Both the position numbers and the translations under genes were made by a program. Below the pieces are notes generated by a model that was not told where the DNA came from, ran no database searches, and was given only the letters and a program-made list of their open reading frames with translations. This document shows, in pieces, positions 1 through 64,000 of a stretch of 64,000 bases of DNA. Within the stretch, counting starts at the first letter, position 1. Every line of letters starts with the position of its first letter. The stretch is from Blattabacterium cuenoti (GTDB lineage Bacteria > Bacteroidota > Bacteroidia > Flavobacteriales > Blattabacteriaceae), in NCBI RefSeq assembly GCF_014252335.1, contig NZ_CP059218.1:236165-300164 (forward strand), read 5' to 3'.

Positions 1-1044
1 GATATATATTTACAAAATATAGCATATCATGCTTTACTTAAAGAATTATATAAATCCCGTGCAGATCATGGATGTGTGATTTTAATGGAAGTTAAAAGTG
101 GAAAAATTCCCGCCATGATAAATTTAGAAAAAACTAAAAATAATACTTATGAAGATGTTAGAAATTTTTCTGTATGGGAAGGTAGTGAACCAGGTTCTAC
201 TTTTAAAACTATTTCTATATTAGTAGCTTTAGAAGATAACAAAATAGACACAAATGAAATGATAAAGATTAATAATGGAGTTTTTAAATTAAAAGGAAAA
301 GAAATAAGAGATAATAATATACTTTATCAAAGTAAAGGAATGAAAACAATCAGTACACAACAAATTTTGGAACATTCATCAAATGTGGGAATTGCAAAAA
401 TTATTTATAATCATTATAAGCAACATCCTGAAAAATTTTTAAAATATTTGTTTGAATGGAATTTAAATAAAAAAATTGGCATAGATATTCCAGGAGAAAG
501 TGCTCCCATTATCCCAAAACCTGGAGACAAAAATTGGAGTAGTATTACACTACCATGGATGACTTTTGGATATAATTTAAAATTAACTCCTTTACAAATT
601 CTTACTTTTTATAATGCTATTGCCAATCAAGGTAAAATGATTAAACCTATTTTTATTAGAGAAATAAAGTATCGTGGTAAAAGTATTAAAAAATATACGA
701 ATCCTATAGTCATTAATCCTTCTATAGCAAAACAATCTTCTATAAAAAAACTGCAAAATATGTTGGAAGGAGTTGTCAAACATGGTACAGCAAAAAAATA
801 TTACAATCCAAAATATCCATATGCAGGAAAAACTGGAACTACACAATTAAACTATTGGATTAAAAACAAACCGTTAACTTACAATAGTTCTTTTGTTGGA
901 TATTTTCCATCAAAAAATCCAAAATATTCTTGTATTGTTGTTATTTCAAAACCAAAAACTGGATACTACGGAATCGAAATTGCTGTTCCAGTATTTGATA
1001 ATATTGTAAAATCCATTTATCCAAATTGGAAAATGATGGATTAA
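1..1044 (+). CDS. ftsI: Penicillin-binding protein FtsI, transpeptidase part (5' end outside window)
   Basis: The reading frame is open from base 1, so the gene begins upstream; the GTG at 76 is internal. The visible part is the D,D-transpeptidase domain that cross-links septal peptidoglycan. All three active-site motifs are present: STFK with the nucleophilic serine at 196-198, SSN at 376-384 and KTG at 829-837. The N-terminal membrane anchor and dimerisation domain lie outside. Position at the head of a mur/fts cluster, directly before murE, supports FtsI rather than another class B PBP. Known of the family: it acts at the outer face of the inner membrane with FtsW. Confidence 0.93.
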   Translation, partial: DIYLQNIAYHALLKELYKSRADHGCVILMEVKSGKIPAMINLEKTKNNTYEDVRNFSVWEGSEPGSTFKTISILVALEDNKIDTNEMIKINNGVFKLKGKEIRDNNILYQSKGMKTISTQQILEHSSNVGIAKIIYNHYKQHPEKFLKYLFEWNLNKKIGIDIPGESAPIIPKPGDKNWSSITLPWMTFGYNLKLTPLQILTFYNAIANQGKMIKPIFIREIKYRGKSIKKYTNPIVINPSIAKQSSIKKLQNMLEGVVKHGTAKKYYNPKYPYAGKTGTTQLNYWIKNKPLTYNSSFVGYFPSKNPKYSCIVVISKPKTGYYGIEIAVPVFDNIVKSIYPNWKMMD

Positions 1045-1150
1045 AAGTATAATATTAAGGATTTGTAAAAGTGCTTTATCTTTTTTATCAATCTATCAAA
1101 CCTGGAAGCAAATTGAAAAAAAATAAAAATATATTTTTGAAATTCTAATA

Positions 1151-2629
1151 ATGAAAAAATCATTACAATTTATATTAAAAAATATTCCGGTATTAAAAAT
1201 TATAGGAAATGATAATAAATTCATAGAAGGTATGTCTACATCTTCCAAATCTATTAAAAATAATATGATTTTTATAGCTTATAAAGGCCAAACAAAAAAT
1301 GGACATAATTTTATAGAAGAAGCAATCAAAAAAGGAGCTACTGTTATAATTTGTGAAAAAATTCATAGATGTCTTATTAATCATGAAATTACTTATGTGT
1401 TAGTAAAAAAAGCCATAGATATTTTAGGAAATCTAGCTTCTAATTATTATGATAATCCAACAAAAAAAATCAAATTAATAGGAATTACAGGAACTAATGG
1501 TAAAACAACAGTATCATCTATTCTTTATCAATTGTTTTTTCATCTTGGAGAAAAACCATTACTCATTTCTACAACAGGTATTATAATATTGGATAAAAAA
1601 TTGGAGACTATACATACTACTCCTAATATTATTGATATTAACAAATATTTACATTTATCCATTAAAAAAGGATGTAAATATGCATTTATGGAAGTTAGTT
1701 CACATGGCATTCATCAAAATAGAATTAATGGATTATCTTTTTTTGGTGGAATTTTTACTAATATTACACATGATCATTTAGATTATCATAAATCGTTTAA
1801 TAATTATTTATATATTAAAAAAACTTTTTTTGAAAAATGTTTAACAAGACATTCTTTTGCATTAATTAATGCTGATGATCAATATTCACATATAATTACG
1901 CAAAATTTGTTAGCAAAATTATATTTTTATGGAATTATACATCAATATAATTGCAAAATTGAAATCATTAATCAAACTTTTTATGGAAATTTATTAATGA
2001 TTAATGGATATAGATTCATGTTCCCTTTGATTGGAAAATTTAATGTGTATAATCTTTTAGCCAGTTATAGAACAGCTGCTATACTATTGGAGGATGAGGA
2101 TAAAGAATCTATAATTTTAAAAAACTTGAAAAATATTATACCAATCCAAGGACGTTGTGAACAATTTATTACTTATTCTGGAATTCATATAATAGTAGAT
2201 TATGCTCATAATCCAAATGGATTAAAAAATTTGTTAATATCTGTGAATAATTTAAAATCAAAAACATCAAAATTGTTATGTATAATAGGATGTGGAGGAA
2301 ATAGAGATAAAACAAAACGTCCTTTAATGGGGAAAATAGTTTATAATATGTGTGATATATCAATTTTTACTTCAGATAATCCTAGAAATGAGGATCCAGA
2401 AGAAATACTACATGATATGAAAAAATTTATATTATTTACAATTAAACAAAAAGTATTATTCACAATAGTAGATAGAAAACAAGCTATTAAATATGCAATA
2501 AAAATTGCAAAAACAAAAGATATCATTCTTATTTTAGGAAAAGGGCATGAAAATTATCAGGAAATTAAAGGGAATCGTTATCCATTTAATGATATGATTG
2601 TAGCTAAACAATTGTTAACCAATAAATAA
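1151..2629 (+). CDS. murE: UDP-MurNAc-L-Ala-D-Glu:meso-diaminopimelate ligase
   Basis: Cytoplasmic Mur ligase that adds the third stem-peptide residue. The 492-residue length is normal. The ATP-binding GTNGKTT loop is at about residues 114-120. DNPR at about 409-412 is the signature of enzymes that use meso-diaminopimelate rather than lysine, so this cell wall is of the A1gamma type. That fits lysA later in the window, which draws on the same diaminopimelate pool. It lies 106 bp after ftsI with no obvious terminator between, so it is probably in the same transcript. Confidence 0.96.
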   Translation: MKKSLQFILKNIPVLKIIGNDNKFIEGMSTSSKSIKNNMIFIAYKGQTKNGHNFIEEAIKKGATVIICEKIHRCLINHEITYVLVKKAIDILGNLASNYYDNPTKKIKLIGITGTNGKTTVSSILYQLFFHLGEKPLLISTTGIIILDKKLETIHTTPNIIDINKYLHLSIKKGCKYAFMEVSSHGIHQNRINGLSFFGGIFTNITHDHLDYHKSFNNYLYIKKTFFEKCLTRHSFALINADDQYSHIITQNLLAKLYFYGIIHQYNCKIEIINQTFYGNLLMINGYRFMFPLIGKFNVYNLLASYRTAAILLEDEDKESIILKNLKNIIPIQGRCEQFITYSGIHIIVDYAHNPNGLKNLLISVNNLKSKTSKLLCIIGCGGNRDKTKRPLMGKIVYNMCDISIFTSDNPRNEDPEEILHDMKKFILFTIKQKVLFTIVDRKQAIKYAIKIAKTKDIILILGKGHENYQEIKGNRYPFNDMIVAKQLLTNK

Positions 2630-2675
2630 ACTTAAATCTTATAAAGAGTTACTTTATTATTTATTATGTTATGTT

Positions 2676-3833
2676 ATGTCTTTATACTGTTTATTAATCT
2701 CTTTTATGTTATCAATTATGATCTCATTATTATCTAATAAAGCCATCATTTATTGGAATATAAAGAAACATAATTTAATAGCAGACAAAATAAGAAATCT
2801 TGGTCTTGTTGGGCAAATAAAAAAAGAAGGAACTCCAACATTTGGTGGAATTAGTATTATAATTGCTACATTAATTCCAACATTGTTTTTTTCTCAATTG
2901 AATAATATATATGTACTTATGCTTATAAGTACAACATTATGGATGGGAACTATAGGTATTATTGATGATTATATAAAAATAACATATAATAAAAAAGGAT
3001 TAAGTGGAATTTTGAAAATATTGGGGCAATTAATTTTAGGAATATTTATAGGTTGTACAATGTATTTTAATAGAAACATTACTATAATTGATGAAAAAGT
3101 TAATATTGTTAATAACTATTCTTATAATGATACTACTACAACAAGACATAGTTTAAAAACAACTTGTCCTATTTTTTTTCGTAATGATGAATTAGATTAT
3201 ACTTCTATTATGACTTATTACAATAAAAACTGGGAAAAATATACTTGGATGATGTTTGTGCCTATTATTATGTTCATAATTGTATTTATGTCGAATAGCA
3301 CGAATTTATCTGATGGAATAGATGGATTAACATCTGGAGTTTCTTCTATAATTGTAATTACTTTATTTTTATTTACTTGTTTTTCAAGTCATCGATTTTA
3401 TCAACCATCTACTCATTTTATGTGTATTCCAAATATAGAAAAAATTATGATATTTTCTATTTCTCTTTTAGGTGCGTTAATTGGATTTTATTGGTATAAT
3501 GCATACCCAGCTCAAATATTTATGGGAGATACAGGAAGTTTGACTATAGGAAGTATAATAGCAGTAATATCAATTTTTTTAAGAAAAGAATTATTATTTC
3601 CTGTGATATTTGGAATTTTTTTTGTTGAAAATATTTCTGTAGTGATACAAGTATTGTTTTTCAAATTGTATAAAAACATATATGGAATTGAAAAACGAAT
3701 TTTTTTGATGTCTCCTATTCATCATCATTTTCAAAAATTAGGTTATCACGAAAATAAAATAGTTTATCGTTTTTGTATAATACAAATTATACTATCTTCT
3801 TTAATAAGTTTTTATTTAATGCGCAATAAATAA
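2676..3833 (+). CDS. mraY: Phospho-N-acetylmuramoyl-pentapeptide transferase
   Basis: Integral membrane enzyme that moves phospho-MurNAc-pentapeptide onto undecaprenyl phosphate to make lipid I. Visible family features are many hydrophobic helices, the GIIDDYIK aspartate pair near residue 95, the NLSDGIDGL motif and the C-terminal SPIHHHF motif. A hydrophilic insert at about residues 140-190 lengthens the protein to 385 residues. I believe such an insert is common in Bacteroidota, but have not checked. Its TAA overlaps the ATG of murD (TAATG), pointing to translational coupling. Confidence 0.96.
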   Translation: MSLYCLLISFMLSIMISLLSNKAIIYWNIKKHNLIADKIRNLGLVGQIKKEGTPTFGGISIIIATLIPTLFFSQLNNIYVLMLISTTLWMGTIGIIDDYIKITYNKKGLSGILKILGQLILGIFIGCTMYFNRNITIIDEKVNIVNNYSYNDTTTTRHSLKTTCPIFFRNDELDYTSIMTYYNKNWEKYTWMMFVPIIMFIIVFMSNSTNLSDGIDGLTSGVSSIIVITLFLFTCFSSHRFYQPSTHFMCIPNIEKIMIFSISLLGALIGFYWYNAYPAQIFMGDTGSLTIGSIIAVISIFLRKELLFPVIFGIFFVENISVVIQVLFFKLYKNIYGIEKRIFLMSPIHHHFQKLGYHENKIVYRFCIIQIILSSLISFYLMRNK

Positions 3834-5209
3834 TGAACAAAACACAACAATTAATAGTTATATTAGGTGGTGGTGAAAGTGGAGTAGGAGCTGCATTGTT
3901 AGCTAAACAAATGGGATTGAAAATATTTGTATCTGATTCAGGTTGTATTTCTCATAAAAACAAAACAATTTTATTAAAAAATAACATTTGTTTTGAAGAA
4001 AACAAACACACAGAAAGTATAATTTTAAATAAATATAATAAAATTATAAAAAGTCCAGGAATTTCAACAAATGATACAATTATAAAAAAAATAAATCATT
4101 ATGGAATTACTATGATTTCTGAATTAGAATTTGGTAAAAATTATACACAAGATTCTTATCTAATTAGTATTACTGGTACCAATGGTAAAACTACTACATC
4201 AATGATGATTTATAAAATACTTAAACGAGAAGGTATTAAAGTTGGACTAGCAGGAAATATAGGAAAAAGTTTTGCAAAAGAAGTTTTGAAAAAAAAAAAA
4301 TATTATGTTTTAGAAGTAAGTAGTTTCCAATTAGATGACTGTCGCAAATTTCGTTCTAATATTTCAGTATTATTAAATATAACTAGAGATCATTTAAATA
4401 TATATTCTAATATTAGAAATTATATAGTTTCTAAATTTAGAATAGCAACATTGCAACAAAGTCAAGATATATTTATTTATAATTATGATGATCCTATTAT
4501 TAGAGAAGCAATGAAACATTTTAACATTAAATCTCACTGTATTCCTTTTTCTATACAAAAGGAATTATCTTTAGGAGCATATATAAAAAACAATTCTATT
4601 TTCATTAGAAAAAAAAATTATAAAGAGTCACATATATTAGAACTACGAAATATCCCTTTAATAGGAAATCATATTCTTTATAATATTTTAGCTAGTATAT
4701 TAGCCACTAGTTTATTAAATGTTACTAAAAAATCTATAATTTCTACTATATTAGGACTGAAGCCTATAGAACATCGTATGGAACCTGTCATGAGCATAAA
4801 TGGAATTTCATTCATTAATGATTCTAAAGCAACTAATGTAAGTTCTGTTTTTTATGCATTAAAAAGTTTAAGCTATCCTATAATATGGATAGCTGGAGGA
4901 AAAGATAAAGGAAATGATTATTTAGAATTATTAACATTAGTTAAAAAAAAAGTAAAATTTGTTATTTTATTAGGTAAAGAAAATAGTAATTTTAAAAATT
5001 ATTTTCAAAATATTATTGATATTATTTTGGAGACCCAAAATGTTAGAAAAGCTGTTCGTATAGCATATTTTTTGTCTTTTAGTGGAGATAATATTCTTCT
5101 TTCTCCTGCTTGTTCTAGTATGGATATATTTAAAAATTATATAGAGAGAGGAATAACATTCAAAAAAGAAGTTAAAAAACTTTTTTGTTATGATGAAAAC
5201 AATAAATGA
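3833..5209 (+). CDS. murD: UDP-MurNAc-L-alanine:D-glutamate ligase
   Basis: Cytoplasmic Mur ligase that adds D-glutamate to UDP-MurNAc-L-Ala. It shows an N-terminal Rossmann-like GGGESGVG segment at about residues 12-19, the GTNGKTT ATP loop at about 115-121, and a C-terminal domain with NDSKATN and GGKDKG segments typical of MurD. Length is 458 residues. A run of 12 A at 4289-4300 encodes part of a lysine string and stays in frame. The start overlaps the mraY stop and the end overlaps ftsW by 20 bp. Confidence 0.96.
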   Translation: MNKTQQLIVILGGGESGVGAALLAKQMGLKIFVSDSGCISHKNKTILLKNNICFEENKHTESIILNKYNKIIKSPGISTNDTIIKKINHYGITMISELEFGKNYTQDSYLISITGTNGKTTTSMMIYKILKREGIKVGLAGNIGKSFAKEVLKKKKYYVLEVSSFQLDDCRKFRSNISVLLNITRDHLNIYSNIRNYIVSKFRIATLQQSQDIFIYNYDDPIIREAMKHFNIKSHCIPFSIQKELSLGAYIKNNSIFIRKKNYKESHILELRNIPLIGNHILYNILASILATSLLNVTKKSIISTILGLKPIEHRMEPVMSINGISFINDSKATNVSSVFYALKSLSYPIIWIAGGKDKGNDYLELLTLVKKKVKFVILLGKENSNFKNYFQNIIDIILETQNVRKAVRIAYFLSFSGDNILLSPACSSMDIFKNYIERGITFKKEVKKLFCYDENNK

Positions 5210-6347
5210 TTTTTTAGCAAAATATACAAAAGGAGATAAATATTTATGGGCTTTTATCAGTTTATTGTCCATATTTTCTTTTCTACCTGTTTATTCCGCA
5301 TGTACTAATTTAGTGTATACATATGGTGGCGATACTACTGTTTTTAATTATTTATTTAAACATGCTTTTTTTTTACTAATTGGTTATTTAATTCTTTTTT
5401 TATCTCAATTTATTAATTATAAACATTGTTATCGTTTGTCGGTTTTTGCAATTCCTATAATTTTAATTTTATTGCTATTAACTCTTATACAAGGAAAAAA
5501 ATTAGATGGAGTTAACGCTTCTAGATGGTTATATATTCCTATTATCAATATATCTTTTCAAACTTCAAGTATTGCTGGACTAGTAACTTTTATTTATTGT
5601 GCTAGATATTTATCCACAAAAAATAACATTAATATTTATCACTCTTTTGTTTTTTTATTATTTCCAATATTTTTAATTATTGGATTAATATTTCCTGCAA
5701 ATGGATCTACAGCAATTATTGTGTTTGTTTCAGTTGTAATGATTCTTTTTATGGGTGGATATCCATTAAAAGGATTGATTATTTTTTTTATAATTGTAAT
5801 ATTATCAGCTGGTCTATATATTTACTCTGTCATAAGAGTAGTAGAAAAAAATTCAATGAATAGAGTAAATACTTGGATTAGTAGAATAGAAAATTTTTTT
5901 GATCCAAAATCTAATAATAGTTATCAAATGAAACAATCTAAAACAGCTATTTTTTTAGGTAAAAAATTTGGTAGAGGGCCTGGAAAAAGTATTATAAAAG
6001 CATTTCTTCCGCAATCTTATTCTGATTTTATTTATTCAATCATTATAGAAGAATATGGATTGTTTGGTGGAGTAATACTATTATTCATATATCTTATGAT
6101 TTTATTTAGAATTATAGTGATTGCTACAAAAGTTGATAATTATTTTTGTACCTTATTAGTTCTTTCCGTAGGATTTCCTATTATTAATCAAGCATTAGTA
6201 AATATGGGTATAGCTGTTGGGTTATTCCCCGTAACAGGACAAACACTGCCACTTATTAGTGCAGGAGGAACTTCTATGTGGGTGACTTTTTTTAGTTTTG
6301 GCATTATATTGAGTGTTAGTAGAATGATTGAACAAAAACAAGAATAA
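5190..6347 (+). CDS. ftsW: SEDS-family peptidoglycan polymerase FtsW
   Basis: Polytopic membrane protein of the SEDS family that polymerises septal glycan strands from lipid II together with FtsI. It has about ten hydrophobic segments and the conserved C-terminal motif GQTLPLISAGGTSMW at about residues 350-364. The chosen ATG lies inside the end of murD; a second ATG follows immediately. FtsW rather than RodA is inferred from its place between murD and murG, where division clusters normally carry ftsW. Confidence 0.93.
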   Translation: MMKTINDFLAKYTKGDKYLWAFISLLSIFSFLPVYSACTNLVYTYGGDTTVFNYLFKHAFFLLIGYLILFLSQFINYKHCYRLSVFAIPIILILLLLTLIQGKKLDGVNASRWLYIPIINISFQTSSIAGLVTFIYCARYLSTKNNINIYHSFVFLLFPIFLIIGLIFPANGSTAIIVFVSVVMILFMGGYPLKGLIIFFIIVILSAGLYIYSVIRVVEKNSMNRVNTWISRIENFFDPKSNNSYQMKQSKTAIFLGKKFGRGPGKSIIKAFLPQSYSDFIYSIIIEEYGLFGGVILLFIYLMILFRIIVIATKVDNYFCTLLVLSVGFPIINQALVNMGIAVGLFPVTGQTLPLISAGGTSMWVTFFSFGIILSVSRMIEQKQE

Positions 6348-6366
6348 ATCTATAGCTTGTAATGCA

Positions 6367-7497
6367 ATGAAAAAAAACAAAATCCCAAAAATAATTATTG
6401 GAAGTGGAGGAACATGTGGGCATATTTATCCTGGAATTGCTATAGCTGAAGAATTAAGCAAGAAAGTAGTACCAAAAAGTCATATTTTGTTTATTGGATC
6501 TAAAAATCATATGGAAATGCAGGAAATTCCTAAATTTGGATATTTATTTGAAGGAATTAGTATTTCAGGGGGTAAAGATAAATTTTGTTCTATAGTATCA
6601 GGAATGATTTTATCTATGGAATTAATTTGTAGTTTTTTTGTAATAAAAAAACTTTTTAATAAATTTTGCCCAGATATAGTCATTGGAACAGGTGGTTTTG
6701 TAAGTTTTCCTACACTATATGCAGCACAAAAATGCAAAATTCCTATTTTGCTACAAGAACAAAATTCATTTCCTGGATTTACTAATAGAATTTTTTCTAG
6801 ATCTGCTAGAAAAATATGTGTTGCTTATAATGAAACAAAAAAAATTTTTTCACCAAAAATACAAACCAATATTATTACTACTGGTAATCCTATTAGATCT
6901 GAAATCATGCAAAAAATATTTTTAGATAAAAATCAAGCATGTTTGAATTTAGGATTAAATGTAAATAAACCAATTATTTTATCGATAGGTGGTAGTCAAG
7001 GTGCTCATAGCATTAATATGGCTTGGATAAATGGATTAAATAAGTTAATAAATTTAGATATACAGCTTATTTGGCAAGTTGGAAAAATAGATTTTATAAA
7101 AATAGCCAAAAATCAAAATTTTTATCATAAAAATATTATTATGATGGATTTTATTGAAAATATTACAATTTGTTATTCAGCAGCAGATATTGTAGTATCT
7201 AGAGCAGGTGGATTAACGATATCAGAAATATCTTTAATAGGAAAACCTTTTATACTCATTCCTTTTCCTTTCGCATCTGATGATCATCAAAATAAAAATG
7301 CTCAAATTTTGAAGGAGAAAGATGCAGCATTAATTATAAAAAATGAAGAAATAGAACAAAAATTAGTAGATGCTACTATAGATCTTTTAAACGACTCTAT
7401 AAGACAAAATAGAATGATAAAAAATATTTTAAAATTAGGTAAACCTAAAGCAACATATAACATTGTCAAAGAAATTTCACATATTCTTGATTTATGA
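6367..7497 (+). CDS. murG: Lipid II-forming GlcNAc transferase MurG
   Basis: Peripheral membrane glycosyltransferase that adds GlcNAc to lipid I. The frame is open from 6328, overlapping ftsW. I prefer the ATG at 6367 because the conserved N-terminal glycine loop follows within about ten residues, as in other MurG proteins. That loop reads GGTCGHIYPG, where the family usually has GGTGGH. The UDP-GlcNAc-binding half is clear: GGSQGAHSIN, SRAGGLTISE and an IPFPFASDDHQ segment. The end overlaps murC by 4 bp (ATGA). Confidence 0.95.
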   Translation: MKKNKIPKIIIGSGGTCGHIYPGIAIAEELSKKVVPKSHILFIGSKNHMEMQEIPKFGYLFEGISISGGKDKFCSIVSGMILSMELICSFFVIKKLFNKFCPDIVIGTGGFVSFPTLYAAQKCKIPILLQEQNSFPGFTNRIFSRSARKICVAYNETKKIFSPKIQTNIITTGNPIRSEIMQKIFLDKNQACLNLGLNVNKPIILSIGGSQGAHSINMAWINGLNKLINLDIQLIWQVGKIDFIKIAKNQNFYHKNIIMMDFIENITICYSAADIVVSRAGGLTISEISLIGKPFILIPFPFASDDHQNKNAQILKEKDAALIIKNEEIEQKLVDATIDLLNDSIRQNRMIKNILKLGKPKATYNIVKEISHILDL

Positions 7498-8879
7498 ATT
7501 TGGATGATATTAAGGCTTTTTATTTTATAGGAATAGGTGGTATGGGAATGAGTTCTTTAGCTAGCTATTTAAATTATATAGGTAAAAAAGTTTATGGTTA
7601 TGATAGATCTAGAAGTTTTTTAACTAAAAAATTAGAACGAGAAGGTATTTACATCATTTATCATGATAATATTAAATTATTACCATCATGGATACATTCT
7701 GAACAATGTTTAATTGTTTATACCCCAGCTATTCAAAATAATAATAAACAATGGATGTTTTTAAAACAAAATGTAAAAAATATTACAAAAAGATCTCATT
7801 TATTATCTTTGATTACTAAAAATAAAATATGTATAGCTATTGGAGGAACTCATGGAAAAACAACGACTGGTGTTTTATTAGGACATATATTGAAAATAAC
7901 AGGACAAAATATAACTGCTTTTCTTGGAGGAATTTCTGAAAATTATCAATCAAATTTAATTTTAAATGGAAATGATATGTTTTTAGTAGAAGCAGATGAG
8001 TTTGATCATTCATTTTTGCATTTGAATCCAAATATAGCATGTATTACTTCTTTAGATCAAGATCATGTAGATACTTATCCAAAAAAAGATGATTTAGTTC
8101 AAGCATATATAAAATTTTCTCAAAAAATACGACATCCATATAAAAAAATCTTTCTTTGTAAAGAAGAATCTTCTATTTGGTCTACAACAACCAACATAAT
8201 ATATTATTCTATTATAAAAGAAGAAAAAGGAATTTATTATTCTAATCATATTTATATAAAAAAAAATAAATGGTATTTTGATTTTCATACTCCAAAAGAA
8301 ACTTGGAAAGATCTTCCATTACCAATTCCAGGATATCATAATTTAAAAAATATAACAGCTGCATTAGCTATTTCAGATTATTTAAAACTTCAAGAAAAGG
8401 AAGTAAGAAAAGCATTGTGGTTATTTAAAGGAATTCATAGAAGATACTCTATTCATTTTCAATCTAAAGAAAAAATTTATATTGATGATTATGCTCATCA
8501 CCCAACAGAAATTAATGCGTTAATTAATACTATTAGAAAGTGTTTTATAAATAAACAAATATTGGGAGTATTTCAACCTCATTTATTTAGTAGAACTAAA
8601 TTTTTTGAAGAAGATTTTGCTAGAAGTTTAGAAAAATTAGATATTTTAATTTTGTTAGATATTTATCCCGCTAGAGAATTACCTTTATATGGAGTGAATT
8701 CTTATAAATTATTAGATAAAATCAAAATAAAAAATAAAGAAGTTTCTAATATGAGTAATTTATTATATAAAATAGAAAAAAAACAATTTGATATTTTGCT
8801 TACTATAGGAGCTGGAAGCATTGATTCATTGGTAGATACTATAAAAAAATGGTTTCACAAACGATATGGAGAAATATAG
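7494..8879 (+). CDS. murC: UDP-N-acetylmuramate:L-alanine ligase
   Basis: First Mur ligase of stem-peptide assembly, joining L-alanine to UDP-MurNAc in the cytoplasm. It has the N-terminal GIGGMGMS nucleotide loop at about residues 13-20, the GGTHGKTT ATP loop at about 117-124 (the histidine is typical of MurC), and the C-terminal YAHHPTEI motif. Length is 461 residues. It overlaps murG by 4 bp and ftsQ by 14 bp, so it is coupled within the cluster. Confidence 0.96.
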   Translation: MNLDDIKAFYFIGIGGMGMSSLASYLNYIGKKVYGYDRSRSFLTKKLEREGIYIIYHDNIKLLPSWIHSEQCLIVYTPAIQNNNKQWMFLKQNVKNITKRSHLLSLITKNKICIAIGGTHGKTTTGVLLGHILKITGQNITAFLGGISENYQSNLILNGNDMFLVEADEFDHSFLHLNPNIACITSLDQDHVDTYPKKDDLVQAYIKFSQKIRHPYKKIFLCKEESSIWSTTTNIIYYSIIKEEKGIYYSNHIYIKKNKWYFDFHTPKETWKDLPLPIPGYHNLKNITAALAISDYLKLQEKEVRKALWLFKGIHRRYSIHFQSKEKIYIDDYAHHPTEINALINTIRKCFINKQILGVFQPHLFSRTKFFEEDFARSLEKLDILILLDIYPARELPLYGVNSYKLLDKIKIKNKEVSNMSNLLYKIEKKQFDILLTIGAGSIDSLVDTIKKWFHKRYGEI

Positions 8880-9597
8880 AACAAGAATGTGTATTACAAT
8901 TTTATATTTTACTTTGATAAGTATATTATTTTTTTTTTCTCAAAAAACATATAAAAATAGAAATTTGACAAGATTAAATATTATTATTAATCCATCATAT
9001 AGTGATCATGTTATTAATGAAAATATTGTAAAAAATATTTTATTTGATAAAGACAAAGGATATATAACAAAAAACATTGGTCAATTGTGTATATTAAGAA
9101 TGGAACAAAAATTGAATCATTATCCTTTTATAAAAAAATCTGAAATATTTTTGAGTGTGGATGGGACCTTAAACATTAAAATTCAGGAAAAAACACCAAT
9201 TTTGAGAATAAAAAATGGGAAGAAAAAACATTATCTAACTAATGATGCAGAATCTTTAGAATTTTTTTCTTCTTCTTTTCAACCAAGAGTTATATTAGCT
9301 CAAGGAGAATTTTCAAAAGAAGAAAAACGAGAATTAGTAAATTTAGTCAATGTCATAAATTCAGATGAATTATTAAAACATCAAATTATTAGCATAAAAA
9401 AAACAAAAGACAATATATTTAGTTTAATCCCAAAAATTGGGAATCATTATATAATATTAGGAAATATCACAAATTTTAGAAAAAAATTGAAAAAATTGAA
9501 AGCTTTTTACAAGCAGTATCTCAATAAAATAGATATTAATCAATATCGATTAATTGATTTACAATATAAAAATCAAGTAGTAGCAAAAAAAAGATAA
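8866..9597 (+). CDS. ftsQ: Cell division protein FtsQ
   Basis: Single-pass membrane protein of the divisome that links early cytoplasmic and late periplasmic division proteins. One hydrophobic helix lies near residues 7-22, followed by a POTRA-like segment and a beta-rich periplasmic domain with TNDAESLEF and LPKIGNHYIILG-like stretches. Sequence conservation in this family is low, so the call rests on topology, length (243 residues) and position between murC and ftsA. It overlaps the end of murC. Confidence 0.85.
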   Translation: MEKYRTRMCITILYFTLISILFFFSQKTYKNRNLTRLNIIINPSYSDHVINENIVKNILFDKDKGYITKNIGQLCILRMEQKLNHYPFIKKSEIFLSVDGTLNIKIQEKTPILRIKNGKKKHYLTNDAESLEFFSSSFQPRVILAQGEFSKEEKRELVNLVNVINSDELLKHQIISIKKTKDNIFSLIPKIGNHYIILGNITNFRKKLKKLKAFYKQYLNKIDINQYRLIDLQYKNQVVAKKR

Positions 9598-9601
9598 ATC
9601 T

Positions 9602-10957
9602 ATGGAATATCAAGATATAGCTATTGGTCTAGATGTTGGTACTACGAAGATTGTAGCTATGGTAGGAAAAAAAAATGAATATAATAAAATTGAAATTTTA
9701 GGAATTGGAAGATCTAAAAGTATAGGAGTACATAGAGGAGTAGTTAACAATATTACTCAAACTATTGAATCAATTAGAGAAGCTGTAGATGAAGCGGAAC
9801 ATACTTCTGGATTAAAGATCAAAGAGGTTATTGTTGGTATTGCTGGTCAACATATTAGAAGTCTTCAACATAGTGATTATATCACTAGATTAGATTTTGA
9901 AAATGTTATTAATACAAAAGATATACAACAATTAATTGATCAGGTTCATAAACTCGTGATGCTTCCAGGAGAAGAAATAATTCATGTTCTTCCACAAGAA
10001 TATAAAGTGGATAGTCAAGCAGAAATTGGGGAACCCATTGGAATGTATGGAAATAGATTAGAAGCTAATTTTCATGTAGTAGTAGGTCAGATTTCTTCTA
10101 TTAGAAATATTGGTATATGTGTGAAAGCAGCTGGACTCAATTTAGCTGGTATGACTTTAGAACCTATAGCTTCTGCAGAAGCTGTTTTGAATACAGAAGA
10201 AAGAGAAGCAGGAGTTGCTTTAGTTGATATAGGTGGAGGGACTACTGATTTAGCTATATTTAAAGATAATATTATTCGTCATACTGCTGTAATTCCTTTT
10301 GGAGGAAATATGATAACTGAAAATATCAAAACAGATTGTTTCATTATTGAAAGACAAGCCGAATTATTAAAAGTAAAGTTTGGATCTGCTTGGCCAGGAG
10401 AAAATAAAGAAACAGAAATTGTTTGTATACCTGGATTAAGAGGAAGAGATCCTAAAGAAATTTCTTTAAAACGTCTTTCTAGAATTATTCATTCTAGAGT
10501 AAGTGAAATCTTGGAACAAGTTAATATAGAATTAAAAAATTATGGAAATGAAGAACACAAGAAAAGACTTATAGCAGGAATAGTTATGACAGGAGGGGGA
10601 TCACAATTAAAACATCTTCGTCCTTTAACAGAATATATTACAGGAATGGATGTACGTATTGGATATGCTAATGAACATATTTATGGATTAGGAAATGGAA
10701 TGATTAGTAATCCAGAATATGCTACATCTATAGGATTAGTAATTAGGGGATTGAAAAATAAAAATATTTTTAAATATTATACTACAGATACAGAAAGAGA
10801 AAAAACCCATCAGGTTTTAAAAAAAAATAAACATACTAAATTGTCTTCTTATAAATGGAATTTTAATAATAAAAATTCACAAAATCAAAATAAATCGAAA
10901 TCTTTTTTCGAAATTTGGGCAGATAAGTTTCGTCAAATACTGAATGATACAGAATAA
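9602..10957 (+). CDS. ftsA: Cell division protein FtsA
   Basis: Actin-like ATPase that tethers FtsZ to the membrane. The actin-fold nucleotide motifs are present: IGLDVGTTKIVAMVG at the N terminus, ALVDIGGGTTDLAIF at about residues 206-220 and GIVMTGGGSQL near residue 326. The C-terminal tail after a lysine- and asparagine-rich linker (FEIWADKFRQIL) fits the amphipathic membrane-targeting helix of FtsA. Length is 451 residues. It starts 4 bp after ftsQ and ends directly before ftsZ. Confidence 0.95.
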   Translation: MEYQDIAIGLDVGTTKIVAMVGKKNEYNKIEILGIGRSKSIGVHRGVVNNITQTIESIREAVDEAEHTSGLKIKEVIVGIAGQHIRSLQHSDYITRLDFENVINTKDIQQLIDQVHKLVMLPGEEIIHVLPQEYKVDSQAEIGEPIGMYGNRLEANFHVVVGQISSIRNIGICVKAAGLNLAGMTLEPIASAEAVLNTEEREAGVALVDIGGGTTDLAIFKDNIIRHTAVIPFGGNMITENIKTDCFIIERQAELLKVKFGSAWPGENKETEIVCIPGLRGRDPKEISLKRLSRIIHSRVSEILEQVNIELKNYGNEEHKKRLIAGIVMTGGGSQLKHLRPLTEYITGMDVRIGYANEHIYGLGNGMISNPEYATSIGLVIRGLKNKNIFKYYTTDTEREKTHQVLKKNKHTKLSSYKWNFNNKNSQNQNKSKSFFEIWADKFRQILNDTE

Positions 10958-10958
10958 G

Positions 10959-12353
10959 ATGAAAAAAGAACATTTTATCATACAAAAAACAGAAAATACA
11001 AATCAAAAAGACAATATTAATAAAACATTAGGGTTGAATAAAAATCGTTCTGCATCCATAAAGGTTATTGGAGTGGGAGGTGGTGGAAGTAATGCCTTGA
11101 GTTATATGTTTGAACAAGGAATTAACGGAGTTGATTTTATAGCGTGTAATACAGATTCTCAAGCTTTGCAAAATAATCCAGTACCTTTAAAAATTCAATT
11201 AGGTGCTTCTATTACAGAGGGATTAGGAGCTGGAGCAGATCCAGAAATTGGAGAAAAAGCTGCTCTAGAGAGTTTAGAAGAGATAAAAAATATTTTAGAT
11301 TCTAATACCAAAATGACTTTTATAACAGCTGGAATGGGAGGAGGAACAGGAACAGGGGCCGCACCAATTATTGCAGGAATTTCCAAAGAAAAAGGGATAC
11401 TCACTGTAGGTATAGTGACTATTCCGTTTCACTTTGAAGGACAAATGAGATTGCAACAAGCTCAAAAAGGAATAGAATCTTTAAGAAACAATGTAGATTC
11501 ATTGATTGTTATAAATAATGATAAATTAAGAGAATTATATGGAAATCTTGGATTTAAAGCAGGATTTGCTAAAGCTGATGAAGTATTAACTACTGCAGCA
11601 AAAGGAATTGCAGAAGTTATTACACATCATTATAAACAAAATATTGATTTACGAGATACCAGAACAGTATTAAAAGAAAGTGGAACTGCAATTATGGGAT
11701 CAGCTATTTCTATAGGAGAAAATAGAGCAAAAGAAGCAGTTATACAGGCATTGGATTCTCCTCTTTTAAATGATAATAAAATAACTGGAGCAAAAAATGT
11801 TCTTTTGCTAATAGTTTCAGGAAAAATTGAAATTACAATAGATGAAATAGGAATAATTAGTGATTATATTCAAGCAGAAGCTGGAAATAAAGCAAATATT
11901 ATTATGGGGTTAGGAGAAGATGAAAAATTAGAAGAAAGTATTTCCGTAACTATAGTAGCTACTGGATTTCCTACAGAAGTGCAAAGAGTTATTAATCATG
12001 AAGAAAAGAAAATATTTCATAAGTTAGAGGATAATAAAAAATTAAAAAAAGATGGAATACATCCTTATTCGAGAATCGATACGGAGCCATATAAACCTGG
12101 ATATTACAAACAAAGTACATCTGAAAATTTAGATACTTATTCTTTAGATAACAAAAAGGAATCTTTTTTTAATCATATGAATAATGTAACTAAGACTATG
12201 AATCCACATCAACAAAAAGAAATTAAGTCTTCTAAAACACAAAAACATAAAAAATACTTACTTGAAGATCATTTTGATCTTCCTATTGATATTCCTATTT
12301 ATTCTAATTCTAACGAAGACTTAAATAATCATAATAATAAAAATAAGAAATAA
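10959..12353 (+). CDS. ftsZ: Cell division GTPase FtsZ
   Basis: Tubulin homologue that forms the Z ring. The GGGGSN loop near the N terminus and the tubulin signature GGGTGTGAAP bind GTP. The NNDKLRELYG and T7-loop region (FAKADEVL) are conserved. The frame is open from an ATG at 10944 inside ftsA; the ATG at 10959, one base after the ftsA stop, is the better start. About 130 C-terminal residues form a polar, lysine- and asparagine-rich linker. It closes the division cluster. Confidence 0.96.
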   Translation: MKKEHFIIQKTENTNQKDNINKTLGLNKNRSASIKVIGVGGGGSNALSYMFEQGINGVDFIACNTDSQALQNNPVPLKIQLGASITEGLGAGADPEIGEKAALESLEEIKNILDSNTKMTFITAGMGGGTGTGAAPIIAGISKEKGILTVGIVTIPFHFEGQMRLQQAQKGIESLRNNVDSLIVINNDKLRELYGNLGFKAGFAKADEVLTTAAKGIAEVITHHYKQNIDLRDTRTVLKESGTAIMGSAISIGENRAKEAVIQALDSPLLNDNKITGAKNVLLLIVSGKIEITIDEIGIISDYIQAEAGNKANIIMGLGEDEKLEESISVTIVATGFPTEVQRVINHEEKKIFHKLEDNKKLKKDGIHPYSRIDTEPYKPGYYKQSTSENLDTYSLDNKKESFFNHMNNVTKTMNPHQQKEIKSSKTQKHKKYLLEDHFDLPIDIPIYSNSNEDLNNHNNKNKK

Positions 12354-12389
12354 AATTCGCATCATCAGAAATAAATAAGCAAGCATTAT

Positions 12390-13844
12390 ATGGAGAATTT
12401 TGGAATTCCAAAAGGAACTAGAGATTTGTCATCTATAGAGATTAAAAAAAGAAATTATTTAATTCAAATTATTCGAGACAAATTTGAGATGTTTGGGTTT
12501 TCTCCTATAGAAACTCCTTCTTTTGAAAATTTATCCACTCTGATGGAAAAATATGGAAAAGAAGGAGATTATTTAATATTTAAATTACTTCGTTCTGGCG
12601 AAATTTTAAAAAATAAACTTTTAAATTCTTTAAATAAGAACAATAAGTTGCATATCATTAATTCTATAATTGAAAAAATATCTAACAAGGGATTAAGATA
12701 TGACTTAACAGTTCCCTTTGTTCGTTATGTATCTATGCATAGAAATGAAATAACTTTTCCTTTTAAACGATATCAAATACAACCTGTATGGAGAGCTGAT
12801 AATCCACAACAAGGAAGGTTTAGAGAATTTTATCAATGTGATGCAGATATGATAGGATCTCAATCGGTTTCTTCATTATGGCAAGAAATTGATTTTTTCA
12901 AATTATGTGATGATATTTTTAATGCATTAAATTTTTCTGTGATTATTAATGTTAACCATATAGATATTTTAAAAGGATTGGCAGAAATATCTGGTATAGA
13001 AAATCATCTCTGGAAATATTTTATTGCTTCTTTAGATAAATGGAAAAAAATGGGGAAAGATGTAGTCAAACAAGAAATGATACAACAAGGAATTTCGTAT
13101 AAGTCTTTTGACAAGATCTCTAGTTTTTTTGATATTCAAGAACATTTTGACAAAAAAATAGAGATTCTCATCAACGCTTTGAAATATTCCAAAACAGGAA
13201 TCAAAGGAGTGAAAGATATTAGTTTTATATTTAAAAATATGAATAATTTTTCTTTAAAAAAGATAAAATTAAAATGGGATATTTCTTTATCCAGAGGAAT
13301 GAATTATTATACAGGAACTATATTTGAAATCACAGCTAAAGATATTATAAAAAAACAAAATGATGTAGTAAAATATCAACAATCTATCGGAGGTGGAGGG
13401 AGATATGATAAATTATCTAGTTATTTTGGAATGAAAAATTTTTCTGGTATAGGAATTTCTTTTGGATTAGATAGAATATATATATATATGGAAAACAACA
13501 ATTTATTTTATATAATGAATAATTGCCAATTTCCATCAAAAGTATTATTTATTAATTTTGGAGAAAGAGAAGTTATATATGCATATCGTATGATCAGTAG
13601 TTTAAGAGATCATGGAATATCTACTCAATTATATCCTAATGCAATCAGTATCAAAAAACAATTTTTGTATGCTGACAAAAATAATATACCATTTACCATT
13701 AGTATAGGAACAAAAGAGATAGAAAATAAAAAAATAAAAGTCAAAAATATAAACAATAGAATTGAAATAGAATATGATAATTTACAAAATGTAATTAAAC
13801 ATTTAACTTCTTATTTTAAATCAAATGCTAGTTTATTTGTTTAA
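12390..13844 (+). CDS. hisS: Histidyl-tRNA synthetase
   Basis: Class II aminoacyl-tRNA synthetase charging tRNA-His, whose gene lies at 31623. Motifs seen: GTRDLSS at the N terminus, RYDLTVPFVRYV, the motif 2 region with PQQGRFREFYQCD, the histidine-binding GGGGRYDKL segment and the motif 3 region SFGLDRIYIY. The C-terminal anticodon-binding domain follows (SKVLFINFG onward). At 484 residues it is slightly long because of lysine- and asparagine-rich insertions near residues 70-95. It sits 36 bp after ftsZ on the same strand. Confidence 0.95.
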   Translation: MENFGIPKGTRDLSSIEIKKRNYLIQIIRDKFEMFGFSPIETPSFENLSTLMEKYGKEGDYLIFKLLRSGEILKNKLLNSLNKNNKLHIINSIIEKISNKGLRYDLTVPFVRYVSMHRNEITFPFKRYQIQPVWRADNPQQGRFREFYQCDADMIGSQSVSSLWQEIDFFKLCDDIFNALNFSVIINVNHIDILKGLAEISGIENHLWKYFIASLDKWKKMGKDVVKQEMIQQGISYKSFDKISSFFDIQEHFDKKIEILINALKYSKTGIKGVKDISFIFKNMNNFSLKKIKLKWDISLSRGMNYYTGTIFEITAKDIIKKQNDVVKYQQSIGGGGRYDKLSSYFGMKNFSGIGISFGLDRIYIYMENNNLFYIMNNCQFPSKVLFINFGEREVIYAYRMISSLRDHGISTQLYPNAISIKKQFLYADKNNIPFTISIGTKEIENKKIKVKNINNRIEIEYDNLQNVIKHLTSYFKSNASLFV

Positions 13845-13975
13845 GGTTGAAAATATTATAACATACTATCTATTTATTTAATCTACTACAAAAATTAATG
13901 ATTAATTCTTATAGAGAGTATCGTAATAGTTAGTATATAATGATTTTATGTTGTCTACGTGATATTGATATCTAT

Positions 13976-14665
13976 CTATTTATCTATAATATAAACTAAA
14001 TAATGATCATCTATTTTTCTATAAAAAGCATAAAATTTTTTACTATAGGATTCCTTGATTACCCAACAAGATATAGAAGAAGTTTTATAATTTGTATCTA
14101 TGCAAAAAGGAGATACTTTATAATGATCTAAAAAACTATAAAATTTTCCTCCCTCTAATTTATATAAACTTTCTTTAATTCCCCATATAATATGCAAATA
14201 ATCTTCTTCATAATTAGGATTAATAAAAATTGATTCATCTTCTCTCAAAAACTTTTTCTTAATTTTAAATATTTTTTTGTCTTTTCTCAATTTTTCTATA
14301 TCTATACCTATATGATATGAACTAACAGCTATAGCAATCTTCTCAAAAGAATGACTAAATGAAATATTTTTTTGTTCATTTTCAATAAATGGTTTTCTTT
14401 TATGATTATAAAAAATATTATTATTAATGCCTATATATTTTAGGGCATAACGTATACCTAAATATTCTTTTTTTCTTTTTTCAGATAAAGAAACAAAATG
14501 TTGTTTTTCTTTATCTGAAAGAATTACAGGTTCTAAATAATTGTGTTTTAAATATTCCCATTTAAAAACAATAATTTGTGTGTGTAATGTACGAATATTA
14601 TCCATGTACATGAAAAAAATATGTCTGAATTTTTTATTTTTATTTAATTTTAAACTACTATTCAT
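13976..14665 (-). CDS. 4'-phosphopantetheinyl transferase superfamily protein
   Basis: Sfp-type enzyme expected to attach phosphopantetheine from coenzyme A to a serine of acyl carrier protein. Two diagnostic motifs are visible: IGIDIEKLRK at about residues 119-128 (the GxDxE metal site) and WGIKESLYK at 161-169 (the WxxKEA-like site). Length is 229 residues. The start is uncertain: ATG codons at residues 19 and 21 are alternatives, and the basic N terminus may not be translated. With fabI elsewhere in the window it fits fatty-acid synthesis; the exact carrier protein is inferred. Confidence 0.82.
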   Translation of the reverse strand: MNSSLKLNKNKKFRHIFFMYMDNIRTLHTQIIVFKWEYLKHNYLEPVILSDKEKQHFVSLSEKRKKEYLGIRYALKYIGINNNIFYNHKRKPFIENEQKNISFSHSFEKIAIAVSSYHIGIDIEKLRKDKKIFKIKKKFLREDESIFINPNYEEDYLHIIWGIKESLYKLEGGKFYSFLDHYKVSPFCIDTNYKTSSISCWVIKESYSKKFYAFYRKIDDHYLVYIIDK

Positions 14666-14692
14666 TACTATACTATTTTTTATAATAATAAA

Positions 14693-15754
14693 ATGAGTGA
14701 TTTTATTTCACAAAAACAACAAATTATAAAAGCATTAGAAACTGTTTTTATAGATAACAATAAACAAAATATTATTCAGTCTGGAATGGTTGAAAAAATA
14801 GATATTGATGAAAATGAAATTATTATTTTCATAAAACTATATCATCCAACAATGCATGTCAAACAAAAATTGAAAGAAAATATTTTTAAAACTATAGACA
14901 TCTATAATAACAATATAAAACAAAAAGTGCGATTACAAATTGCAAAAAAATTAAATTATAATAGAAATAATAATAAAAAAATTCATGGTATCAAACATAT
15001 TATAGCAATAGCTTCTGGAAAGGGTGGAGTTGGAAAATCTATGGTCTCTACTAATATTTCTGTCACGTTAGCAAACATGGGATTTAACGTAGGGTTATTG
15101 GATGCCGATATTTATGGCCCGTCTATTCCGATTTTGTTTAATATAAAAGAAAAAGATGTCTATTCTGGTAGAATTACAAAAAAAGAAGGTACTGAAAGTT
15201 ATATACTGAAACCTATTGTAAAAAATAAAGTACATATTCAATCTATAGGATTTTTTTCTAAATCTGGACAGGCTATCGTTTGGAGAGGGCCAATGGCTAG
15301 TAAAGCATTACATCAATTAATTCATGAAACTGAATGGGGATATTTAGATTTTTTAATTATTGATCTTCCACCTGGAACAAGTGATATACACTTATCTATT
15401 TTACAATATTTATCTATGACTGGCGTGGTTATGGTCAGTACACCACAAAAATTATCATTATCAGATGTTCATAGATCTATTGGTATGTTTCGTATTAATA
15501 CCATATATGTTCCTATAATAGGAATTATAGAAAATATGTCTTTGATTGACACAAGTAAAGATTTATGTGAAACAAATAAAAATACAGTAAAAGAATTTTC
15601 TATCAAATTCGATTTATTTTTTTTAGGAAAGATACCAATGCTTAAAGAAATTCAAGAATATTCTGATTTAGGCATTCCAGTTGTTTTAAAACATTACACA
15701 ATTCAACAAATTTTTTTGAAAATTACAAAAAATATTATAAGTAAATTATCTTAA
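14693..15754 (+). CDS. Mrp/NBP35-family Fe-S cluster carrier ATPase
   Basis: P-loop ATPase of the Mrp/ApbC family, thought to carry and deliver iron-sulfur clusters in the cytoplasm. A short N-terminal domain of the DUF59 type covers about residues 1-90. It is followed by a deviant Walker A, ASGKGGVGKS, at about 107-116, then DADIYGPSIP and DLPPGTSD. No C-terminal CxxC pair is visible (the region reads LIDTSKDLCET); I believe many Bacteroidota Mrp proteins also lack it. The gene diverges from the phosphopantetheinyl transferase with 27 bp between starts. Confidence 0.88.
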   Translation: MSDFISQKQQIIKALETVFIDNNKQNIIQSGMVEKIDIDENEIIIFIKLYHPTMHVKQKLKENIFKTIDIYNNNIKQKVRLQIAKKLNYNRNNNKKIHGIKHIIAIASGKGGVGKSMVSTNISVTLANMGFNVGLLDADIYGPSIPILFNIKEKDVYSGRITKKEGTESYILKPIVKNKVHIQSIGFFSKSGQAIVWRGPMASKALHQLIHETEWGYLDFLIIDLPPGTSDIHLSILQYLSMTGVVMVSTPQKLSLSDVHRSIGMFRINTIYVPIIGIIENMSLIDTSKDLCETNKNTVKEFSIKFDLFFLGKIPMLKEIQEYSDLGIPVVLKHYTIQQIFLKITKNIISKLS

Positions 15755-15808
15755 TTATTTGCCACATCTTATATCACCAATAAATATAATGAAAATTTAT
15801 TTATATAA

Positions 15809-16849
15809 TTATTTTATTATATCTACTTCTAATGATAATGTGATATTAAATTTGGTTTTTATATTTTGTATTATTTCTTTTGAAAAACAGTATATTTCTT
15901 TTCCACTAGCGTTTCCATAATTGACTAAAATTATGGGTTGTTTTTCATATGATCCTACATTACCAATTTTTTTCCCTTTCCACCCAATTATTTCAATCAA
16001 TGAACTTGCAGATACTTTTGTTTGTTGTTTCGAAAATGTAATACCTTTTATAGTTGGATATTGATCTTTTAATTTATTAAACTTTAATTTATCAATAATA
16101 GGATTTTTGAAAAAACTTCCTGCATTTCCTATTTCTTTTGGATTTGGAAGTTTTCTTGTTCTTATATTATAGATAGCTAGGCTTAAATCGTTAATAGTAG
16201 GTCGTTTAATTTTCATATTTTCTAATTCTTGTTGAACTTCAAGATAAGAAGTATTTATATTATGATATTTTGTTCTTAATAAAAAAGAAACAGATACTAT
16301 AAGGAATTGATTTATAGAATATTTAGTATGCTGCTTAAAAAAAGAAGAACGGTATTTTAGTTTACATTCATTTTTTGAAAAAATTATAAATTTCTTTTGA
16401 TTGATTTCATATACTTTAACTTCCAATAATACATCTTTTATTTCTGTTCCATATGCTCCAATATTTTGTATTGGAGCTGCTCCAACAGTTCCAGGAATAT
16501 GAGATAAATTTTCTAAACCACTAAATCCTTTTTTTATTGTCCAACTAACCAAATCATTCCAATTTTCGCCACCGTAAGCTTTAACAATAACTTTATTGTT
16601 TTTTTCATATATTACTTTTTTTCCGGATATTCCCATTTTTACTAAAATGCCAGGATAATAATTATTTATAAATAATATGTTGCTCCCATTTCCTAAAAAA
16701 AGTTTTGGTATTTTTGGATATAAATTGCCTAATCTATGTAAATTATGTAGATCTTTTATATTTTGAATAGTTAAAAAGTAATGTGCATATACCATTATGC
16801 CAAATGTATTCAGTTTTTGAATACAAAAATTCTTTTTTAGAATAGACAT
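15809..16849 (-). CDS. murB: UDP-N-acetylenolpyruvoylglucosamine reductase
   Basis: FAD- and NADPH-dependent enzyme that makes UDP-MurNAc in the cytoplasm. The LNTFGI motif at the N terminus, LGNGSN in the FAD-binding region, IPGTVGAAPIQNIGAYG and the late GNAGSFFKNP segment (active-site serine) identify it. The frame is open further upstream to 16927. I place the start at the ATG at 16849 because MurB proteins begin only about ten residues before NTFG; the upstream codons are hydrophobic and unlike the family. It is separate from the division cluster, converging on mrp. Confidence 0.94.
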   Translation of the reverse strand: MSILKKNFCIQKLNTFGIMVYAHYFLTIQNIKDLHNLHRLGNLYPKIPKLFLGNGSNILFINNYYPGILVKMGISGKKVIYEKNNKVIVKAYGGENWNDLVSWTIKKGFSGLENLSHIPGTVGAAPIQNIGAYGTEIKDVLLEVKVYEINQKKFIIFSKNECKLKYRSSFFKQHTKYSINQFLIVSVSFLLRTKYHNINTSYLEVQQELENMKIKRPTINDLSLAIYNIRTRKLPNPKEIGNAGSFFKNPIIDKLKFNKLKDQYPTIKGITFSKQQTKVSASSLIEIIGWKGKKIGNVGSYEKQPIILVNYGNASGKEIYCFSKEIIQNIKTKFNITLSLEVDIIK

Positions 16850-16943
16850 ACATAACATAGACAAACACAAAGATAATAAATACATGTACAATTTTGTGCA
16901 TAAGTATTGTATGATTAAATTTATCATTTAAATATAATATAAT

Positions 16944-17213
16944 ATGAAAAAAAATGGAAATTTTATTTTTGGAGTCATTTTTGGTTCTTTAGCAGTACTA
17001 ATATTAAGTAAATTTTTTTCATCAAAATCAAAAGAAGATAAAATGATAAATATGTTTGGAGAAACAACGGAAAAAATAAAAGAAAATTTTAAAGACTTGG
17101 TCAAAAATTTTGGAAAAATAGTTAAAGAAATGAAATCTAATTTGGAACATAATAAATGTAATAAAAATCAAACAGACAAAATAGATCAAGTAGAGGAGGA
17201 ATTGGGAACATAG
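16944..17213 (+). CDS. YtxH-like small membrane protein
   Basis: 89-residue protein with one N-terminal hydrophobic segment (about residues 7-24, FIFGVIFGSLAVLILSKFF) followed by a charged, lysine- and glutamate-rich helix. This is the layout of YtxH-domain proteins, whose function is poorly known. It is followed 26 bp later by a holin-like membrane protein. I recall the same pair in flavobacteria, which supports a shared envelope role; this is inference. Confidence 0.62.
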   Translation: MKKNGNFIFGVIFGSLAVLILSKFFSSKSKEDKMINMFGETTEKIKENFKDLVKNFGKIVKEMKSNLEHNKCNKNQTDKIDQVEEELGT

Positions 17214-17239
17214 ATCCATTTTATTATTGATTACATAAT

Positions 17240-17557
17240 ATGTTTTTTTTTATTAAAAATTTCTTAATAAAAAAAATTTCATCCTTTAAAAAGGAAATGG
17301 TTAGATGGATAATTAACATTATAACAGAAATTTTTATTAGTTGTTTTTTTATTATACTTTTTATAATTATTTTATTTATAGGTAGTATTTTACTGTCTTT
17401 TATTTTATCTTATTATTTTAATAACTATATTTTGGGTTTTGGTTTAGTTGTAATTGTTTATTTTTTTATTTTATTTTTTACATTTCTTGTTTTCAAAAAT
17501 CTTATTCGATTCTTCATTAAGAATTCACTACAAAAAATGTTTGATAAATATAATTAA
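17240..17557 (+). CDS. Small two-helix membrane protein, holin-X-like
   Basis: 105-residue protein with a short amphipathic basic start, two long hydrophobic segments (about residues 28-56 and 62-85) and a basic tail. The layout and its place directly after a YtxH-like gene match the 'phage holin family' (actinobacterial holin-X type) proteins common in Bacteroidota. No phage genes are near, so a lytic role is unlikely. I cannot assign a function beyond membrane protein. Confidence 0.55.
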   Translation: MFFFIKNFLIKKISSFKKEMVRWIINIITEIFISCFFIILFIIILFIGSILLSFILSYYFNNYILGFGLVVIVYFFILFFTFLVFKNLIRFFIKNSLQKMFDKYN

Positions 17558-17563
17558 ATTTTT

Positions 17564-18352
17564 ATGAACAAATTTCACATTATTTATGGAATTCATCCAT
17601 TAATAGAAGCTATTAAAGAAAAACAAATTATAAAAAAATTATTTATAAAAAAAGAAATGAATATAAAAATAGGAGATAATTATAAACAATTACTATCCTT
17701 GTCAAAAAAAATGAATATTCCTGTACATTTTGTTTCTAAACATCGATTTGATCATGATCAATTAAAATATAAAAACCATCAAGGAGTTTTTGCCTTTTTA
17801 TCCCCTATAAAAACTTTTCATATAAAAAACTTACTACCAATATTTTATAAACAACAAAAAAATCCACTATTGCTAGTTTTAGATCGCATTACAGACGTAA
17901 AAAATTTTGGATCTATTATTCGTACTGCAGCTTGTGCAGGTGTACATTCTATTATTATTCCAAATAAATCTACAGCAAGGATTAATTCAGATTCTATCAA
18001 AACTTCTTCAGGGGCGTTATTCAAAATTCCAATATGTAAAGAAAATAACATTCAAACAACTATCAGATATTTAATTCAATCTGGATTAAAAATTATATCT
18101 GCAACAGAAAAATCTGATGTTTCTTGGTATAAAATAGACTTATCTGGTCCGACCGCTATCATACTTGGAAATGAAGAAAATGGTATTTCTAGCAAATATT
18201 TAAAGTTATCTTCATATAAAGTAAAAATTCCATTATCAAAACATGGTATATCTTCTTTGAATGTTTCCGTAGTTTGTGGAATTTTATTGTATGAAGTTTT
18301 TAGACAAAGACAATTAAAAATAATCCCTATTCCAAAAGCAAATCCTGAGTAA
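17564..18352 (+). CDS. rlmB: SpoU-family rRNA 2'-O-methyltransferase (RlmB type)
   Basis: SPOUT methyltransferase expected to modify the ribose of G2251 in 23S rRNA. An N-terminal substrate-binding domain (IIYGIHPLIEAI) is followed by the three SpoU motifs: DRITDVKNFGSIIRTA near residue 107, ILGNEENGIS near 203 and IPLSKHGISSLNVSVV near 223. The last nine codons (IPIPKANPE) and the stop do not belong to the family. They lie in a 64-bp copy of antisense pheS sequence (18323-18386), so the natural 3' end has been replaced. The catalytic core is complete, so activity is probably kept. Confidence 0.9.
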   Translation: MNKFHIIYGIHPLIEAIKEKQIIKKLFIKKEMNIKIGDNYKQLLSLSKKMNIPVHFVSKHRFDHDQLKYKNHQGVFAFLSPIKTFHIKNLLPIFYKQQKNPLLLVLDRITDVKNFGSIIRTAACAGVHSIIIPNKSTARINSDSIKTSSGALFKIPICKENNIQTTIRYLIQSGLKIISATEKSDVSWYKIDLSGPTAIILGNEENGISSKYLKLSSYKVKIPLSKHGISSLNVSVVCGILLYEVFRQRQLKIIPIPKANPE

Positions 18353-18386
18353 ATTTCTGAATCAATATTTACGTTTTTTCATACTT
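18323..18386 (+). repeat. 64-bp copy of pheS sequence at the 3' end of rlmB (copy A)
   Basis: Positions 18323-18386 match 18502-18565 base for base except one position (18380 C against 18559 A), in direct orientation 179 bp apart. The flanks differ on both sides. Copy A supplies the last nine codons and stop of rlmB. Copy B lies inside pheS, where it encodes conserved [11 protein letters not shown] residues on the minus strand, so B is the source and A the duplicate. Confidence 0.95.
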
Positions 18387-18404
18387 ATAAAAATCATATT
18401 TAAT

Positions 18405-19394
18405 CTAAAACTCAGATTGAAAGTGCCGTAAAAAATTCATATCATTCTCAAAATAAATTCTTATATCATTAATTTTATAAATTAATATAGAAAGTCTTTC
18501 GATCCCTATTCCAAAAGCAAATCCTGAGTAAATTTCTGAATCAATATTTACGTTTTTTAATACTTTTGGATCTATCATACCACAACCCATAATTTCTATC
18601 CAACCCATTGTTTTTCCAAAATATATGTCCACTTCTGCACTTGGTTCTGTAAATGGAAAATATGAAGGGCGAAATCTGACTTTAGTTATATCACCAAAAA
18701 TAGAATGTATTAAATATAGAATAGTTTGTTTTAAATCTAAAAAAGTTACTTTTTTATCGATATAAAATCCTTCCGCTTGGTGAAACATAAAATGAGAATG
18801 AGTAGAGATTGTCTCATTTCTATATACTTTTCCTAAAGATATTATTCTAAAAGGTGGAACATGTTTTTTCATATATCGTATTTGTACAGAAGATGTATGT
18901 GTTCTCAGTAAACTATCTGTATTGTTATATAGAAAAAAAGTGTCTTGCATTTCTCTAGATGGATGTTCTGGTGGAATATTTAAAGCAGTAAAATTATGCC
19001 AATCATCTTCTATTTCAGGACCTTCTACAACAGAAAATCCAATTTTAGAAAATAATTCTATAATTCTATGTATTAAAATAGAGATAGGATGCATCGATCC
19101 AATTTCTTTATATATACCTGGTAAAGTTGGATCAAAATGAGGTATATTTTTTTGTTGTTTTAATTTTTTTAATTGTATTTTTTCTGTTACCTGTTTTTTT
19201 AAATTATTAATAATTTTTCCAAAATACTTTTTGTCTTGAATAGAAAATTTTTTTAATTCTTTAAATAAAAAAGTTAAAATACCATTTTTTTTTCCTAAGA
19301 ATTTAATTCTAAATGATTCTAATTCATAATCACTTGTGGCATCAAAGACTTTTATTTCTTCTTTTATTTTTTCTATTTTTTGTTGTATATCCAT
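18405..19394 (-). CDS. pheS: Phenylalanyl-tRNA synthetase alpha subunit
   Basis: Catalytic alpha subunit of the heterotetrameric class II PheRS. An N-terminal coiled coil (about residues 1-85) binds tRNA. The catalytic domain follows with [31 protein letters not shown], the motif 2 region [33 protein letters not shown] and the motif 3 FGIGIERL. Length of 329 residues is normal. The pheT partner is not in this window. Its C-terminal coding region donated the duplicated segment found in rlmB. Confidence 0.95.
18502..18565 (+). repeat. Source copy inside pheS of the 64-bp repeat (copy B)
   Basis: This segment encodes, on the minus strand, the C-terminal class II motif 3 region of pheS and so is under protein constraint. 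It is the parent of the near-identical stretch at 18323-18386. Confidence 0.93.
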
Positions 19395-19484
19395 ACATAC
19401 ATAAATATTATTTGATACAAATTGCGAAATATTATATTATATCAAAATTTTTGAATTTATATTTATTTATGATTTTTTTTAAAA

Positions 19485-20042
19485 ATGTATAATATTACAG
19501 ACATAATTATTGTATTAATATTTTTATATAGTGGATATTATGGATATCATAAAGGATTCATTGATCAAATATTTAAGTTTTTTATACTATTTATTATCCT
19601 ATATAAAGGAATTATTGTTTTTAAGTTAGTTTCTAAATTGGTTTCAGAATGTGTTATTCATAATCATGAACTTGTAAATAAAAAACAATTATTATTTTAT
19701 ATTTTTTCTATATATTTTTTGATGATAATCTTGATAGCTTTTTCAATTAAAAAAATCATAGAAATTGTATTCAAAACGATTGGTGTTACTTTTATTAATA
19801 ACATATTAGGAAGTTTACTAGGAGTTACAAAATATTTTATTTATCTATCTATATTAATTACTTTTTTTAAAGAAGTGAATAAACAAATTCATTTTCTTCC
19901 TTATAAATATTTCAAAAATTCTTTTGAAGAAGAATTTCAATATATATTCTTGATATTTAAAAATGTTTTGATCTTTTTGTTAAACAAAATGGAAGAATTG
20001 TATGATATATTTTTTTTTGCAAAAAATCATTTTACTAACTAA
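19485..20042 (+). CDS. CvpA-family membrane protein
   Basis: 185-residue protein with four hydrophobic segments and the family's N-terminal pattern, a helix beginning DIIIVLIFLYSGYYGYHKGF. CvpA proteins were named for colicin V export, but their general role is unsettled; envelope homeostasis has been proposed. It stands alone between the divergent pheS and the convergent PiT transporter gene. Confidence 0.72.
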   Translation: MYNITDIIIVLIFLYSGYYGYHKGFIDQIFKFFILFIILYKGIIVFKLVSKLVSECVIHNHELVNKKQLLFYIFSIYFLMIILIAFSIKKIIEIVFKTIGVTFINNILGSLLGVTKYFIYLSILITFFKEVNKQIHFLPYKYFKNSFEEEFQYIFLIFKNVLIFLLNKMEELYDIFFFAKNHFTN

Positions 20043-20127
20043 AAATATAGTATAGTATTGACATCATATTACAATCTTACAATCAAGTTTTTGTATATGT
20101 ACAAAAAAATATTATTTAGTTTTTATG

Positions 20128-22416
20128 CTAAACTATAAAAGTTGCATACTTTTTTTTGTAAACATCAATCGATAAACCATTTAAATATAATAATAAAATT
20201 TTTTCTAAATTTTCTGTTATACTTTTTGATTGTATTAGAATATCTAACATTAATAATGTATTTTTTTTACCATATTTATGATTAATTATTCCTATTCCTT
20301 GCTGATTCATCTGTGATTCTATATGTTGAAAGATTTTTATTTTTATAGCATTATTTTTTTTATACGTTTTATAATTTATTTCATGTATAATAATCTTGAA
20401 ATAATTTATAATTAAATGTTGTAATATTATTAAATTATTTTTTTGCCAAATTTTTATAGGTTTATGACTATTAATAACATGACATAAGGTTTGATTAGTT
20501 AGAATGTCAGAAGAATATACAAGTTCTTTTATTGTGTTATATATACGCATGTATAGTATTCCATAATAGGGTTTTGTAGAAGTTTCAATAACTCTTATTA
20601 AAGAATTTTGTATATGTTTCAAATTTTCTTGTAATTCTAAAAATTTTGTTCTATTATATCGAAGATTTTTTAAATTATTATTAATAATTCCTTCTATACT
20701 CGATTGATAAATAGTTTCTATAGAAGAAATCATGATTTCTAAAATGTCAGAATAATTTTTTAAAGTTGTTTCTAAAGTCAAATTACCATTTTTAAGAATG
20801 CTTGTTTTTTCCCTCACTTTTTGATATGATGTTTTTTGATAAGTTTTATAACTTCTATAAACAACAAATGTTATTAAACATAAAAAAAATATAATTGCCC
20901 ATTCTTTGAAAAAATATAAAATAGTTGCCGTAATACCAGACATTGTAAATGCGATTAATCCAGTTACAAACCACCCTCTTATAACTTTTAAAACTCCTGA
21001 GACCCTGTATACTGCAGTTTCTCTATCCCAAGCTCTATCTGAAAACGAGGTGCCCATAGAAACCATGAAAGTAACAAAAGTAGTAGATAGTGGCAGTTTA
21101 TGAACAGTAGCTATAGAAATAAGTATACTTGATATGGTTAAATTTGAAGAAGCTCTTACTAGATCAAAGGCAATACTTTCATCTTTTTGTATTTTTTGTT
21201 TAAAATTTTTTTCTATTTTCACTAAAAAACGTTTGGAAAATAAATTGAAAAATGTCTTTCCAACAAATAAAAAAAATCTAACAATTTCTCTAGACACAAA
21301 ATTTGACAAACAAGTGTCATTGTAATGGTCATGTTCTTCATGTTTTCTGCTTAAATTAAGTTCTGTGCTAGAAATTTTTTTAGTTTTTTTAGAAAACCAA
21401 AGTGTTAATATCATAATAACTCCTGAAAAAATTAAAATTAAAGAAGGAACAGCAACTTTTCCAGATAAACTTGTCATATTGAATTTATCTGCTGGTGGGC
21501 AACCAGCTGATGTCCATATGTTGTAAGACTGAATACTAGCTATAGGTATGCCGATAAAATTTACTAGATCATTTCCTGAAAAAGCCATTGCTAAAGAAAA
21601 GGTTCCATATAATACAACAAATTTTAAAATGTTATATCCTAAAGAAACCAAGAGCTTTGATACCAATAACCATGTACAAAATAACAAGAATAAAACAATA
21701 TAAAATTGATGATGTATACACATGATAAAAGGATGTATCAAAAAATCAATTTTTGTTAAATGCTCTTCCATAACTCTATGTATACCTTTAAAAATCAAAA
21801 AATAGGTCATACTACTCAATGACATAGCAGACCATATAACTCCTATACATGGTAATTTACTTTTATATTCAAAGCTGAATAACAAACGAATAAAATAGTG
21901 AATTAATGAACCAGAAGTAAAAGAAATTAAAATAGATAAAAAAATTCCTATTCCAATTGTAAGTGTTTGTTCTGCTTTAATATAATTACTTAAATGATGT
22001 AACGGTTCATTACATAATGGAGAAGACATTTTAATTATTGCTATACTGAATGCACCTCCTAATAAACAAAAAACCATTGATACTGTGGTAGATGTGGGTA
22101 ATCCTAAAGTATTAAAAATATCCAATAATATGATATCTGAAATCATTACAGCTAAAAAAATAAAAATTAGATCAGACAAATAAAAATAAGAAGGATCAAA
22201 AACTCCTTTTCTTGCTACTTCCATCATTCCGCTAGATAAAAAAGAACCAAACAAGATTCCCAAACTAGCAAAGATCATAATAGTTTTTCTAGAAGCTACT
22301 TTAGATCCAATAGCAGAATTGAGAAAATTGACAGCATCATTAATTAAACCAACAATAAGATCAAAAATGGATAAAATAAAAATAATCACTATAATTAATG
22401 GATAAAAAAGTTTCAT
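20128..22416 (-). CDS. PiT-family inorganic phosphate transporter with PhoU-like C-terminal domain
   Basis: Membrane carrier that imports phosphate by cation symport. Two PiT repeats are visible, each with a GxxNDAxN-type motif: VGLINDAVNFLNSAIGSKVAS at the N terminus and FSGNDLVNFIGIPIAS near residue 282. About twelve hydrophobic segments are present. From about residue 545 to 762 the protein is soluble and helical, consistent with a fused PhoU-like regulatory domain. This makes it much longer than the roughly 500 residues of E. coli PitA. It is the only phosphate carrier seen in the window. Confidence 0.88.
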   Translation of the reverse strand: MKLFYPLIIVIIFILSIFDLIVGLINDAVNFLNSAIGSKVASRKTIMIFASLGILFGSFLSSGMMEVARKGVFDPSYFYLSDLIFIFLAVMISDIILLDIFNTLGLPTSTTVSMVFCLLGGAFSIAIIKMSSPLCNEPLHHLSNYIKAEQTLTIGIGIFLSILISFTSGSLIHYFIRLLFSFEYKSKLPCIGVIWSAMSLSSMTYFLIFKGIHRVMEEHLTKIDFLIHPFIMCIHHQFYIVLFLLFCTWLLVSKLLVSLGYNILKFVVLYGTFSLAMAFSGNDLVNFIGIPIASIQSYNIWTSAGCPPADKFNMTSLSGKVAVPSLILIFSGVIMILTLWFSKKTKKISSTELNLSRKHEEHDHYNDTCLSNFVSREIVRFFLFVGKTFFNLFSKRFLVKIEKNFKQKIQKDESIAFDLVRASSNLTISSILISIATVHKLPLSTTFVTFMVSMGTSFSDRAWDRETAVYRVSGVLKVIRGWFVTGLIAFTMSGITATILYFFKEWAIIFFLCLITFVVYRSYKTYQKTSYQKVREKTSILKNGNLTLETTLKNYSDILEIMISSIETIYQSSIEGIINNNLKNLRYNRTKFLELQENLKHIQNSLIRVIETSTKPYYGILYMRIYNTIKELVYSSDILTNQTLCHVINSHKPIKIWQKNNLIILQHLIINYFKIIIHEINYKTYKKNNAIKIKIFQHIESQMNQQGIGIINHKYGKKNTLLMLDILIQSKSITENLEKILLLYLNGLSIDVYKKKYATFIV

Positions 22417-22482
22417 AATAAAAAGGAATAATTATACAAAACAAATTAGATATTTATTTATTTTGATCATAATGAAAAATTG

Positions 22483-23070
22483 TTACAATTTTTTTAAAGA
22501 TTCCTTGATAATATTTTCTAAATCCAATTCTGGATTTTTATTTATAACATGAGCCAAAACTGTTTTAGATTCTTGATGAGAAAACCCAAGTGTTATTAAA
22601 GCTCTTAAAGCTTCTTGTTGTTTGTATTGATATTCATTTGGGGTTTTTGGAGTAATAATTACTGGTCCCAGTTTATCTTTCAGTTCTATAATTATTCTTT
22701 TTGCAGTTTTATTTCCAATTCCTTTAATTGTTCTAAATTTTTCTGTATCTTCTTGATATATAGACATTTCGATCTCATTGGTAGTTAAGGAAGATAATAA
22801 ATTTATAGCTGAACTTGGACCAATTCCATTCACTGAAATTAGATGTGAGAACATTGTTCTTTCTATCTTATCAAAAAAACCATACAATAACTGTTTATGT
22901 TCTTTCGTAAAAAGATAAGTATATATGATAATTTCTTTACCATTTGTTTGTTCTGACAAAGAAGAATAAGTATATACAGATATATATATATAATATCCAA
23001 CTCCGTTACAATCTATAATTAAATTAGATTGATTTTTTTCTATTAATTTTCCTCTTAAATGTGTTATCAC
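22483..23070 (-). CDS. ruvA: Holliday junction branch migration protein RuvA
   Basis: Tetrameric protein that binds Holliday junctions and loads the RuvB motor. The N-terminal OB fold (MITHLRGKLIEK) is followed by two helix-hairpin-helix motifs (LISVNGIGPSSAINLLS and FRTIKGIGNKTAKRIIIELKDK, about residues 75-130) and a C-terminal RuvB-binding domain (ALITLGFSHQES). Length is 195 residues. It lies 35 bp after der on the same strand. Confidence 0.95.
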   Translation of the reverse strand: MITHLRGKLIEKNQSNLIIDCNGVGYYIYISVYTYSSLSEQTNGKEIIIYTYLFTKEHKQLLYGFFDKIERTMFSHLISVNGIGPSSAINLLSSLTTNEIEMSIYQEDTEKFRTIKGIGNKTAKRIIIELKDKLGPVIITPKTPNEYQYKQQEALRALITLGFSHQESKTVLAHVINKNPELDLENIIKESLKKL

Positions 23071-23105
23071 TGTATTATTTTTAAAACATAAACAATGAAA
23101 AAATG

Positions 23106-24464
23106 TTATTTATTTTTTATGAATAAAATTGTTATTGGTACTCCTATAAAATCAAAATGATATCGTATTTTTTTTTCAGTAAATCTTTTGTAAGATTGTT
23201 TTATTAAATGTGGATAATTAGAGAAAAAAATAAATTTAGGAGTAGCAGACGTTGTGGATTGAGTACAATATTTAATGTAAATCCTTTTGTGTTTTATAGA
23301 AGGTGGCGGATATTTTTTTAGAATTGGTAACATAATATTATTTAACATATTGGTTTTTAATTTTTTTTTACGCATTTCTAAAATGCGTTGAGCTATAGGA
23401 AATATATTAGATAATCCATCTCTATTTTTTGCAGAAATAAATAAAATTGGAACATTATAAAATGGTGAAATTTTGTGTCTAATGAAAATTTCTAAATTTT
23501 TCATAAAAAAAGAATAATTATTTTGTTGTTTTAATAAATCACATTTATTAATAAGAATAATGATTCCTTTATTATTTTTTTCCGCAACCCTAAATAGGTA
23601 ACTATCCTGTGATTCCCATCCTTGCATTGCATCTATCAAAAGAAAACATATATCTGTATATTCAATCGTTTTTATAGTCCTTATCATAGAATAAAAATCT
23701 AAACTATCAACAAGTTTAGATCTTTTTCTGACTCCTGGTGTATCTACTAACATACAATTATTTTTTGGATAAAAAACATCTAAACTATCCCTAGTAGTTC
23801 CATAAAAAGGAGTAACTATATTATGATATTTTTCTAAAAAAGAATTAATTAATGTAGATTTGCCCACATTTGGACGACCTATAATAGCAAAATTTGGAAT
23901 GTTTAATTGATTTTCTTGAATTTTATTATTATATTTTTCTAAATATATTTCTATTAATTTTTCTAATAATTCTCCTATTCCACTTCCATTGATAGAAGAT
24001 ATACAATAATAAGAAACAAATCCTAAACGAAAAAAATCTGTATCAGAATACATATTGTTTCCTTTATCTACTTTATTTACTACTAATACAATTGATTTGT
24101 TACTTTTTCTTAACAATTGTGAAATTATAATATCAGTATCTAAAATGCCAATTGTGATATCAACTACAAATAAGACTACATCAGATTCTTGAATTGCTAT
24201 TAATATTTGTTTTTTTATTTCTGTTTGCAGTAAAATTAAAAATTTTTTATCATGACTATCTTTATCTGGATAATGATAATCTGGATATCCACCAGTATCT
24301 ATGATATTAAAATTAATTCCATTCCATTGCAAGTTACCATAAACTCTATCTCTTGTTACTCCACTATTTGCATGGACTACTGATTTTTTTCTTCCTACAA
24401 GACGATTGAATAATGTAGATTTTCCTACATTTGGACGTCCAACTATCGATACCACATAACTCAT
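23106..24464 (-). CDS. der: Ribosome-assembly GTPase Der (EngA)
   Basis: GTPase needed for late assembly of the 50S subunit. Two tandem G domains are visible, each beginning with a GRPNVGKST P-loop (near residue 9 and in the middle of the protein), with DTPG/DTGG G3 and NKxD G4 motifs. A KH-like C-terminal domain follows (PPSIKHKRIYIKYCTQ). The frame opens six codons earlier at 24482; I take the ATG at 24464 because MSYVVSIVGRPNVGKST fits the family start. Confidence 0.95.
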   Translation of the reverse strand: MSYVVSIVGRPNVGKSTLFNRLVGRKKSVVHANSGVTRDRVYGNLQWNGINFNIIDTGGYPDYHYPDKDSHDKKFLILLQTEIKKQILIAIQESDVVLFVVDITIGILDTDIIISQLLRKSNKSIVLVVNKVDKGNNMYSDTDFFRLGFVSYYCISSINGSGIGELLEKLIEIYLEKYNNKIQENQLNIPNFAIIGRPNVGKSTLINSFLEKYHNIVTPFYGTTRDSLDVFYPKNNCMLVDTPGVRKRSKLVDSLDFYSMIRTIKTIEYTDICFLLIDAMQGWESQDSYLFRVAEKNNKGIIILINKCDLLKQQNNYSFFMKNLEIFIRHKISPFYNVPILFISAKNRDGLSNIFPIAQRILEMRKKKLKTNMLNNIMLPILKKYPPPSIKHKRIYIKYCTQSTTSATPKFIFFSNYPHLIKQSYKRFTEKKIRYHFDFIGVPITILFIKNK

Positions 24465-24578
24465 TGTATGATAATAATTCATTTACAATCTATAAAATTA
24501 TATTTTTTTTATTAGTTTCAATGATTTTATTCATGTTTTATCTTTTGATCAAAGTGTATATATTTAAATAAAAAAATA

Positions 24579-25235
24579 ATGCGTATAGATATTGTTAGTA
24601 TTTTTCCTAGATTATTTAATGAATTTTTATACAATTTTCCTGTTAAAAAAGCAATTCATAAAGAACTTTTAGAAGTTCATGTTCATGACTTACGTCAATA
24701 TGGCATAGGAAAAAAAAAAAAAGTGGATGATTATCCATATGGAGGAGGTGGAGGAATGGTATTAAAAATTGAACCTGTATATCAATGTTTTAATACACTT
24801 TTATCAGAACGATATTATGATGAAACCATTTTTATGACTCCATCTGGTAAGTCATTTACACAAAAATACGCAGAACAGTTAACTAAAAAAACTAACTTAT
24901 TAATTCTTTGCGGTCGTTACAAAGGAGTTGATCAAAGAATTATAGATCATTTAATATCTAAAGAAATATCCATAGGGCCTTATATTTTATCTGGTGGAGA
25001 ATTAGCAGCAGCTGTGATTGTTGAATCTATAACTAGGCTGTTACCTGGAGTATTGAATTATTCAAATTCTATTGGTGGTGGTGGGTGCACCTATACGTCG
25101 TATCCTATTTATACTCATCCATCTATTTATAATGGATGGCCAGTACCACAAATACTTTTGTCTGGAAATCATAGAAAAATTAAAGACTGGCGAATAATTA
25201 ATTCAAAAAATAAAGATAATAATAAAGATAAATAA
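24579..25235 (+). CDS. trmD: tRNA (guanine37-N1)-methyltransferase
   Basis: SPOUT-class enzyme methylating G37 next to the anticodon, which prevents +1 frameshifting. Visible features: MRIDIVSIFPRLF at the N terminus, DDYPYGGGGGMV, LCGRYKGVDQR and the trefoil-knot segment IGPYILSGGELAA. Length of 218 residues is normal. A run of 13 A at 24710-24722, the longest homopolymer I noted in a gene here, encodes the KKKK before VDDYPYGG and is in frame. Confidence 0.95.
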   Translation: MRIDIVSIFPRLFNEFLYNFPVKKAIHKELLEVHVHDLRQYGIGKKKKVDDYPYGGGGGMVLKIEPVYQCFNTLLSERYYDETIFMTPSGKSFTQKYAEQLTKKTNLLILCGRYKGVDQRIIDHLISKEISIGPYILSGGELAAAVIVESITRLLPGVLNYSNSIGGGGCTYTSYPIYTHPSIYNGWPVPQILLSGNHRKIKDWRIINSKNKDNNKDK

Positions 25236-25781
25236 TTAATATAATGATATTATTTATTGTCTGTCAATGTATCTATCCATAAATGAAAAATTACTTTTTC
25301 AAGTTTGTTAAACATGAATTGGTTTATGATTCTGATGGGGTGGGTAGGGTACATAATTAGTCTAATACTACTAATACTAACTAATAGTATAATATATAGT
25401 ATAATATAATTTGAATTGATGAATTGCATAAATTACCTAATAAATCTTTATCAATTATTGAATTAATCTTTTTAAATCGTATTTTTTTGATAAACCAATT
25501 TTCGATAAATAAATATGCATGCATAATAATATGCGCAATAGTTACAACAACATCACATCATGTCATGTCATGCATGTGGAGTAAAAAGTAAGTAAATAGA
25601 ATTATATTATGCATCATATTGTTTTTACAAAACAAAAATTGTTATAATTATTTATTTGCTTTATTATTATGATTGTTTATTTCCAAAATTGTCACTTGAT
25701 AATATGTTTTATATCTATCTTTATTATAAAAATGTTTTGTGAAACTAAAATAATAAAACTTTATCATCAAATTCATATAAT
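25236..25781. other. 546-bp gene-free island before gyrB
   Basis: No credible coding frame, tRNA or known RNA was found. Structure seen: three near-identical 9-bp units CTAATACTA / CTAATACTA / CTAATAGTA at 25362-25389, a G-rich spot (GGGGTGGGTAGGG) at about 25336-25349, a perfect 12-bp palindrome TATGCATGCATA at 25514-25525, and CATGT repeats at about 25559-25577. It is unusually long for this compact genome. It may be a decayed gene, a regulatory region for gyrB or a replication-related site; nothing decides between these. Confidence 0.7.
25696..25723 (+). promoter_or_regulatory. Possible gyrB promoter (Bacteroidota type)
   Basis: TTG at 25696-25698, a 17-base spacer, then TATCTTTA at 25716-25723 resemble the Bacteroidota TTG / TAnnTTTG promoter except for the last base. 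A transcript would start about 50 bases before the gyrB ATG. In such AT-rich DNA chance matches are common. Confidence 0.3.
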
Positions 25782-27728
25782 ATGATCAAAAGGACAGATT
25801 ATACGGCAGATAGTATACAATCATTAGAAGGTATTGAACATATCAGAATGAGACCTTCTATGTATATAGGAGATATAGGAACTAGAGGATTACATCATTT
25901 AGTGTACGAATTAATAGATAATTCTGTCGATGAGTCATTAGCCGGATTTTGCAATAAAATATGGGTTACTATTCATCAAAATGGATTTATTACAGTTTTA
26001 GATAATGGACGTGGAATTCCAATTGATATTCACAAAAAAGAAGGTAAATCTGCATTAGAAGTAGTTATGACTAAAATTGGAGCAGGAGGAAAATTTGATA
26101 AAAATTCTTACAAAGTATCTGGAGGATTACATGGAGTAGGAATATCTTGTGTAAATGCTTTATCCACCAATTTGATTGCTACCGTATATCGTCATGGTAA
26201 AATTTATCAACAAGAGTATTTTAAAGGCAATCCTACTGGTCAAGTAAAATGTATAGGAGAAACTAAGATGCAAGGAACGAAAATACATTATATAGCGGAT
26301 AGATCAATTTTTACAACTTCAGTAACATATAATTATGATTATATATCTAATCGTTTACAAGAATTAGCTTTCTTAAATAAAGGATTACATTTATTCTTAA
26401 AAGATGAACGAAAAGTACAAGATAATAAACAACAAAATAGTAAATATTTTTTTTCTAAAAATGGATTAAAAGAATACTTAACTCTTTTAGAAAAAGATAA
26501 AATATCATTAAATAAAAACATTATTATAATTGAAGAAAAAAAAGATAATTCTATTATAGAAATTGCTATGCAATACAACAATTCTTTCAAAGAACGAATT
26601 TTTTCTTATGTAAATAATATAAATACTTATGAAGGTGGTACTCATATTACCGGGTTTAGAAGAGCTTTAACAAGAACTTTAAAAAAATTTTTAGATTCTA
26701 CTATTACAAAAGAAAAAGATCAATTCGAATGGGTTGGAGAGGATTTTAGAGAAGGACTTACCGCAATTATTTCTATAAGAGTTGTAGAACCTCAATTTGA
26801 GGGACAAACCAAAACAAAATTAAGTAACCATGAAATTGGAGGAATTGTAGATAAGATTGTTGGAGAAAAGTTAAATAACTTTTTAGAAGAAAATCCGAAT
26901 GATAGAAAAAGAATTATTGAGAAAATTTTGTTATCTGCTAAATCACGTCAAGCTGCAAAAAAAGCTCGTGAATTTATACAAAATAAGATACCAATACAAC
27001 AAACTTGCATACTTCCAGGAAAATTAGCAGATTGTACTTTTAATGATCCAGATAACAGTGAAATTTATTTAGTAGAAGGAGATTCTGCTGGTGGTACTGC
27101 TAAACAAGGAAGAGATAGAAATTTTCAAGCTATTTTACCTTTGAGAGGAAAGATTATTAATGTTGAAAAATCTTCTGCATATAAAATTTTTGAAAATGAA
27201 GAAATTAAAAATATATTTATTTCTTTAGGAGTTACAATGATAACAGAAGACAACAAGAATATTTTAAATATTCAAAAATTGAGATATAAAAAAATCATTA
27301 TTATGACAGATGCAGATATAGATGGTAGTCATATTTCTACTCTAATTTTGACGTTATTTTTTAGGTATATGAAACCTTTGATCGAAAAAGGATATATTTA
27401 TATTGCAACACCTCCATTGTATTTAATCAGAAAAGGAAAATATATTAAATATGCTTGGAGTGAACAAGAACGTGTTAACATTATAAATAATTTAGGAGGA
27501 TCAAAACGTGTTAATATTAATATACAAAGATATAAAGGATTAGGAGAAATGAATGCAGAACAACTTTGGCAAACTACAATGAATCCAGAAAAAAGAACTT
27601 TGCGAAAAGTTTGTATAAACAATATATTAGAAGCAAACAAAATTTTCTCTATTCTTATGGGAGAATCAGTTCCGCCAAGAAGACATTTTATAGAACATAA
27701 TGCAAAATTTGCAAAAATTAACATATAA
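25782..27728 (+). CDS. gyrB: DNA gyrase subunit B
   Basis: ATPase subunit of gyrase, which adds negative supercoils to DNA. GHKL ATP-binding motifs are visible near the N terminus: ELIDNSVDESLAG, DNGRGIP and GGLHGVGISCVNAL. The TOPRIM domain shows EGDSAGGTAKQGRDR and DADIDGSHI, and the C terminus carries QRYKGLGEMNAEQLWQTTM. Length of 648 residues is normal for the short GyrB form. ParE cannot be fully excluded, but the pattern fits GyrB better. Confidence 0.94.
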   Translation: MIKRTDYTADSIQSLEGIEHIRMRPSMYIGDIGTRGLHHLVYELIDNSVDESLAGFCNKIWVTIHQNGFITVLDNGRGIPIDIHKKEGKSALEVVMTKIGAGGKFDKNSYKVSGGLHGVGISCVNALSTNLIATVYRHGKIYQQEYFKGNPTGQVKCIGETKMQGTKIHYIADRSIFTTSVTYNYDYISNRLQELAFLNKGLHLFLKDERKVQDNKQQNSKYFFSKNGLKEYLTLLEKDKISLNKNIIIIEEKKDNSIIEIAMQYNNSFKERIFSYVNNINTYEGGTHITGFRRALTRTLKKFLDSTITKEKDQFEWVGEDFREGLTAIISIRVVEPQFEGQTKTKLSNHEIGGIVDKIVGEKLNNFLEENPNDRKRIIEKILLSAKSRQAAKKAREFIQNKIPIQQTCILPGKLADCTFNDPDNSEIYLVEGDSAGGTAKQGRDRNFQAILPLRGKIINVEKSSAYKIFENEEIKNIFISLGVTMITEDNKNILNIQKLRYKKIIIMTDADIDGSHISTLILTLFFRYMKPLIEKGYIYIATPPLYLIRKGKYIKYAWSEQERVNIINNLGGSKRVNINIQRYKGLGEMNAEQLWQTTMNPEKRTLRKVCINNILEANKIFSILMGESVPPRRHFIEHNAKFAKINI

Positions 27729-27798
27729 TTGATGTTATACAGTATACAGTTAATAATTGATCATAATTGACATCCAGTTATCCAATTAATTTTAATGA

Positions 27799-28614
27799 AT
27801 GAATTATATTCAATCCATACTTTTAGGCTTTATTGAAGGGCTAACTGAATTTTTACCAATTTCTTCTACAGGACATATGATTATTATTGCTGATATGATG
27901 GGCATTTTAGGACAAAAAATAACTAATTTATTTTTAATTTCTGTTCAATTTGGAGCTATTTTGTCTATTATTGTGTTTTATAAAAAAAAATTTTTATTGA
28001 AAAAATTCAATTTTTATATAAAAATTTTTATAGCATGTTTACCTATAGTATTGTTTGGATTGTTTGTGAATCATAAAAATATATTATTTTATAACAGTCC
28101 AATATTAGTATCAAGTTCTATGATGTTAGGAGGAATAATTATTTTACAAGTTGACAATTATTATAATAATCAAAAAATATTAAAACATCAAAATATTACT
28201 TATTTACAATCTTTTGTAATTGGATTAATCCAATGTTTTGCAATTATTCCAGGTATCTCTAGAAGTGCTACTACTATAATTACTTGTATGTTACAAAATA
28301 TTCATAAAATACAGTCTATTGAATTTTCTCTATTTTTATCGATTCCTATCATTATCATTGCAACATGCAAAAAATTATTTGATTATTTGTTACAAATCAA
28401 TTATTTGATTTATCCATTTGAATTACATATTTTTCCTTTAGGTTTGGATTACGAAGAAATAACATGTTTAATAATTGGGATCATAGTATCTTTTGTCACT
28501 GGACTTTGTGCCATAAAATGGGGTGTAGAATTTATGAAAAAACATAGTTTAAAATTTTTCGGATATTATAGAATTATTTTTGGTTTTATTTTTATATTGT
28601 ATTTTATTTTTTAA
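27799..28614 (+). CDS. uppP: Undecaprenyl-diphosphatase
   Basis: Membrane phosphatase that recycles undecaprenyl diphosphate to the monophosphate carrier used by mraY. The catalytic signatures are clear: GFIEGLTEFLPISSTGH at residues 10-26 and IPGISRSATT near residue 150, with about eight hydrophobic segments. Length is 271 residues. The last 66 bp overlap, tail to tail, the end of rpsP on the other strand. Confidence 0.95.
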   Translation: MNYIQSILLGFIEGLTEFLPISSTGHMIIIADMMGILGQKITNLFLISVQFGAILSIIVFYKKKFLLKKFNFYIKIFIACLPIVLFGLFVNHKNILFYNSPILVSSSMMLGGIIILQVDNYYNNQKILKHQNITYLQSFVIGLIQCFAIIPGISRSATTIITCMLQNIHKIQSIEFSLFLSIPIIIIATCKKLFDYLLQINYLIYPFELHIFPLGLDYEEITCLIIGIIVSFVTGLCAIKWGVEFMKKHSLKFFGYYRIIFGFIFILYFIF

Positions 28615-28935
28615 CCATACATTAAATTTTTTATTTGCTTCTTCATTAGTTAATCCTCCTCTCTTAACTCCCTCTAACAAATGTTTTTTAAACATCACTC
28701 CATTTTTTCTAAAAATTGATTTTACTGTATCTGTTGGTTGAGCTCCTTTGACTAACCAGGATATAGTTTTATTAATATTTAATATTGCATGGTTATGTTC
28801 TTCTTTATGTGGATTATAATTACCTAATTTTTCAATAAACTTTCCATCTCTTGGAGAACGAGAATTAGCTACCACTATATGATAAATTGGTTTGTGTTTT
28901 TTACCAATTCTTTTTAAACGAATTTTCAATGACAT
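28549..28935 (-). CDS. rpsP: 30S ribosomal protein bS16
   Basis: Small-subunit ribosomal protein needed for 30S assembly. The start MSLKIRLKRIGKKHKPIYHIVVANSRSPRDGKFIE..LGNYNP is highly characteristic. The frame opens four codons upstream at 28947, but the ATG at 28935 gives the canonical N terminus. After about residue 85 a basic C-terminal extension (LKNKIQYKNKTKNN) brings it to 128 residues; I believe longer S16 tails are common in flavobacteria. Its 3' 66 bp overlap the end of uppP on the opposite strand. Confidence 0.95.
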   Translation of the reverse strand: MSLKIRLKRIGKKHKPIYHIVVANSRSPRDGKFIEKLGNYNPHKEEHNHAILNINKTISWLVKGAQPTDTVKSIFRKNGVMFKKHLLEGVKRGGLTNEEANKKFNVWLKNKIQYKNKTKNNSIISEKF

Positions 28936-29014
28936 ATAAATCAACATGTATGATGTATGATAAAATTATACATAATTATCATGTAAAAAAAATGATCTAT
29001 ATTTACATAGATAT

Positions 29015-29085
29015 AGACCCGTTGTGTAAAGGAAGCACAGCAGATTTTGGTTCTGTTAGTTGGGGTTCGATTCCCTACGGGTCTG
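29015..29085 (+). tRNA. tRNA-Gln (anticodon TTG)
   Basis: A full cloverleaf folds: acceptor AGACCCG with CGGGTCT, a short D arm, anticodon stem GCAGA/TCTGT with loop TTTTGGT (anticodon TTG, reads CAA/CAG), and a T arm with TTCGATT loop. The discriminator base is G and CCA is not encoded. Confidence 0.95.
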
Positions 29086-29138
29086 TTAATGTTATACTTG
29101 ATTTTGTTAAATCATCCTGATTTTGAATTTTTTACAAA

Positions 29139-30530
29139 ATGATTATTGGAATGAAAGTAAAAAAAGAAAAAATTTTGCTGATAGCATTTTTAAGTTTTTT
29201 AGCTGCTATTTTGATGCATTTGTCAAAATCTTTTTTCGGGGTCAATAAATTTACCCTTTGTTTATTAAGATATTGTGTTATCTCTCTTTTCATGTTTTAT
29301 GCTTTTTTGAAAAAAGACTTAACCACTTGGATTTTGTTATCTATTATTATAGGAATAGAAATTGGATTAGATCAACCTAAAATAGCAGTAGAACTTAGAT
29401 TTTTTTCTCAAATTTTTTTAAGATTAATTAAAACAATCATAGCACCTATTTTATTTTCAACTTTGGTAGTTGGAATTGCAAGTCATTCTAATATTAAACA
29501 ATTAGGTAGTATGGGATGGAAATCTCTTTTATATTTTGAAATAGTGACAACGTTAGCTTTATTTGTTGGTCTTATAGCAATTAATGTATCTCAAGCTGGC
29601 GTTGGAATTGTTATGCCAGCAGGAATTACTGAACAACAATTACCTAAAGTAGAAAATAGATCTTGGCAAGAAACTATTATTCATGTATTTCCTGAAAATT
29701 TTGTGAAATCTATTTATCATGGTGATGTTTTACCAATTGTTGTATTTTCGGTAATTTTTGGAGTATCTATGGTGTTTTTGGAAGAAAAAAAAAGAAATCC
29801 TATACTGTTATTTGCAGAAAGTCTTTCAGAAATTATGTTTAAGTTTACGAAAATTATTATGTATTTTGCTCCTATTGGGGTTGGGTCAGCAATAGCTTAT
29901 ACTGTTGGGCACATGGGATTGGATATATTATATAATTTATTTCAATTATTATTGACTCTGTATATTGCTTTAATAATCTTTTTAGTAGTTATTTTATATC
30001 CTATTCTTTTATGGATAAAAGTACCTTTAAAAGCCTTTGTAAAGGCATTAACAGAACCTGTATCATTAGCTTTCGCTACTACAAGTTCAGAATCCGCTTT
30101 ACCTCTTTTAATGGAAAATTTGGAAAAATTAGGAGTACCTCGTAAAATTATAGCTTTTGTAATTCCTACAGGTTATAGTTTTAATTTAGATGGAACTACA
30201 CTTTATTTATCTTTAGCTACTGTATTTGTAGCGCAAGCTTCTGGAATACCACTTAGTTTTAGTCAGCAAATTATTATAGGATTAACTTTGATTTTAACTA
30301 GTAAAGGAGTTGCCGGAGTTCCTAGAGCATCTTTAGTAATACTTTTATCAACTGTAGCATCTTTTGGATTACCTACATGGCCAATATTAGCAATTATAGG
30401 AATAGATGAATTAATGGATATGGCTAGAACTACTGTAAACGTAATTGGCAATGGATTAGCAAGTTGTGTAATTGCTCGTTCAGAAGGAGAATTAAATGAT
30501 AAAAAAATGTTGGAATACAATAAAAATTAA
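29139..30530 (+). CDS. Dicarboxylate/amino acid:cation symporter (glutamate/dicarboxylate type)
   Basis: Secondary carrier of the DAACS family, importing glutamate, aspartate or C4-dicarboxylates with protons or sodium. Visible features: multiple hydrophobic helices, the serine-rich re-entrant loop TTSSESALPLLMENL, PTGYSFNLDGTTLY and the late FGLPTWPILAIIGIDELMDMARTTVNVIGN segment with the conserved substrate-binding aspartate. Length is 463 residues; ATG codons at 29139 and 29151 are both possible. In a host-dependent bacterium it is a plausible route for host glutamate. Substrate choice is inferred. Confidence 0.88.
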   Translation: MIIGMKVKKEKILLIAFLSFLAAILMHLSKSFFGVNKFTLCLLRYCVISLFMFYAFLKKDLTTWILLSIIIGIEIGLDQPKIAVELRFFSQIFLRLIKTIIAPILFSTLVVGIASHSNIKQLGSMGWKSLLYFEIVTTLALFVGLIAINVSQAGVGIVMPAGITEQQLPKVENRSWQETIIHVFPENFVKSIYHGDVLPIVVFSVIFGVSMVFLEEKKRNPILLFAESLSEIMFKFTKIIMYFAPIGVGSAIAYTVGHMGLDILYNLFQLLLTLYIALIIFLVVILYPILLWIKVPLKAFVKALTEPVSLAFATTSSESALPLLMENLEKLGVPRKIIAFVIPTGYSFNLDGTTLYLSLATVFVAQASGIPLSFSQQIIIGLTLILTSKGVAGVPRASLVILLSTVASFGLPTWPILAIIGIDELMDMARTTVNVIGNGLASCVIARSEGELNDKKMLEYNKN

Positions 30531-31551
30531 ATCTGTCGAAGGAGAAATATTAAAAAAAAGTCCTTCCAATATAGCTATAATAAAATATTGGGGAAAACAA
30601 AAAAACCAAATTCAAATTCCATTAAATTCATCAATGAGTTATTCCCTAGGAAGTATTTATACCGTTACTAAACTAATTTTTTATCCTAGAAAAGGAAAAC
30701 AACAATTAATTAGAGTTTTTTATTATGGAAAAGAAAAAATTAGTTTTCTTCCAAAAATATTAAAATTTTTTAAACGAATTTCATATTATTGTTCTTATTT
30801 AAAACATTTTAATTTTATAATTAATACTTATAATACTTTTCCACACAGTAGTGGATTAGCTTCTTCTGCATCATCTATGAGTGCATTAGCTTTATGTATC
30901 ATGGAAATAGAAAAAAAATTACAAATTACTTTTAATAAAGAATTTTTTTTTCAAAAAGCATCTTTTTTAGCCCGTTTAGGTTCCGGTAGTGCATGCAGAT
31001 CTATTTATTCTGGATTGGTAGTATGGGGATATCATAAATCGATAATAGGTAGCAATAATTTGTATGCTATTCCCTATCCTTATAAAATACATAGAATTTT
31101 TAAAAAGATAAGGAATACTATTTTAATTATAGATGACCAACCTAAATATGTTTCTAGTTCTGATGGACATAAATTTATGTTTAATAATCCTTATTATAAA
31201 GAACGAATAAAATGCGCAAATCAAAATATGGATAAAATGATTTATCTTCTTAAGACTGGAAATTTTCAAAAATTTGGAGAATTAATAGAATATGAAGCAT
31301 TAAATATTCATGCTATGATGATGACTTCAAATCCTTATTTTTTATGTATGAAACCAAGTACTTTAAAAGTGCTTTATAAAGTATGGCAATTTCGAAAAAT
31401 AAGCAACCATAATGTTTTTTTTACATTAGATGCAGGAGCAAATGTTCATTTGTTATATCCAAATCAAGAACAACAAGATATTATGAAATGGATTTATAGT
31501 AGTGATTTATTATATAATTGTAAAAAAATTATCAATAGTTATTGTAAATAA
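30496..31551 (+). CDS. mvaD: Diphosphomevalonate decarboxylase-like GHMP enzyme
   Basis: GHMP-superfamily enzyme expected to convert mevalonate diphosphate to isopentenyl diphosphate, the isoprenoid unit for undecaprenyl carriers and quinones. Family features: SNIAIIKYWGKQ near the N terminus, the ATP loop PHSSGLASSASSMSALAL at about residues 113-130, LARLGSGSACRSIYSG and the C-terminal LDAGANVHLLYP. Length is 351 residues. The first ATG lies inside the end of the symporter gene (35-bp overlap) and no other suitable start follows before the conserved region. The other mevalonate genes are not in this window. Confidence 0.87.
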   Translation: MIKKCWNTIKIKSVEGEILKKSPSNIAIIKYWGKQKNQIQIPLNSSMSYSLGSIYTVTKLIFYPRKGKQQLIRVFYYGKEKISFLPKILKFFKRISYYCSYLKHFNFIINTYNTFPHSSGLASSASSMSALALCIMEIEKKLQITFNKEFFFQKASFLARLGSGSACRSIYSGLVVWGYHKSIIGSNNLYAIPYPYKIHRIFKKIRNTILIIDDQPKYVSSSDGHKFMFNNPYYKERIKCANQNMDKMIYLLKTGNFQKFGELIEYEALNIHAMMMTSNPYFLCMKPSTLKVLYKVWQFRKISNHNVFFTLDAGANVHLLYPNQEQQDIMKWIYSSDLLYNCKKIINSYCK

Positions 31552-31622
31552 ATTTTATATTTGTTATTTTATTCATTCATCACATCATAACATCATACCA
31601 ACCCAACCATACCATTAGTTAT

Positions 31623-31698
31623 GGTGGATGTAGCTCAGTTGGTTTAGAGCATCAGATTGTGGTTCTGAGGGTCGCCGGTTCGAATCCGGTCGTCCACC
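31623..31698 (+). tRNA. tRNA-His (anticodon GTG)
   Basis: A full cloverleaf folds: acceptor GTGGATG with CGTCCAC, D arm GCTCAGTTGGTTTAGAGC, anticodon stem TCAGA/TCTGA with loop TTGTGGT (anticodon GTG), and T arm CCGGTTCGAATCCGG. The extra G at 31623 facing C at 31698 is the G-1:C73 pair diagnostic of tRNA-His. CCA is not encoded. Confidence 0.97.
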
Positions 31699-31750
31699 CC
31701 TACCGTATTATATATAACCGTATTTATGACCATTGTACCATTATAATACA

Positions 31751-32941
31751 CTAACCTAATACTTGTTTGATTCTTTTAAAAGCTTCTATAATATTACTTT
31801 CTGTGGAAGCATACGAAATACGCAAACATTCTTTATCTCCAAAAGCATTTCCACTAACAGTAGCTACTTTCGCTTCATTAAGTAATAAATTTGATAAATC
31901 TTCCGAATTATTAATAATTTTGTCTCCATACTTTGTTCCAAACAAAGATGAAACATTTGGAAATAAATAAAAAGCCCCATCTGGTGTTATCACTTTAAAT
32001 TCCGGTATTTCTTTAATTAAGTTTAAAATTAAGTTTCTTCTTTTCTTAAATTTTTGTATCATATATCCTAATTTGTCGGAAGATACTTTTAAGGCTGAAA
32101 TAGCAGCACGTTGTGCTATAGAATTAGCGCAAGAAGTAATTTGTCCTTGTATTTTATCACAAGATTTTGCAATCCATTCTGGAGCACCTATATATCCTAT
32201 TCTCCATCCAGTCATAGAAAAAGATTTGGATAATCCATTAATAGTTATCACTTGATGATATATCTCAGGAAAAGAAGCTATACTTATGTGTTTCTCTGAA
32301 TAGCAAATATGTTCATAAATTTCATCAGAAAGAATAATAATTTTTGGATAATTTTTAAAAAATTTTGCTAATTCGTTTAATTCTTGATATGAGTAAACAC
32401 TACCAGTAGGATTACATGGAGTACTGAAAATAAACAGCTTAGTTTTAGATGTAATATATTTTTTTAATTGTTGTGGATTAATCTTAAATTTGGTATCCAT
32501 TTTTGTTGGAATAATCACTGGAGTTGCTTCACAAAATTTTACCATTTGATAATAACTTACCCAATATGGTGCTGGAATAATGACTTCATCATTTTTATTT
32601 AGTAAAGATAAAAGAATATTCATAATAGATTGTTTAGCTCCAGTAGAAACTACAATTTGAGATGGATGATACGTGAGTCCATTATCACGATAGAATTTTT
32701 TACAAATTATTTCTCGAAGTTCTATAAATCCAGATACTGGAGTATAATAATGATATCCTTCGTTAATCGCTTTTTTAGCTTCTTCTAGAACAAAATTTGG
32801 AGGATTAAAGTCAGGTTCTCCTAAACTTAAATTAATAACATTGTATCCTTTATTTTTTAGTTCTCTCGCTTTCTTAGACATAGCTAAAGTTTGGGAATAA
32901 GATAGATTTTTTAATCTGTTGGACAACCTATTGTTCATCAT
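31751..32941 (-). CDS. aspC: Aspartate aminotransferase (class I, PLP-dependent)
   Basis: Pyridoxal-phosphate enzyme exchanging amino groups between aspartate/oxaloacetate and glutamate/2-oxoglutarate. Subgroup Ib features: NLSLGEPDFNPP near residue 37, STGAKQSIMNILL, the PCNPTGSVYS segment, SDEIYEHI and the PLP-lysine segment NGLSKSFSMTGWRIGY near residue 235. Length is 396 residues. A second, divergent aminotransferase lies in the aromatic run at 45647, so this copy is the better candidate for general aspartate metabolism. Substrate range is inferred. Confidence 0.9.
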   Translation of the reverse strand: MMNNRLSNRLKNLSYSQTLAMSKKARELKNKGYNVINLSLGEPDFNPPNFVLEEAKKAINEGYHYYTPVSGFIELREIICKKFYRDNGLTYHPSQIVVSTGAKQSIMNILLSLLNKNDEVIIPAPYWVSYYQMVKFCEATPVIIPTKMDTKFKINPQQLKKYITSKTKLFIFSTPCNPTGSVYSYQELNELAKFFKNYPKIIILSDEIYEHICYSEKHISIASFPEIYHQVITINGLSKSFSMTGWRIGYIGAPEWIAKSCDKIQGQITSCANSIAQRAAISALKVSSDKLGYMIQKFKKRRNLILNLIKEIPEFKVITPDGAFYLFPNVSSLFGTKYGDKIINNSEDLSNLLLNEAKVATVSGNAFGDKECLRISYASTESNIIEAFKRIKQVLG

Positions 32942-33000
32942 AAATAGATAATTTGAAATGTGTACAAATCTAAATAAATTTGATTATAATTTATTTGATT

Positions 33001-33654
33001 ATGGATAACATAGAATTAATTAAAAAATATTTTCCTAATCTATTGGAATTTCAAATCAAACAATTTTCTTTTTTGAAAATATTATATGAATATTGGAATA
33101 ATTATGTCAATCTTATATCTAGAAAAACCTTCAATCATTTTTATAAACAACATGTTTTATTTTGTTTGGGTCTCGCAAAAATTTTCTATTTTTATCCTGG
33201 ATCTATTGTAATGGATTTAGGAACAGGTGGGGGATTTCCAGGAATTCCATTATCAATTTTTTTTCCTAATACAAAATTTATATTAGTTGATTCTATATAC
33301 AAAAAAATTTGTATTGTCAATAAAATTATTTACAATTTACATTTGTACAATGTACATACTATGTGTAGTCGTGCAGAACAATTAGAAAATATAAAAATTG
33401 ATTTTGTTGTTAGCAGAGCTGTAGCTAAAATAGATAAAATACAAAATTGGACAAAAAATAAATTCAGATTTAAATCAAATTATAACATCCAAAATGGATC
33501 ATTTTATTTCAAAGGAGGTGATTTGACCGAAGAATTAAAAAATTATCCTCATGCAATAGAATATCCTTTAATTAATTTTTTTAGAGACAATTATTTTTGT
33601 ACTAAAAAAATAATTTGGATATCAAATATCAATAATAAAACACATGAATCCTAA
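33001..33654 (+). CDS. rsmG: 16S rRNA (guanine527-N7)-methyltransferase
   Basis: SAM-dependent methyltransferase acting on 16S rRNA. The SAM-binding motif VMDLGTGGGFPGIPLSIFFP and the later VVSRAVAKI are typical of RsmG. The frame opens at 32980, but the ATG at 33001 (MDNIELIKKYFP) gives the family-like N terminus. The last 11 bp overlap the start of the amidohydrolase gene. Confidence 0.92.
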   Translation: MDNIELIKKYFPNLLEFQIKQFSFLKILYEYWNNYVNLISRKTFNHFYKQHVLFCLGLAKIFYFYPGSIVMDLGTGGGFPGIPLSIFFPNTKFILVDSIYKKICIVNKIIYNLHLYNVHTMCSRAEQLENIKIDFVVSRAVAKIDKIQNWTKNKFRFKSNYNIQNGSFYFKGGDLTEELKNYPHAIEYPLINFFRDNYFCTKKIIWISNINNKTHES

Positions 33655-34609
33655 AGAAATTTTGATTACAAAAGTCAAAGAAAAAGGAGGATGGGTAAAT
33701 GCACATGCTCATTTGGATAGAGCTTATACTCTTACAAAACAAAATTTTAAATATGCCTATTATTCTATAAAACAAAAATGGTATTTAGTAGATGACATGA
33801 AACGTTTAGCTACAATAGACGATATTTATATGCGTATGGAAAAAGCATTAGAATATTTTTTAATACAAGGGACACAAGCTCTGTGTACATTTATTGATGT
33901 AGATGAAATTATAGAAGATCGAGCATTAAAAGCAGCTGAACAATTGAGAAATAATTATGGTGATTATATTCATATTCGTTTTGCTAATCAAGTCCTTAAA
34001 GGTGTATTGGATAAAACAGCAAAATATTGGTTTGACAAGTCCATAGAATTTGTCGATATTATAGGTGGATTACCATCTAAAGATAGTGGTAAAGAACAAG
34101 AGCATTTAGATATTTTATTGGAAACGGCTAAAAATCATAAAAAATATGTGCATGTGCATGTAGATCAATTGAATATTAATAATGAAAAAGAAACTGAACA
34201 ACTTGCAAAAAAAACCATTGAATATGGAATGCAAGGAAAAGTAGCAGCAATTCATAGTATTTCTTTAGCTGCACACGATAAAACATATCGTGATAAAACA
34301 TATAACTTAATTAACAAAGCAGATTTAATGGTAATATCTTGTCCTATCGCGTGGATTGATCACAAAAGAAGTGAACAATTAACTCCAAGTCATAATTCTA
34401 TAACTCCTGTCGATGAAATGATTACTAAAGGGATTGTAGTAGCTTTTGGAACAGATAATATTTGTGACATATATAAACCATTTTCTGATGGTAATCTATG
34501 GCTTGAATTGCGTGTTATGTTAGAAGCTTGTCATTATTATGATATAAATAATTTAGTGAAAATAGCTACAGAAAATGGATTAAAAGTTTTAGGAATCAAA
34601 ATTGATTAA
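33644..34609 (+). CDS. Amidohydrolase-family protein, cytosine-deaminase-like
   Basis: Metal-dependent hydrolase barrel resembling CodA. Visible ligands: HAHLD near residue 21 (HxH), VHVHVD near residue 170, the histidine in AAIHSIS near 204 and the aspartate in AFGTDN near 271. Two things are odd. The protein is only 321 residues, starting almost at HxH and ending where the barrel ends, so the beta-sandwich domain formed by both termini of typical amidohydrolases (CodA about 427 residues) is absent. Also, where CodA has HCDE with the catalytic glutamate, this has HVDQ. Substrate is therefore unknown; deamination of cytosine should not be assumed. Confidence 0.72.
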   Translation: MNPKEILITKVKEKGGWVNAHAHLDRAYTLTKQNFKYAYYSIKQKWYLVDDMKRLATIDDIYMRMEKALEYFLIQGTQALCTFIDVDEIIEDRALKAAEQLRNNYGDYIHIRFANQVLKGVLDKTAKYWFDKSIEFVDIIGGLPSKDSGKEQEHLDILLETAKNHKKYVHVHVDQLNINNEKETEQLAKKTIEYGMQGKVAAIHSISLAAHDKTYRDKTYNLINKADLMVISCPIAWIDHKRSEQLTPSHNSITPVDEMITKGIVVAFGTDNICDIYKPFSDGNLWLELRVMLEACHYYDINNLVKIATENGLKVLGIKID

Positions 34610-34648
34610 TGCATACAATACCATCCATACATATCATATAACATAATA

Positions 34649-36181
34649 TTATTTTTTAATTTCTGGACGCATTTGAGGAAATAATAATACTTCTTGAATA
34701 GAATTTTGTTTTGTCATTAACATAACTAGTCTATCTATTCCAATTCCAATTCCTGAAGTGGGTGGCATTCCAAATTCTAAAGACCGTATAAAATCTTGAT
34801 CAAGAAACATTGATTCATCTTTTTCTTTGTCTGATAGTTTCATTTGTTTTCGAAATCGATTTAATTGATCAATAGGATCATTAAGTTCTGAATATGCATT
34901 AGCAATTTCTGTTCCATTAATAATCAGTTCAAAACGTTCTGATAAATTTGGATTTTGGCGATGTTGTTTTGATAAAGGACTCATTTCAATAGGATAATCA
35001 GTAATAAAAGTTGGATATTTATAATTTGTTTCACATTTTTCTTTAAAAATATTTTCAATTAATTTTGCTTTACTAATTTCTTGTTTTACCTCTATCTTCA
35101 ATTGTTTACAAATTTCTATTAACTCATTTATATTCATATTTTGAATATTAAATCCAGTATGTTGTTGAATAGATTCTATAATTGGGATTCTAGGAAATGA
35201 TGATTGTAATGTTACAAAATTGTTTTGAAAATTATATATTTCATTAGTTTCTAAAATTTTTTCATAAAGATATTTCATTAATTGTTCTGTAAAATTCATC
35301 ATCCAATAATAATCTTTATACGCTACATACAGTTCTAAAACCGTAAATTCTGGATTATGCATACGATCCATACCTTCATTTCTAAAATTTTTAGAAAATT
35401 CATAGACTCCATGAAATCCTCCAATAATTAATCTTTTTAAATACAGTTCATTAGCAATTCTTAAATACAAAGGAATTCCAAGCGTATTATGATAGGTTTT
35501 AAAAGGACGTGCAATTGCACCTCCAGGAATAGATTGTAATATAGGTGTTTCGACTTCTAAATAACCTTTTTGGTCTAAAAAATTTCTAATTTCTTTAAAA
35601 ATTCGTGTTCTTATTAAAAAAATATTTTTTACATGATCGTTCACAATAAGATCAACATAACGCATTCTATACCGTTGTTCTATATTTGAAAAAGCATCAT
35701 ATATTTTTTTATTTTTGTTATCTACTTTTACTTGTGGTAAAGGACGCAAAGATTTAGAAAGAAGAGTGAATTCTTGTACATAAATTGTGATTTCATTCAT
35801 TTTAGTTTTAAATAAAAAACCTTCTACTCCAATAATATCTCCTATATCTATAAGTCTTTGTTTAAAAAAAATATTGTAAAAATTTGGTTTTTCTTTGTCT
35901 GTTATTGATGAATAAGATGAATAAGAAAAATTTTTAAAATAACTTTGTATACGTCCTGTATGATCCTGAATTTCTCCAAAAGACGCTTTTCCTAAAATAC
36001 GTAAACGTATTAAACGTCCAGCAATACAAATTTTTTTTTTATCTATAAACTTTATAGTTCCAATTAAATGAGATATTTCATATTCTTTCGCTGGATAAGG
36101 ATCTATTCCTAATGATTTTAATTTATATAATTTTTTTATGCGTATAATTTGCTGTTCTGAAGAATTGTCAAAATTAGACAT
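34649..36181 (-). CDS. lysS: Lysyl-tRNA synthetase, class II
   Basis: Charges tRNA-Lys. The N-terminal OB-fold anticodon-binding domain (ICIAGRLIRLRILGKASFGEIQD) is followed by the class II core with motif 2 FRNEGMDRMHNPEFTVLE and motif 3 GIGIGIDRLVMLMT at the C terminus. The frame is open to 36238, but the ATG at 36181 (MSNFDNSSEQQ) is the likelier start, since the upstream codons have no counterpart in the family. An A10 run within the OB fold (minus strand of 36031-36040) is in frame. It diverges from lipB. Confidence 0.95.
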   Translation of the reverse strand: MSNFDNSSEQQIIRIKKLYKLKSLGIDPYPAKEYEISHLIGTIKFIDKKKICIAGRLIRLRILGKASFGEIQDHTGRIQSYFKNFSYSSYSSITDKEKPNFYNIFFKQRLIDIGDIIGVEGFLFKTKMNEITIYVQEFTLLSKSLRPLPQVKVDNKNKKIYDAFSNIEQRYRMRYVDLIVNDHVKNIFLIRTRIFKEIRNFLDQKGYLEVETPILQSIPGGAIARPFKTYHNTLGIPLYLRIANELYLKRLIIGGFHGVYEFSKNFRNEGMDRMHNPEFTVLELYVAYKDYYWMMNFTEQLMKYLYEKILETNEIYNFQNNFVTLQSSFPRIPIIESIQQHTGFNIQNMNINELIEICKQLKIEVKQEISKAKLIENIFKEKCETNYKYPTFITDYPIEMSPLSKQHRQNPNLSERFELIINGTEIANAYSELNDPIDQLNRFRKQMKLSDKEKDESMFLDQDFIRSLEFGMPPTSGIGIGIDRLVMLMTKQNSIQEVLLFPQMRPEIKK

Positions 36182-36250
36182 TATATGAATATATTTGTAA
36201 GACGAAAATACATTTGTTTTTTTAAATAAAAATTTCAATAATCAAAAACT

Positions 36251-36958
36251 ATGATAAATAAAATCCTATTTTTCGAGGATTTAGGAAAAAAAGAATATCA
36301 AGAAACTTGGCAATATCAAAAAACTTTATTCAATCAACTACTTAAACAAAAAAAATTAAAAAAAAAGTTATATGATTATAATTCAGTTGGATATTTATTG
36401 TTTGTAGAACATCCTCATGTATATACTATAGGAAAAAATGGAAATCATAAAAATTTATTAGTATCTTACGATTTTTTAAACAAAATAGGAATTCCTATTT
36501 ATGAAACAGACAGAGGAGGAGATATTACTTATCATGGACCTGGACAATTAGTTATATATCCAATTTTGGATATGGATTATTTTTTCCCAGATATTCATAA
36601 ATATTTACGTTGTTTGGAAATAATGATTATTCATTTTTTAAAATATTATGGAATAAAAGGACAAATATTACAAGGAAAAACTGGAGTTTGGTTATTAAAT
36701 GAAAATAGTGGAAAAATTAAAAAGATATGTTCAATAGGAATTAGGATGAGTCGTTGGGTCACCATGCATGGTATTGCCATTAATATAAATACCAACCTGC
36801 GATATTTTGATCATATTATTCCCTGCGGAATTAAAAATAAAAAAATGACTTCTTTAAAAGAAGAATTAAAACAAGAACATATGTCTTTTTCTGAAGCAAA
36901 AAATATAGTAAAACAATCTTTTAAAAAAATTTTTCAAGTTATTTTATACCACCAATAA
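36251..36958 (+). CDS. lipB: Octanoyl-ACP:protein N-octanoyltransferase
   Basis: Moves octanoyl groups from acyl carrier protein to lipoyl domains, the first step of lipoate synthesis. The signature RGGDITYHGPGQLVIYPI is at about residues 88-105. HGIAINI and IIPCGI carry the catalytic lysine/cysteine region, with the cysteine in IIPCGI. Length is 235 residues. Its presence implies lipoylated dehydrogenase complexes are still used. Confidence 0.95.
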   Translation: MINKILFFEDLGKKEYQETWQYQKTLFNQLLKQKKLKKKLYDYNSVGYLLFVEHPHVYTIGKNGNHKNLLVSYDFLNKIGIPIYETDRGGDITYHGPGQLVIYPILDMDYFFPDIHKYLRCLEIMIIHFLKYYGIKGQILQGKTGVWLLNENSGKIKKICSIGIRMSRWVTMHGIAININTNLRYFDHIIPCGIKNKKMTSLKEELKQEHMSFSEAKNIVKQSFKKIFQVILYHQ

Positions 36959-36983
36959 AACCAATAAAATTTATATTTAATTA

Positions 36984-38351
36984 TTATGCAATTGATGTAG
37001 CTATCATCATTCCATCTTTTGGATCAATTTTCATTAAAATCACTTTTTGAAAAGTATTTTGAAATATTGGATTGTAAAGTATTTTCGTTCTAATATAGTT
37101 TTCTGTATATCCATATAAATATTTTCTTTTAAAATGATTGTTTTCAACTAATACAACTTTTTTCTTATTAATCTGTCTTTCACAAAAAGAAATATATTTT
37201 GTTTTTGATAAATGTCTTAATATTTTATTTCTTTGACTTTTTCTTTTTTTAGATAAATCATTATGAAAATTGATAGATTTTGTTTTTGGTCTATTAGAAT
37301 AAGAAAATACATGCAAAGAAGAAATATTTAATTTTTCTAAAAACCAATATGTTTCCAAAAAATGTTGATGTGTTTCTCCTGGAAACCCTACAATAACATC
37401 AGAACCTATATAAGCATCAGGATCACAATGTAATATATATTTAATTTTATCTTTGTAAAGTTCTATGTTATAACGTCTTTGCATTTTTCCTAAAATATAG
37501 TTACTTCCAGATTGCAAAGGAATATGAAAATGAGGAACAAAATGATTACTTTTAGATAAAAATTCAATACATTCTGTTTTCAATAAATTAGGCTCAATGG
37601 ATGATAAACGTATTCTACCTTTTTCTTTTATTTCATCTATTGCCTGTATTAAATCAAAAAAAGTATAGGAACGTCGATTATAGTTTCCATATATTTTCTT
37701 TCCATAATCTCCTATATTAACACCAGTTAATACAATTTCTTTAACGCCTTTATTGAAAATATATTTAATTTTATTTAAAATATTGTCTAAACTATCAGAT
37801 CTAGATGGTCCTCTTGTTATAGGAATAATGCAATAACTACATCGGTAATCACAACCATCTTGAATTTTTAAAAAAGAACGAGTTCGTTCTCCAATAGAAT
37901 AAGAAGAAAAAAAAGTATATGTTTTTCTAGATATTATTGTATATGGATATATTTTTGATAATGGATATGTTTTTCTAGATATTATTGTAGCTGGATATCT
38001 TTTTGATAATGGAAAAGATATATAATTTGTGATATTACATTTTGCTTCATAACCTAAAACCAGATCTACTCCTTTGATATAAGAAATTGCTTTTGGATTC
38101 AGTTGAGTATAACATCCTATTGCAATAACAAAAGCTTTTTCATTTTTATGCATTAAGGTACGAATAATATAATGAAATTCATTTTCAGCATTTTTTGTGA
38201 CAGAACAATTATTAATCACATAAATATCTGCAACATCTTCGTGGCCAACATGTTGATATATTAAATTAGAAAATTGTCTGGATATTGTAGAGGTTTCTGC
38301 ATAATTAAGTTTACAACCAATAGTATAAAATGCAATTTTGATTTTACTCAT
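36984..38351 (-). CDS. mtaB: tRNA (t6A37) methylthiotransferase, MtaB type
   Basis: Radical SAM methylthiotransferase that adds a methylthio group to t6A37 of ANN-decoding tRNAs. The N-terminal UPF0004 domain starts IAFYTIGCKLNYAET with a cluster cysteine. The radical SAM motif is CDYRCSYCIIP, and a TRAM-like C-terminal domain follows. MtaB is favoured over MiaB or RimO by the GCKLN start. The frame opens at 38396 inside the peroxiredoxin gene, but the ATG at 38351 precedes the conserved start. Between the two domains a 16-residue unit (SKxYPxTIISRKTYxx) occurs twice in tandem; see the repeat entry. Confidence 0.9.
   Translation of the reverse strand: MSKIKIAFYTIGCKLNYAETSTISRQFSNLIYQHVGHEDVADIYVINNCSVTKNAENEFHYIIRTLMHKNEKAFVIAIGCYTQLNPKAISYIKGVDLVLGYEAKCNITNYISFPLSKRYPATIISRKTYPLSKIYPYTIISRKTYTFFSSYSIGERTRSFLKIQDGCDYRCSYCIIPITRGPSRSDSLDNILNKIKYIFNKGVKEIVLTGVNIGDYGKKIYGNYNRRSYTFFDLIQAIDEIKEKGRIRLSSIEPNLLKTECIEFLSKSNHFVPHFHIPLQSGSNYILGKMQRRYNIELYKDKIKYILHCDPDAYIGSDVIVGFPGETHQHFLETYWFLEKLNISSLHVFSYSNRPKTKSINFHNDLSKKRKSQRNKILRHLSKTKYISFCERQINKKKVVLVENNHFKRKYLYGYTENYIRTKILYNPIFQNTFQKVILMKIDPKDGMMIATSIA
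37921..38016. repeat. 48-bp tandem duplication inside mtaB
   Basis: Units 37921-37968 and 37969-38016 differ at about five of 48 positions. The unit is a whole number of codons, so the frame is kept. On the minus strand it encodes TIISRKTY-containing 16-residue units, placed in the linker between the N-terminal domain and the radical SAM core. Confidence 0.9.
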
Positions 38352-38367
38352 TTTATTGAATTGTTTA

Positions 38368-39000
38368 TCATTCAGATAAATAATCCAAAAGTCCACTATA
38401 ATTAGCTTTCATAGTTTTTTCTCCTTTTTTCCAATTAGCAGGACATACTTCTCCGTTTTGTTCATAAGATTGAAGTGCATCTACAATTCTAATTGCTTCA
38501 TTAACATTTCTTCCTAAAGGAAAATCATTAATTAGAATATGTCTAATAATTCCTTTTATATCTATTATAAACAACCCTCTATAAGCTATTAACTCTCCCT
38601 GAGTTTTAACAAATAAAGACTCTTTATTATAAATCCATTCACCAGATAAAACTCCATAATTGTAAGATATAATTTTATTAATATCAGATACTAAAGGATA
38701 TGTAATACCACATATACCACCTTGTTTTTTTGGAATTTGTAACCAACTCCAATGAGCTTGTTCTGAATCCGTAGAAATTGCAATAAGTTGTACATTTTTA
38801 GATTGAAAATTTTTCAAATTGTCTTGAAAAACATATAATTCTGTAGGGCAAACAAAAGTAAAATCCTTGGGATAAAATAAAAGAATGACATATTTTTTTC
38901 CGTGAAACTGTTCTAAAGTAAAATTTTGTACAATATTTTTACCATTCAATACTGCAGATGCTGAAAAATTAGGAGCTTGTTTTCCAATTAAGTTATTCAT
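38368..39000 (-). CDS. 2-Cys peroxiredoxin (AhpC/Prx type)
   Basis: Thiol peroxidase that reduces hydrogen peroxide and organic peroxides. The peroxidatic cysteine lies in FTFVCPTEL near residue 51, and the resolving cysteine in VCPANWKKGEKTM near the C terminus, so it is a typical 2-Cys enzyme. Length is 210 residues. It could be an important oxidative-stress defence in a reduced genome. Its reductase is not in the window. Confidence 0.92.
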   Translation of the reverse strand: MNNLIGKQAPNFSASAVLNGKNIVQNFTLEQFHGKKYVILLFYPKDFTFVCPTELYVFQDNLKNFQSKNVQLIAISTDSEQAHWSWLQIPKKQGGICGITYPLVSDINKIISYNYGVLSGEWIYNKESLFVKTQGELIAYRGLFIIDIKGIIRHILINDFPLGRNVNEAIRIVDALQSYEQNGEVCPANWKKGEKTMKANYSGLLDYLSE

Positions 39001-39063
39001 TATTCATCAATATTTTATACTAATTTACCCAAATTATTTATAAGAATCAAAAACTCAAACTCA

Positions 39064-40929
39064 TTATCCAATCACATATCTATGAAGTTTTTTATGAATT
39101 TTATTTTTTAAATATGTTAAATGCATAATTTTTTTTATAATTATAGAATTATTATCCTTTTCTATATTGTTTTGAAAATTTGTAATTTCTTTATTAATTA
39201 ATTTCGAAATACACTTAGACTTATATAATAATAAAATATCCATAAAATACTGACTAAATTGTTCTTCTTTGGAAGGGACTTCAATTCCTTTTTTATTCCA
39301 TTTTGATAAAAAATAAGATTTATCTTGATTTTTTGCATTAAATTTTTTAAAAATATCTAATTTTTTCAATTGATCTATAGATCGTTTTTTTAAAACAATT
39401 TGAGAAAATAATTGTTGACGAGAATCAAAATCTATAAGTAAATAATCTTTATAAGATAAAAAACTATCTTGTATGACTTTTAAAAGTGTAATATGATTAT
39501 TTTTTTCTCCTTTTTTTATTATTTTATCTCCATAATTTAAAATTAATTGTATCAATGTTTTTTCAATAGTATAAAAATTGGCATTTTTAATATTAGTTAT
39601 TATATCTATATCTTTTTTTATTTTAGTGGTTTTTATTTTTTGTTTATTTATTATGTGTTCTAATTCAGAATCAATAATTTCTTTTTTGATGTCAAATAAC
39701 TGAGAAGTTTCTTGAAGAAAGAATTCTTTTTGAAGAGAATGAGAAATTTTTGAAATGATTTTTAAAATATTTAAAACTAAGAACGATTTTTTAACTGGAT
39801 CACCTTTATAAAATTTTTCAAAAATTTTTTTTTTGTAAGAAATAAAACTATAATTATTTTTATATATAAAATGTAATAATTGAGAATAAGAATATCGTTT
39901 GACCATAGAATCTGGATCTTCTCCGTTAGGAAGCAATAATATACGTACATTCATTTCTTGCTCAATAATCATAGTTATTACCCTCAATGCTGCTTTAATT
40001 CCAGAACGGTCTCCGTCATAAAATATAATAATGGTTTTTGCAAATTTTTTTATTAACAAAATTTGATCAATCGTAAGAGATGTTCCCGAAGAAGAAACAA
40101 CATTTTTGATTCCAAATTGATGTAATGAAAGAACATCAATGTATCCTTCTACTAAATAACAAAATCCTTCTTTTAAAATACTTCTCTTAGCTTGAAATAA
40201 TCCATATAGAATTTTACTTTTTTGAAAAATATCACTTTCAGACGAATTAATATATTTTGTAGGATAAATATTATTAAGTATTCTACCTCCAAAACCTACT
40301 ACTTGACCATATAAATTATAAATTGGAAACATAACACGATTACGAAAACAATCAAAATAATTATTGTTGTTATATCGAGTCAACCCAGAATTTTTTAAAT
40401 CATTTATATTATATCCCTTTTCCAAATAAATTTTAGTAAATTGATCACCATAAGTAGGTGCATATCCTAATCCAAATTTTGAAATTGTTGTCATATTCAA
40501 CCCTCTATTTTGCATAAGATATCTCAATCCATTTTCTTTTCCTTCTTTAGAATATAATTGACGAATAAAAAAAGAAGTAGCATTTTTTTGGATTAAATAT
40601 AATTTTTCATATTTTTTATCTTGTTTGATTGTATGACTACATTTAGGTATTTGTATATTATATCTTTTTGCTAAAAAATGCAAAGATTCTACATAAGTAA
40701 AATGTTCGTGTTCCATCAGAAACGTAATTACATTTCCACCTTTTCCAGAACTAAAATCTTTCCATATTTTTTTTATTGGAGAAACAACTAAAGATGGTGT
40801 TTTTTCATTCGAAAATGGACTAAGTCCTCTATAATTCATTCCACTTTTCTTTAAATTCACAAAATCCCCAATTACTTCTTCTATACAAGAAATAGAAAAT
40901 ATTTTTTCTATAATTTCTCTAGAAATCAT
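39064..40929 (-). CDS. dnaG: DNA primase DnaG
   Basis: Synthesises RNA primers for replication. The central domain has VEGYIDVLSLHQFGIKN and the TOPRIM aspartates in IIIFYDGDRSG. The N-terminal zinc-domain fold is recognisable (SPFSNEKTPSLVVSP and DFSSGKGGN, about residues 36-66), but none of the four zinc ligands remains: the positions carry Ser37, Ser40, Asp58 and Ser61 where CHC2 primases have C, H, C, C. The C-terminal DnaB-binding region is lysine-rich and poorly conserved. Length is 621 residues. Confidence 0.93.
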   Translation of the reverse strand: MISREIIEKIFSISCIEEVIGDFVNLKKSGMNYRGLSPFSNEKTPSLVVSPIKKIWKDFSSGKGGNVITFLMEHEHFTYVESLHFLAKRYNIQIPKCSHTIKQDKKYEKLYLIQKNATSFFIRQLYSKEGKENGLRYLMQNRGLNMTTISKFGLGYAPTYGDQFTKIYLEKGYNINDLKNSGLTRYNNNNYFDCFRNRVMFPIYNLYGQVVGFGGRILNNIYPTKYINSSESDIFQKSKILYGLFQAKRSILKEGFCYLVEGYIDVLSLHQFGIKNVVSSSGTSLTIDQILLIKKFAKTIIIFYDGDRSGIKAALRVITMIIEQEMNVRILLLPNGEDPDSMVKRYSYSQLLHFIYKNNYSFISYKKKIFEKFYKGDPVKKSFLVLNILKIISKISHSLQKEFFLQETSQLFDIKKEIIDSELEHIINKQKIKTTKIKKDIDIITNIKNANFYTIEKTLIQLILNYGDKIIKKGEKNNHITLLKVIQDSFLSYKDYLLIDFDSRQQLFSQIVLKKRSIDQLKKLDIFKKFNAKNQDKSYFLSKWNKKGIEVPSKEEQFSQYFMDILLLYKSKCISKLINKEITNFQNNIEKDNNSIIIKKIMHLTYLKNKIHKKLHRYVIG

Positions 40930-40949
40930 AATAAATAGAAATGTAATTA

Positions 40950-41606
40950 TTAATATACAGATTTCATTTTTTTAATAATTTTTGTCGGATGAGAAGCAGA
41001 AAAAATACTACTTCCTGATACTAAAATATCAGCTCCATTTTTAAATAATACTGAAGAATTATCTAAATTAATTCCACCATCTATTTCTATTAAAGCAGAA
41101 GATTGTTCTTTTGATATTAAATCTTTAGCATCTTTTAATTTTTTATAGGTTTGTATAATAAATTTTTGTCCACTAAAACCAGGATTGACACTCATTAATA
41201 AAACAAAATCTATATATTTTATGATGTCTTTTAAAAGAAGTATAGGAGTATGTGGATTCAATGCAACACCAACCTTCATCCCATTTTCTTTAATATAAGA
41301 AATCGTTCTATTTAAATGAATACATGCTTCATAATGAATATGTATATGATCTGCTCCATATTGTTTAAACTGTTTGATATATCGTTCAGGTTGAAAAATC
41401 ATTAAATGGACGTCTATAGGTTTGGATGCATATTTTTTGACATATTGAATAAATAATCCACCAAACGAAATATTAGAAACAAAAGAATAATCCATAATAT
41501 CAATATGAAACCAATCTGCATCACTGTTATTTAACATTTCGATATCTCTATATAGAAACGCTAAATCAGCAGATAATAAAGAAGGAGCTATAATTTTTTT
41601 TTTCAT
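40950..41606 (-). CDS. rpe: Ribulose-phosphate 3-epimerase
   Basis: Interconverts ribulose 5-phosphate and xylulose 5-phosphate in the non-oxidative pentose phosphate pathway. It is a metal-dependent TIM barrel with the characteristic series APSLLSADLAFL, WFHIDIMD, IDVHLMI, MSVNPGFSGQKFI and IDGGIN. Length of 218 residues is normal. It lies 15 bp after fabI and 20 bp before dnaG on the same strand. Confidence 0.95.
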   Translation of the reverse strand: MKKKIIAPSLLSADLAFLYRDIEMLNNSDADWFHIDIMDYSFVSNISFGGLFIQYVKKYASKPIDVHLMIFQPERYIKQFKQYGADHIHIHYEACIHLNRTISYIKENGMKVGVALNPHTPILLLKDIIKYIDFVLLMSVNPGFSGQKFIIQTYKKLKDAKDLISKEQSSALIEIDGGINLDNSSVLFKNGADILVSGSSIFSASHPTKIIKKMKSVY

Positions 41607-41621
41607 ATTAAATTCAATAAT

Positions 41622-42422
41622 TTATGATATAATAGTATCAAGAATTCCAATTTTAGAAAAACCTCCATCATGATATAAATTTTGCATAGTAACTTTCCTA
41701 GTTAAATCAGAAAAAAGTGTAATAATATAATCTGCACAATCTTTTGCAGAAGCATTTCCTAATGGTGATAATTTGTCAGAAAAAATAAAAAATTGTTTGA
41801 ATCCTTTGATAGCATTTGCAGACGTAGTAATACTAGGAGATTGTGATACTGTATTAACTCTAACTTTGTTTTTAAGCCCCCAATAATAACCAAAATTTCG
41901 TGTAATACTTTCTAAATAAGATTTATAATCAGACATATCAACATAATTAGGAAAACATCGTTGAGATGCAACGTAAGTGATAGCTACTATAGATCCCCAT
42001 TTATTCATAGCATTTTTTTCCCAAGCCGTTTTCATAATTTTGTGGTAAGATACTGCGGATATATCCCATCCTTTTTTTAAAAACTCATAATTAATAGTAG
42101 GATAAGATCTTTTCTTTCTAAGATTAATAGACATAGCTATAGAATGCAAAATAAAATCTATTTTTCCTCCAAAAAAATCTAAACTTTTATCAAATAAAAT
42201 ATCTAAATCATGCATTGAAGTAGCATCTGCTGGAATAATAATAGACTCTGTTTGATTAGATAATTTTTTAATATTTCCCATTCTTAATGCTGCTGGTGTA
42301 TTTGTTAGAATGAAAGTAGCTTTTTCTTCATATGCCTTTTCTGCGACTTTCCATGCAATTGAAGATTCGTCTAAAGCTCCGAAAATGATTCCTTTTTTAC
42401 CCTTCAATAAATTATAAGACAT
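41622..42422 (-). CDS. fabI: Enoyl-ACP reductase (NADH)
   Basis: Short-chain dehydrogenase that reduces enoyl-ACP in the last step of each fatty-acid elongation round. The start GKKGIIFGALDESSIAWKVAE is the FabI form of the nucleotide-binding loop, and the catalytic Tyr-x6-Lys pattern appears as YVDMSDYK near residue 160. Length is 266 residues. Neighbouring genes are unrelated in pathway. Confidence 0.92.
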   Translation of the reverse strand: MSYNLLKGKKGIIFGALDESSIAWKVAEKAYEEKATFILTNTPAALRMGNIKKLSNQTESIIIPADATSMHDLDILFDKSLDFFGGKIDFILHSIAMSINLRKKRSYPTINYEFLKKGWDISAVSYHKIMKTAWEKNAMNKWGSIVAITYVASQRCFPNYVDMSDYKSYLESITRNFGYYWGLKNKVRVNTVSQSPSITTSANAIKGFKQFFIFSDKLSPLGNASAKDCADYIITLFSDLTRKVTMQNLYHDGGFSKIGILDTIIS

Positions 42423-42455
42423 AATTTGTTTACATTAAAATTTTAATTAAATTAA

Positions 42456-43697
42456 TTAAAAATGAAACATTTCTTTTATGCAAGAAACATAATCTAATTT
42501 TTCCCATGTAAAAAGTTCTACTTCTTTTTCCTTTTTATTTCCCATTATATCAACAAAAGACTTTTTAGTTTTCATTGGAATTTTTCCCATATGTCCATAT
42601 GTCGATGTTTCTTCATAAATGGGATTACTCAATTTTAATCTATCTATTATAGCATAAGGGCTAAAATCAAAATTTTTCCGTAGTTTATAAACTATTTCTT
42701 CGTCATGAATTTTTGGTTTAGAAGTGCCATAAGTATTAACAAAGATTCCTATAGGATCTGATATTCCAATCGAATAAGAAATCTGAATTAATAATTCATC
42801 TGCAATTCCTGCAGCAACAAGATTTTTTGCAATATGCCGAGCCGCGTAAGATCCAGATCTATCTATTTTTGATGGATCTTTTCCAGAAAAAGCACCACCT
42901 CCGTGAGAACCTCTTCCACCATACGTATCAACTATAATTTTTCGACCTGTCAATCCAGTATCTCCATGAGGACCACCTATGACAAATCTTCCTAGAGGGT
43001 TGATATAATACTTTGTTTTGTTTGTAAATAGTCTGTTTATGTTTTTTGAAAACAGTTTTTGTACCCTTGGTATTAAAATATTTCTAATATCTTTTACTAT
43101 TCTTTGATGCATTTTTGTTTCTGTATCAAATTCATCATGTTGAGTGGATATCACAATAGCATGAATATGAATAGGTACATGTTTATTAGAATATTCTAAA
43201 GTCACTTGTGATTTAGCATCTGGACGTAAATAAGTCATTTTTTCTCCTTCATATCTTATTGCCTGAAGTTCCCTTAACAAATGATTAGCCATTTCTAATG
43301 ATAACGGCATATAATTATCTGTTTCTTTAGTTGCATATCCAAATACTATTCCCTGATCTCCAGCTCCTTGATAGTTTTTATGATATTTATATAAATCTAA
43401 AGATTGTTCTTGAATCGAAGATATAATTCCACAAGAATCTGCATTAAATTTGTATTCATTTTTAGTATATCCAATTCTTCTCAGAAGATCACGAGCTATT
43501 TTTGAAAAATTGACCAAAATTTTAGAATTCACTTCTCCAGCTAATATAATTTGACCTGTGGTCACTAATGTTTCTATAGCAACTCTAGATTCTGAATCAT
43601 ATGCCAAAAAATGATCTAATATAGCATCTGATATTTGATCAGATATTTTATCAGGATGTCCTTCTGAAACAGATTCGCTAGTAAATAAATAAGACAT
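42456..43697 (-). CDS. metK: S-adenosylmethionine synthase
   Basis: Makes S-adenosylmethionine from methionine and ATP, feeding the methyltransferases in this window (rsmG, trmD, prmC, rlmB). Clear motifs: GHPDKISDQISDAILDHFL near residue 14, GAGDQGIVFGYA near residue 111 and GGRGSHGGGAFSGKDPSKIDRS near residue 260. Length is 413 residues. It follows the DAHP synthase gene by 9 bp and is probably cotranscribed with the aromatic genes. Confidence 0.96.
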   Translation of the reverse strand: MSYLFTSESVSEGHPDKISDQISDAILDHFLAYDSESRVAIETLVTTGQIILAGEVNSKILVNFSKIARDLLRRIGYTKNEYKFNADSCGIISSIQEQSLDLYKYHKNYQGAGDQGIVFGYATKETDNYMPLSLEMANHLLRELQAIRYEGEKMTYLRPDAKSQVTLEYSNKHVPIHIHAIVISTQHDEFDTETKMHQRIVKDIRNILIPRVQKLFSKNINRLFTNKTKYYINPLGRFVIGGPHGDTGLTGRKIIVDTYGGRGSHGGGAFSGKDPSKIDRSGSYAARHIAKNLVAAGIADELLIQISYSIGISDPIGIFVNTYGTSKPKIHDEEIVYKLRKNFDFSPYAIIDRLKLSNPIYEETSTYGHMGKIPMKTKKSFVDIMGNKKEKEVELFTWEKLDYVSCIKEMFHF

Positions 43698-43706
43698 AAG
43701 ATTATA

Positions 43707-44792
43707 TTACATATTTTTTTGAATATTTATAGATTCTTCATGTAATAGTTTGAAAAAATTTTCTATAATACTTTCCGAAATACCTAGTTCTTGTCCTAAC
43801 TTTAAAGATCTAGTCAATATATATTTCCATCTATCTGGCTGAACAAAAGATAAATATTTTGTTTTTTTCAAAATTCCTAATTGTTTAGATATTTTCATTC
43901 TTTCTGATAAAAGATAAATCATATTGTCATCTATTTCATCAATTAAAATTCTTAATGAATTCAAACTAGCCTGATCATCATTCTGTTTTTTATTTTTTGT
44001 ATATTTTAAATTTCTCAACAAATCTGTAACTTCTTCTGGTGTCATTTGCTGTTTCACATCACTCCATGCATGCAATGGATCACAATGACTTTCAATCATA
44101 AAACCATCATATTTGAATAAATGATAAGCAATTTTTGCTATATCATAAATTCCAGTTTTATTTCCACAAATATGAGAAGGATCACAAATTAAAGGAATTC
44201 TAGAAAACATTTTACGAAATTTTAACAAAATATTCCAATTAGGTTGATTACGTAATCTTGAATTGTTATAGGTATAAAATCCACGATGTATTACTCCTAA
44301 TTTTCGAATTCCTTTTGCAAATAAACGTTCTAGTGCTCCTATCCATAATTCTAAATCCGGATGAATAGGATTTTTGACTAAAATGATGATTTCTTTATTT
44401 CCTTCTAGAGAATCCGCTATTTCTTGAATAATAAATGGACTTGCAGTACTCCTAGCTCCTATCCAAAGGATATCTATATCAAAGGATAGTGCTAATTTTA
44501 CGTGTTTTTCATTAGCAACTTCTGTTGCTACCATGTATCCTGTATCCTGTTTGACTTTTTGTAACCAATGCAACCCTTTTTCTCCTATTCCCTCAAAATT
44601 ATTTGGTTTGGTTCTTGGTTTCCATATACCTGCCCTAAATATATTTATGTATTTATTATCTAACCTTTTAGCCGTTTCTAAAACTTGTGCTTCACTTTCT
44701 GCACTACAAGGACCAGAAATCGTAATAGGTTTATTAAATTTATCAATCCAAGACCTATCTATTTTATTATTAATAATATTTTTTTCCATCAC
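43707..44792 (-). CDS. Bifunctional DAHP synthase / chorismate mutase
   Basis: Catalyses the entry step of the shikimate pathway and the branch step from chorismate to prephenate. The DAHP synthase domain (type I beta) fills about residues 15-260, with ISGPCSAESEAQ, GIWKPRTKPNNFEG and CDPSHICG. An AroQ-type chorismate mutase domain occupies about 270-361 (SLRILIDEIDDNMIYLLSERM..SKQLGILKK). The fusion in this order is typical of Bacteroidota. It lies in a four-gene run with pheA, an aminotransferase and tyrA. The mutase domain may confer feedback control by prephenate, but this is inference. Confidence 0.93.
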   Translation of the reverse strand: MMEKNIINNKIDRSWIDKFNKPITISGPCSAESEAQVLETAKRLDNKYINIFRAGIWKPRTKPNNFEGIGEKGLHWLQKVKQDTGYMVATEVANEKHVKLALSFDIDILWIGARSTASPFIIQEIADSLEGNKEIIILVKNPIHPDLELWIGALERLFAKGIRKLGVIHRGFYTYNNSRLRNQPNWNILLKFRKMFSRIPLICDPSHICGNKTGIYDIAKIAYHLFKYDGFMIESHCDPLHAWSDVKQQMTPEEVTDLLRNLKYTKNKKQNDDQASLNSLRILIDEIDDNMIYLLSERMKISKQLGILKKTKYLSFVQPDRWKYILTRSLKLGQELGISESIIENFFKLLHEESINIQKNM

Positions 44793-44798
44793 AAAACA

Positions 44799-45650
44799 TT
44801 AATTTATATATATTTTTGATTTTTTGATCATATCATTTGCTGTTTTTATATATTGATCAATACAATTTAATTTATTCTTTTTCAAAAGAATTTGAAATTT
44901 TTTTAAATAAGTCATATAAACTTCTATAGATTTAATTAAATTTTCTCTATTAGAAAGAAAAATTGGTACCCACGTTTCAGATCTACTTTTTGCCAAACGT
45001 GTAGTTGATTCCCAACCACTACCCATCATATCAAACATTTCCTTATTATCTTTTTTATCCAAAATAGAATTTGCTAAAGAAAAGGAAACTACATGAGGCA
45101 AATGAGATCCATAAGAAATATAAAAATCATGTTCTTTGGATGTTAAATAAATGATGCGCATTTTCATGATTGAGTATATTTTTTCTGTTATGGAAATCGC
45201 ATCTGGATCACTATGTTCTGAATCACATAAAACACAATTTTTTTTATGAAATAGACTAGGATTGGCTGATCTTGGTCCAGAAGTTTCAATTCCAGCAATA
45301 GGATGTGTAGCTACAAAACGACTTCTTTTTGGGTGAAAAGAAACACTATTACAAATATTAAATTTTGTAGATCCAGTATCTAAAATCACAGTATTATTTT
45401 TAATATTAGTTAAAATATTTGGAAGAAGTTTTTCTATTCCATCTACTGGAATAGACAAAATAATAACTGATGATTGCATAATAAGCTCATCTATTGGAAG
45501 TACCTCATCTATAATTCCTAATTTTATAGCATTAAGAGCATTTTTTTCATTTTGATCTGTACCTATAAATCGAGTCCCAAAATTGGAGTTTTTTAATTTT
45601 AAACTGATAGATCCTCCAATTAATCCTAATCCTATAATTCCAATGATCAT
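44799..45650 (-). CDS. tyrA: Prephenate dehydrogenase
   Basis: NAD-dependent enzyme giving 4-hydroxyphenylpyruvate, the tyrosine precursor. The N-terminal Rossmann loop GIIGLGLIGGSIS and the substrate-site segment ATHPIAGIETSGP with the catalytic histidine are visible. A helical C-terminal domain has SHLPHVVSFSLAN and GSGWESTTRLAKS. Length is 283 residues, a simple form without a fused mutase. It overlaps the upstream aminotransferase by 4 bp. Confidence 0.93.
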   Translation of the reverse strand: MIIGIIGLGLIGGSISLKLKNSNFGTRFIGTDQNEKNALNAIKLGIIDEVLPIDELIMQSSVIILSIPVDGIEKLLPNILTNIKNNTVILDTGSTKFNICNSVSFHPKRSRFVATHPIAGIETSGPRSANPSLFHKKNCVLCDSEHSDPDAISITEKIYSIMKMRIIYLTSKEHDFYISYGSHLPHVVSFSLANSILDKKDNKEMFDMMGSGWESTTRLAKSRSETWVPIFLSNRENLIKSIEVYMTYLKKFQILLKKNKLNCIDQYIKTANDMIKKSKIYIN

Positions 45651-46801
45651 GAATAAATTCTATTTTTTGCCTTTTTTAAATTCGTAATAGAACTACACAT
45701 AGATAATCTGACATAACCTTTACCATTATTACCAAACAAACTTCCAGGAGTAATAAAAATGTGATATTTTTGTAAAATTTTTTCCGACCACTTTATATCA
45801 TTATGCTCTCCATTTTGTATTTTTGCCCAAACAAATATTCCGGAACTTTCTTTTCTATATTTTAAAGATAAACGATCACATATTTCCCATACTATTTTTT
45901 TTCTTTTATAATATTCTATATTCAATTTATCAAACCAAGAATTATGTTGATTCATTGCTTCAATAGCCCCGATTTGAATTGGATAATACATTCCAGAATC
46001 CATTTGACTTTTTACTTTTAAAATATTGTTCAAAAATTCTTGATTACCAATTAACATCCCAATACGCCATCCTGCCATATTATAACTTTTACTTAAAGAA
46101 TTTAATTCTAGAGATATATCTTTAGATTCTGGAATATTAAAAATGCTTAAAGGATGTTCATTATTTAATATAAAACTATAAGGATTATCATGCACTAATA
46201 AAATATTATTTCTTTTTGCAAAACGTACTATTTCTGTTAACTGATCAAAAGTTGCAGTAGTACCTGTAGGCATATGAGGATAATTAATCCACATTATTTT
46301 CACATTAGTTAAATCTTGTTTTTCCATAGTTTTTATATTTGGAATCCAGTTTTCTTGTTCATGAAGATGATAATATATAATTTCTGATCCAACAAGTTGA
46401 GAAATAGATGAATAAACAGGATATCCAGGATTTGGAATCAATACTTTATTACCTTTTTCCAGATAAGCCATACTAATATGCATAATTCCTTCTTTAGATC
46501 CCATTAAAGGTAAAATTTCTTTATTTGGATCTAAATCAACTTGATAATTTTTTTTATACCAAACAGAAATAGTTTGTCTTAATTTTTCTATTCCAATATA
46601 ACTTTGATAAGTATTTGCATCATATAATTCTGAAGCATTTTTCATTTTTTGTATTACTTCATTTGGAGGTAGTAAATCAGGATTTCCAATACCCAAATTA
46701 ATAACACTTATTCCTTTTTTATTAAGATTATAAATTTCTTTCATTTTCTCGGAAAAAAAGTATTCTGATATATTATGCATTCTTTTTGCTACTACAATCA
46801 T
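45647..46801 (-). CDS. Class I aminotransferase of the aromatic amino acid run
   Basis: PLP-dependent aminotransferase, probably the last step to phenylalanine and tyrosine. The features NLGIGNPDLLPP, MGSKEGIMHISMAYL, NYPHMPTG, the VHDNPYSF segment and the PLP-lysine segment LNSLSKSYNMAGWRIGM define fold type I. Its ATG overlaps the pheA stop (TAATG), and it overlaps tyrA by 4 bp. This tight coupling, together with a separate aspartate aminotransferase at 31751, supports an aromatic role. Substrate preference cannot be read from sequence. Confidence 0.88.
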   Translation of the reverse strand: MIVVAKRMHNISEYFFSEKMKEIYNLNKKGISVINLGIGNPDLLPPNEVIQKMKNASELYDANTYQSYIGIEKLRQTISVWYKKNYQVDLDPNKEILPLMGSKEGIMHISMAYLEKGNKVLIPNPGYPVYSSISQLVGSEIIYYHLHEQENWIPNIKTMEKQDLTNVKIMWINYPHMPTGTTATFDQLTEIVRFAKRNNILLVHDNPYSFILNNEHPLSIFNIPESKDISLELNSLSKSYNMAGWRIGMLIGNQEFLNNILKVKSQMDSGMYYPIQIGAIEAMNQHNSWFDKLNIEYYKRKKIVWEICDRLSLKYRKESSGIFVWAKIQNGEHNDIKWSEKILQKYHIFITPGSLFGNNGKGYVRLSMCSSITNLKKAKNRIYS

Positions 46802-47643
46802 TATAATCTAATTATTCCTTTTTTATATTCTCCCATAATATAAAATTGATGAATACATGAGACATTTTTAATCTTATTTTTCATCAATTTATAATCTTTG
46901 ATGTTATTGAAAATAATATCCACATAAAAAGAATATTCCCATGGTCTTTGTATTATTGGAATAGATTGTATTTTAGTCATATTAATTCCTAAATTAGATA
47001 TTAAACTCAATATTTGAGCAAGACTACCTGTCGTATGCAATATTTTAAATATTAATGAAGCTTTATTAAAATTATCTTCCTCTTTTTGTTTTTTTGAAAA
47101 ATTTTTTATTATGAAAAATCTAGTAAAATTTTTATTAATAGTTTGTATATTACTTGATATAATTTCCAATCCATATTCTATAGCTGCATCTGAAGATGCA
47201 ATAGCTGCTAATCCTTTTTTTTTAAAATTAGAAATATATTTTGCTGCTGATGCTGTATCCGAATATTTATAGATTTGTATATCTGGATGTTCCTCTAGAA
47301 ATAGTTCACATTGCAATAATGCCATTGGATGAGAATAAATTTTTTTAATATCCTCTATTGTTTGTCCAGGATAAGCCATTAAATGATGTTGAATTGGCAT
47401 ATACACTTCTCCAACTATTCTTAAATTATATTCATACAATAGACTATAATTAGTCAAAATAGTACCAGCAATAGTATTTTCTATTGCCATAACACCAAGA
47501 TCCACATTTGATAGAAAAACAGAAATAGCCAACTCTCTAAAAGAAGAACATTCGATTAATGTATAACTACATCCTTTAAAATATTTTGAAACAGCTGCAT
47601 GATGAAAACATCCCTTAACACCTTGTATAGCTATTTTTTTCAT
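46801..47643 (-). CDS. pheA: Prephenate dehydratase
   Basis: Converts prephenate to phenylpyruvate. The N-terminal IAIQGVKGCFHHAAVSKYF, the central IENTIAGTIL and the catalytic-region NKNFTRFFII are the family hallmarks. A C-terminal ACT-like segment (ASLIFKILHTTGSLAQILSLISNLGINMTKIQS) suggests regulation by phenylalanine. The frame opens with a TTG at 47649; I use the ATG at 47643. It is first in a (-) strand run that continues to mtaB. Confidence 0.93.
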   Translation of the reverse strand: MKKIAIQGVKGCFHHAAVSKYFKGCSYTLIECSSFRELAISVFLSNVDLGVMAIENTIAGTILTNYSLLYEYNLRIVGEVYMPIQHHLMAYPGQTIEDIKKIYSHPMALLQCELFLEEHPDIQIYKYSDTASAAKYISNFKKKGLAAIASSDAAIEYGLEIISSNIQTINKNFTRFFIIKNFSKKQKEEDNFNKASLIFKILHTTGSLAQILSLISNLGINMTKIQSIPIIQRPWEYSFYVDIIFNNIKDYKLMKNKIKNVSCIHQFYIMGEYKKGIIRL

Positions 47644-47649
47644 GAACAA

Positions 47650-48176
47650 AATATATCCATTTACTTTACTACTGACTCTACTACACTCATACTTTCTTTA
47701 CTCCAACAATATGAAATTAACAGATATGATATATTAAATATAAAAAATAATTTTGTTTTATGCAATCTAAAATTAGCATTATACTACATTCATTATTGAT
47801 TTTATTATATTCTATTGGAATATGTTGTAATATTAGGTGTTACTGTTATGCCTTACCTCATATATACTCATATATATTGACATTATAATTCAAAAATAAA
47901 CAATAAATGATACAATTGAAGTTCAGCTGGTAAAAAAATGAAAATTCAGTACGTACTAAACAGCCATAATTAATTTATAAGAATTTACTTGATGTATCTA
48001 TTTCGTTAGTTAGCTAGCTTTTTTGATTAATTATGCTACTATACTAATTATATATGATGCTTACAAAACAGTACATACATATATTTATTATGGCCATAAT
48101 ATGGCAATTTTGTGCCAATATTATATTGGACAATAACATTAAAAAATTGTTTGTTTTGATATAAAAATATTTTTAA
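47650..48176. other. Gene-free island between pheA and rplI
   Basis: About 530 bp with no convincing coding frame, tRNA or known RNA. It contains short perfect palindromes (AGTACGTACT at 47948-47957, AGCTAGCT at 48012-48019) and, near the rplI end, a cluster of overlapping hairpins at 48086-48129. It must hold the promoter of the pheA run and the 3' end of the rplI transcript. Confidence 0.7.
48086..48129. terminator. Cluster of overlapping inverted repeats downstream of rplI
   Basis: Three elements share bases: a perfect 16-bp palindrome TATTATGGCCATAATA at 48086-48101, a stem TGGCA/TGCCA with 6-nt loop at 48102-48117, and a stem CCAAT/ATTGG at 48115-48129 that competes with the second. They lie about 50-90 bases past the rplI stop, a sensible place to end the rpsF-rpsR-rplI transcript. 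No strong U-tract follows, so a termination role is inference. Confidence 0.35.
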
Positions 48177-48626
48177 TTAATACGTAACTACTTCAAAATT
48201 AAAATCAATTTCTATTTCTTTATGCAAACGAATAATAGCATGTTGTTTCCCAATGGTTTTTATAATTTTATTTCCAGGAATTCTTATTAGTTTTCTTTCT
48301 ATAGAAATTCCTTTTTTATTTAAAACTTCCATTAAATCTTTATTACTAACTGACCCAAATAATTTTCCCCCTTGTCCTACTTTAGCTTTTACTTGTAATG
48401 TTAATCCTTTTAATTTTTTTTCTATTTCTTTAGATTTTTCAATGATAGATTCTTCTTTTTTAGAACGATGTTTCATAATTTCACTAATATCTTTGACCAT
48501 TCCAGGAAAAGATAAAATTGCATAACCTTTTGGTATTAAATAATTTCTAGCATAACCTGGTTTAACTTCTAATTCATCATATTTAAAACCTAAATTTTCT
48601 ACATCTTTTGTTAGAATAATTTTCAT
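48177..48626 (-). CDS. rplI: 50S ribosomal protein bL9
   Basis: Large-subunit protein at the base of the L1 stalk. The N-terminal domain (MKIILTKDVENLGFKYDELEVKPGYARNYLIPKGYA) is canonical, followed by the long connecting helix and C-terminal domain (KAKVGQGGKLFGSVSNKDL). Length of 149 residues is normal. It is third in the rpsF-rpsR-rplI operon, 5 bp after rpsR. Confidence 0.97.
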   Translation of the reverse strand: MKIILTKDVENLGFKYDELEVKPGYARNYLIPKGYAILSFPGMVKDISEIMKHRSKKEESIIEKSKEIEKKLKGLTLQVKAKVGQGGKLFGSVSNKDLMEVLNKKGISIERKLIRIPGNKIIKTIGKQHAIIRLHKEIEIDFNFEVVTY

Positions 48627-48631
48627 AATAA

Positions 48632-49645
48632 TTATTTTAAATCATCTGTAACGAAAGGTAATAAACCAATTTCTCTACATTTTTTAATAGAAGAATTTAA
48701 TTTTTTTTGATTTTTTTGCAAAGTGCCCGTAATTCTACGAGGTAGAATTTTTCCTTGTGCATTTAAAAATTTAATTAGAAATGAAGAATCTTTATAATCT
48801 ATATATTTAATATTATTTTTTTGAAAAAAACAATATTTTTTTTCTTTTTTGGTTTCTATCTTTAAGGGAGATAAATATCTAAAATTACTTTCTGTTGCTG
48901 TTTCTGATGAGACAGAATCGATTTCTACATTACCAGTTACTACTTTTTTCACTGCTTCTACATGACCACTTTCTACTTGTTTCACTTTTTCTACATTACC
49001 ACTTGCTACTTGTTTCACTTCTTCTACATGACCACTTTCTACTTGTTTCACTTTTTCTACATTACCACTTGCTACTTGTTTCACTTCTTCTACATGACCA
49101 CTTTCTACTTTTTTAACTGCTTCTACATTACCAGTTACTACTTTTTTCACTGCTTCTACATCACCACTGTCTACTTGTTTCACTTCTTCTACATTACCAC
49201 TTTCTACTTGTTTCACTTCTTCTACATGACCACTGTCTACTTGTTTCACTTCTTCTACATGACCACTTTCTACTTTTTTCACTGTTTCTACTACATTACC
49301 AGTTACTACTTTTTTCACTGCTTCTACATTACTACTTTTTACTTGTTTCACTGTTTCTACATTACCAGTTTTTATTTTTTTCACTTCTTCTACATTACCA
49401 CTTTCTACTTGTTTCACTTCTTCTACATGACCACTGTCTACTTGTTTCACTTCTTCTACATGACCACTTTCTACTTTTTTCACTGTTTCTACATTACCAG
49501 TTACTACTTTTTTCACTGCTTCTACATTACTACTTTTTACTTGTTTCACTTTTTCTACATTACCACTTGCTACTTGTTTCACTTCTTCTACATGACCACT
49601 TTTATTTATTTTTTTTTTTTGTTTTTTATTTTTATCTACAATCAT
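48632..49645 (-). CDS. rpsR: 30S ribosomal protein bS18 with a giant N-terminal 11-residue-repeat extension
   Basis: The last 82 residues (from RYLSPLKIETKKEKKYCFF to GLLPFVTDDLK, 48880-48632) are a normal flavobacterial-type bS18, which binds bS6 on the 30S platform. In front of it are about 255 extra residues: a basic leader (IVDKNKKQKKKINK), then twenty 11-residue units of pattern S/T-G-x-V-E-x-V-K-x-V-x plus a partial unit, then a short linker. The whole is 337 residues, where the family has about 75-100. The frame is unbroken and no ATG lies between repeats and core. I use the ATG at 49645, which overlaps the rpsF TGA; a GTG precedes it. A 12-A run sits in the leader. What the extension does is unknown. 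Confidence 0.95.
   Translation of the reverse strand: MIVDKNKKQKKKINKSGHVEEVKQVASGNVEKVKQVKSSNVEAVKKVVTGNVETVKKVESGHVEEVKQVDSGHVEEVKQVESGNVEEVKKIKTGNVETVKQVKSSNVEAVKKVVTGNVVETVKKVESGHVEEVKQVDSGHVEEVKQVESGNVEEVKQVDSGDVEAVKKVVTGNVEAVKKVESGHVEEVKQVASGNVEKVKQVESGHVEEVKQVASGNVEKVKQVESGHVEAVKKVVTGNVEIDSVSSETATESNFRYLSPLKIETKKEKKYCFFQKNNIKYIDYKDSSFLIKFLNAQGKILPRRITGTLQKNQKKLNSSIKKCREIGLLPFVTDDLK
48923..49600. repeat. 33-bp tandem repeat array in rpsR (20 units plus a partial)
   Basis: Twenty near-identical 33-bp units and a 15-bp remnant encode the bS18 extension on the minus strand. One unit (around 49281-49300) has one extra codon, giving VVE instead of VE. Larger blocks repeat too: units 3-7 (49370-49534) correspond to units 9-13 (49169-49336), and the unit pair at positions 1-2 recurs at 16-17 and 18-19. 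The array is visibly richer in G and C than its surroundings. Confidence 0.97.
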
Positions 49646-49998
49646 CACTTTTTAATTTTATTTCTTCTTGTTTTGGCATATTCAATACCATATTTATTGA
49701 GTTTAACAGTAAGAAAACGTAAAATACGTTCATCTTGTCTTAATTTTAATTCTAAACTAGAAATTAAATTAGGATAAAACAAAAATTCAAATAAATGATA
49801 ACAACCACTTTGTTTTTTTTTAATTGGATAAGCTAATTTTTTCAATCCCCAATGTTCCTGATAAACTATCTGTCCATCTTTTTGTATCATATAATCCTCG
49901 TATTCTTTTACCGTTTGTTTTGCTTGTTCATCAGAAAGAATAGGGGTAATGATTAGAACACTTTCATAATGTGTATGTGTAAGCATTGAATTATACAT
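49645..49998 (-). CDS. rpsF: 30S ribosomal protein bS6
   Basis: Small-subunit platform protein that pairs with bS18. HYESVLIITPILSDEQ, WGLKKLAYPIKKKQSGCYHLFEF and the C-terminal RFLTVKLNKY are characteristic. Length is 117 residues from the first ATG; the ATG at 49986 (MLTHTHYES) is also plausible. It is first in the rpsF-rpsR-rplI operon and its TGA overlaps the rpsR ATG. The bS6 itself shows no matching expansion. Confidence 0.96.
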   Translation of the reverse strand: MYNSMLTHTHYESVLIITPILSDEQAKQTVKEYEDYMIQKDGQIVYQEHWGLKKLAYPIKKKQSGCYHLFEFLFYPNLISSLELKLRQDERILRFLTVKLNKYGIEYAKTRRNKIKK

Positions 49999-50008
49999 TT
50001 AAAAAACA

Positions 50009-50039
50009 TAAATCTATATTTTTATGGTTTATTGTCAAA
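50009..50039 (-). promoter_or_regulatory. Possible promoter of the rpsF-rpsR-rplI operon
   Basis: Reading the minus strand, TTTG (50039-50036), a 19-base spacer and TAGATTTA (50016-50009) resemble the Bacteroidota TTTG / TAnnTTTG promoter with one mismatch. The start would fall a few bases before rpsF, favouring the ATG at 49986. AT-rich background makes chance matches likely. Confidence 0.33.
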
Positions 50040-50046
50040 ACAAATA

Positions 50047-51591
50047 TCAAAGTTTTTTCATAATTTGTTTGATTAATTTATTTATCCTTCGTATGCTAGA
50101 TGCTTTTCCTAATATGTCTAAAATAATCAAAAGATTCACACCAGTTAGTTTGCCTACTAAAGCAAAACGAAGTAATTCCATAATTTTACGTTTTACTTTT
50201 ATTTGTTCATAAAAAATATTTTTCAAGTTGTCCAAATTAAACAAAGAAATATTGTATAATAATTTTTTTACATATTCTAACAAATCTAAATTTTGTACAT
50301 TACAAATTTTTTTAAAAAAATCATCTTCATATGAAGATGGATCCATAAAAAAGTAAAAAGTGTGTTTCCATATATCATGAATAAAATAAAGTCTATCAAT
50401 GACAAGATGTATAATCTTTACAAGATAGGCTCTATTATTATATTTATTATATTGTTGTATTGAACGCTTTGTCAGTTCATTTTGAAGAACAAACATGATA
50501 TTATCTATTATATTTTCTGTTTTTGTTAAGTATTGTTTATTCAACCATTTTAACTTTTTAAAATTGAAAACAATTCCTGATTTTGATACTTGTTCTAAAG
50601 AAAATAAATGAATTAATTCTTGTTTTGAAAAAATTTCTTTTTTACCTACCCCTACAGGATTCCATCCCAATAAAGCTAACATATTGATAATAGATTCTGG
50701 AAAATATCCTAATTCTCGATACCCTTTGATTGTAGTATTATTTTTTTTCCATTGCAAAGGATAAATTGGATAATCTAAACTCATGTTTCTTTTACTGATT
50801 TTGCCTAGTCCATCATTTTTTAATATCAAAGGTAAATGTGCGAATTTAGGATTTGACCATCCAAATGCTCTATATAACAATAAATGAAATGGCATAGATG
50901 GCAACCACTCATCACCTCTAATAACATGAGTAATTTTCATTAAATAATCATCAATTGTACTTGCCAAATGATAAGTAGGATACCCATTGGATTTTAATAA
51001 AATTTTGTCATCTAAATCATCGGTATTTATTTCTATATTGCCACGAATCAAATCATATATTTTTAATTTTTTACCTGGTTGTATTTTGAATCTAATCACA
51101 TAAGGTATACCAGAATTAATTTTTATTTTCAATTTTTGTTTATTCATATACAATGAATTATTTAAATTCATTCTAATACTAGAATTATAAGAAAAAGTTA
51201 ATCCAATATTCTTATATTCTTTTCTTTTTTCATTGAGTTCTTTATCTGTATCAAAAGCATAATATGCATTATCTTGATCTAATAATTTATTCAGATAAAA
51301 ACGATAAATATCTAAACGTTTAGATTGATAATAAGGAACATAAGGGCCACCATATCCAACCCCCTCATCAGGCTCTATTTTACACCATTTCAATGATTCT
51401 AAAATATAAGATACCGAATTAGGAACCAATCTTTGTCTATCAGTATCTTCTATTCTAAGAATAAATTTTCCTCTATGTTTCTTAGCAAAAAGATAATTAT
51501 ATAATGCTGTTCTAAGTCCGCCTAAATGTAAAGGTCCAGTAGGACTAGGGGCAAAACGGACTCTAACTATATCATTTATTATATCTAACAC
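50047..51591 (-). CDS. gltX: Glutamyl-tRNA synthetase
   Basis: Class I synthetase charging tRNA-Glu. The HIGH-type motif lies in RFAPSPTGPLHLGGLRTALYNYL near residue 12, and the KMSKS-type motif is GKISKRN near residue 258. The C-terminal helical anticodon-binding domain follows. Length is 514 residues. Whether it also mischarges tRNA-Gln for amidation cannot be read here; no glnS or gat genes lie in this window. Confidence 0.95.
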   Translation of the reverse strand: MLDIINDIVRVRFAPSPTGPLHLGGLRTALYNYLFAKKHRGKFILRIEDTDRQRLVPNSVSYILESLKWCKIEPDEGVGYGGPYVPYYQSKRLDIYRFYLNKLLDQDNAYYAFDTDKELNEKRKEYKNIGLTFSYNSSIRMNLNNSLYMNKQKLKIKINSGIPYVIRFKIQPGKKLKIYDLIRGNIEINTDDLDDKILLKSNGYPTYHLASTIDDYLMKITHVIRGDEWLPSMPFHLLLYRAFGWSNPKFAHLPLILKNDGLGKISKRNMSLDYPIYPLQWKKNNTTIKGYRELGYFPESIINMLALLGWNPVGVGKKEIFSKQELIHLFSLEQVSKSGIVFNFKKLKWLNKQYLTKTENIIDNIMFVLQNELTKRSIQQYNKYNNRAYLVKIIHLVIDRLYFIHDIWKHTFYFFMDPSSYEDDFFKKICNVQNLDLLEYVKKLLYNISLFNLDNLKNIFYEQIKVKRKIMELLRFALVGKLTGVNLLIILDILGKASSIRRINKLIKQIMKKL

Positions 51592-51610
51592 AATTATAAA
51601 TATTTATATA

Positions 51611-53023
51611 TTATTTTCCAATGCAAAATTTAGAAAAAATATTGCTCAAAACTTCTTCATTGGTAATTTCTCCGGTAATTTGTCCTAAAAAACGAAAAGA
51701 TTCTCTTATATGTAGAGAAATTAAATCTATTGAAATATTATTATTTAACGCTAACGCATTATAAGCAATCGAAATCTCTTCTAATGTTTTTTTCAACGCT
51801 TCATAATGTCTATTATTTGTTACAATAATTCTTTTTTTCGCAAATTGATCAAAAAAAAATTTACTTAAAACATCTAACATTTTATTGATTCCTTGATTAT
51901 TTTTGGATGATATATCAAATATTCTATTAACTGATGAGTGTAAATTACAAAAATCTTTAAAAGAAGATATATCTGATTTATTTGCAATAGCAAAAATTTT
52001 TTTCATTGGATATTTTTTATTTAAAGTTTGAATTGTTTGAATAATTTTTTTTTGCTTTTCTATTCCATTATATGCCTCAAAAAGATATAAAATTACATGT
52101 GCATTCTTTATGCTTTTCAGAGTTTTATTAATTCCTAATAATTCTATTGGGTTTGTTGTTTTACGAATTCCTGCTGTATCCACAAAACGAAAGGGAATCC
52201 CTTTCAAAATTACATTACCTTCTAAACTATCTCTAGTAGTACCAGAAACATGTGATACAATAGAACGATTTTCTTGTAAAATTTGATTAAATAAAGTGGA
52301 TTTTCCTACATTAGTATTTCCAATAATGACTACAATAATTCCTGTTTTTATAGCATTTCCTAGCGAAAAAGATTCAATTAAATTGTTTAAAGAAACTTGT
52401 AAATCTTTTAAAATAGACAAAAGTGTTGATTTTTTTAAAGAAGGATTATTCTCTTCAGGAAAATCTAATTCTAATTCCAACAAAGAAGAAAAATTCAATA
52501 ACTTTGTTCTTAACGATTTAATCGATTCTTTCAATGTCCCTTTTATCTGTTGCAAAGATATTTCATTATTCGTTTTATTTTCAGAATAAATAATATCATA
52601 AATGGCTTCTGCTTGTGATAAATCTATTTTTTTATTTAAAAAAGCACGAAATGTAAATTCTCCAGGGTTAGCTAACCTAATCCCTTTTCCTTCTTCTAAA
52701 AATAACTTTATTATATATTCTTGAATATATTGAGATCCATGACAAGATATTTCAATCATATTTTCTCCTGTGTAAGAATAAGGTTCTCTAAATATTGATA
52801 TCAATACTTGATCTATTAATTTTTTATTTTTGTTATCTGAAATATATCCTAAATGAATTGTATGTGTTGACTGATTTTGCAGTTTTTTTCCATGTTTAGC
52901 AGAAATAAAAAAACTATCAACTGTATATATGGATTGTTTTCCAGATAAACGAATTACAGAAATTGCACTTGCCCCCATTGGTGGTGTAGCTAACGCAATA
53001 ATAGTATCATCATTAAATAACAT
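51611..53023 (-). CDS. mnmE: tRNA uridine-34 modification GTPase MnmE
   Basis: With MnmG it adds the aminomethyl group at wobble uridine 34. The N-terminal folate-binding domain (DTIIALATPPMGASAISVIRLSG) is followed by a helical domain interrupted by a G domain: P-loop IGNTNVGKSTLFNQ near residue 234, DTAG, and NKSD. The C terminus ends FCIGK, carrying the conserved catalytic cysteine. Length is 470 residues. It lies 19 bp upstream of gltX on the same strand. Confidence 0.96.
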   Translation of the reverse strand: MLFNDDTIIALATPPMGASAISVIRLSGKQSIYTVDSFFISAKHGKKLQNQSTHTIHLGYISDNKNKKLIDQVLISIFREPYSYTGENMIEISCHGSQYIQEYIIKLFLEEGKGIRLANPGEFTFRAFLNKKIDLSQAEAIYDIIYSENKTNNEISLQQIKGTLKESIKSLRTKLLNFSSLLELELDFPEENNPSLKKSTLLSILKDLQVSLNNLIESFSLGNAIKTGIIVVIIGNTNVGKSTLFNQILQENRSIVSHVSGTTRDSLEGNVILKGIPFRFVDTAGIRKTTNPIELLGINKTLKSIKNAHVILYLFEAYNGIEKQKKIIQTIQTLNKKYPMKKIFAIANKSDISSFKDFCNLHSSVNRIFDISSKNNQGINKMLDVLSKFFFDQFAKKRIIVTNNRHYEALKKTLEEISIAYNALALNNNISIDLISLHIRESFRFLGQITGEITNEEVLSNIFSKFCIGK

Positions 53024-53056
53024 TGTTAAATAAAAATCAGTATTTTATTTTTTTGT

Positions 53057-53944
53057 ATGAATATAAATAAATATTATCAGTTGTTTTGTAAAACTCTTCA
53101 TTCAATATATTCAGAATATAGAGAATTAGAAAATATTTTTTTTTTGTTAACTACTCATGTATTTCAATGTGATAAAATTTCTATTATGTTAAAATTATAT
53201 CATAAAGAAGAAATCGAAGATGTTATATACCATAAACTAATTAGAAAATTATGGGAATTAAAAAAGAATAGACCTATTCAATATGTTATTAATAATTCCT
53301 ATTTTTTTGGAATGAATTTTTTTGTCAATGAAAATGTCTTTATTCCAAGACCAGAAACAGAAGAACTTGTCTATTGGATTATCAAGGATCATCGATATAT
53401 TAGTGATAATAAAAATATACAAATATTTGATTTAGGTACTGGCAGTGGATGTATCGCAATTACATTAAAAAAATTTTTTAAATGTAGTATAGTTCATGCT
53501 TTCGATTTTTCTTATAAAGTTATTTTGATTGCTAAACAAAATTCCTACATGCATAACGAACAAATCATGTTCAGAAAAATAGATATTTTAAAAAATTTAA
53601 TTGACACTTATGTTTATAATAATAAACACAATATTACTATTGTTGTTAGTAATCCACCTTATATAAAATTTTCTGAAAAAAAATCTCTACATCCCAATAT
53701 TGTTCAATATGAACCTTTTCAAGCATTATTCGTTCCGGATGAAGATACATTTATATTTTATAAAAAAATAATCCTTTGGATTAAAAAACAATTTGATAAT
53801 GAAGTATATTTATACTTTGAAATTAATTCATCAATTGATTTAGAAAATATTATTAATTTTATGAAAAAACACGGAATTTCAAATATTGAAATTCGAAAAG
53901 ATTGTCATGGATTATTAAGAATGATTCGTATCATAATAATCTAA
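53057..53944 (+). CDS. prmC: Peptide chain release factor glutamine N5-methyltransferase
   Basis: Methylates the GGQ glutamine of release factors 1 and 2. An N-terminal helical domain is followed by FIPRPETEELVYWII, the SAM-binding FDLGTGSGCIAITL near residue 127 and the catalytic VSNPPYIKFSEKK near residue 201. Length is 295 residues. It diverges from mnmE with only 33 bp between starts. Confidence 0.94.
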   Translation: MNINKYYQLFCKTLHSIYSEYRELENIFFLLTTHVFQCDKISIMLKLYHKEEIEDVIYHKLIRKLWELKKNRPIQYVINNSYFFGMNFFVNENVFIPRPETEELVYWIIKDHRYISDNKNIQIFDLGTGSGCIAITLKKFFKCSIVHAFDFSYKVILIAKQNSYMHNEQIMFRKIDILKNLIDTYVYNNKHNITIVVSNPPYIKFSEKKSLHPNIVQYEPFQALFVPDEDTFIFYKKIILWIKKQFDNEVYLYFEINSSIDLENIINFMKKHGISNIEIRKDCHGLLRMIRIIII

Positions 53945-54012
53945 TTTAGATATTATAATGTATTATATGTTTATATATTGTTTCTGTGATTTATATCTTA
54001 TCTACTGTATAT

Positions 54013-56040
54013 ATGAATAATGATCATAAAATTAGACAAAAAATATTGAAACTAAGAAAAGAATTATCAATGTATAATTATCAATATTATATATTAAATC
54101 AATCCAAAATATCTGATGAAGAATTTGATAAAAAATTAAAAGAATTATATTTGTTAGAAAGAGATTACCCAGAATTATTTGACACAAAATCTCCTACTTT
54201 AACAGTAGGACATCAATTATCTTCCTATATTTCTACTTTTCATCATAAATATAGAATGTATTCTCTTAAAAAGACTTATTCAAAAAAAGAATTTTTGATT
54301 TGGATACAACGCATAAAAAAAATTATTTTTTATTCTTGTTCTTTAGTTTGTGAACTAAAATACGATGGTGTTTCTATTAATTTAATTTATAAAAATGGAT
54401 TGTTATCTCATGCTTTAACTCGTGGAGATGGAAAACAAGGAGAAAACGTTATAGCCAATGTACGAACTATAAAATCTATACCATTAAAGTTAAAAGGGGG
54501 AAATCATCCTAAATATCTTGAAATACGTGGAGAAATTTTTTTTGAAAAAAAAATATTTTCAGAAATTAATGCAAACAGAATTAAACATGGGTTACGCCCT
54601 TATTATAATCAAAGAAATACAGCAAGTGGTACACTACAAATGAAAGATACAAAAGTAGTTGCTAGTAGACATTTATCTTGTATACCATATTCCGTTATAG
54701 GACAAAACTTACCGTTTAATACACAATATAAATCTTTTAAATATTTAAAATTATGGGGATTTAATGTTCCAAAAATTATTTTTTGTTGCAATACAAATAC
54801 AATAGAAGAAATTTTACATTTCATAGACTATTGGAATAATAAACATCATATATTACCTTATTATACTGATGGAATTGTTATCAAAATAAATGAATATAAA
54901 AATCAATATATTATTGGATCTACCAATAAATATCCTAAATGGGCAATTGCTTATAAATTTAATCCTAACAAATTATCTGAAACTAATTTATTGAATATTA
55001 CTTTTCAAGTAGGACGTACTGGAATTATTACTCCTATTGCTAACGTATATCCAGTTAAAATTTCTGGAACAATAATAAAAAAAGTAGGTCTTTATAATTA
55101 TCGTTTTATACAAAATATGAAAATTCATAATGGAGATTCACTTTTATTAGAAAAAGGAGGTGGAATTATACCAAAATTAAAAAATATTAATATAAACAAA
55201 CGATTAATTAAAACAAATCCTATATGTTTTCCTAAAAATTGTCCATCATGTCAAAGTTTATTAATAAAAAAGAAAGATTTGTATTATTGTACTAATAGGA
55301 TAAACTGTCCAAGTAAAAAACAAAGAGAAATACAACACTTTGTTAGCGAACATGGAATGAATATAAAAGGAATTGGAAAATCAATGATTAAAAAATTATA
55401 CAAAAAAGGATTGTTATGTGAAATAACCGATTTATATAAATTAAATGAAAAAAAAATTATTCAAATTAATGGAGTAAATCAAATATCAGCTCATAAAATC
55501 ATCAACAACATCAATCAATCAATTTACTATTCATCTTTGAAAAGAGTATTATATTCTCTTGGTATTCCCCATGTGGGAGAATATATTTCTGAAAAGTTAA
55601 CTGAACATTTTAGTGATATTAATGCCATAATAAATGCAAATTACAATCATTTGATATCTATTACAGGAATAGGTGACAAAATTGCTAATAGCATACTCAA
55701 TTATTTTTCAATTCATAAAAATAAATTTTTAGTTAAAAAAATAATGGAAAAAGGATTATATATTTCATCAAACAATATCAAAACAACATATTTACCTCTC
55801 AATGGTAAATCTTTTGTATTTACAGGAAAATTATCAAAAATGACTCGTAATCAAGCAAAAAATGTAGTAGAACATTTAGGTGGAAAAGTTTTTAATACTA
55901 TCAATAATAAAGTAAATTTTCTAGTAATTGGAAAAAATTTTGGGCAAAAAGTTGCAAAATCTATAAAAAAAAAAAATATTGAAATTATAAATGAAGATTA
56001 TTTTGAAAAACTAATCGAAAATAAAAAAAAAGAACAATAA
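54013..56040 (+). CDS. ligA: NAD-dependent DNA ligase
   Basis: Seals nicks in replication and repair. The adenylation-domain lysine lies in CELKYDGVSINLIY near residue 116. The OB fold, four-cysteine zinc finger (CPSC..YYCTNRINCPSKKQ), helix-hairpin-helix domain and C-terminal BRCT domain (KSFVFTGKLSKMTRNQAKNVVEHLGGKV) follow in normal order. The frame opens at 53986, but the ATG at 54013 fits the family start. A 12-A run at 55965-55976 lies in the BRCT domain and is in frame. Confidence 0.95.
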   Translation: MNNDHKIRQKILKLRKELSMYNYQYYILNQSKISDEEFDKKLKELYLLERDYPELFDTKSPTLTVGHQLSSYISTFHHKYRMYSLKKTYSKKEFLIWIQRIKKIIFYSCSLVCELKYDGVSINLIYKNGLLSHALTRGDGKQGENVIANVRTIKSIPLKLKGGNHPKYLEIRGEIFFEKKIFSEINANRIKHGLRPYYNQRNTASGTLQMKDTKVVASRHLSCIPYSVIGQNLPFNTQYKSFKYLKLWGFNVPKIIFCCNTNTIEEILHFIDYWNNKHHILPYYTDGIVIKINEYKNQYIIGSTNKYPKWAIAYKFNPNKLSETNLLNITFQVGRTGIITPIANVYPVKISGTIIKKVGLYNYRFIQNMKIHNGDSLLLEKGGGIIPKLKNININKRLIKTNPICFPKNCPSCQSLLIKKKDLYYCTNRINCPSKKQREIQHFVSEHGMNIKGIGKSMIKKLYKKGLLCEITDLYKLNEKKIIQINGVNQISAHKIINNINQSIYYSSLKRVLYSLGIPHVGEYISEKLTEHFSDINAIINANYNHLISITGIGDKIANSILNYFSIHKNKFLVKKIMEKGLYISSNNIKTTYLPLNGKSFVFTGKLSKMTRNQAKNVVEHLGGKVFNTINNKVNFLVIGKNFGQKVAKSIKKKNIEIINEDYFEKLIENKKKEQ

Positions 56041-56130
56041 ACTAATCGTTTTTTTTTTCATATAGAAAACAGTATATTTAGTACTGTTGATTCTTATGCA
56101 TCATCATTTAAGTAAGAAATCTATTTTAGT

Positions 56131-58533
56131 ATGTTACTAAAAAATATATTTACCGAATCTGGATTTGAATCTGAAGCTGAATTTATACCTTTAATGAGTC
56201 AAGATGAAGAAGATCAGCTTCTTAAAGATGATATACCTGAAGAATTATGCATATTGACAGTGAGAAATATGGTTTTATATACTGGAATAGTTTTTCCAAT
56301 AATAGCAGGAAAAAGTGGGTCTATACAATTATTACAAGATGCTTATGGATGTAATAAAACCGTTGGAGTATTAACTCAAAAAAATTCTGTCATAGATAAT
56401 TTGAGCGAAAAGGATCTATACTCTATAGGTACTGTCGCTAAAATATTAAAATTATTAAAAATGCCTGACGGAAATACTACGGTAATTCTGCAAGGAAAAA
56501 GAAGATTTAAAGTAAATCGTTTTATTCAAAATGATCCATATTTTAAAGCTGAGATTATAGCGTTAGAAGAAAAAAAACCTTCTTGTAAGGATAAAGAGTA
56601 TCTAGCTTTGGTTGAAGCTATAAAAGAAATAGCCATAAAAATTATTCAAGATAATCCAAATATTCCTTCGGAAGCTAGTATTGCAATTCGCAATATAGAA
56701 AGTCCTTCTTTTTTAATAAATTTTGTAGCAGCTAATATGAATTTAGCTACTAGAGATAAACAAAAATTGTTAGAATACAATGATTTAAAAAAAAGAGCAA
56801 TGGAAACATTGCGTTTTTTGAATGTTGAACATCAACAATTAAAACTAAAAAATGACATTCAATCTAGGGTTAGAAGTGATATGGATCAGCAACAAAGAGA
56901 ATATTTTTTGCATCAACAAATAAAAGCCATTCAAGAAGAACTAGGAGATATTTCTTATGAAAAAGAAATTGATGAAATGCGTGCAAAAGCATCTAGAAAA
57001 AAATGGCCAAAAGAAGCTAAAAAACAATTTGATAGAGAGCTTCTAAAAATGCAAAGAACAAATCCTCAAATGCCAGAATATACTGTACAACGAAATTATT
57101 TGGAACTAATGATTGATCTCCCATGGAGTAGATATTCAAAAGATAGTTTTGATTTAGATTTTGCCAAAAAAATTTTAGATAGAGATCATTATGGTTTAGA
57201 AAAGGTTAAAGAAAGAATTATAGAATATTTAGCAGTATTGAAATTAAGAGGGGATATGCGTTCTCCTATTTTATGTTTTTATGGACCACCTGGTGTAGGA
57301 AAAACATCATTAGGTAAATCTATAGCAACGGCAATGAAAAGAAAATATGTACGTGTTTCTTTAGGAGGATTACACGATGAATCTGAAATTCGCGGCCATA
57401 GAAGAACTTATATTGGAGCTATGCCAGGGAGACTATTACAGTCTATACGAAAAGTAGGAACTTCTAACCCAGTTTTTGTTATTGACGAAATTGATAAAAT
57501 GGGATTAGGCACAAATGGAGATCCTTCTTCAGCTATGTTAGAAGTTTTAGATCCTGAACAAAATACTTCTTTTTATGATAATTTTCTTGAAATGGGATAT
57601 GATTTATCCAAAGTATTGTTTATTGCTACAGCAAATTCACTTTCTAATATACAACCAGCATTGATAGATAGAATGGAAATTCTTGAAATGAATGGATATA
57701 CAATTGAAGAAAAAACACCTATTGTAAAAAAATATATTTTACCTAAACAATTAAAAGAAAATGGATTAAAAAAATCAGATATTATACTTGGAACCAAGCA
57801 AATTGAAAAAGTAATTGAAAGTTATACTAGAGAATCTGGTTTAAGAACATTAGAAAAACAAATAGCAAAATTAGCTCGTTATGCTGCTAAACATATTGCT
57901 ATGAATAAAAAATATATAAAACGTTTAAGTGTTGAAAACATAGAAAAAATTTTAGGAATTCCAAATGACCCAGAACGTTATGAAAAAAATGATGTTCCAG
58001 GAGTAGTCATAGGATTAGCTTGGACTAACTTTGGAGGAGATATTTTATATATTGAATCCAGTTTATCAAAAGGAAAAGGACATTTAAATATTACCGGAAA
58101 TTTAGGAGAAGTTATGAAAGAATCTGCTACCATTGCATTACAGTATATTAAAGCTAATTATGAAAAATTTCATATAGATCCTAAAATGTTTGAAGAAAAC
58201 AATGTTCATCTACATGTTCCTGAAGGGGCAGTTCCAAAAGATGGTCCATCTGCTGGAATTACCATGTTAACTTCTTTAGTATCCATTTATACAAAAAGAA
58301 AGTTAAAACCAAATTTAGCTATGACTGGAGAAATCACATTAAGAGGAAAAGTACTTCCTGTTGGAGGAATAAAGGAAAAAATTCTTGCAGCTAAAAGAGC
58401 TAATATTAAAGAAATCATTCTTTCACAAGAAAATAAGAAAGATGTACAAGAAATCAAACAAGAACATCTCAAAGGACTTACCTTTGATTATGTTAGAGAA
58501 ATGAATGATGTTATTCAATTATCTCTATTATAA
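56131..58533 (+). CDS. lon: ATP-dependent protease Lon
   Basis: Cytoplasmic AAA+ protease that degrades damaged and regulatory proteins. It has an N-terminal substrate-binding domain (about residues 35-235), a coiled coil, Walker [14 protein letters not shown] near residue 385, Walker [12 protein letters not shown], and a C-terminal protease domain with the catalytic serine in [10 protein letters not shown] near residue 706 and the catalytic lysine in [11 protein letters not shown]. Length of 800 residues is normal. No heat-shock promoter was recognised. Confidence 0.96.
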
Positions 58534-58543
58534 TTAGACTATT

Positions 58544-58557
58544 ATAGCTCTAGCTAT
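58544..58557. terminator. Weak hairpin after lon
   Basis: ATAGC/GCTAT stem of five pairs with a TCTA loop begins 11 bases past the lon stop. There is no U-tract. It may mark the end of the lon transcript, but the stem is short and could be chance. Confidence 0.2.
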
Positions 58558-58654
58558 CTATATATAGTGGTAGTAATAGTATGAAAAAAATAATAAATAC
58601 AAGAATAAAGTTATATTATATATATAACGTATCGTATGATGTTAAAATATAACA

Positions 58655-59860
58655 ATGCATAGAGAATATCTCATACAACTAGGAAAAAAATACGGAACTC
58701 CACTTTATATATATGATTTTGAAATTATTAAAAAACAATACATAAAAATGATACAAGCATTTAATGAACTTGATACGTTTCAAGTTTATTATGCATGTAA
58801 AGCAAATACTAATTTAAATGTATTAAAATTTTTGAAAACATTGGGAAGTGGATTAGATACCGTATCTATTCAAGAAGTTAAATTGGGACTCAAAGCTGGA
58901 TTTAATCCAAAAAAAATTATCTTCACACCTAATTGTGTTTCTTTGGAAGAAATCACACAAGCGGTAGTATTAGGTGTTAGAATAAACATAGACAATTTAT
59001 CTATTTTGGAACAATTTGGTGGATATCATACAGATTATCCCGTAGGGATCAGAATAAATCCGCATATCATGGCAGGGGGTAATACAAAAATCTCAGTAGG
59101 ACACATAGATTCCAAATTTGGAATTTCTTTATATCAAATACCTCATATGAAAAGAATATTAAAAAATACAGGATTGAAAATTGAGGGGATACACATGCAT
59201 ACAGGATCTGATATTTCAGATATTAAATATTTTTTACAGGGATCACAAGTATTATATAATACTGCTATAGATATTCCCAATCTTGATTATATTGATTTTG
59301 GAAGCGGTTTTAAAGTTCCATATAACAAAAATGATAAAACAACGGATATATCCATTTTAAGTAAATCAATTGTAGAAAAATTTAAAAATTTTTGTCAATC
59401 TTATGGAAAAGAATTGACTTTAATATTGGAACCAGGTAAATTTTTAGTTAGTGAATCAGGATATTTTTTAGTTAATGTAAATGTTATTAAACAAACAACT
59501 TCTACCGTATTTGCAGGTGTAGATTCAGGATTTAATCATTTCATTCGTCCCATGTTTTATGAAGCTTATCATAAAATTGAAAATATTTCTAATCCTAATG
59601 GTCGTCTTCGTTTTTACACAGTTGTAGGATATATTTGTGAGTCTGATACCTTTGGATTAAATCGTAAAATTGCAGAAATTCGTGAAGGAGATGTTTTATG
59701 TATTAAAAACGCAGGAGCATATTGTTTCTCTATGGCTTCTAATTATAATTCTCGTTATAGACCATCTGAAGTAATGATATTAAATGGAAAAGATTTTTTG
59801 ATAAGAAAAAGAGAAACTATGAAAGATATTTTAAAAAATATTGTAGAAATACCATTCTAA
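58655..59860 (+). CDS. lysA: Diaminopimelate decarboxylase
   Basis: PLP enzyme making lysine from meso-diaminopimelate, the same compound murE uses for the cell wall. The PLP lysine lies in YYACKANTNLNVLKFLKTLGSGLDTVS near residue 49. HMHTGSDI, the glycine-rich DFGSGFKVP and the C-terminal VGYICESDTFG (active-site cysteine) with GAYCFSMASNYNSR are diagnostic. Length is 401 residues. Its retention fits lysine supply to the symbiont, and possibly to the host. Confidence 0.95.
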   Translation: MHREYLIQLGKKYGTPLYIYDFEIIKKQYIKMIQAFNELDTFQVYYACKANTNLNVLKFLKTLGSGLDTVSIQEVKLGLKAGFNPKKIIFTPNCVSLEEITQAVVLGVRINIDNLSILEQFGGYHTDYPVGIRINPHIMAGGNTKISVGHIDSKFGISLYQIPHMKRILKNTGLKIEGIHMHTGSDISDIKYFLQGSQVLYNTAIDIPNLDYIDFGSGFKVPYNKNDKTTDISILSKSIVEKFKNFCQSYGKELTLILEPGKFLVSESGYFLVNVNVIKQTTSTVFAGVDSGFNHFIRPMFYEAYHKIENISNPNGRLRFYTVVGYICESDTFGLNRKIAEIREGDVLCIKNAGAYCFSMASNYNSRYRPSEVMILNGKDFLIRKRETMKDILKNIVEIPF

Positions 59861-59896
59861 TTATTAATTTAATGTTATGTATGATTAATTGTATCT

Positions 59897-59985
59897 GGAG
59901 AGATGGCAGAGCGGTTAATTGCGACGGTCTTGAAAACCGTTGAGGGTATTTGTTCCCTCCGGGGGTTCGAATCCCTCTCTCTCCG
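59897..59985 (+). tRNA. tRNA-Ser (anticodon TGA)
   Basis: 89 bases with the long variable arm of class II tRNAs. Acceptor GGAGAGA pairs with TCTCTCC, anticodon stem ACGGT/ACCGT carries loop CTTGAAA (anticodon TGA), and the T arm has a TTCGAAT loop. The discriminator is G; CCA is not encoded. It lies 36 bases after lysA. Confidence 0.97.
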
Positions 59986-60006
59986 CTTTTTTTATTGAAT
60001 GCTTGC

Positions 60007-61680
60007 TTATATATTATTTAATTTTTTTAATTGTTTTTTCACACAATCATTTGTTATCTTTTGAAATAATATCAAAGGTTTTCCTAATATATGTCCTGGT
60101 GATAAAATTTCTTCTTGTATTTGATTCCACAAACAAGATTTTAAACGCAGTATTTTAAATAATTTTTCTGATGTATATGGAAGAAAAGGTTCTGATAATT
60201 GTGATAACATTCCTAAAATTTGCATATTTATATAAAGAATACTATTTAATCTTTTTGTATTTTTCCATGGAGCTTCCTTTGTTAAATATTTGTTTCCAAT
60301 TCTTGCTAAATCCATAAAACATCCTAGAGCATCCCGAAATTTAAAGGTTTCTATCAGTTTACTAATATTTGTTGGATATTTTTGAATTATTTTTAATATT
60401 TTTTTGTCAAAAAAAGATAAAGAACCAGGAGTTGGCACAATTCCATTACTATATTTTTGAATGAGAGTAAGACTACGATGGACAAAGTTTCCTAATATGG
60501 CTACTAATTCCATATTATTTGTTGTTTGAAAATCTTTCCAATTAAAATTACTATCTTTATTTTCTGGCATCTTAGATATAAGAAAATATCGTAATGTATC
60601 CTGTTGATTTGGAAATTCTTTCAAATACTCATGAATCCATATACCCCAACCTTTAGAAGTAGAAATTTTCTTTTTCTCTAAGTTCATAAATTCATTAGCT
60701 ACAACTTGATAAGGAAAAATATAACCTTTGTTATAAGCTTTAAGTATGATTGGAAAAATTATGCAATGAAATACAATATTATCTTTTCCTATAAACTGAA
60801 TCAGTTTAGTTTTATCATCTTTCCAATAATATTTCCAGTCCTGTCGATTACGTTGTGCCCATTCTATGGTAGAAGAAATATATCCTAATACTGCTTCAAA
60901 CCATACATATAAAACTTTTCCATAATACTTTGGGATCGTAATTCCCCAATTCAAATCTCTTGTAATAGCTCTAGGGGTTAATCCTTGATGTAACCATGAT
61001 TTTGCTTGTCCATAAACATTCACTTTCCAATCATGTTTATGATCTTTTAAAATCCATTTTTCTAAAAATTTTTGATATTTATTCAAAGGAAAATACCAAT
61101 GTTTTGTTTTTTTTAAAATTGGTATACTCCCATTTATAGTAGATATAGGATTGATTAATTCTTCACTACTTAATGTGGATCCACAATTTTCACATTGATC
61201 TCCATATGCTATAGAACTATTACAAATAGGACATGTTCCAGACAAATATCTATCTGGTAAAAATTGTTGTGCTACTGAATCATAATATTGTTCAGACACC
61301 TGTTCAAAAAGTATATTTTGATTACTAAATTCTTTAAAAAAAGATAGAGCCAATTTATGATGAATTTTTGCAGAAGTTCTAGAAAAATTATCAAATCGTA
61401 TTCCAAAATGATGAAAACAATTTTTCATCATGATATAGTATTTATCTACTATTTCTTTTGGAGTTTTTTTTTCTTTTTTAGCTTGCATAGTAATAGGAAC
61501 TCCATGTTCATCTGCTCCAGATATAAAAATAACTTTAATTTTATTATCTTTTCTTTTCAGACAACGAACAAAAATATCTGCTGGAACATAAACGCCTGCT
61601 AAGTGTCCTATATGAATAGGCCCATTAGAATATGGAAAAGCTGCTGTAACTATATATTTGTTTAATGGTTTCGGTTTCAT
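60007..61680 (-). CDS. metG: Methionyl-tRNA synthetase
   Basis: Class I synthetase charging initiator and elongator tRNA-Met. HIGH appears in AAFPYSNGPIHIGHLAGVYVPAD near residue 20, the zinc-knuckle region CPICNSSIAYGDQCENCGS near residue 160 and the KMSKS-type ISTSKGWG near residue 345. At 557 residues it lacks the C-terminal tRNA-binding/dimerisation domain that brings other bacterial MetRS to about 680, so it is a minimal monomer-like form. I infer loss by genome reduction. Confidence 0.94.
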   Translation of the reverse strand: MKPKPLNKYIVTAAFPYSNGPIHIGHLAGVYVPADIFVRCLKRKDNKIKVIFISGADEHGVPITMQAKKEKKTPKEIVDKYYIMMKNCFHHFGIRFDNFSRTSAKIHHKLALSFFKEFSNQNILFEQVSEQYYDSVAQQFLPDRYLSGTCPICNSSIAYGDQCENCGSTLSSEELINPISTINGSIPILKKTKHWYFPLNKYQKFLEKWILKDHKHDWKVNVYGQAKSWLHQGLTPRAITRDLNWGITIPKYYGKVLYVWFEAVLGYISSTIEWAQRNRQDWKYYWKDDKTKLIQFIGKDNIVFHCIIFPIILKAYNKGYIFPYQVVANEFMNLEKKKISTSKGWGIWIHEYLKEFPNQQDTLRYFLISKMPENKDSNFNWKDFQTTNNMELVAILGNFVHRSLTLIQKYSNGIVPTPGSLSFFDKKILKIIQKYPTNISKLIETFKFRDALGCFMDLARIGNKYLTKEAPWKNTKRLNSILYINMQILGMLSQLSEPFLPYTSEKLFKILRLKSCLWNQIQEEILSPGHILGKPLILFQKITNDCVKKQLKKLNNI

Positions 61681-61779
61681 CTATCTTTCATTATCAAACA
61701 ATGATAATCAATGATATTCGAATAATAACAAAATTATTAATTATTACTTAAATATAATACAATCCATTTAATTTACATT

Positions 61780-62679
61780 ATGAATAATAAGAAATTATTT
61801 TTAATAGATGCATATACCATTATTTATCGAGGATATTATGCTAATATCAAAAAACCTTTTTTCACGTCTAAAGGATTAAATACATCTAGTATACTATATT
61901 TTACATATTTATTGATTAAAACATTAAATGAAGATAAACCTTCCTATATGTCTGTTGTTTTTGATACTTATCAACAAACTTTTAGAAAGAAAGAATATAA
62001 TCAATACAAAAATAATAGAAAAAAAACTCCAAAAGAAATTTTGATTGGTATTCCATATATTAAAGAAATTTTAAAATCTTTTAATATTTATTTTTTAGAC
62101 GCAAAACATGGATATGAAGCAGATGATTTCATTGGTACCATTGCAAAACAAGCAGAAAAAAAAGGATATATAGTTTATATAGTTTCTTTGGATAAAGATT
62201 TTTGTCAACTTGTTACAAATAATATAAAAATTTATAGAATACCTTTTAAGGGTCAACCTAAAACAATATTAGGAGTCAATGAAGTTTTAGACAAATTTGG
62301 CATAAAGAATACTAAACAAGTAATAGATTTATTGGGAATGATGGGAGATTCTTCTGATAATATACCCGGATTACCAGGAATAGGAGAAAAACATGCGAAG
62401 AAATTCATTAAACAATATGATAATATTGAAAATTTTTTCACGTCCATTAATGATTTACCTCCAGGTAAAATGAAAAAAAATCTTGAACTGAATAAACAGT
62501 TAGGGTTTTTATCGAAAAAATTGGCAACTATAGTGACAGATATTCCATATATATATTTCAAAGAAGAAAATTTTTATGTACCAAAACCAAATTGGGATGC
62601 AATAAAAAAGATCTTTTTATTTCTTGAATTTAAGAAATTGTTAAAATATGCTTATCAATATTTTATAAATAAAAAATAA
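61780..62679 (+). CDS. polA: Stand-alone 5'-3' nuclease (N-terminal domain of DNA polymerase I)
   Basis: The 299 residues match the PolA 5' nuclease (FEN-like) domain only. Acidic metal-site motifs are present: LFLIDAYTIIYRGYYA, VVFDTYQQTFRKKEY, YEADDFIGTIA, VSLDKDFCQL and the H3TH region MMGDSSDNIPGLPGIGEKHAKKF. The frame ends at a stop directly before nadD, and no 3'-5' exonuclease or polymerase domain follows. Such a nuclease could still remove RNA primers and flaps, with LigA sealing. Buchnera, as I recall, independently shows the same reduction of polA. Confidence 0.9.
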   Translation: MNNKKLFLIDAYTIIYRGYYANIKKPFFTSKGLNTSSILYFTYLLIKTLNEDKPSYMSVVFDTYQQTFRKKEYNQYKNNRKKTPKEILIGIPYIKEILKSFNIYFLDAKHGYEADDFIGTIAKQAEKKGYIVYIVSLDKDFCQLVTNNIKIYRIPFKGQPKTILGVNEVLDKFGIKNTKQVIDLLGMMGDSSDNIPGLPGIGEKHAKKFIKQYDNIENFFTSINDLPPGKMKKNLELNKQLGFLSKKLATIVTDIPYIYFKEENFYVPKPNWDAIKKIFLFLEFKKLLKYAYQYFINKK

Positions 62680-62697
62680 AATACAAATTATTTCTTA

Positions 62698-63281
62698 TTA
62701 TTTCTTATATAATCTATGTTTTTTCATATATTTACATACTTCTGGTGGAAGTAATGGTTGAATATTTTTTCCGTATCTAATATATTTACGAATATAAGAA
62801 GAAGATATATCAATAATTGGGCCTTCAAGGAAGAAGATTTTATTTTTATATTCATATTCCAAAAAAGGATTTAAAAATTTTCCAAAACGAGGATATACTA
62901 AAATATCATATTTATTTATAATAATTTTATAATCTTTCCAATTATTTAAGGTAGACAAAGTATCCATCCCCATAATAATAATAAATTTATTTTCAGGATA
63001 TTTGTACTCAATAATATTGAGTGTATTAATAGTATAAGATGGTATTAATCCTGATTCTATATTTGAGCAAATCATTTTTTTATACTTTGAAGTAGCTAAA
63101 CGTACCATATTAATCCTATGATGATAATCTATAAGATTACTTTTTTTTTTAATGGATTTTCTGGAGAAACTACAAACCAAATCTTATCTATATTTATAAA
63201 TTCTACTATATAATTTGCTAAAATAATATGTCCTACATGAATAGGATTAAATGATCCAAAATAAAGTCCTATTTTCTTCAT
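62698..63281 (-). pseudogene. nadD: Nicotinate-nucleotide adenylyltransferase, frameshifted at an A10 run
   Basis: Makes deamido-NAD in NAD synthesis. From the ATG at 63281 the frame reads a good NadD start, [24 protein letters not shown], through [11 protein letters not shown]. It then hits a stop at 63131-63129. The rest ([16 protein letters not shown] to ISSSYIRKYIRYGKNIQPLLPPEVCKYM) continues in another frame to 62698. The two parts join exactly at the run of ten A (minus strand of 63141-63150); eleven A would give a complete 194-residue protein. Either transcriptional slippage on the A-run restores it, or the gene is newly broken, or the base count is a sequencing error. A TTG-initiated frame from 63180 is not a real start. 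Confidence 0.88.
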
Positions 63282-63350
63282 TATTATTAAAACCGTTATT
63301 CAGTTATTTTATTTATGTTGTTATTCAAAAACAAATCCATGAATGATTAG

Positions 63351-63358
63351 TACTTTTG
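63351..63358 (+). promoter_or_regulatory. Bacteroidota -7 promoter element before ftsK
   Basis: TACTTTTG (followed by CA) matches the TAnnTTTG consensus exactly, 55 bases before the ftsK ATG. No good TTG element is seen at the expected distance upstream, so this is a half match. Confidence 0.42.
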
Positions 63359-63413
63359 CAAAGCAATTTGATAATACATTTATTTAATATAAAAAAATTG
63401 TAATTAACATAAT

Positions 63414-64000
63414 ATGCACAATCATTTTTCAAAAAAAAATCATCAAATAAATAAAAAACATTTTATTTATTATATTATTGGATTTTTTTTTCTTGGAAAT
63501 AGCATTTTTTTATTTTTAAGTTTTTTATCTTTTTTTTTTCATTGGAAAGAAGATCAAAGTCAATTATATCAAATATTTAATCAAGAAATTATTGTAGACA
63601 ATTTACTTGGAAAAGTGGGAGCTTTTTTAGCTCATTTTTTTATCCACTGTGGAATAGGAATTAGTTCTTTTTTCTTTCCTATATTATGTTTTTTTAAAAG
63701 TATAATAATACTTTTTGGAACCAAACGAATTTTCATCAAACAGTATCATTTAATAAAATTTAATTTTTTCTTTTTAAGCATATGGATCCCAATTACTTGC
63801 GCTTTAATTATTCCTAATTATGGATTATTAAGTGGAATTCTAGGATTTGAAATTAATCACATTTTGATCAGCTTTTTTGGAAAATTGGGAGTAGGAATAC
63901 TTTTATCTATAGTATTTATACTATACATTATACTGGTATTACGTATTCACTATCCAATGAATACAATTAGATTAAAAAAAATTCAACCCCCAAAAAAAAT
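63414..64000 (+). CDS. ftsK: DNA translocase FtsK, N-terminal membrane part (3' end outside window)
   Basis: An open frame from the ATG at 63414 runs to the window edge (195 codons seen). It shows a basic start and four or five hydrophobic segments, with a DNLLGKVGAFLAHFFIHCGIG stretch between the first two. This is the arrangement of the FtsK membrane domain, which anchors the translocase at the septum. The motor domain lies outside, so the call rests on the N-terminal pattern. It diverges from nadD. Confidence 0.75.
   Translation, partial: MHNHFSKKNHQINKKHFIYYIIGFFFLGNSIFLFLSFLSFFFHWKEDQSQLYQIFNQEIIVDNLLGKVGAFLAHFFIHCGIGISSFFFPILCFFKSIIILFGTKRIFIKQYHLIKFNFFFLSIWIPITCALIIPNYGLLSGILGFEINHILISFFGKLGVGILLSIVFILYIILVLRIHYPMNTIRLKKIQPPKK

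Follow-up and report, generated by a model that had tools for sequence, protein, structure and literature searches.

The rlmB and pheS genes of the cockroach symbiont Blattabacterium cuenoti converge at a junction where a 64-bp piece from the interior of pheS has been copied onto the end of rlmB. The copy and the order of the segments around it can be read directly from the DNA, and we consider it probable that they reflect a single lineage-specific insertion templated during replication, through either serial replication slippage or microhomology-primed template switching. The evidence comes from a stretch of 64,000 nucleotides (hereafter called the window) and from its comparison with related genomes.

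A piece of pheS forms the 3′ end of rlmB

Self-comparison of the window reveals two copies of the 64-bp piece (Table 1) that are identical at 63 of 64 bases, lie in direct orientation, and are spaced 179 bp start to start with 115 bp between them. Given the base composition of this genome (25% GC), only 1.9e-19 such pairs would be expected by chance in 568 kb. A sequence-only reading of the window had described the same repeat, and the identity, orientation and spacing that it gave were all confirmed; the single mismatch is C at 18380 against A at 18559. The donor lies within the C-terminal coding region of pheS, at about codons 277–298. When the organism's own genome was searched, the 64-bp piece matched only these two places, with next-best matches of 15–27 bp and no third copy. 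A mobile element or a wider repeat family is ruled out as the source, since there are only two copies in the genome and one of these resides within pheS.

Table 1. Coordinates of features at the rlmB/pheS junction, numbered from the first base of the window
Feature	Position	Strand	Description
rlmB	17564–18352	+	23S rRNA (guanosine-2251-2'-O)-methyltransferase, 262 aa; TIGR00186, SpoU_methylase
Inserted copy	18323–18386	+	Duplicate of pheS-internal sequence, lying antisense to pheS; carries rlmB codons 254–262 and TAA stop
Filler	18387–18405	+	18388–18405 resembles target TAAAAATCAGATTGAAAG at 14/18 bases
pheS	18405–19394	-	Phenylalanine--tRNA ligase alpha subunit, 329 aa, intact; TIGR00468 above curated cut-off
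Donor copy	18502–18565	+	Within pheS, plus-strand reading; G006 identical at 64/64 bases

The RlmB protein matches TIGR00186 above its curated cut-off over residues 4–249 and SpoU_methylase over residues 102–243, and its conserved core ends at about residue 250, ahead of the start of the copy. The codons that fall inside the copy specify the residues IPIPKANPE and are followed by the stop codon at 18350–18352. Thus the coordinates (18323–18352) bear out the earlier proposal that the nine C-terminal codons and the stop of rlmB are antisense pheS sequence. The rlmB gene was found by search in all 49 genomes assigned to the same genus; a wider scan of genome contigs yielded only distant relatives of it. 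In one relative (G043:C1:113413-114155, minus strand) internal stops split the gene, which is apparently a pseudogene. The organism's own genome contains a second match of the SpoU methyltransferase type (C1:123387-124106, minus strand), and the aligned stretch of this match carries one TAA.

The insertion is known from one assembly, which speaks for an assembly artefact, but we regard this explanation as very improbable. The two copies differ by one base, the filler at the junction is not identical to its putative source, and both rlmB and pheS remain open. In addition, sequencing reads are generally longer than 64 bp.

The ancestral junction in relatives

The nearest relative compared (G006) shares 94.9% identity with the window across 62.3 kb of alignment. 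In this genome the 64-bp copy is absent, and the last 35 nt of rlmB lie antisense within the 3′ end of pheS. We surveyed the same junction in 47 relatives, omitting the genome with the broken rlmB, and found that the two genes overlap in 32 (by 4–35 nt, 17 nt being the commonest value) and are separated by a gap of 1 to 24 nt in the other 15. Only the window genome has a gap of 52 nt. Because the copy is absent from G006 and the gene ends overlap or lie close together in all 47 relatives, these comparisons show the direction of change to be an insertion on the branch leading to the window genome. The sequence-only reading had anticipated that sister genomes would reveal the ancestral terminus, and the terminus without the copy found there supports a lineage-specific templated insertion.

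That reading had also proposed that the copy overwrites the 3′ end of rlmB. This point needs correcting: the new tail and stop codon do derive from the copy, but rlmB was not overwritten. The copy is part of a net insertion of 90 bp, and the sequence of the ancestral tail, which was itself antisense to the 3′ end of pheS, survives downstream of it. By this comparison, one antisense-pheS tail has replaced another and the gene overlap has been undone, leaving pheS intact with TAG as its stop codon rather than the TAA of G006. RlmB has exchanged an ancestral tail of about 10 residues for one of similar length (262 aa versus 261 aa in G006).

Structure of the insertion and proposed mechanism

The 90 bp gained at the pheS stop codon comprise the 64-bp copy and about 26 additional bases, such that the interval from AGACAAAG to CAGATTG measures 111 bp in the window and 21 bp in G006. 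The same change accounts for these additional bases, which consist of the filler and of junction bases. The filler sequence at 18388–18405 (TAAAAATCATATTTAATC) resembles the target sufficiently that it is probably an imperfect second copy of it; 31 of the 63,833 18-mers in the window match the target equally well. No other source for the filler was found within two mismatches in the genome.

We mapped window positions 18280–18460 onto the G006 locus with a procedure that permits jumps on both strands. At low jump cost, the segments recovered are 1717–1759, 1848–1912, 1752–1765 and 1748–1807 in G006 locus coordinates. The best mapping uses two to three jumps with all segments forward; reverse-complement templating was never picked even though both strands were allowed. 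A higher jump cost merges the last two steps, and thus the origin of the filler is uncertain. Microhomology at the junctions, read by eye, amounts to 0–3 nt, which is not above chance in DNA that is 75% AT.

These segments would fit the following series of events. A nascent strand travelling in the direction of rlmB would slip forward by about 90 nt into pheS, copy 64–65 nt there, and then slip back by about 160 nt, past its starting point, to the target. A further backward step of 18 nt probably followed before synthesis continued, for a net gain of 90 bp.

An alternative route to exactly the same product involves two or more events. A tandem duplication of about 179 bp would take in the 3′ end of pheS together with the 64 bp, and the first of the two resulting pheS 3′ ends would then be deleted; an independent tandem duplication of 18 bp may have been added. 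Tandem duplications are known in this lineage (48 bp at 37912–38007; 12 bp at 25209 and 12288), and we assign this route a real but minority chance. The sequence-only reading had favored a templated insertion over a simple tandem duplication on the grounds that the intervening 115 bp are not duplicated. The unduplicated 115 bp are, however, also compatible with a 179-bp duplication followed by deletion. Two observations weigh against the multi-step route. First, it needs two or three separate events whose breakpoints fall on the same few bases, all in less time than has passed since the split from G006. Second, no intermediate is present in any of the 47 relatives. We favor a single event on the grounds that every breakpoint sits at one place and that no relative shows an intermediate.

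The presence of RecA in all 49 genomes leaves room for a recombination-based origin and counts against the slippage reading. MutS is likewise present in all 49, and loss of either protein was rejected as the cause. No special repair defect, among those tested, needs to be invoked.

Among indels of at least 12 bp that distinguish the window from G006, a count limited to these 64 kb and in which several long unmatched indels in poorly aligned regions are unassigned, no other long insertion outside a 33-bp repeat array is a copy from a non-adjacent source. The remaining indels with matches in nearby DNA are either tandem, like the 48-bp example noted above, or very short. That example is an in-frame duplication whose copies are 90% identical; it is absent in G006 and resides in a gene named by eye as an MtaB-like methylthiotransferase (36984–38396, minus strand). 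The repeat array (48923–49602) occupies the N-terminal part of an open reading frame (48632–49648, minus strand) as about 20 copies of an 11-aa unit resembling GNVEEVKQVES, and the end of this frame reads, by eye, as ribosomal protein bS18. The array aligns poorly with G006, and its length seems to differ. Elsewhere in the window, a gene of 762 aa that we named by eye as phosphate-transporter-like (20128–22416, minus strand) is intact; its G006 counterpart (L085:3608-5302) is in pieces, with a shortened 3′ part.

Age and consequences of the insertion

Because G006 matches the donor at all 64 bases, the single difference between the copies arose in the inserted copy, which makes the C at 18380 the derived base by this alignment. 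As judged from the same comparison, the copy postdates the split from G006. At four-fold sites, the window and G006 differ at 11.1% of positions (589 of 5286), which gives a distance of 0.121 and, for each lineage, 0.060. Were the copy as old as the split, about 3.9 changes would be expected in 64 bp, whereas it carries a single one (probability of at most one change, 0.10). These values at most hint at the recent age proposed in the sequence-only reading, since one change is too little to establish it.

The insertion is expected to have no effect or a small one. RlmB tails after a conserved RQR vary widely across the genus, and hence the change is most likely neutral for RlmB. Over 249 aligned codons, the rlmB core differs from that of G006 by 23 amino acids, a divergence close to the 8.4% average of the window, and decay is therefore not apparent. 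Were the two copies to cross over, the C-terminus of PheS would be removed, and we infer that such deletions should be lost by selection.

A different view of its fixation is that the insertion was kept by selection, either for moving apart two overlapping gene ends, those of rlmB and of the essential pheS, or for a useful new tail; this view is compatible with either mutational route. The replacement of a 35-nt overlap by a 52-nt gap is in its favor. Yet the overlap is kept in 32 of 47 relatives and absent in 15, and tails after RQR vary freely, and we therefore consider selection highly unlikely. In its specific form, in which a shrinking genome used a copied neighboring piece to release the two genes from a constraining antiparallel overlap, the idea seems similarly unlikely. 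The mutation itself is of an ordinary kind and probably does no harm.

Relation to known mutational processes

Serial replication slippage was described from human disease alleles (Chen et al. 2005, reviewed in PMC2583991). It shares with the present case serial forward and backward jumps of the nascent strand, the outcome of which is a small complex change with nearby sequence inserted or duplicated in direct orientation. In contrast, the event considered here is deduced from a comparison of bacterial genomes and shows little junction microhomology. The four-point model of short-range template-switch mutations (PMC7954356) covers reverse-oriented switches and likewise concerns local templated insertions found by comparing closely related genomes; it differs in that no reverse-complement segment was used at the rlmB/pheS junction.

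Our literature searches found no published report of this locus. A single case alters no general view. It nevertheless offers a clean and polarised example, from a reduced symbiont genome, of an insertion templated locally, and it indicates that a copied piece of a neighboring gene can take the place of a gene's end, stop codon included, without apparent damage.
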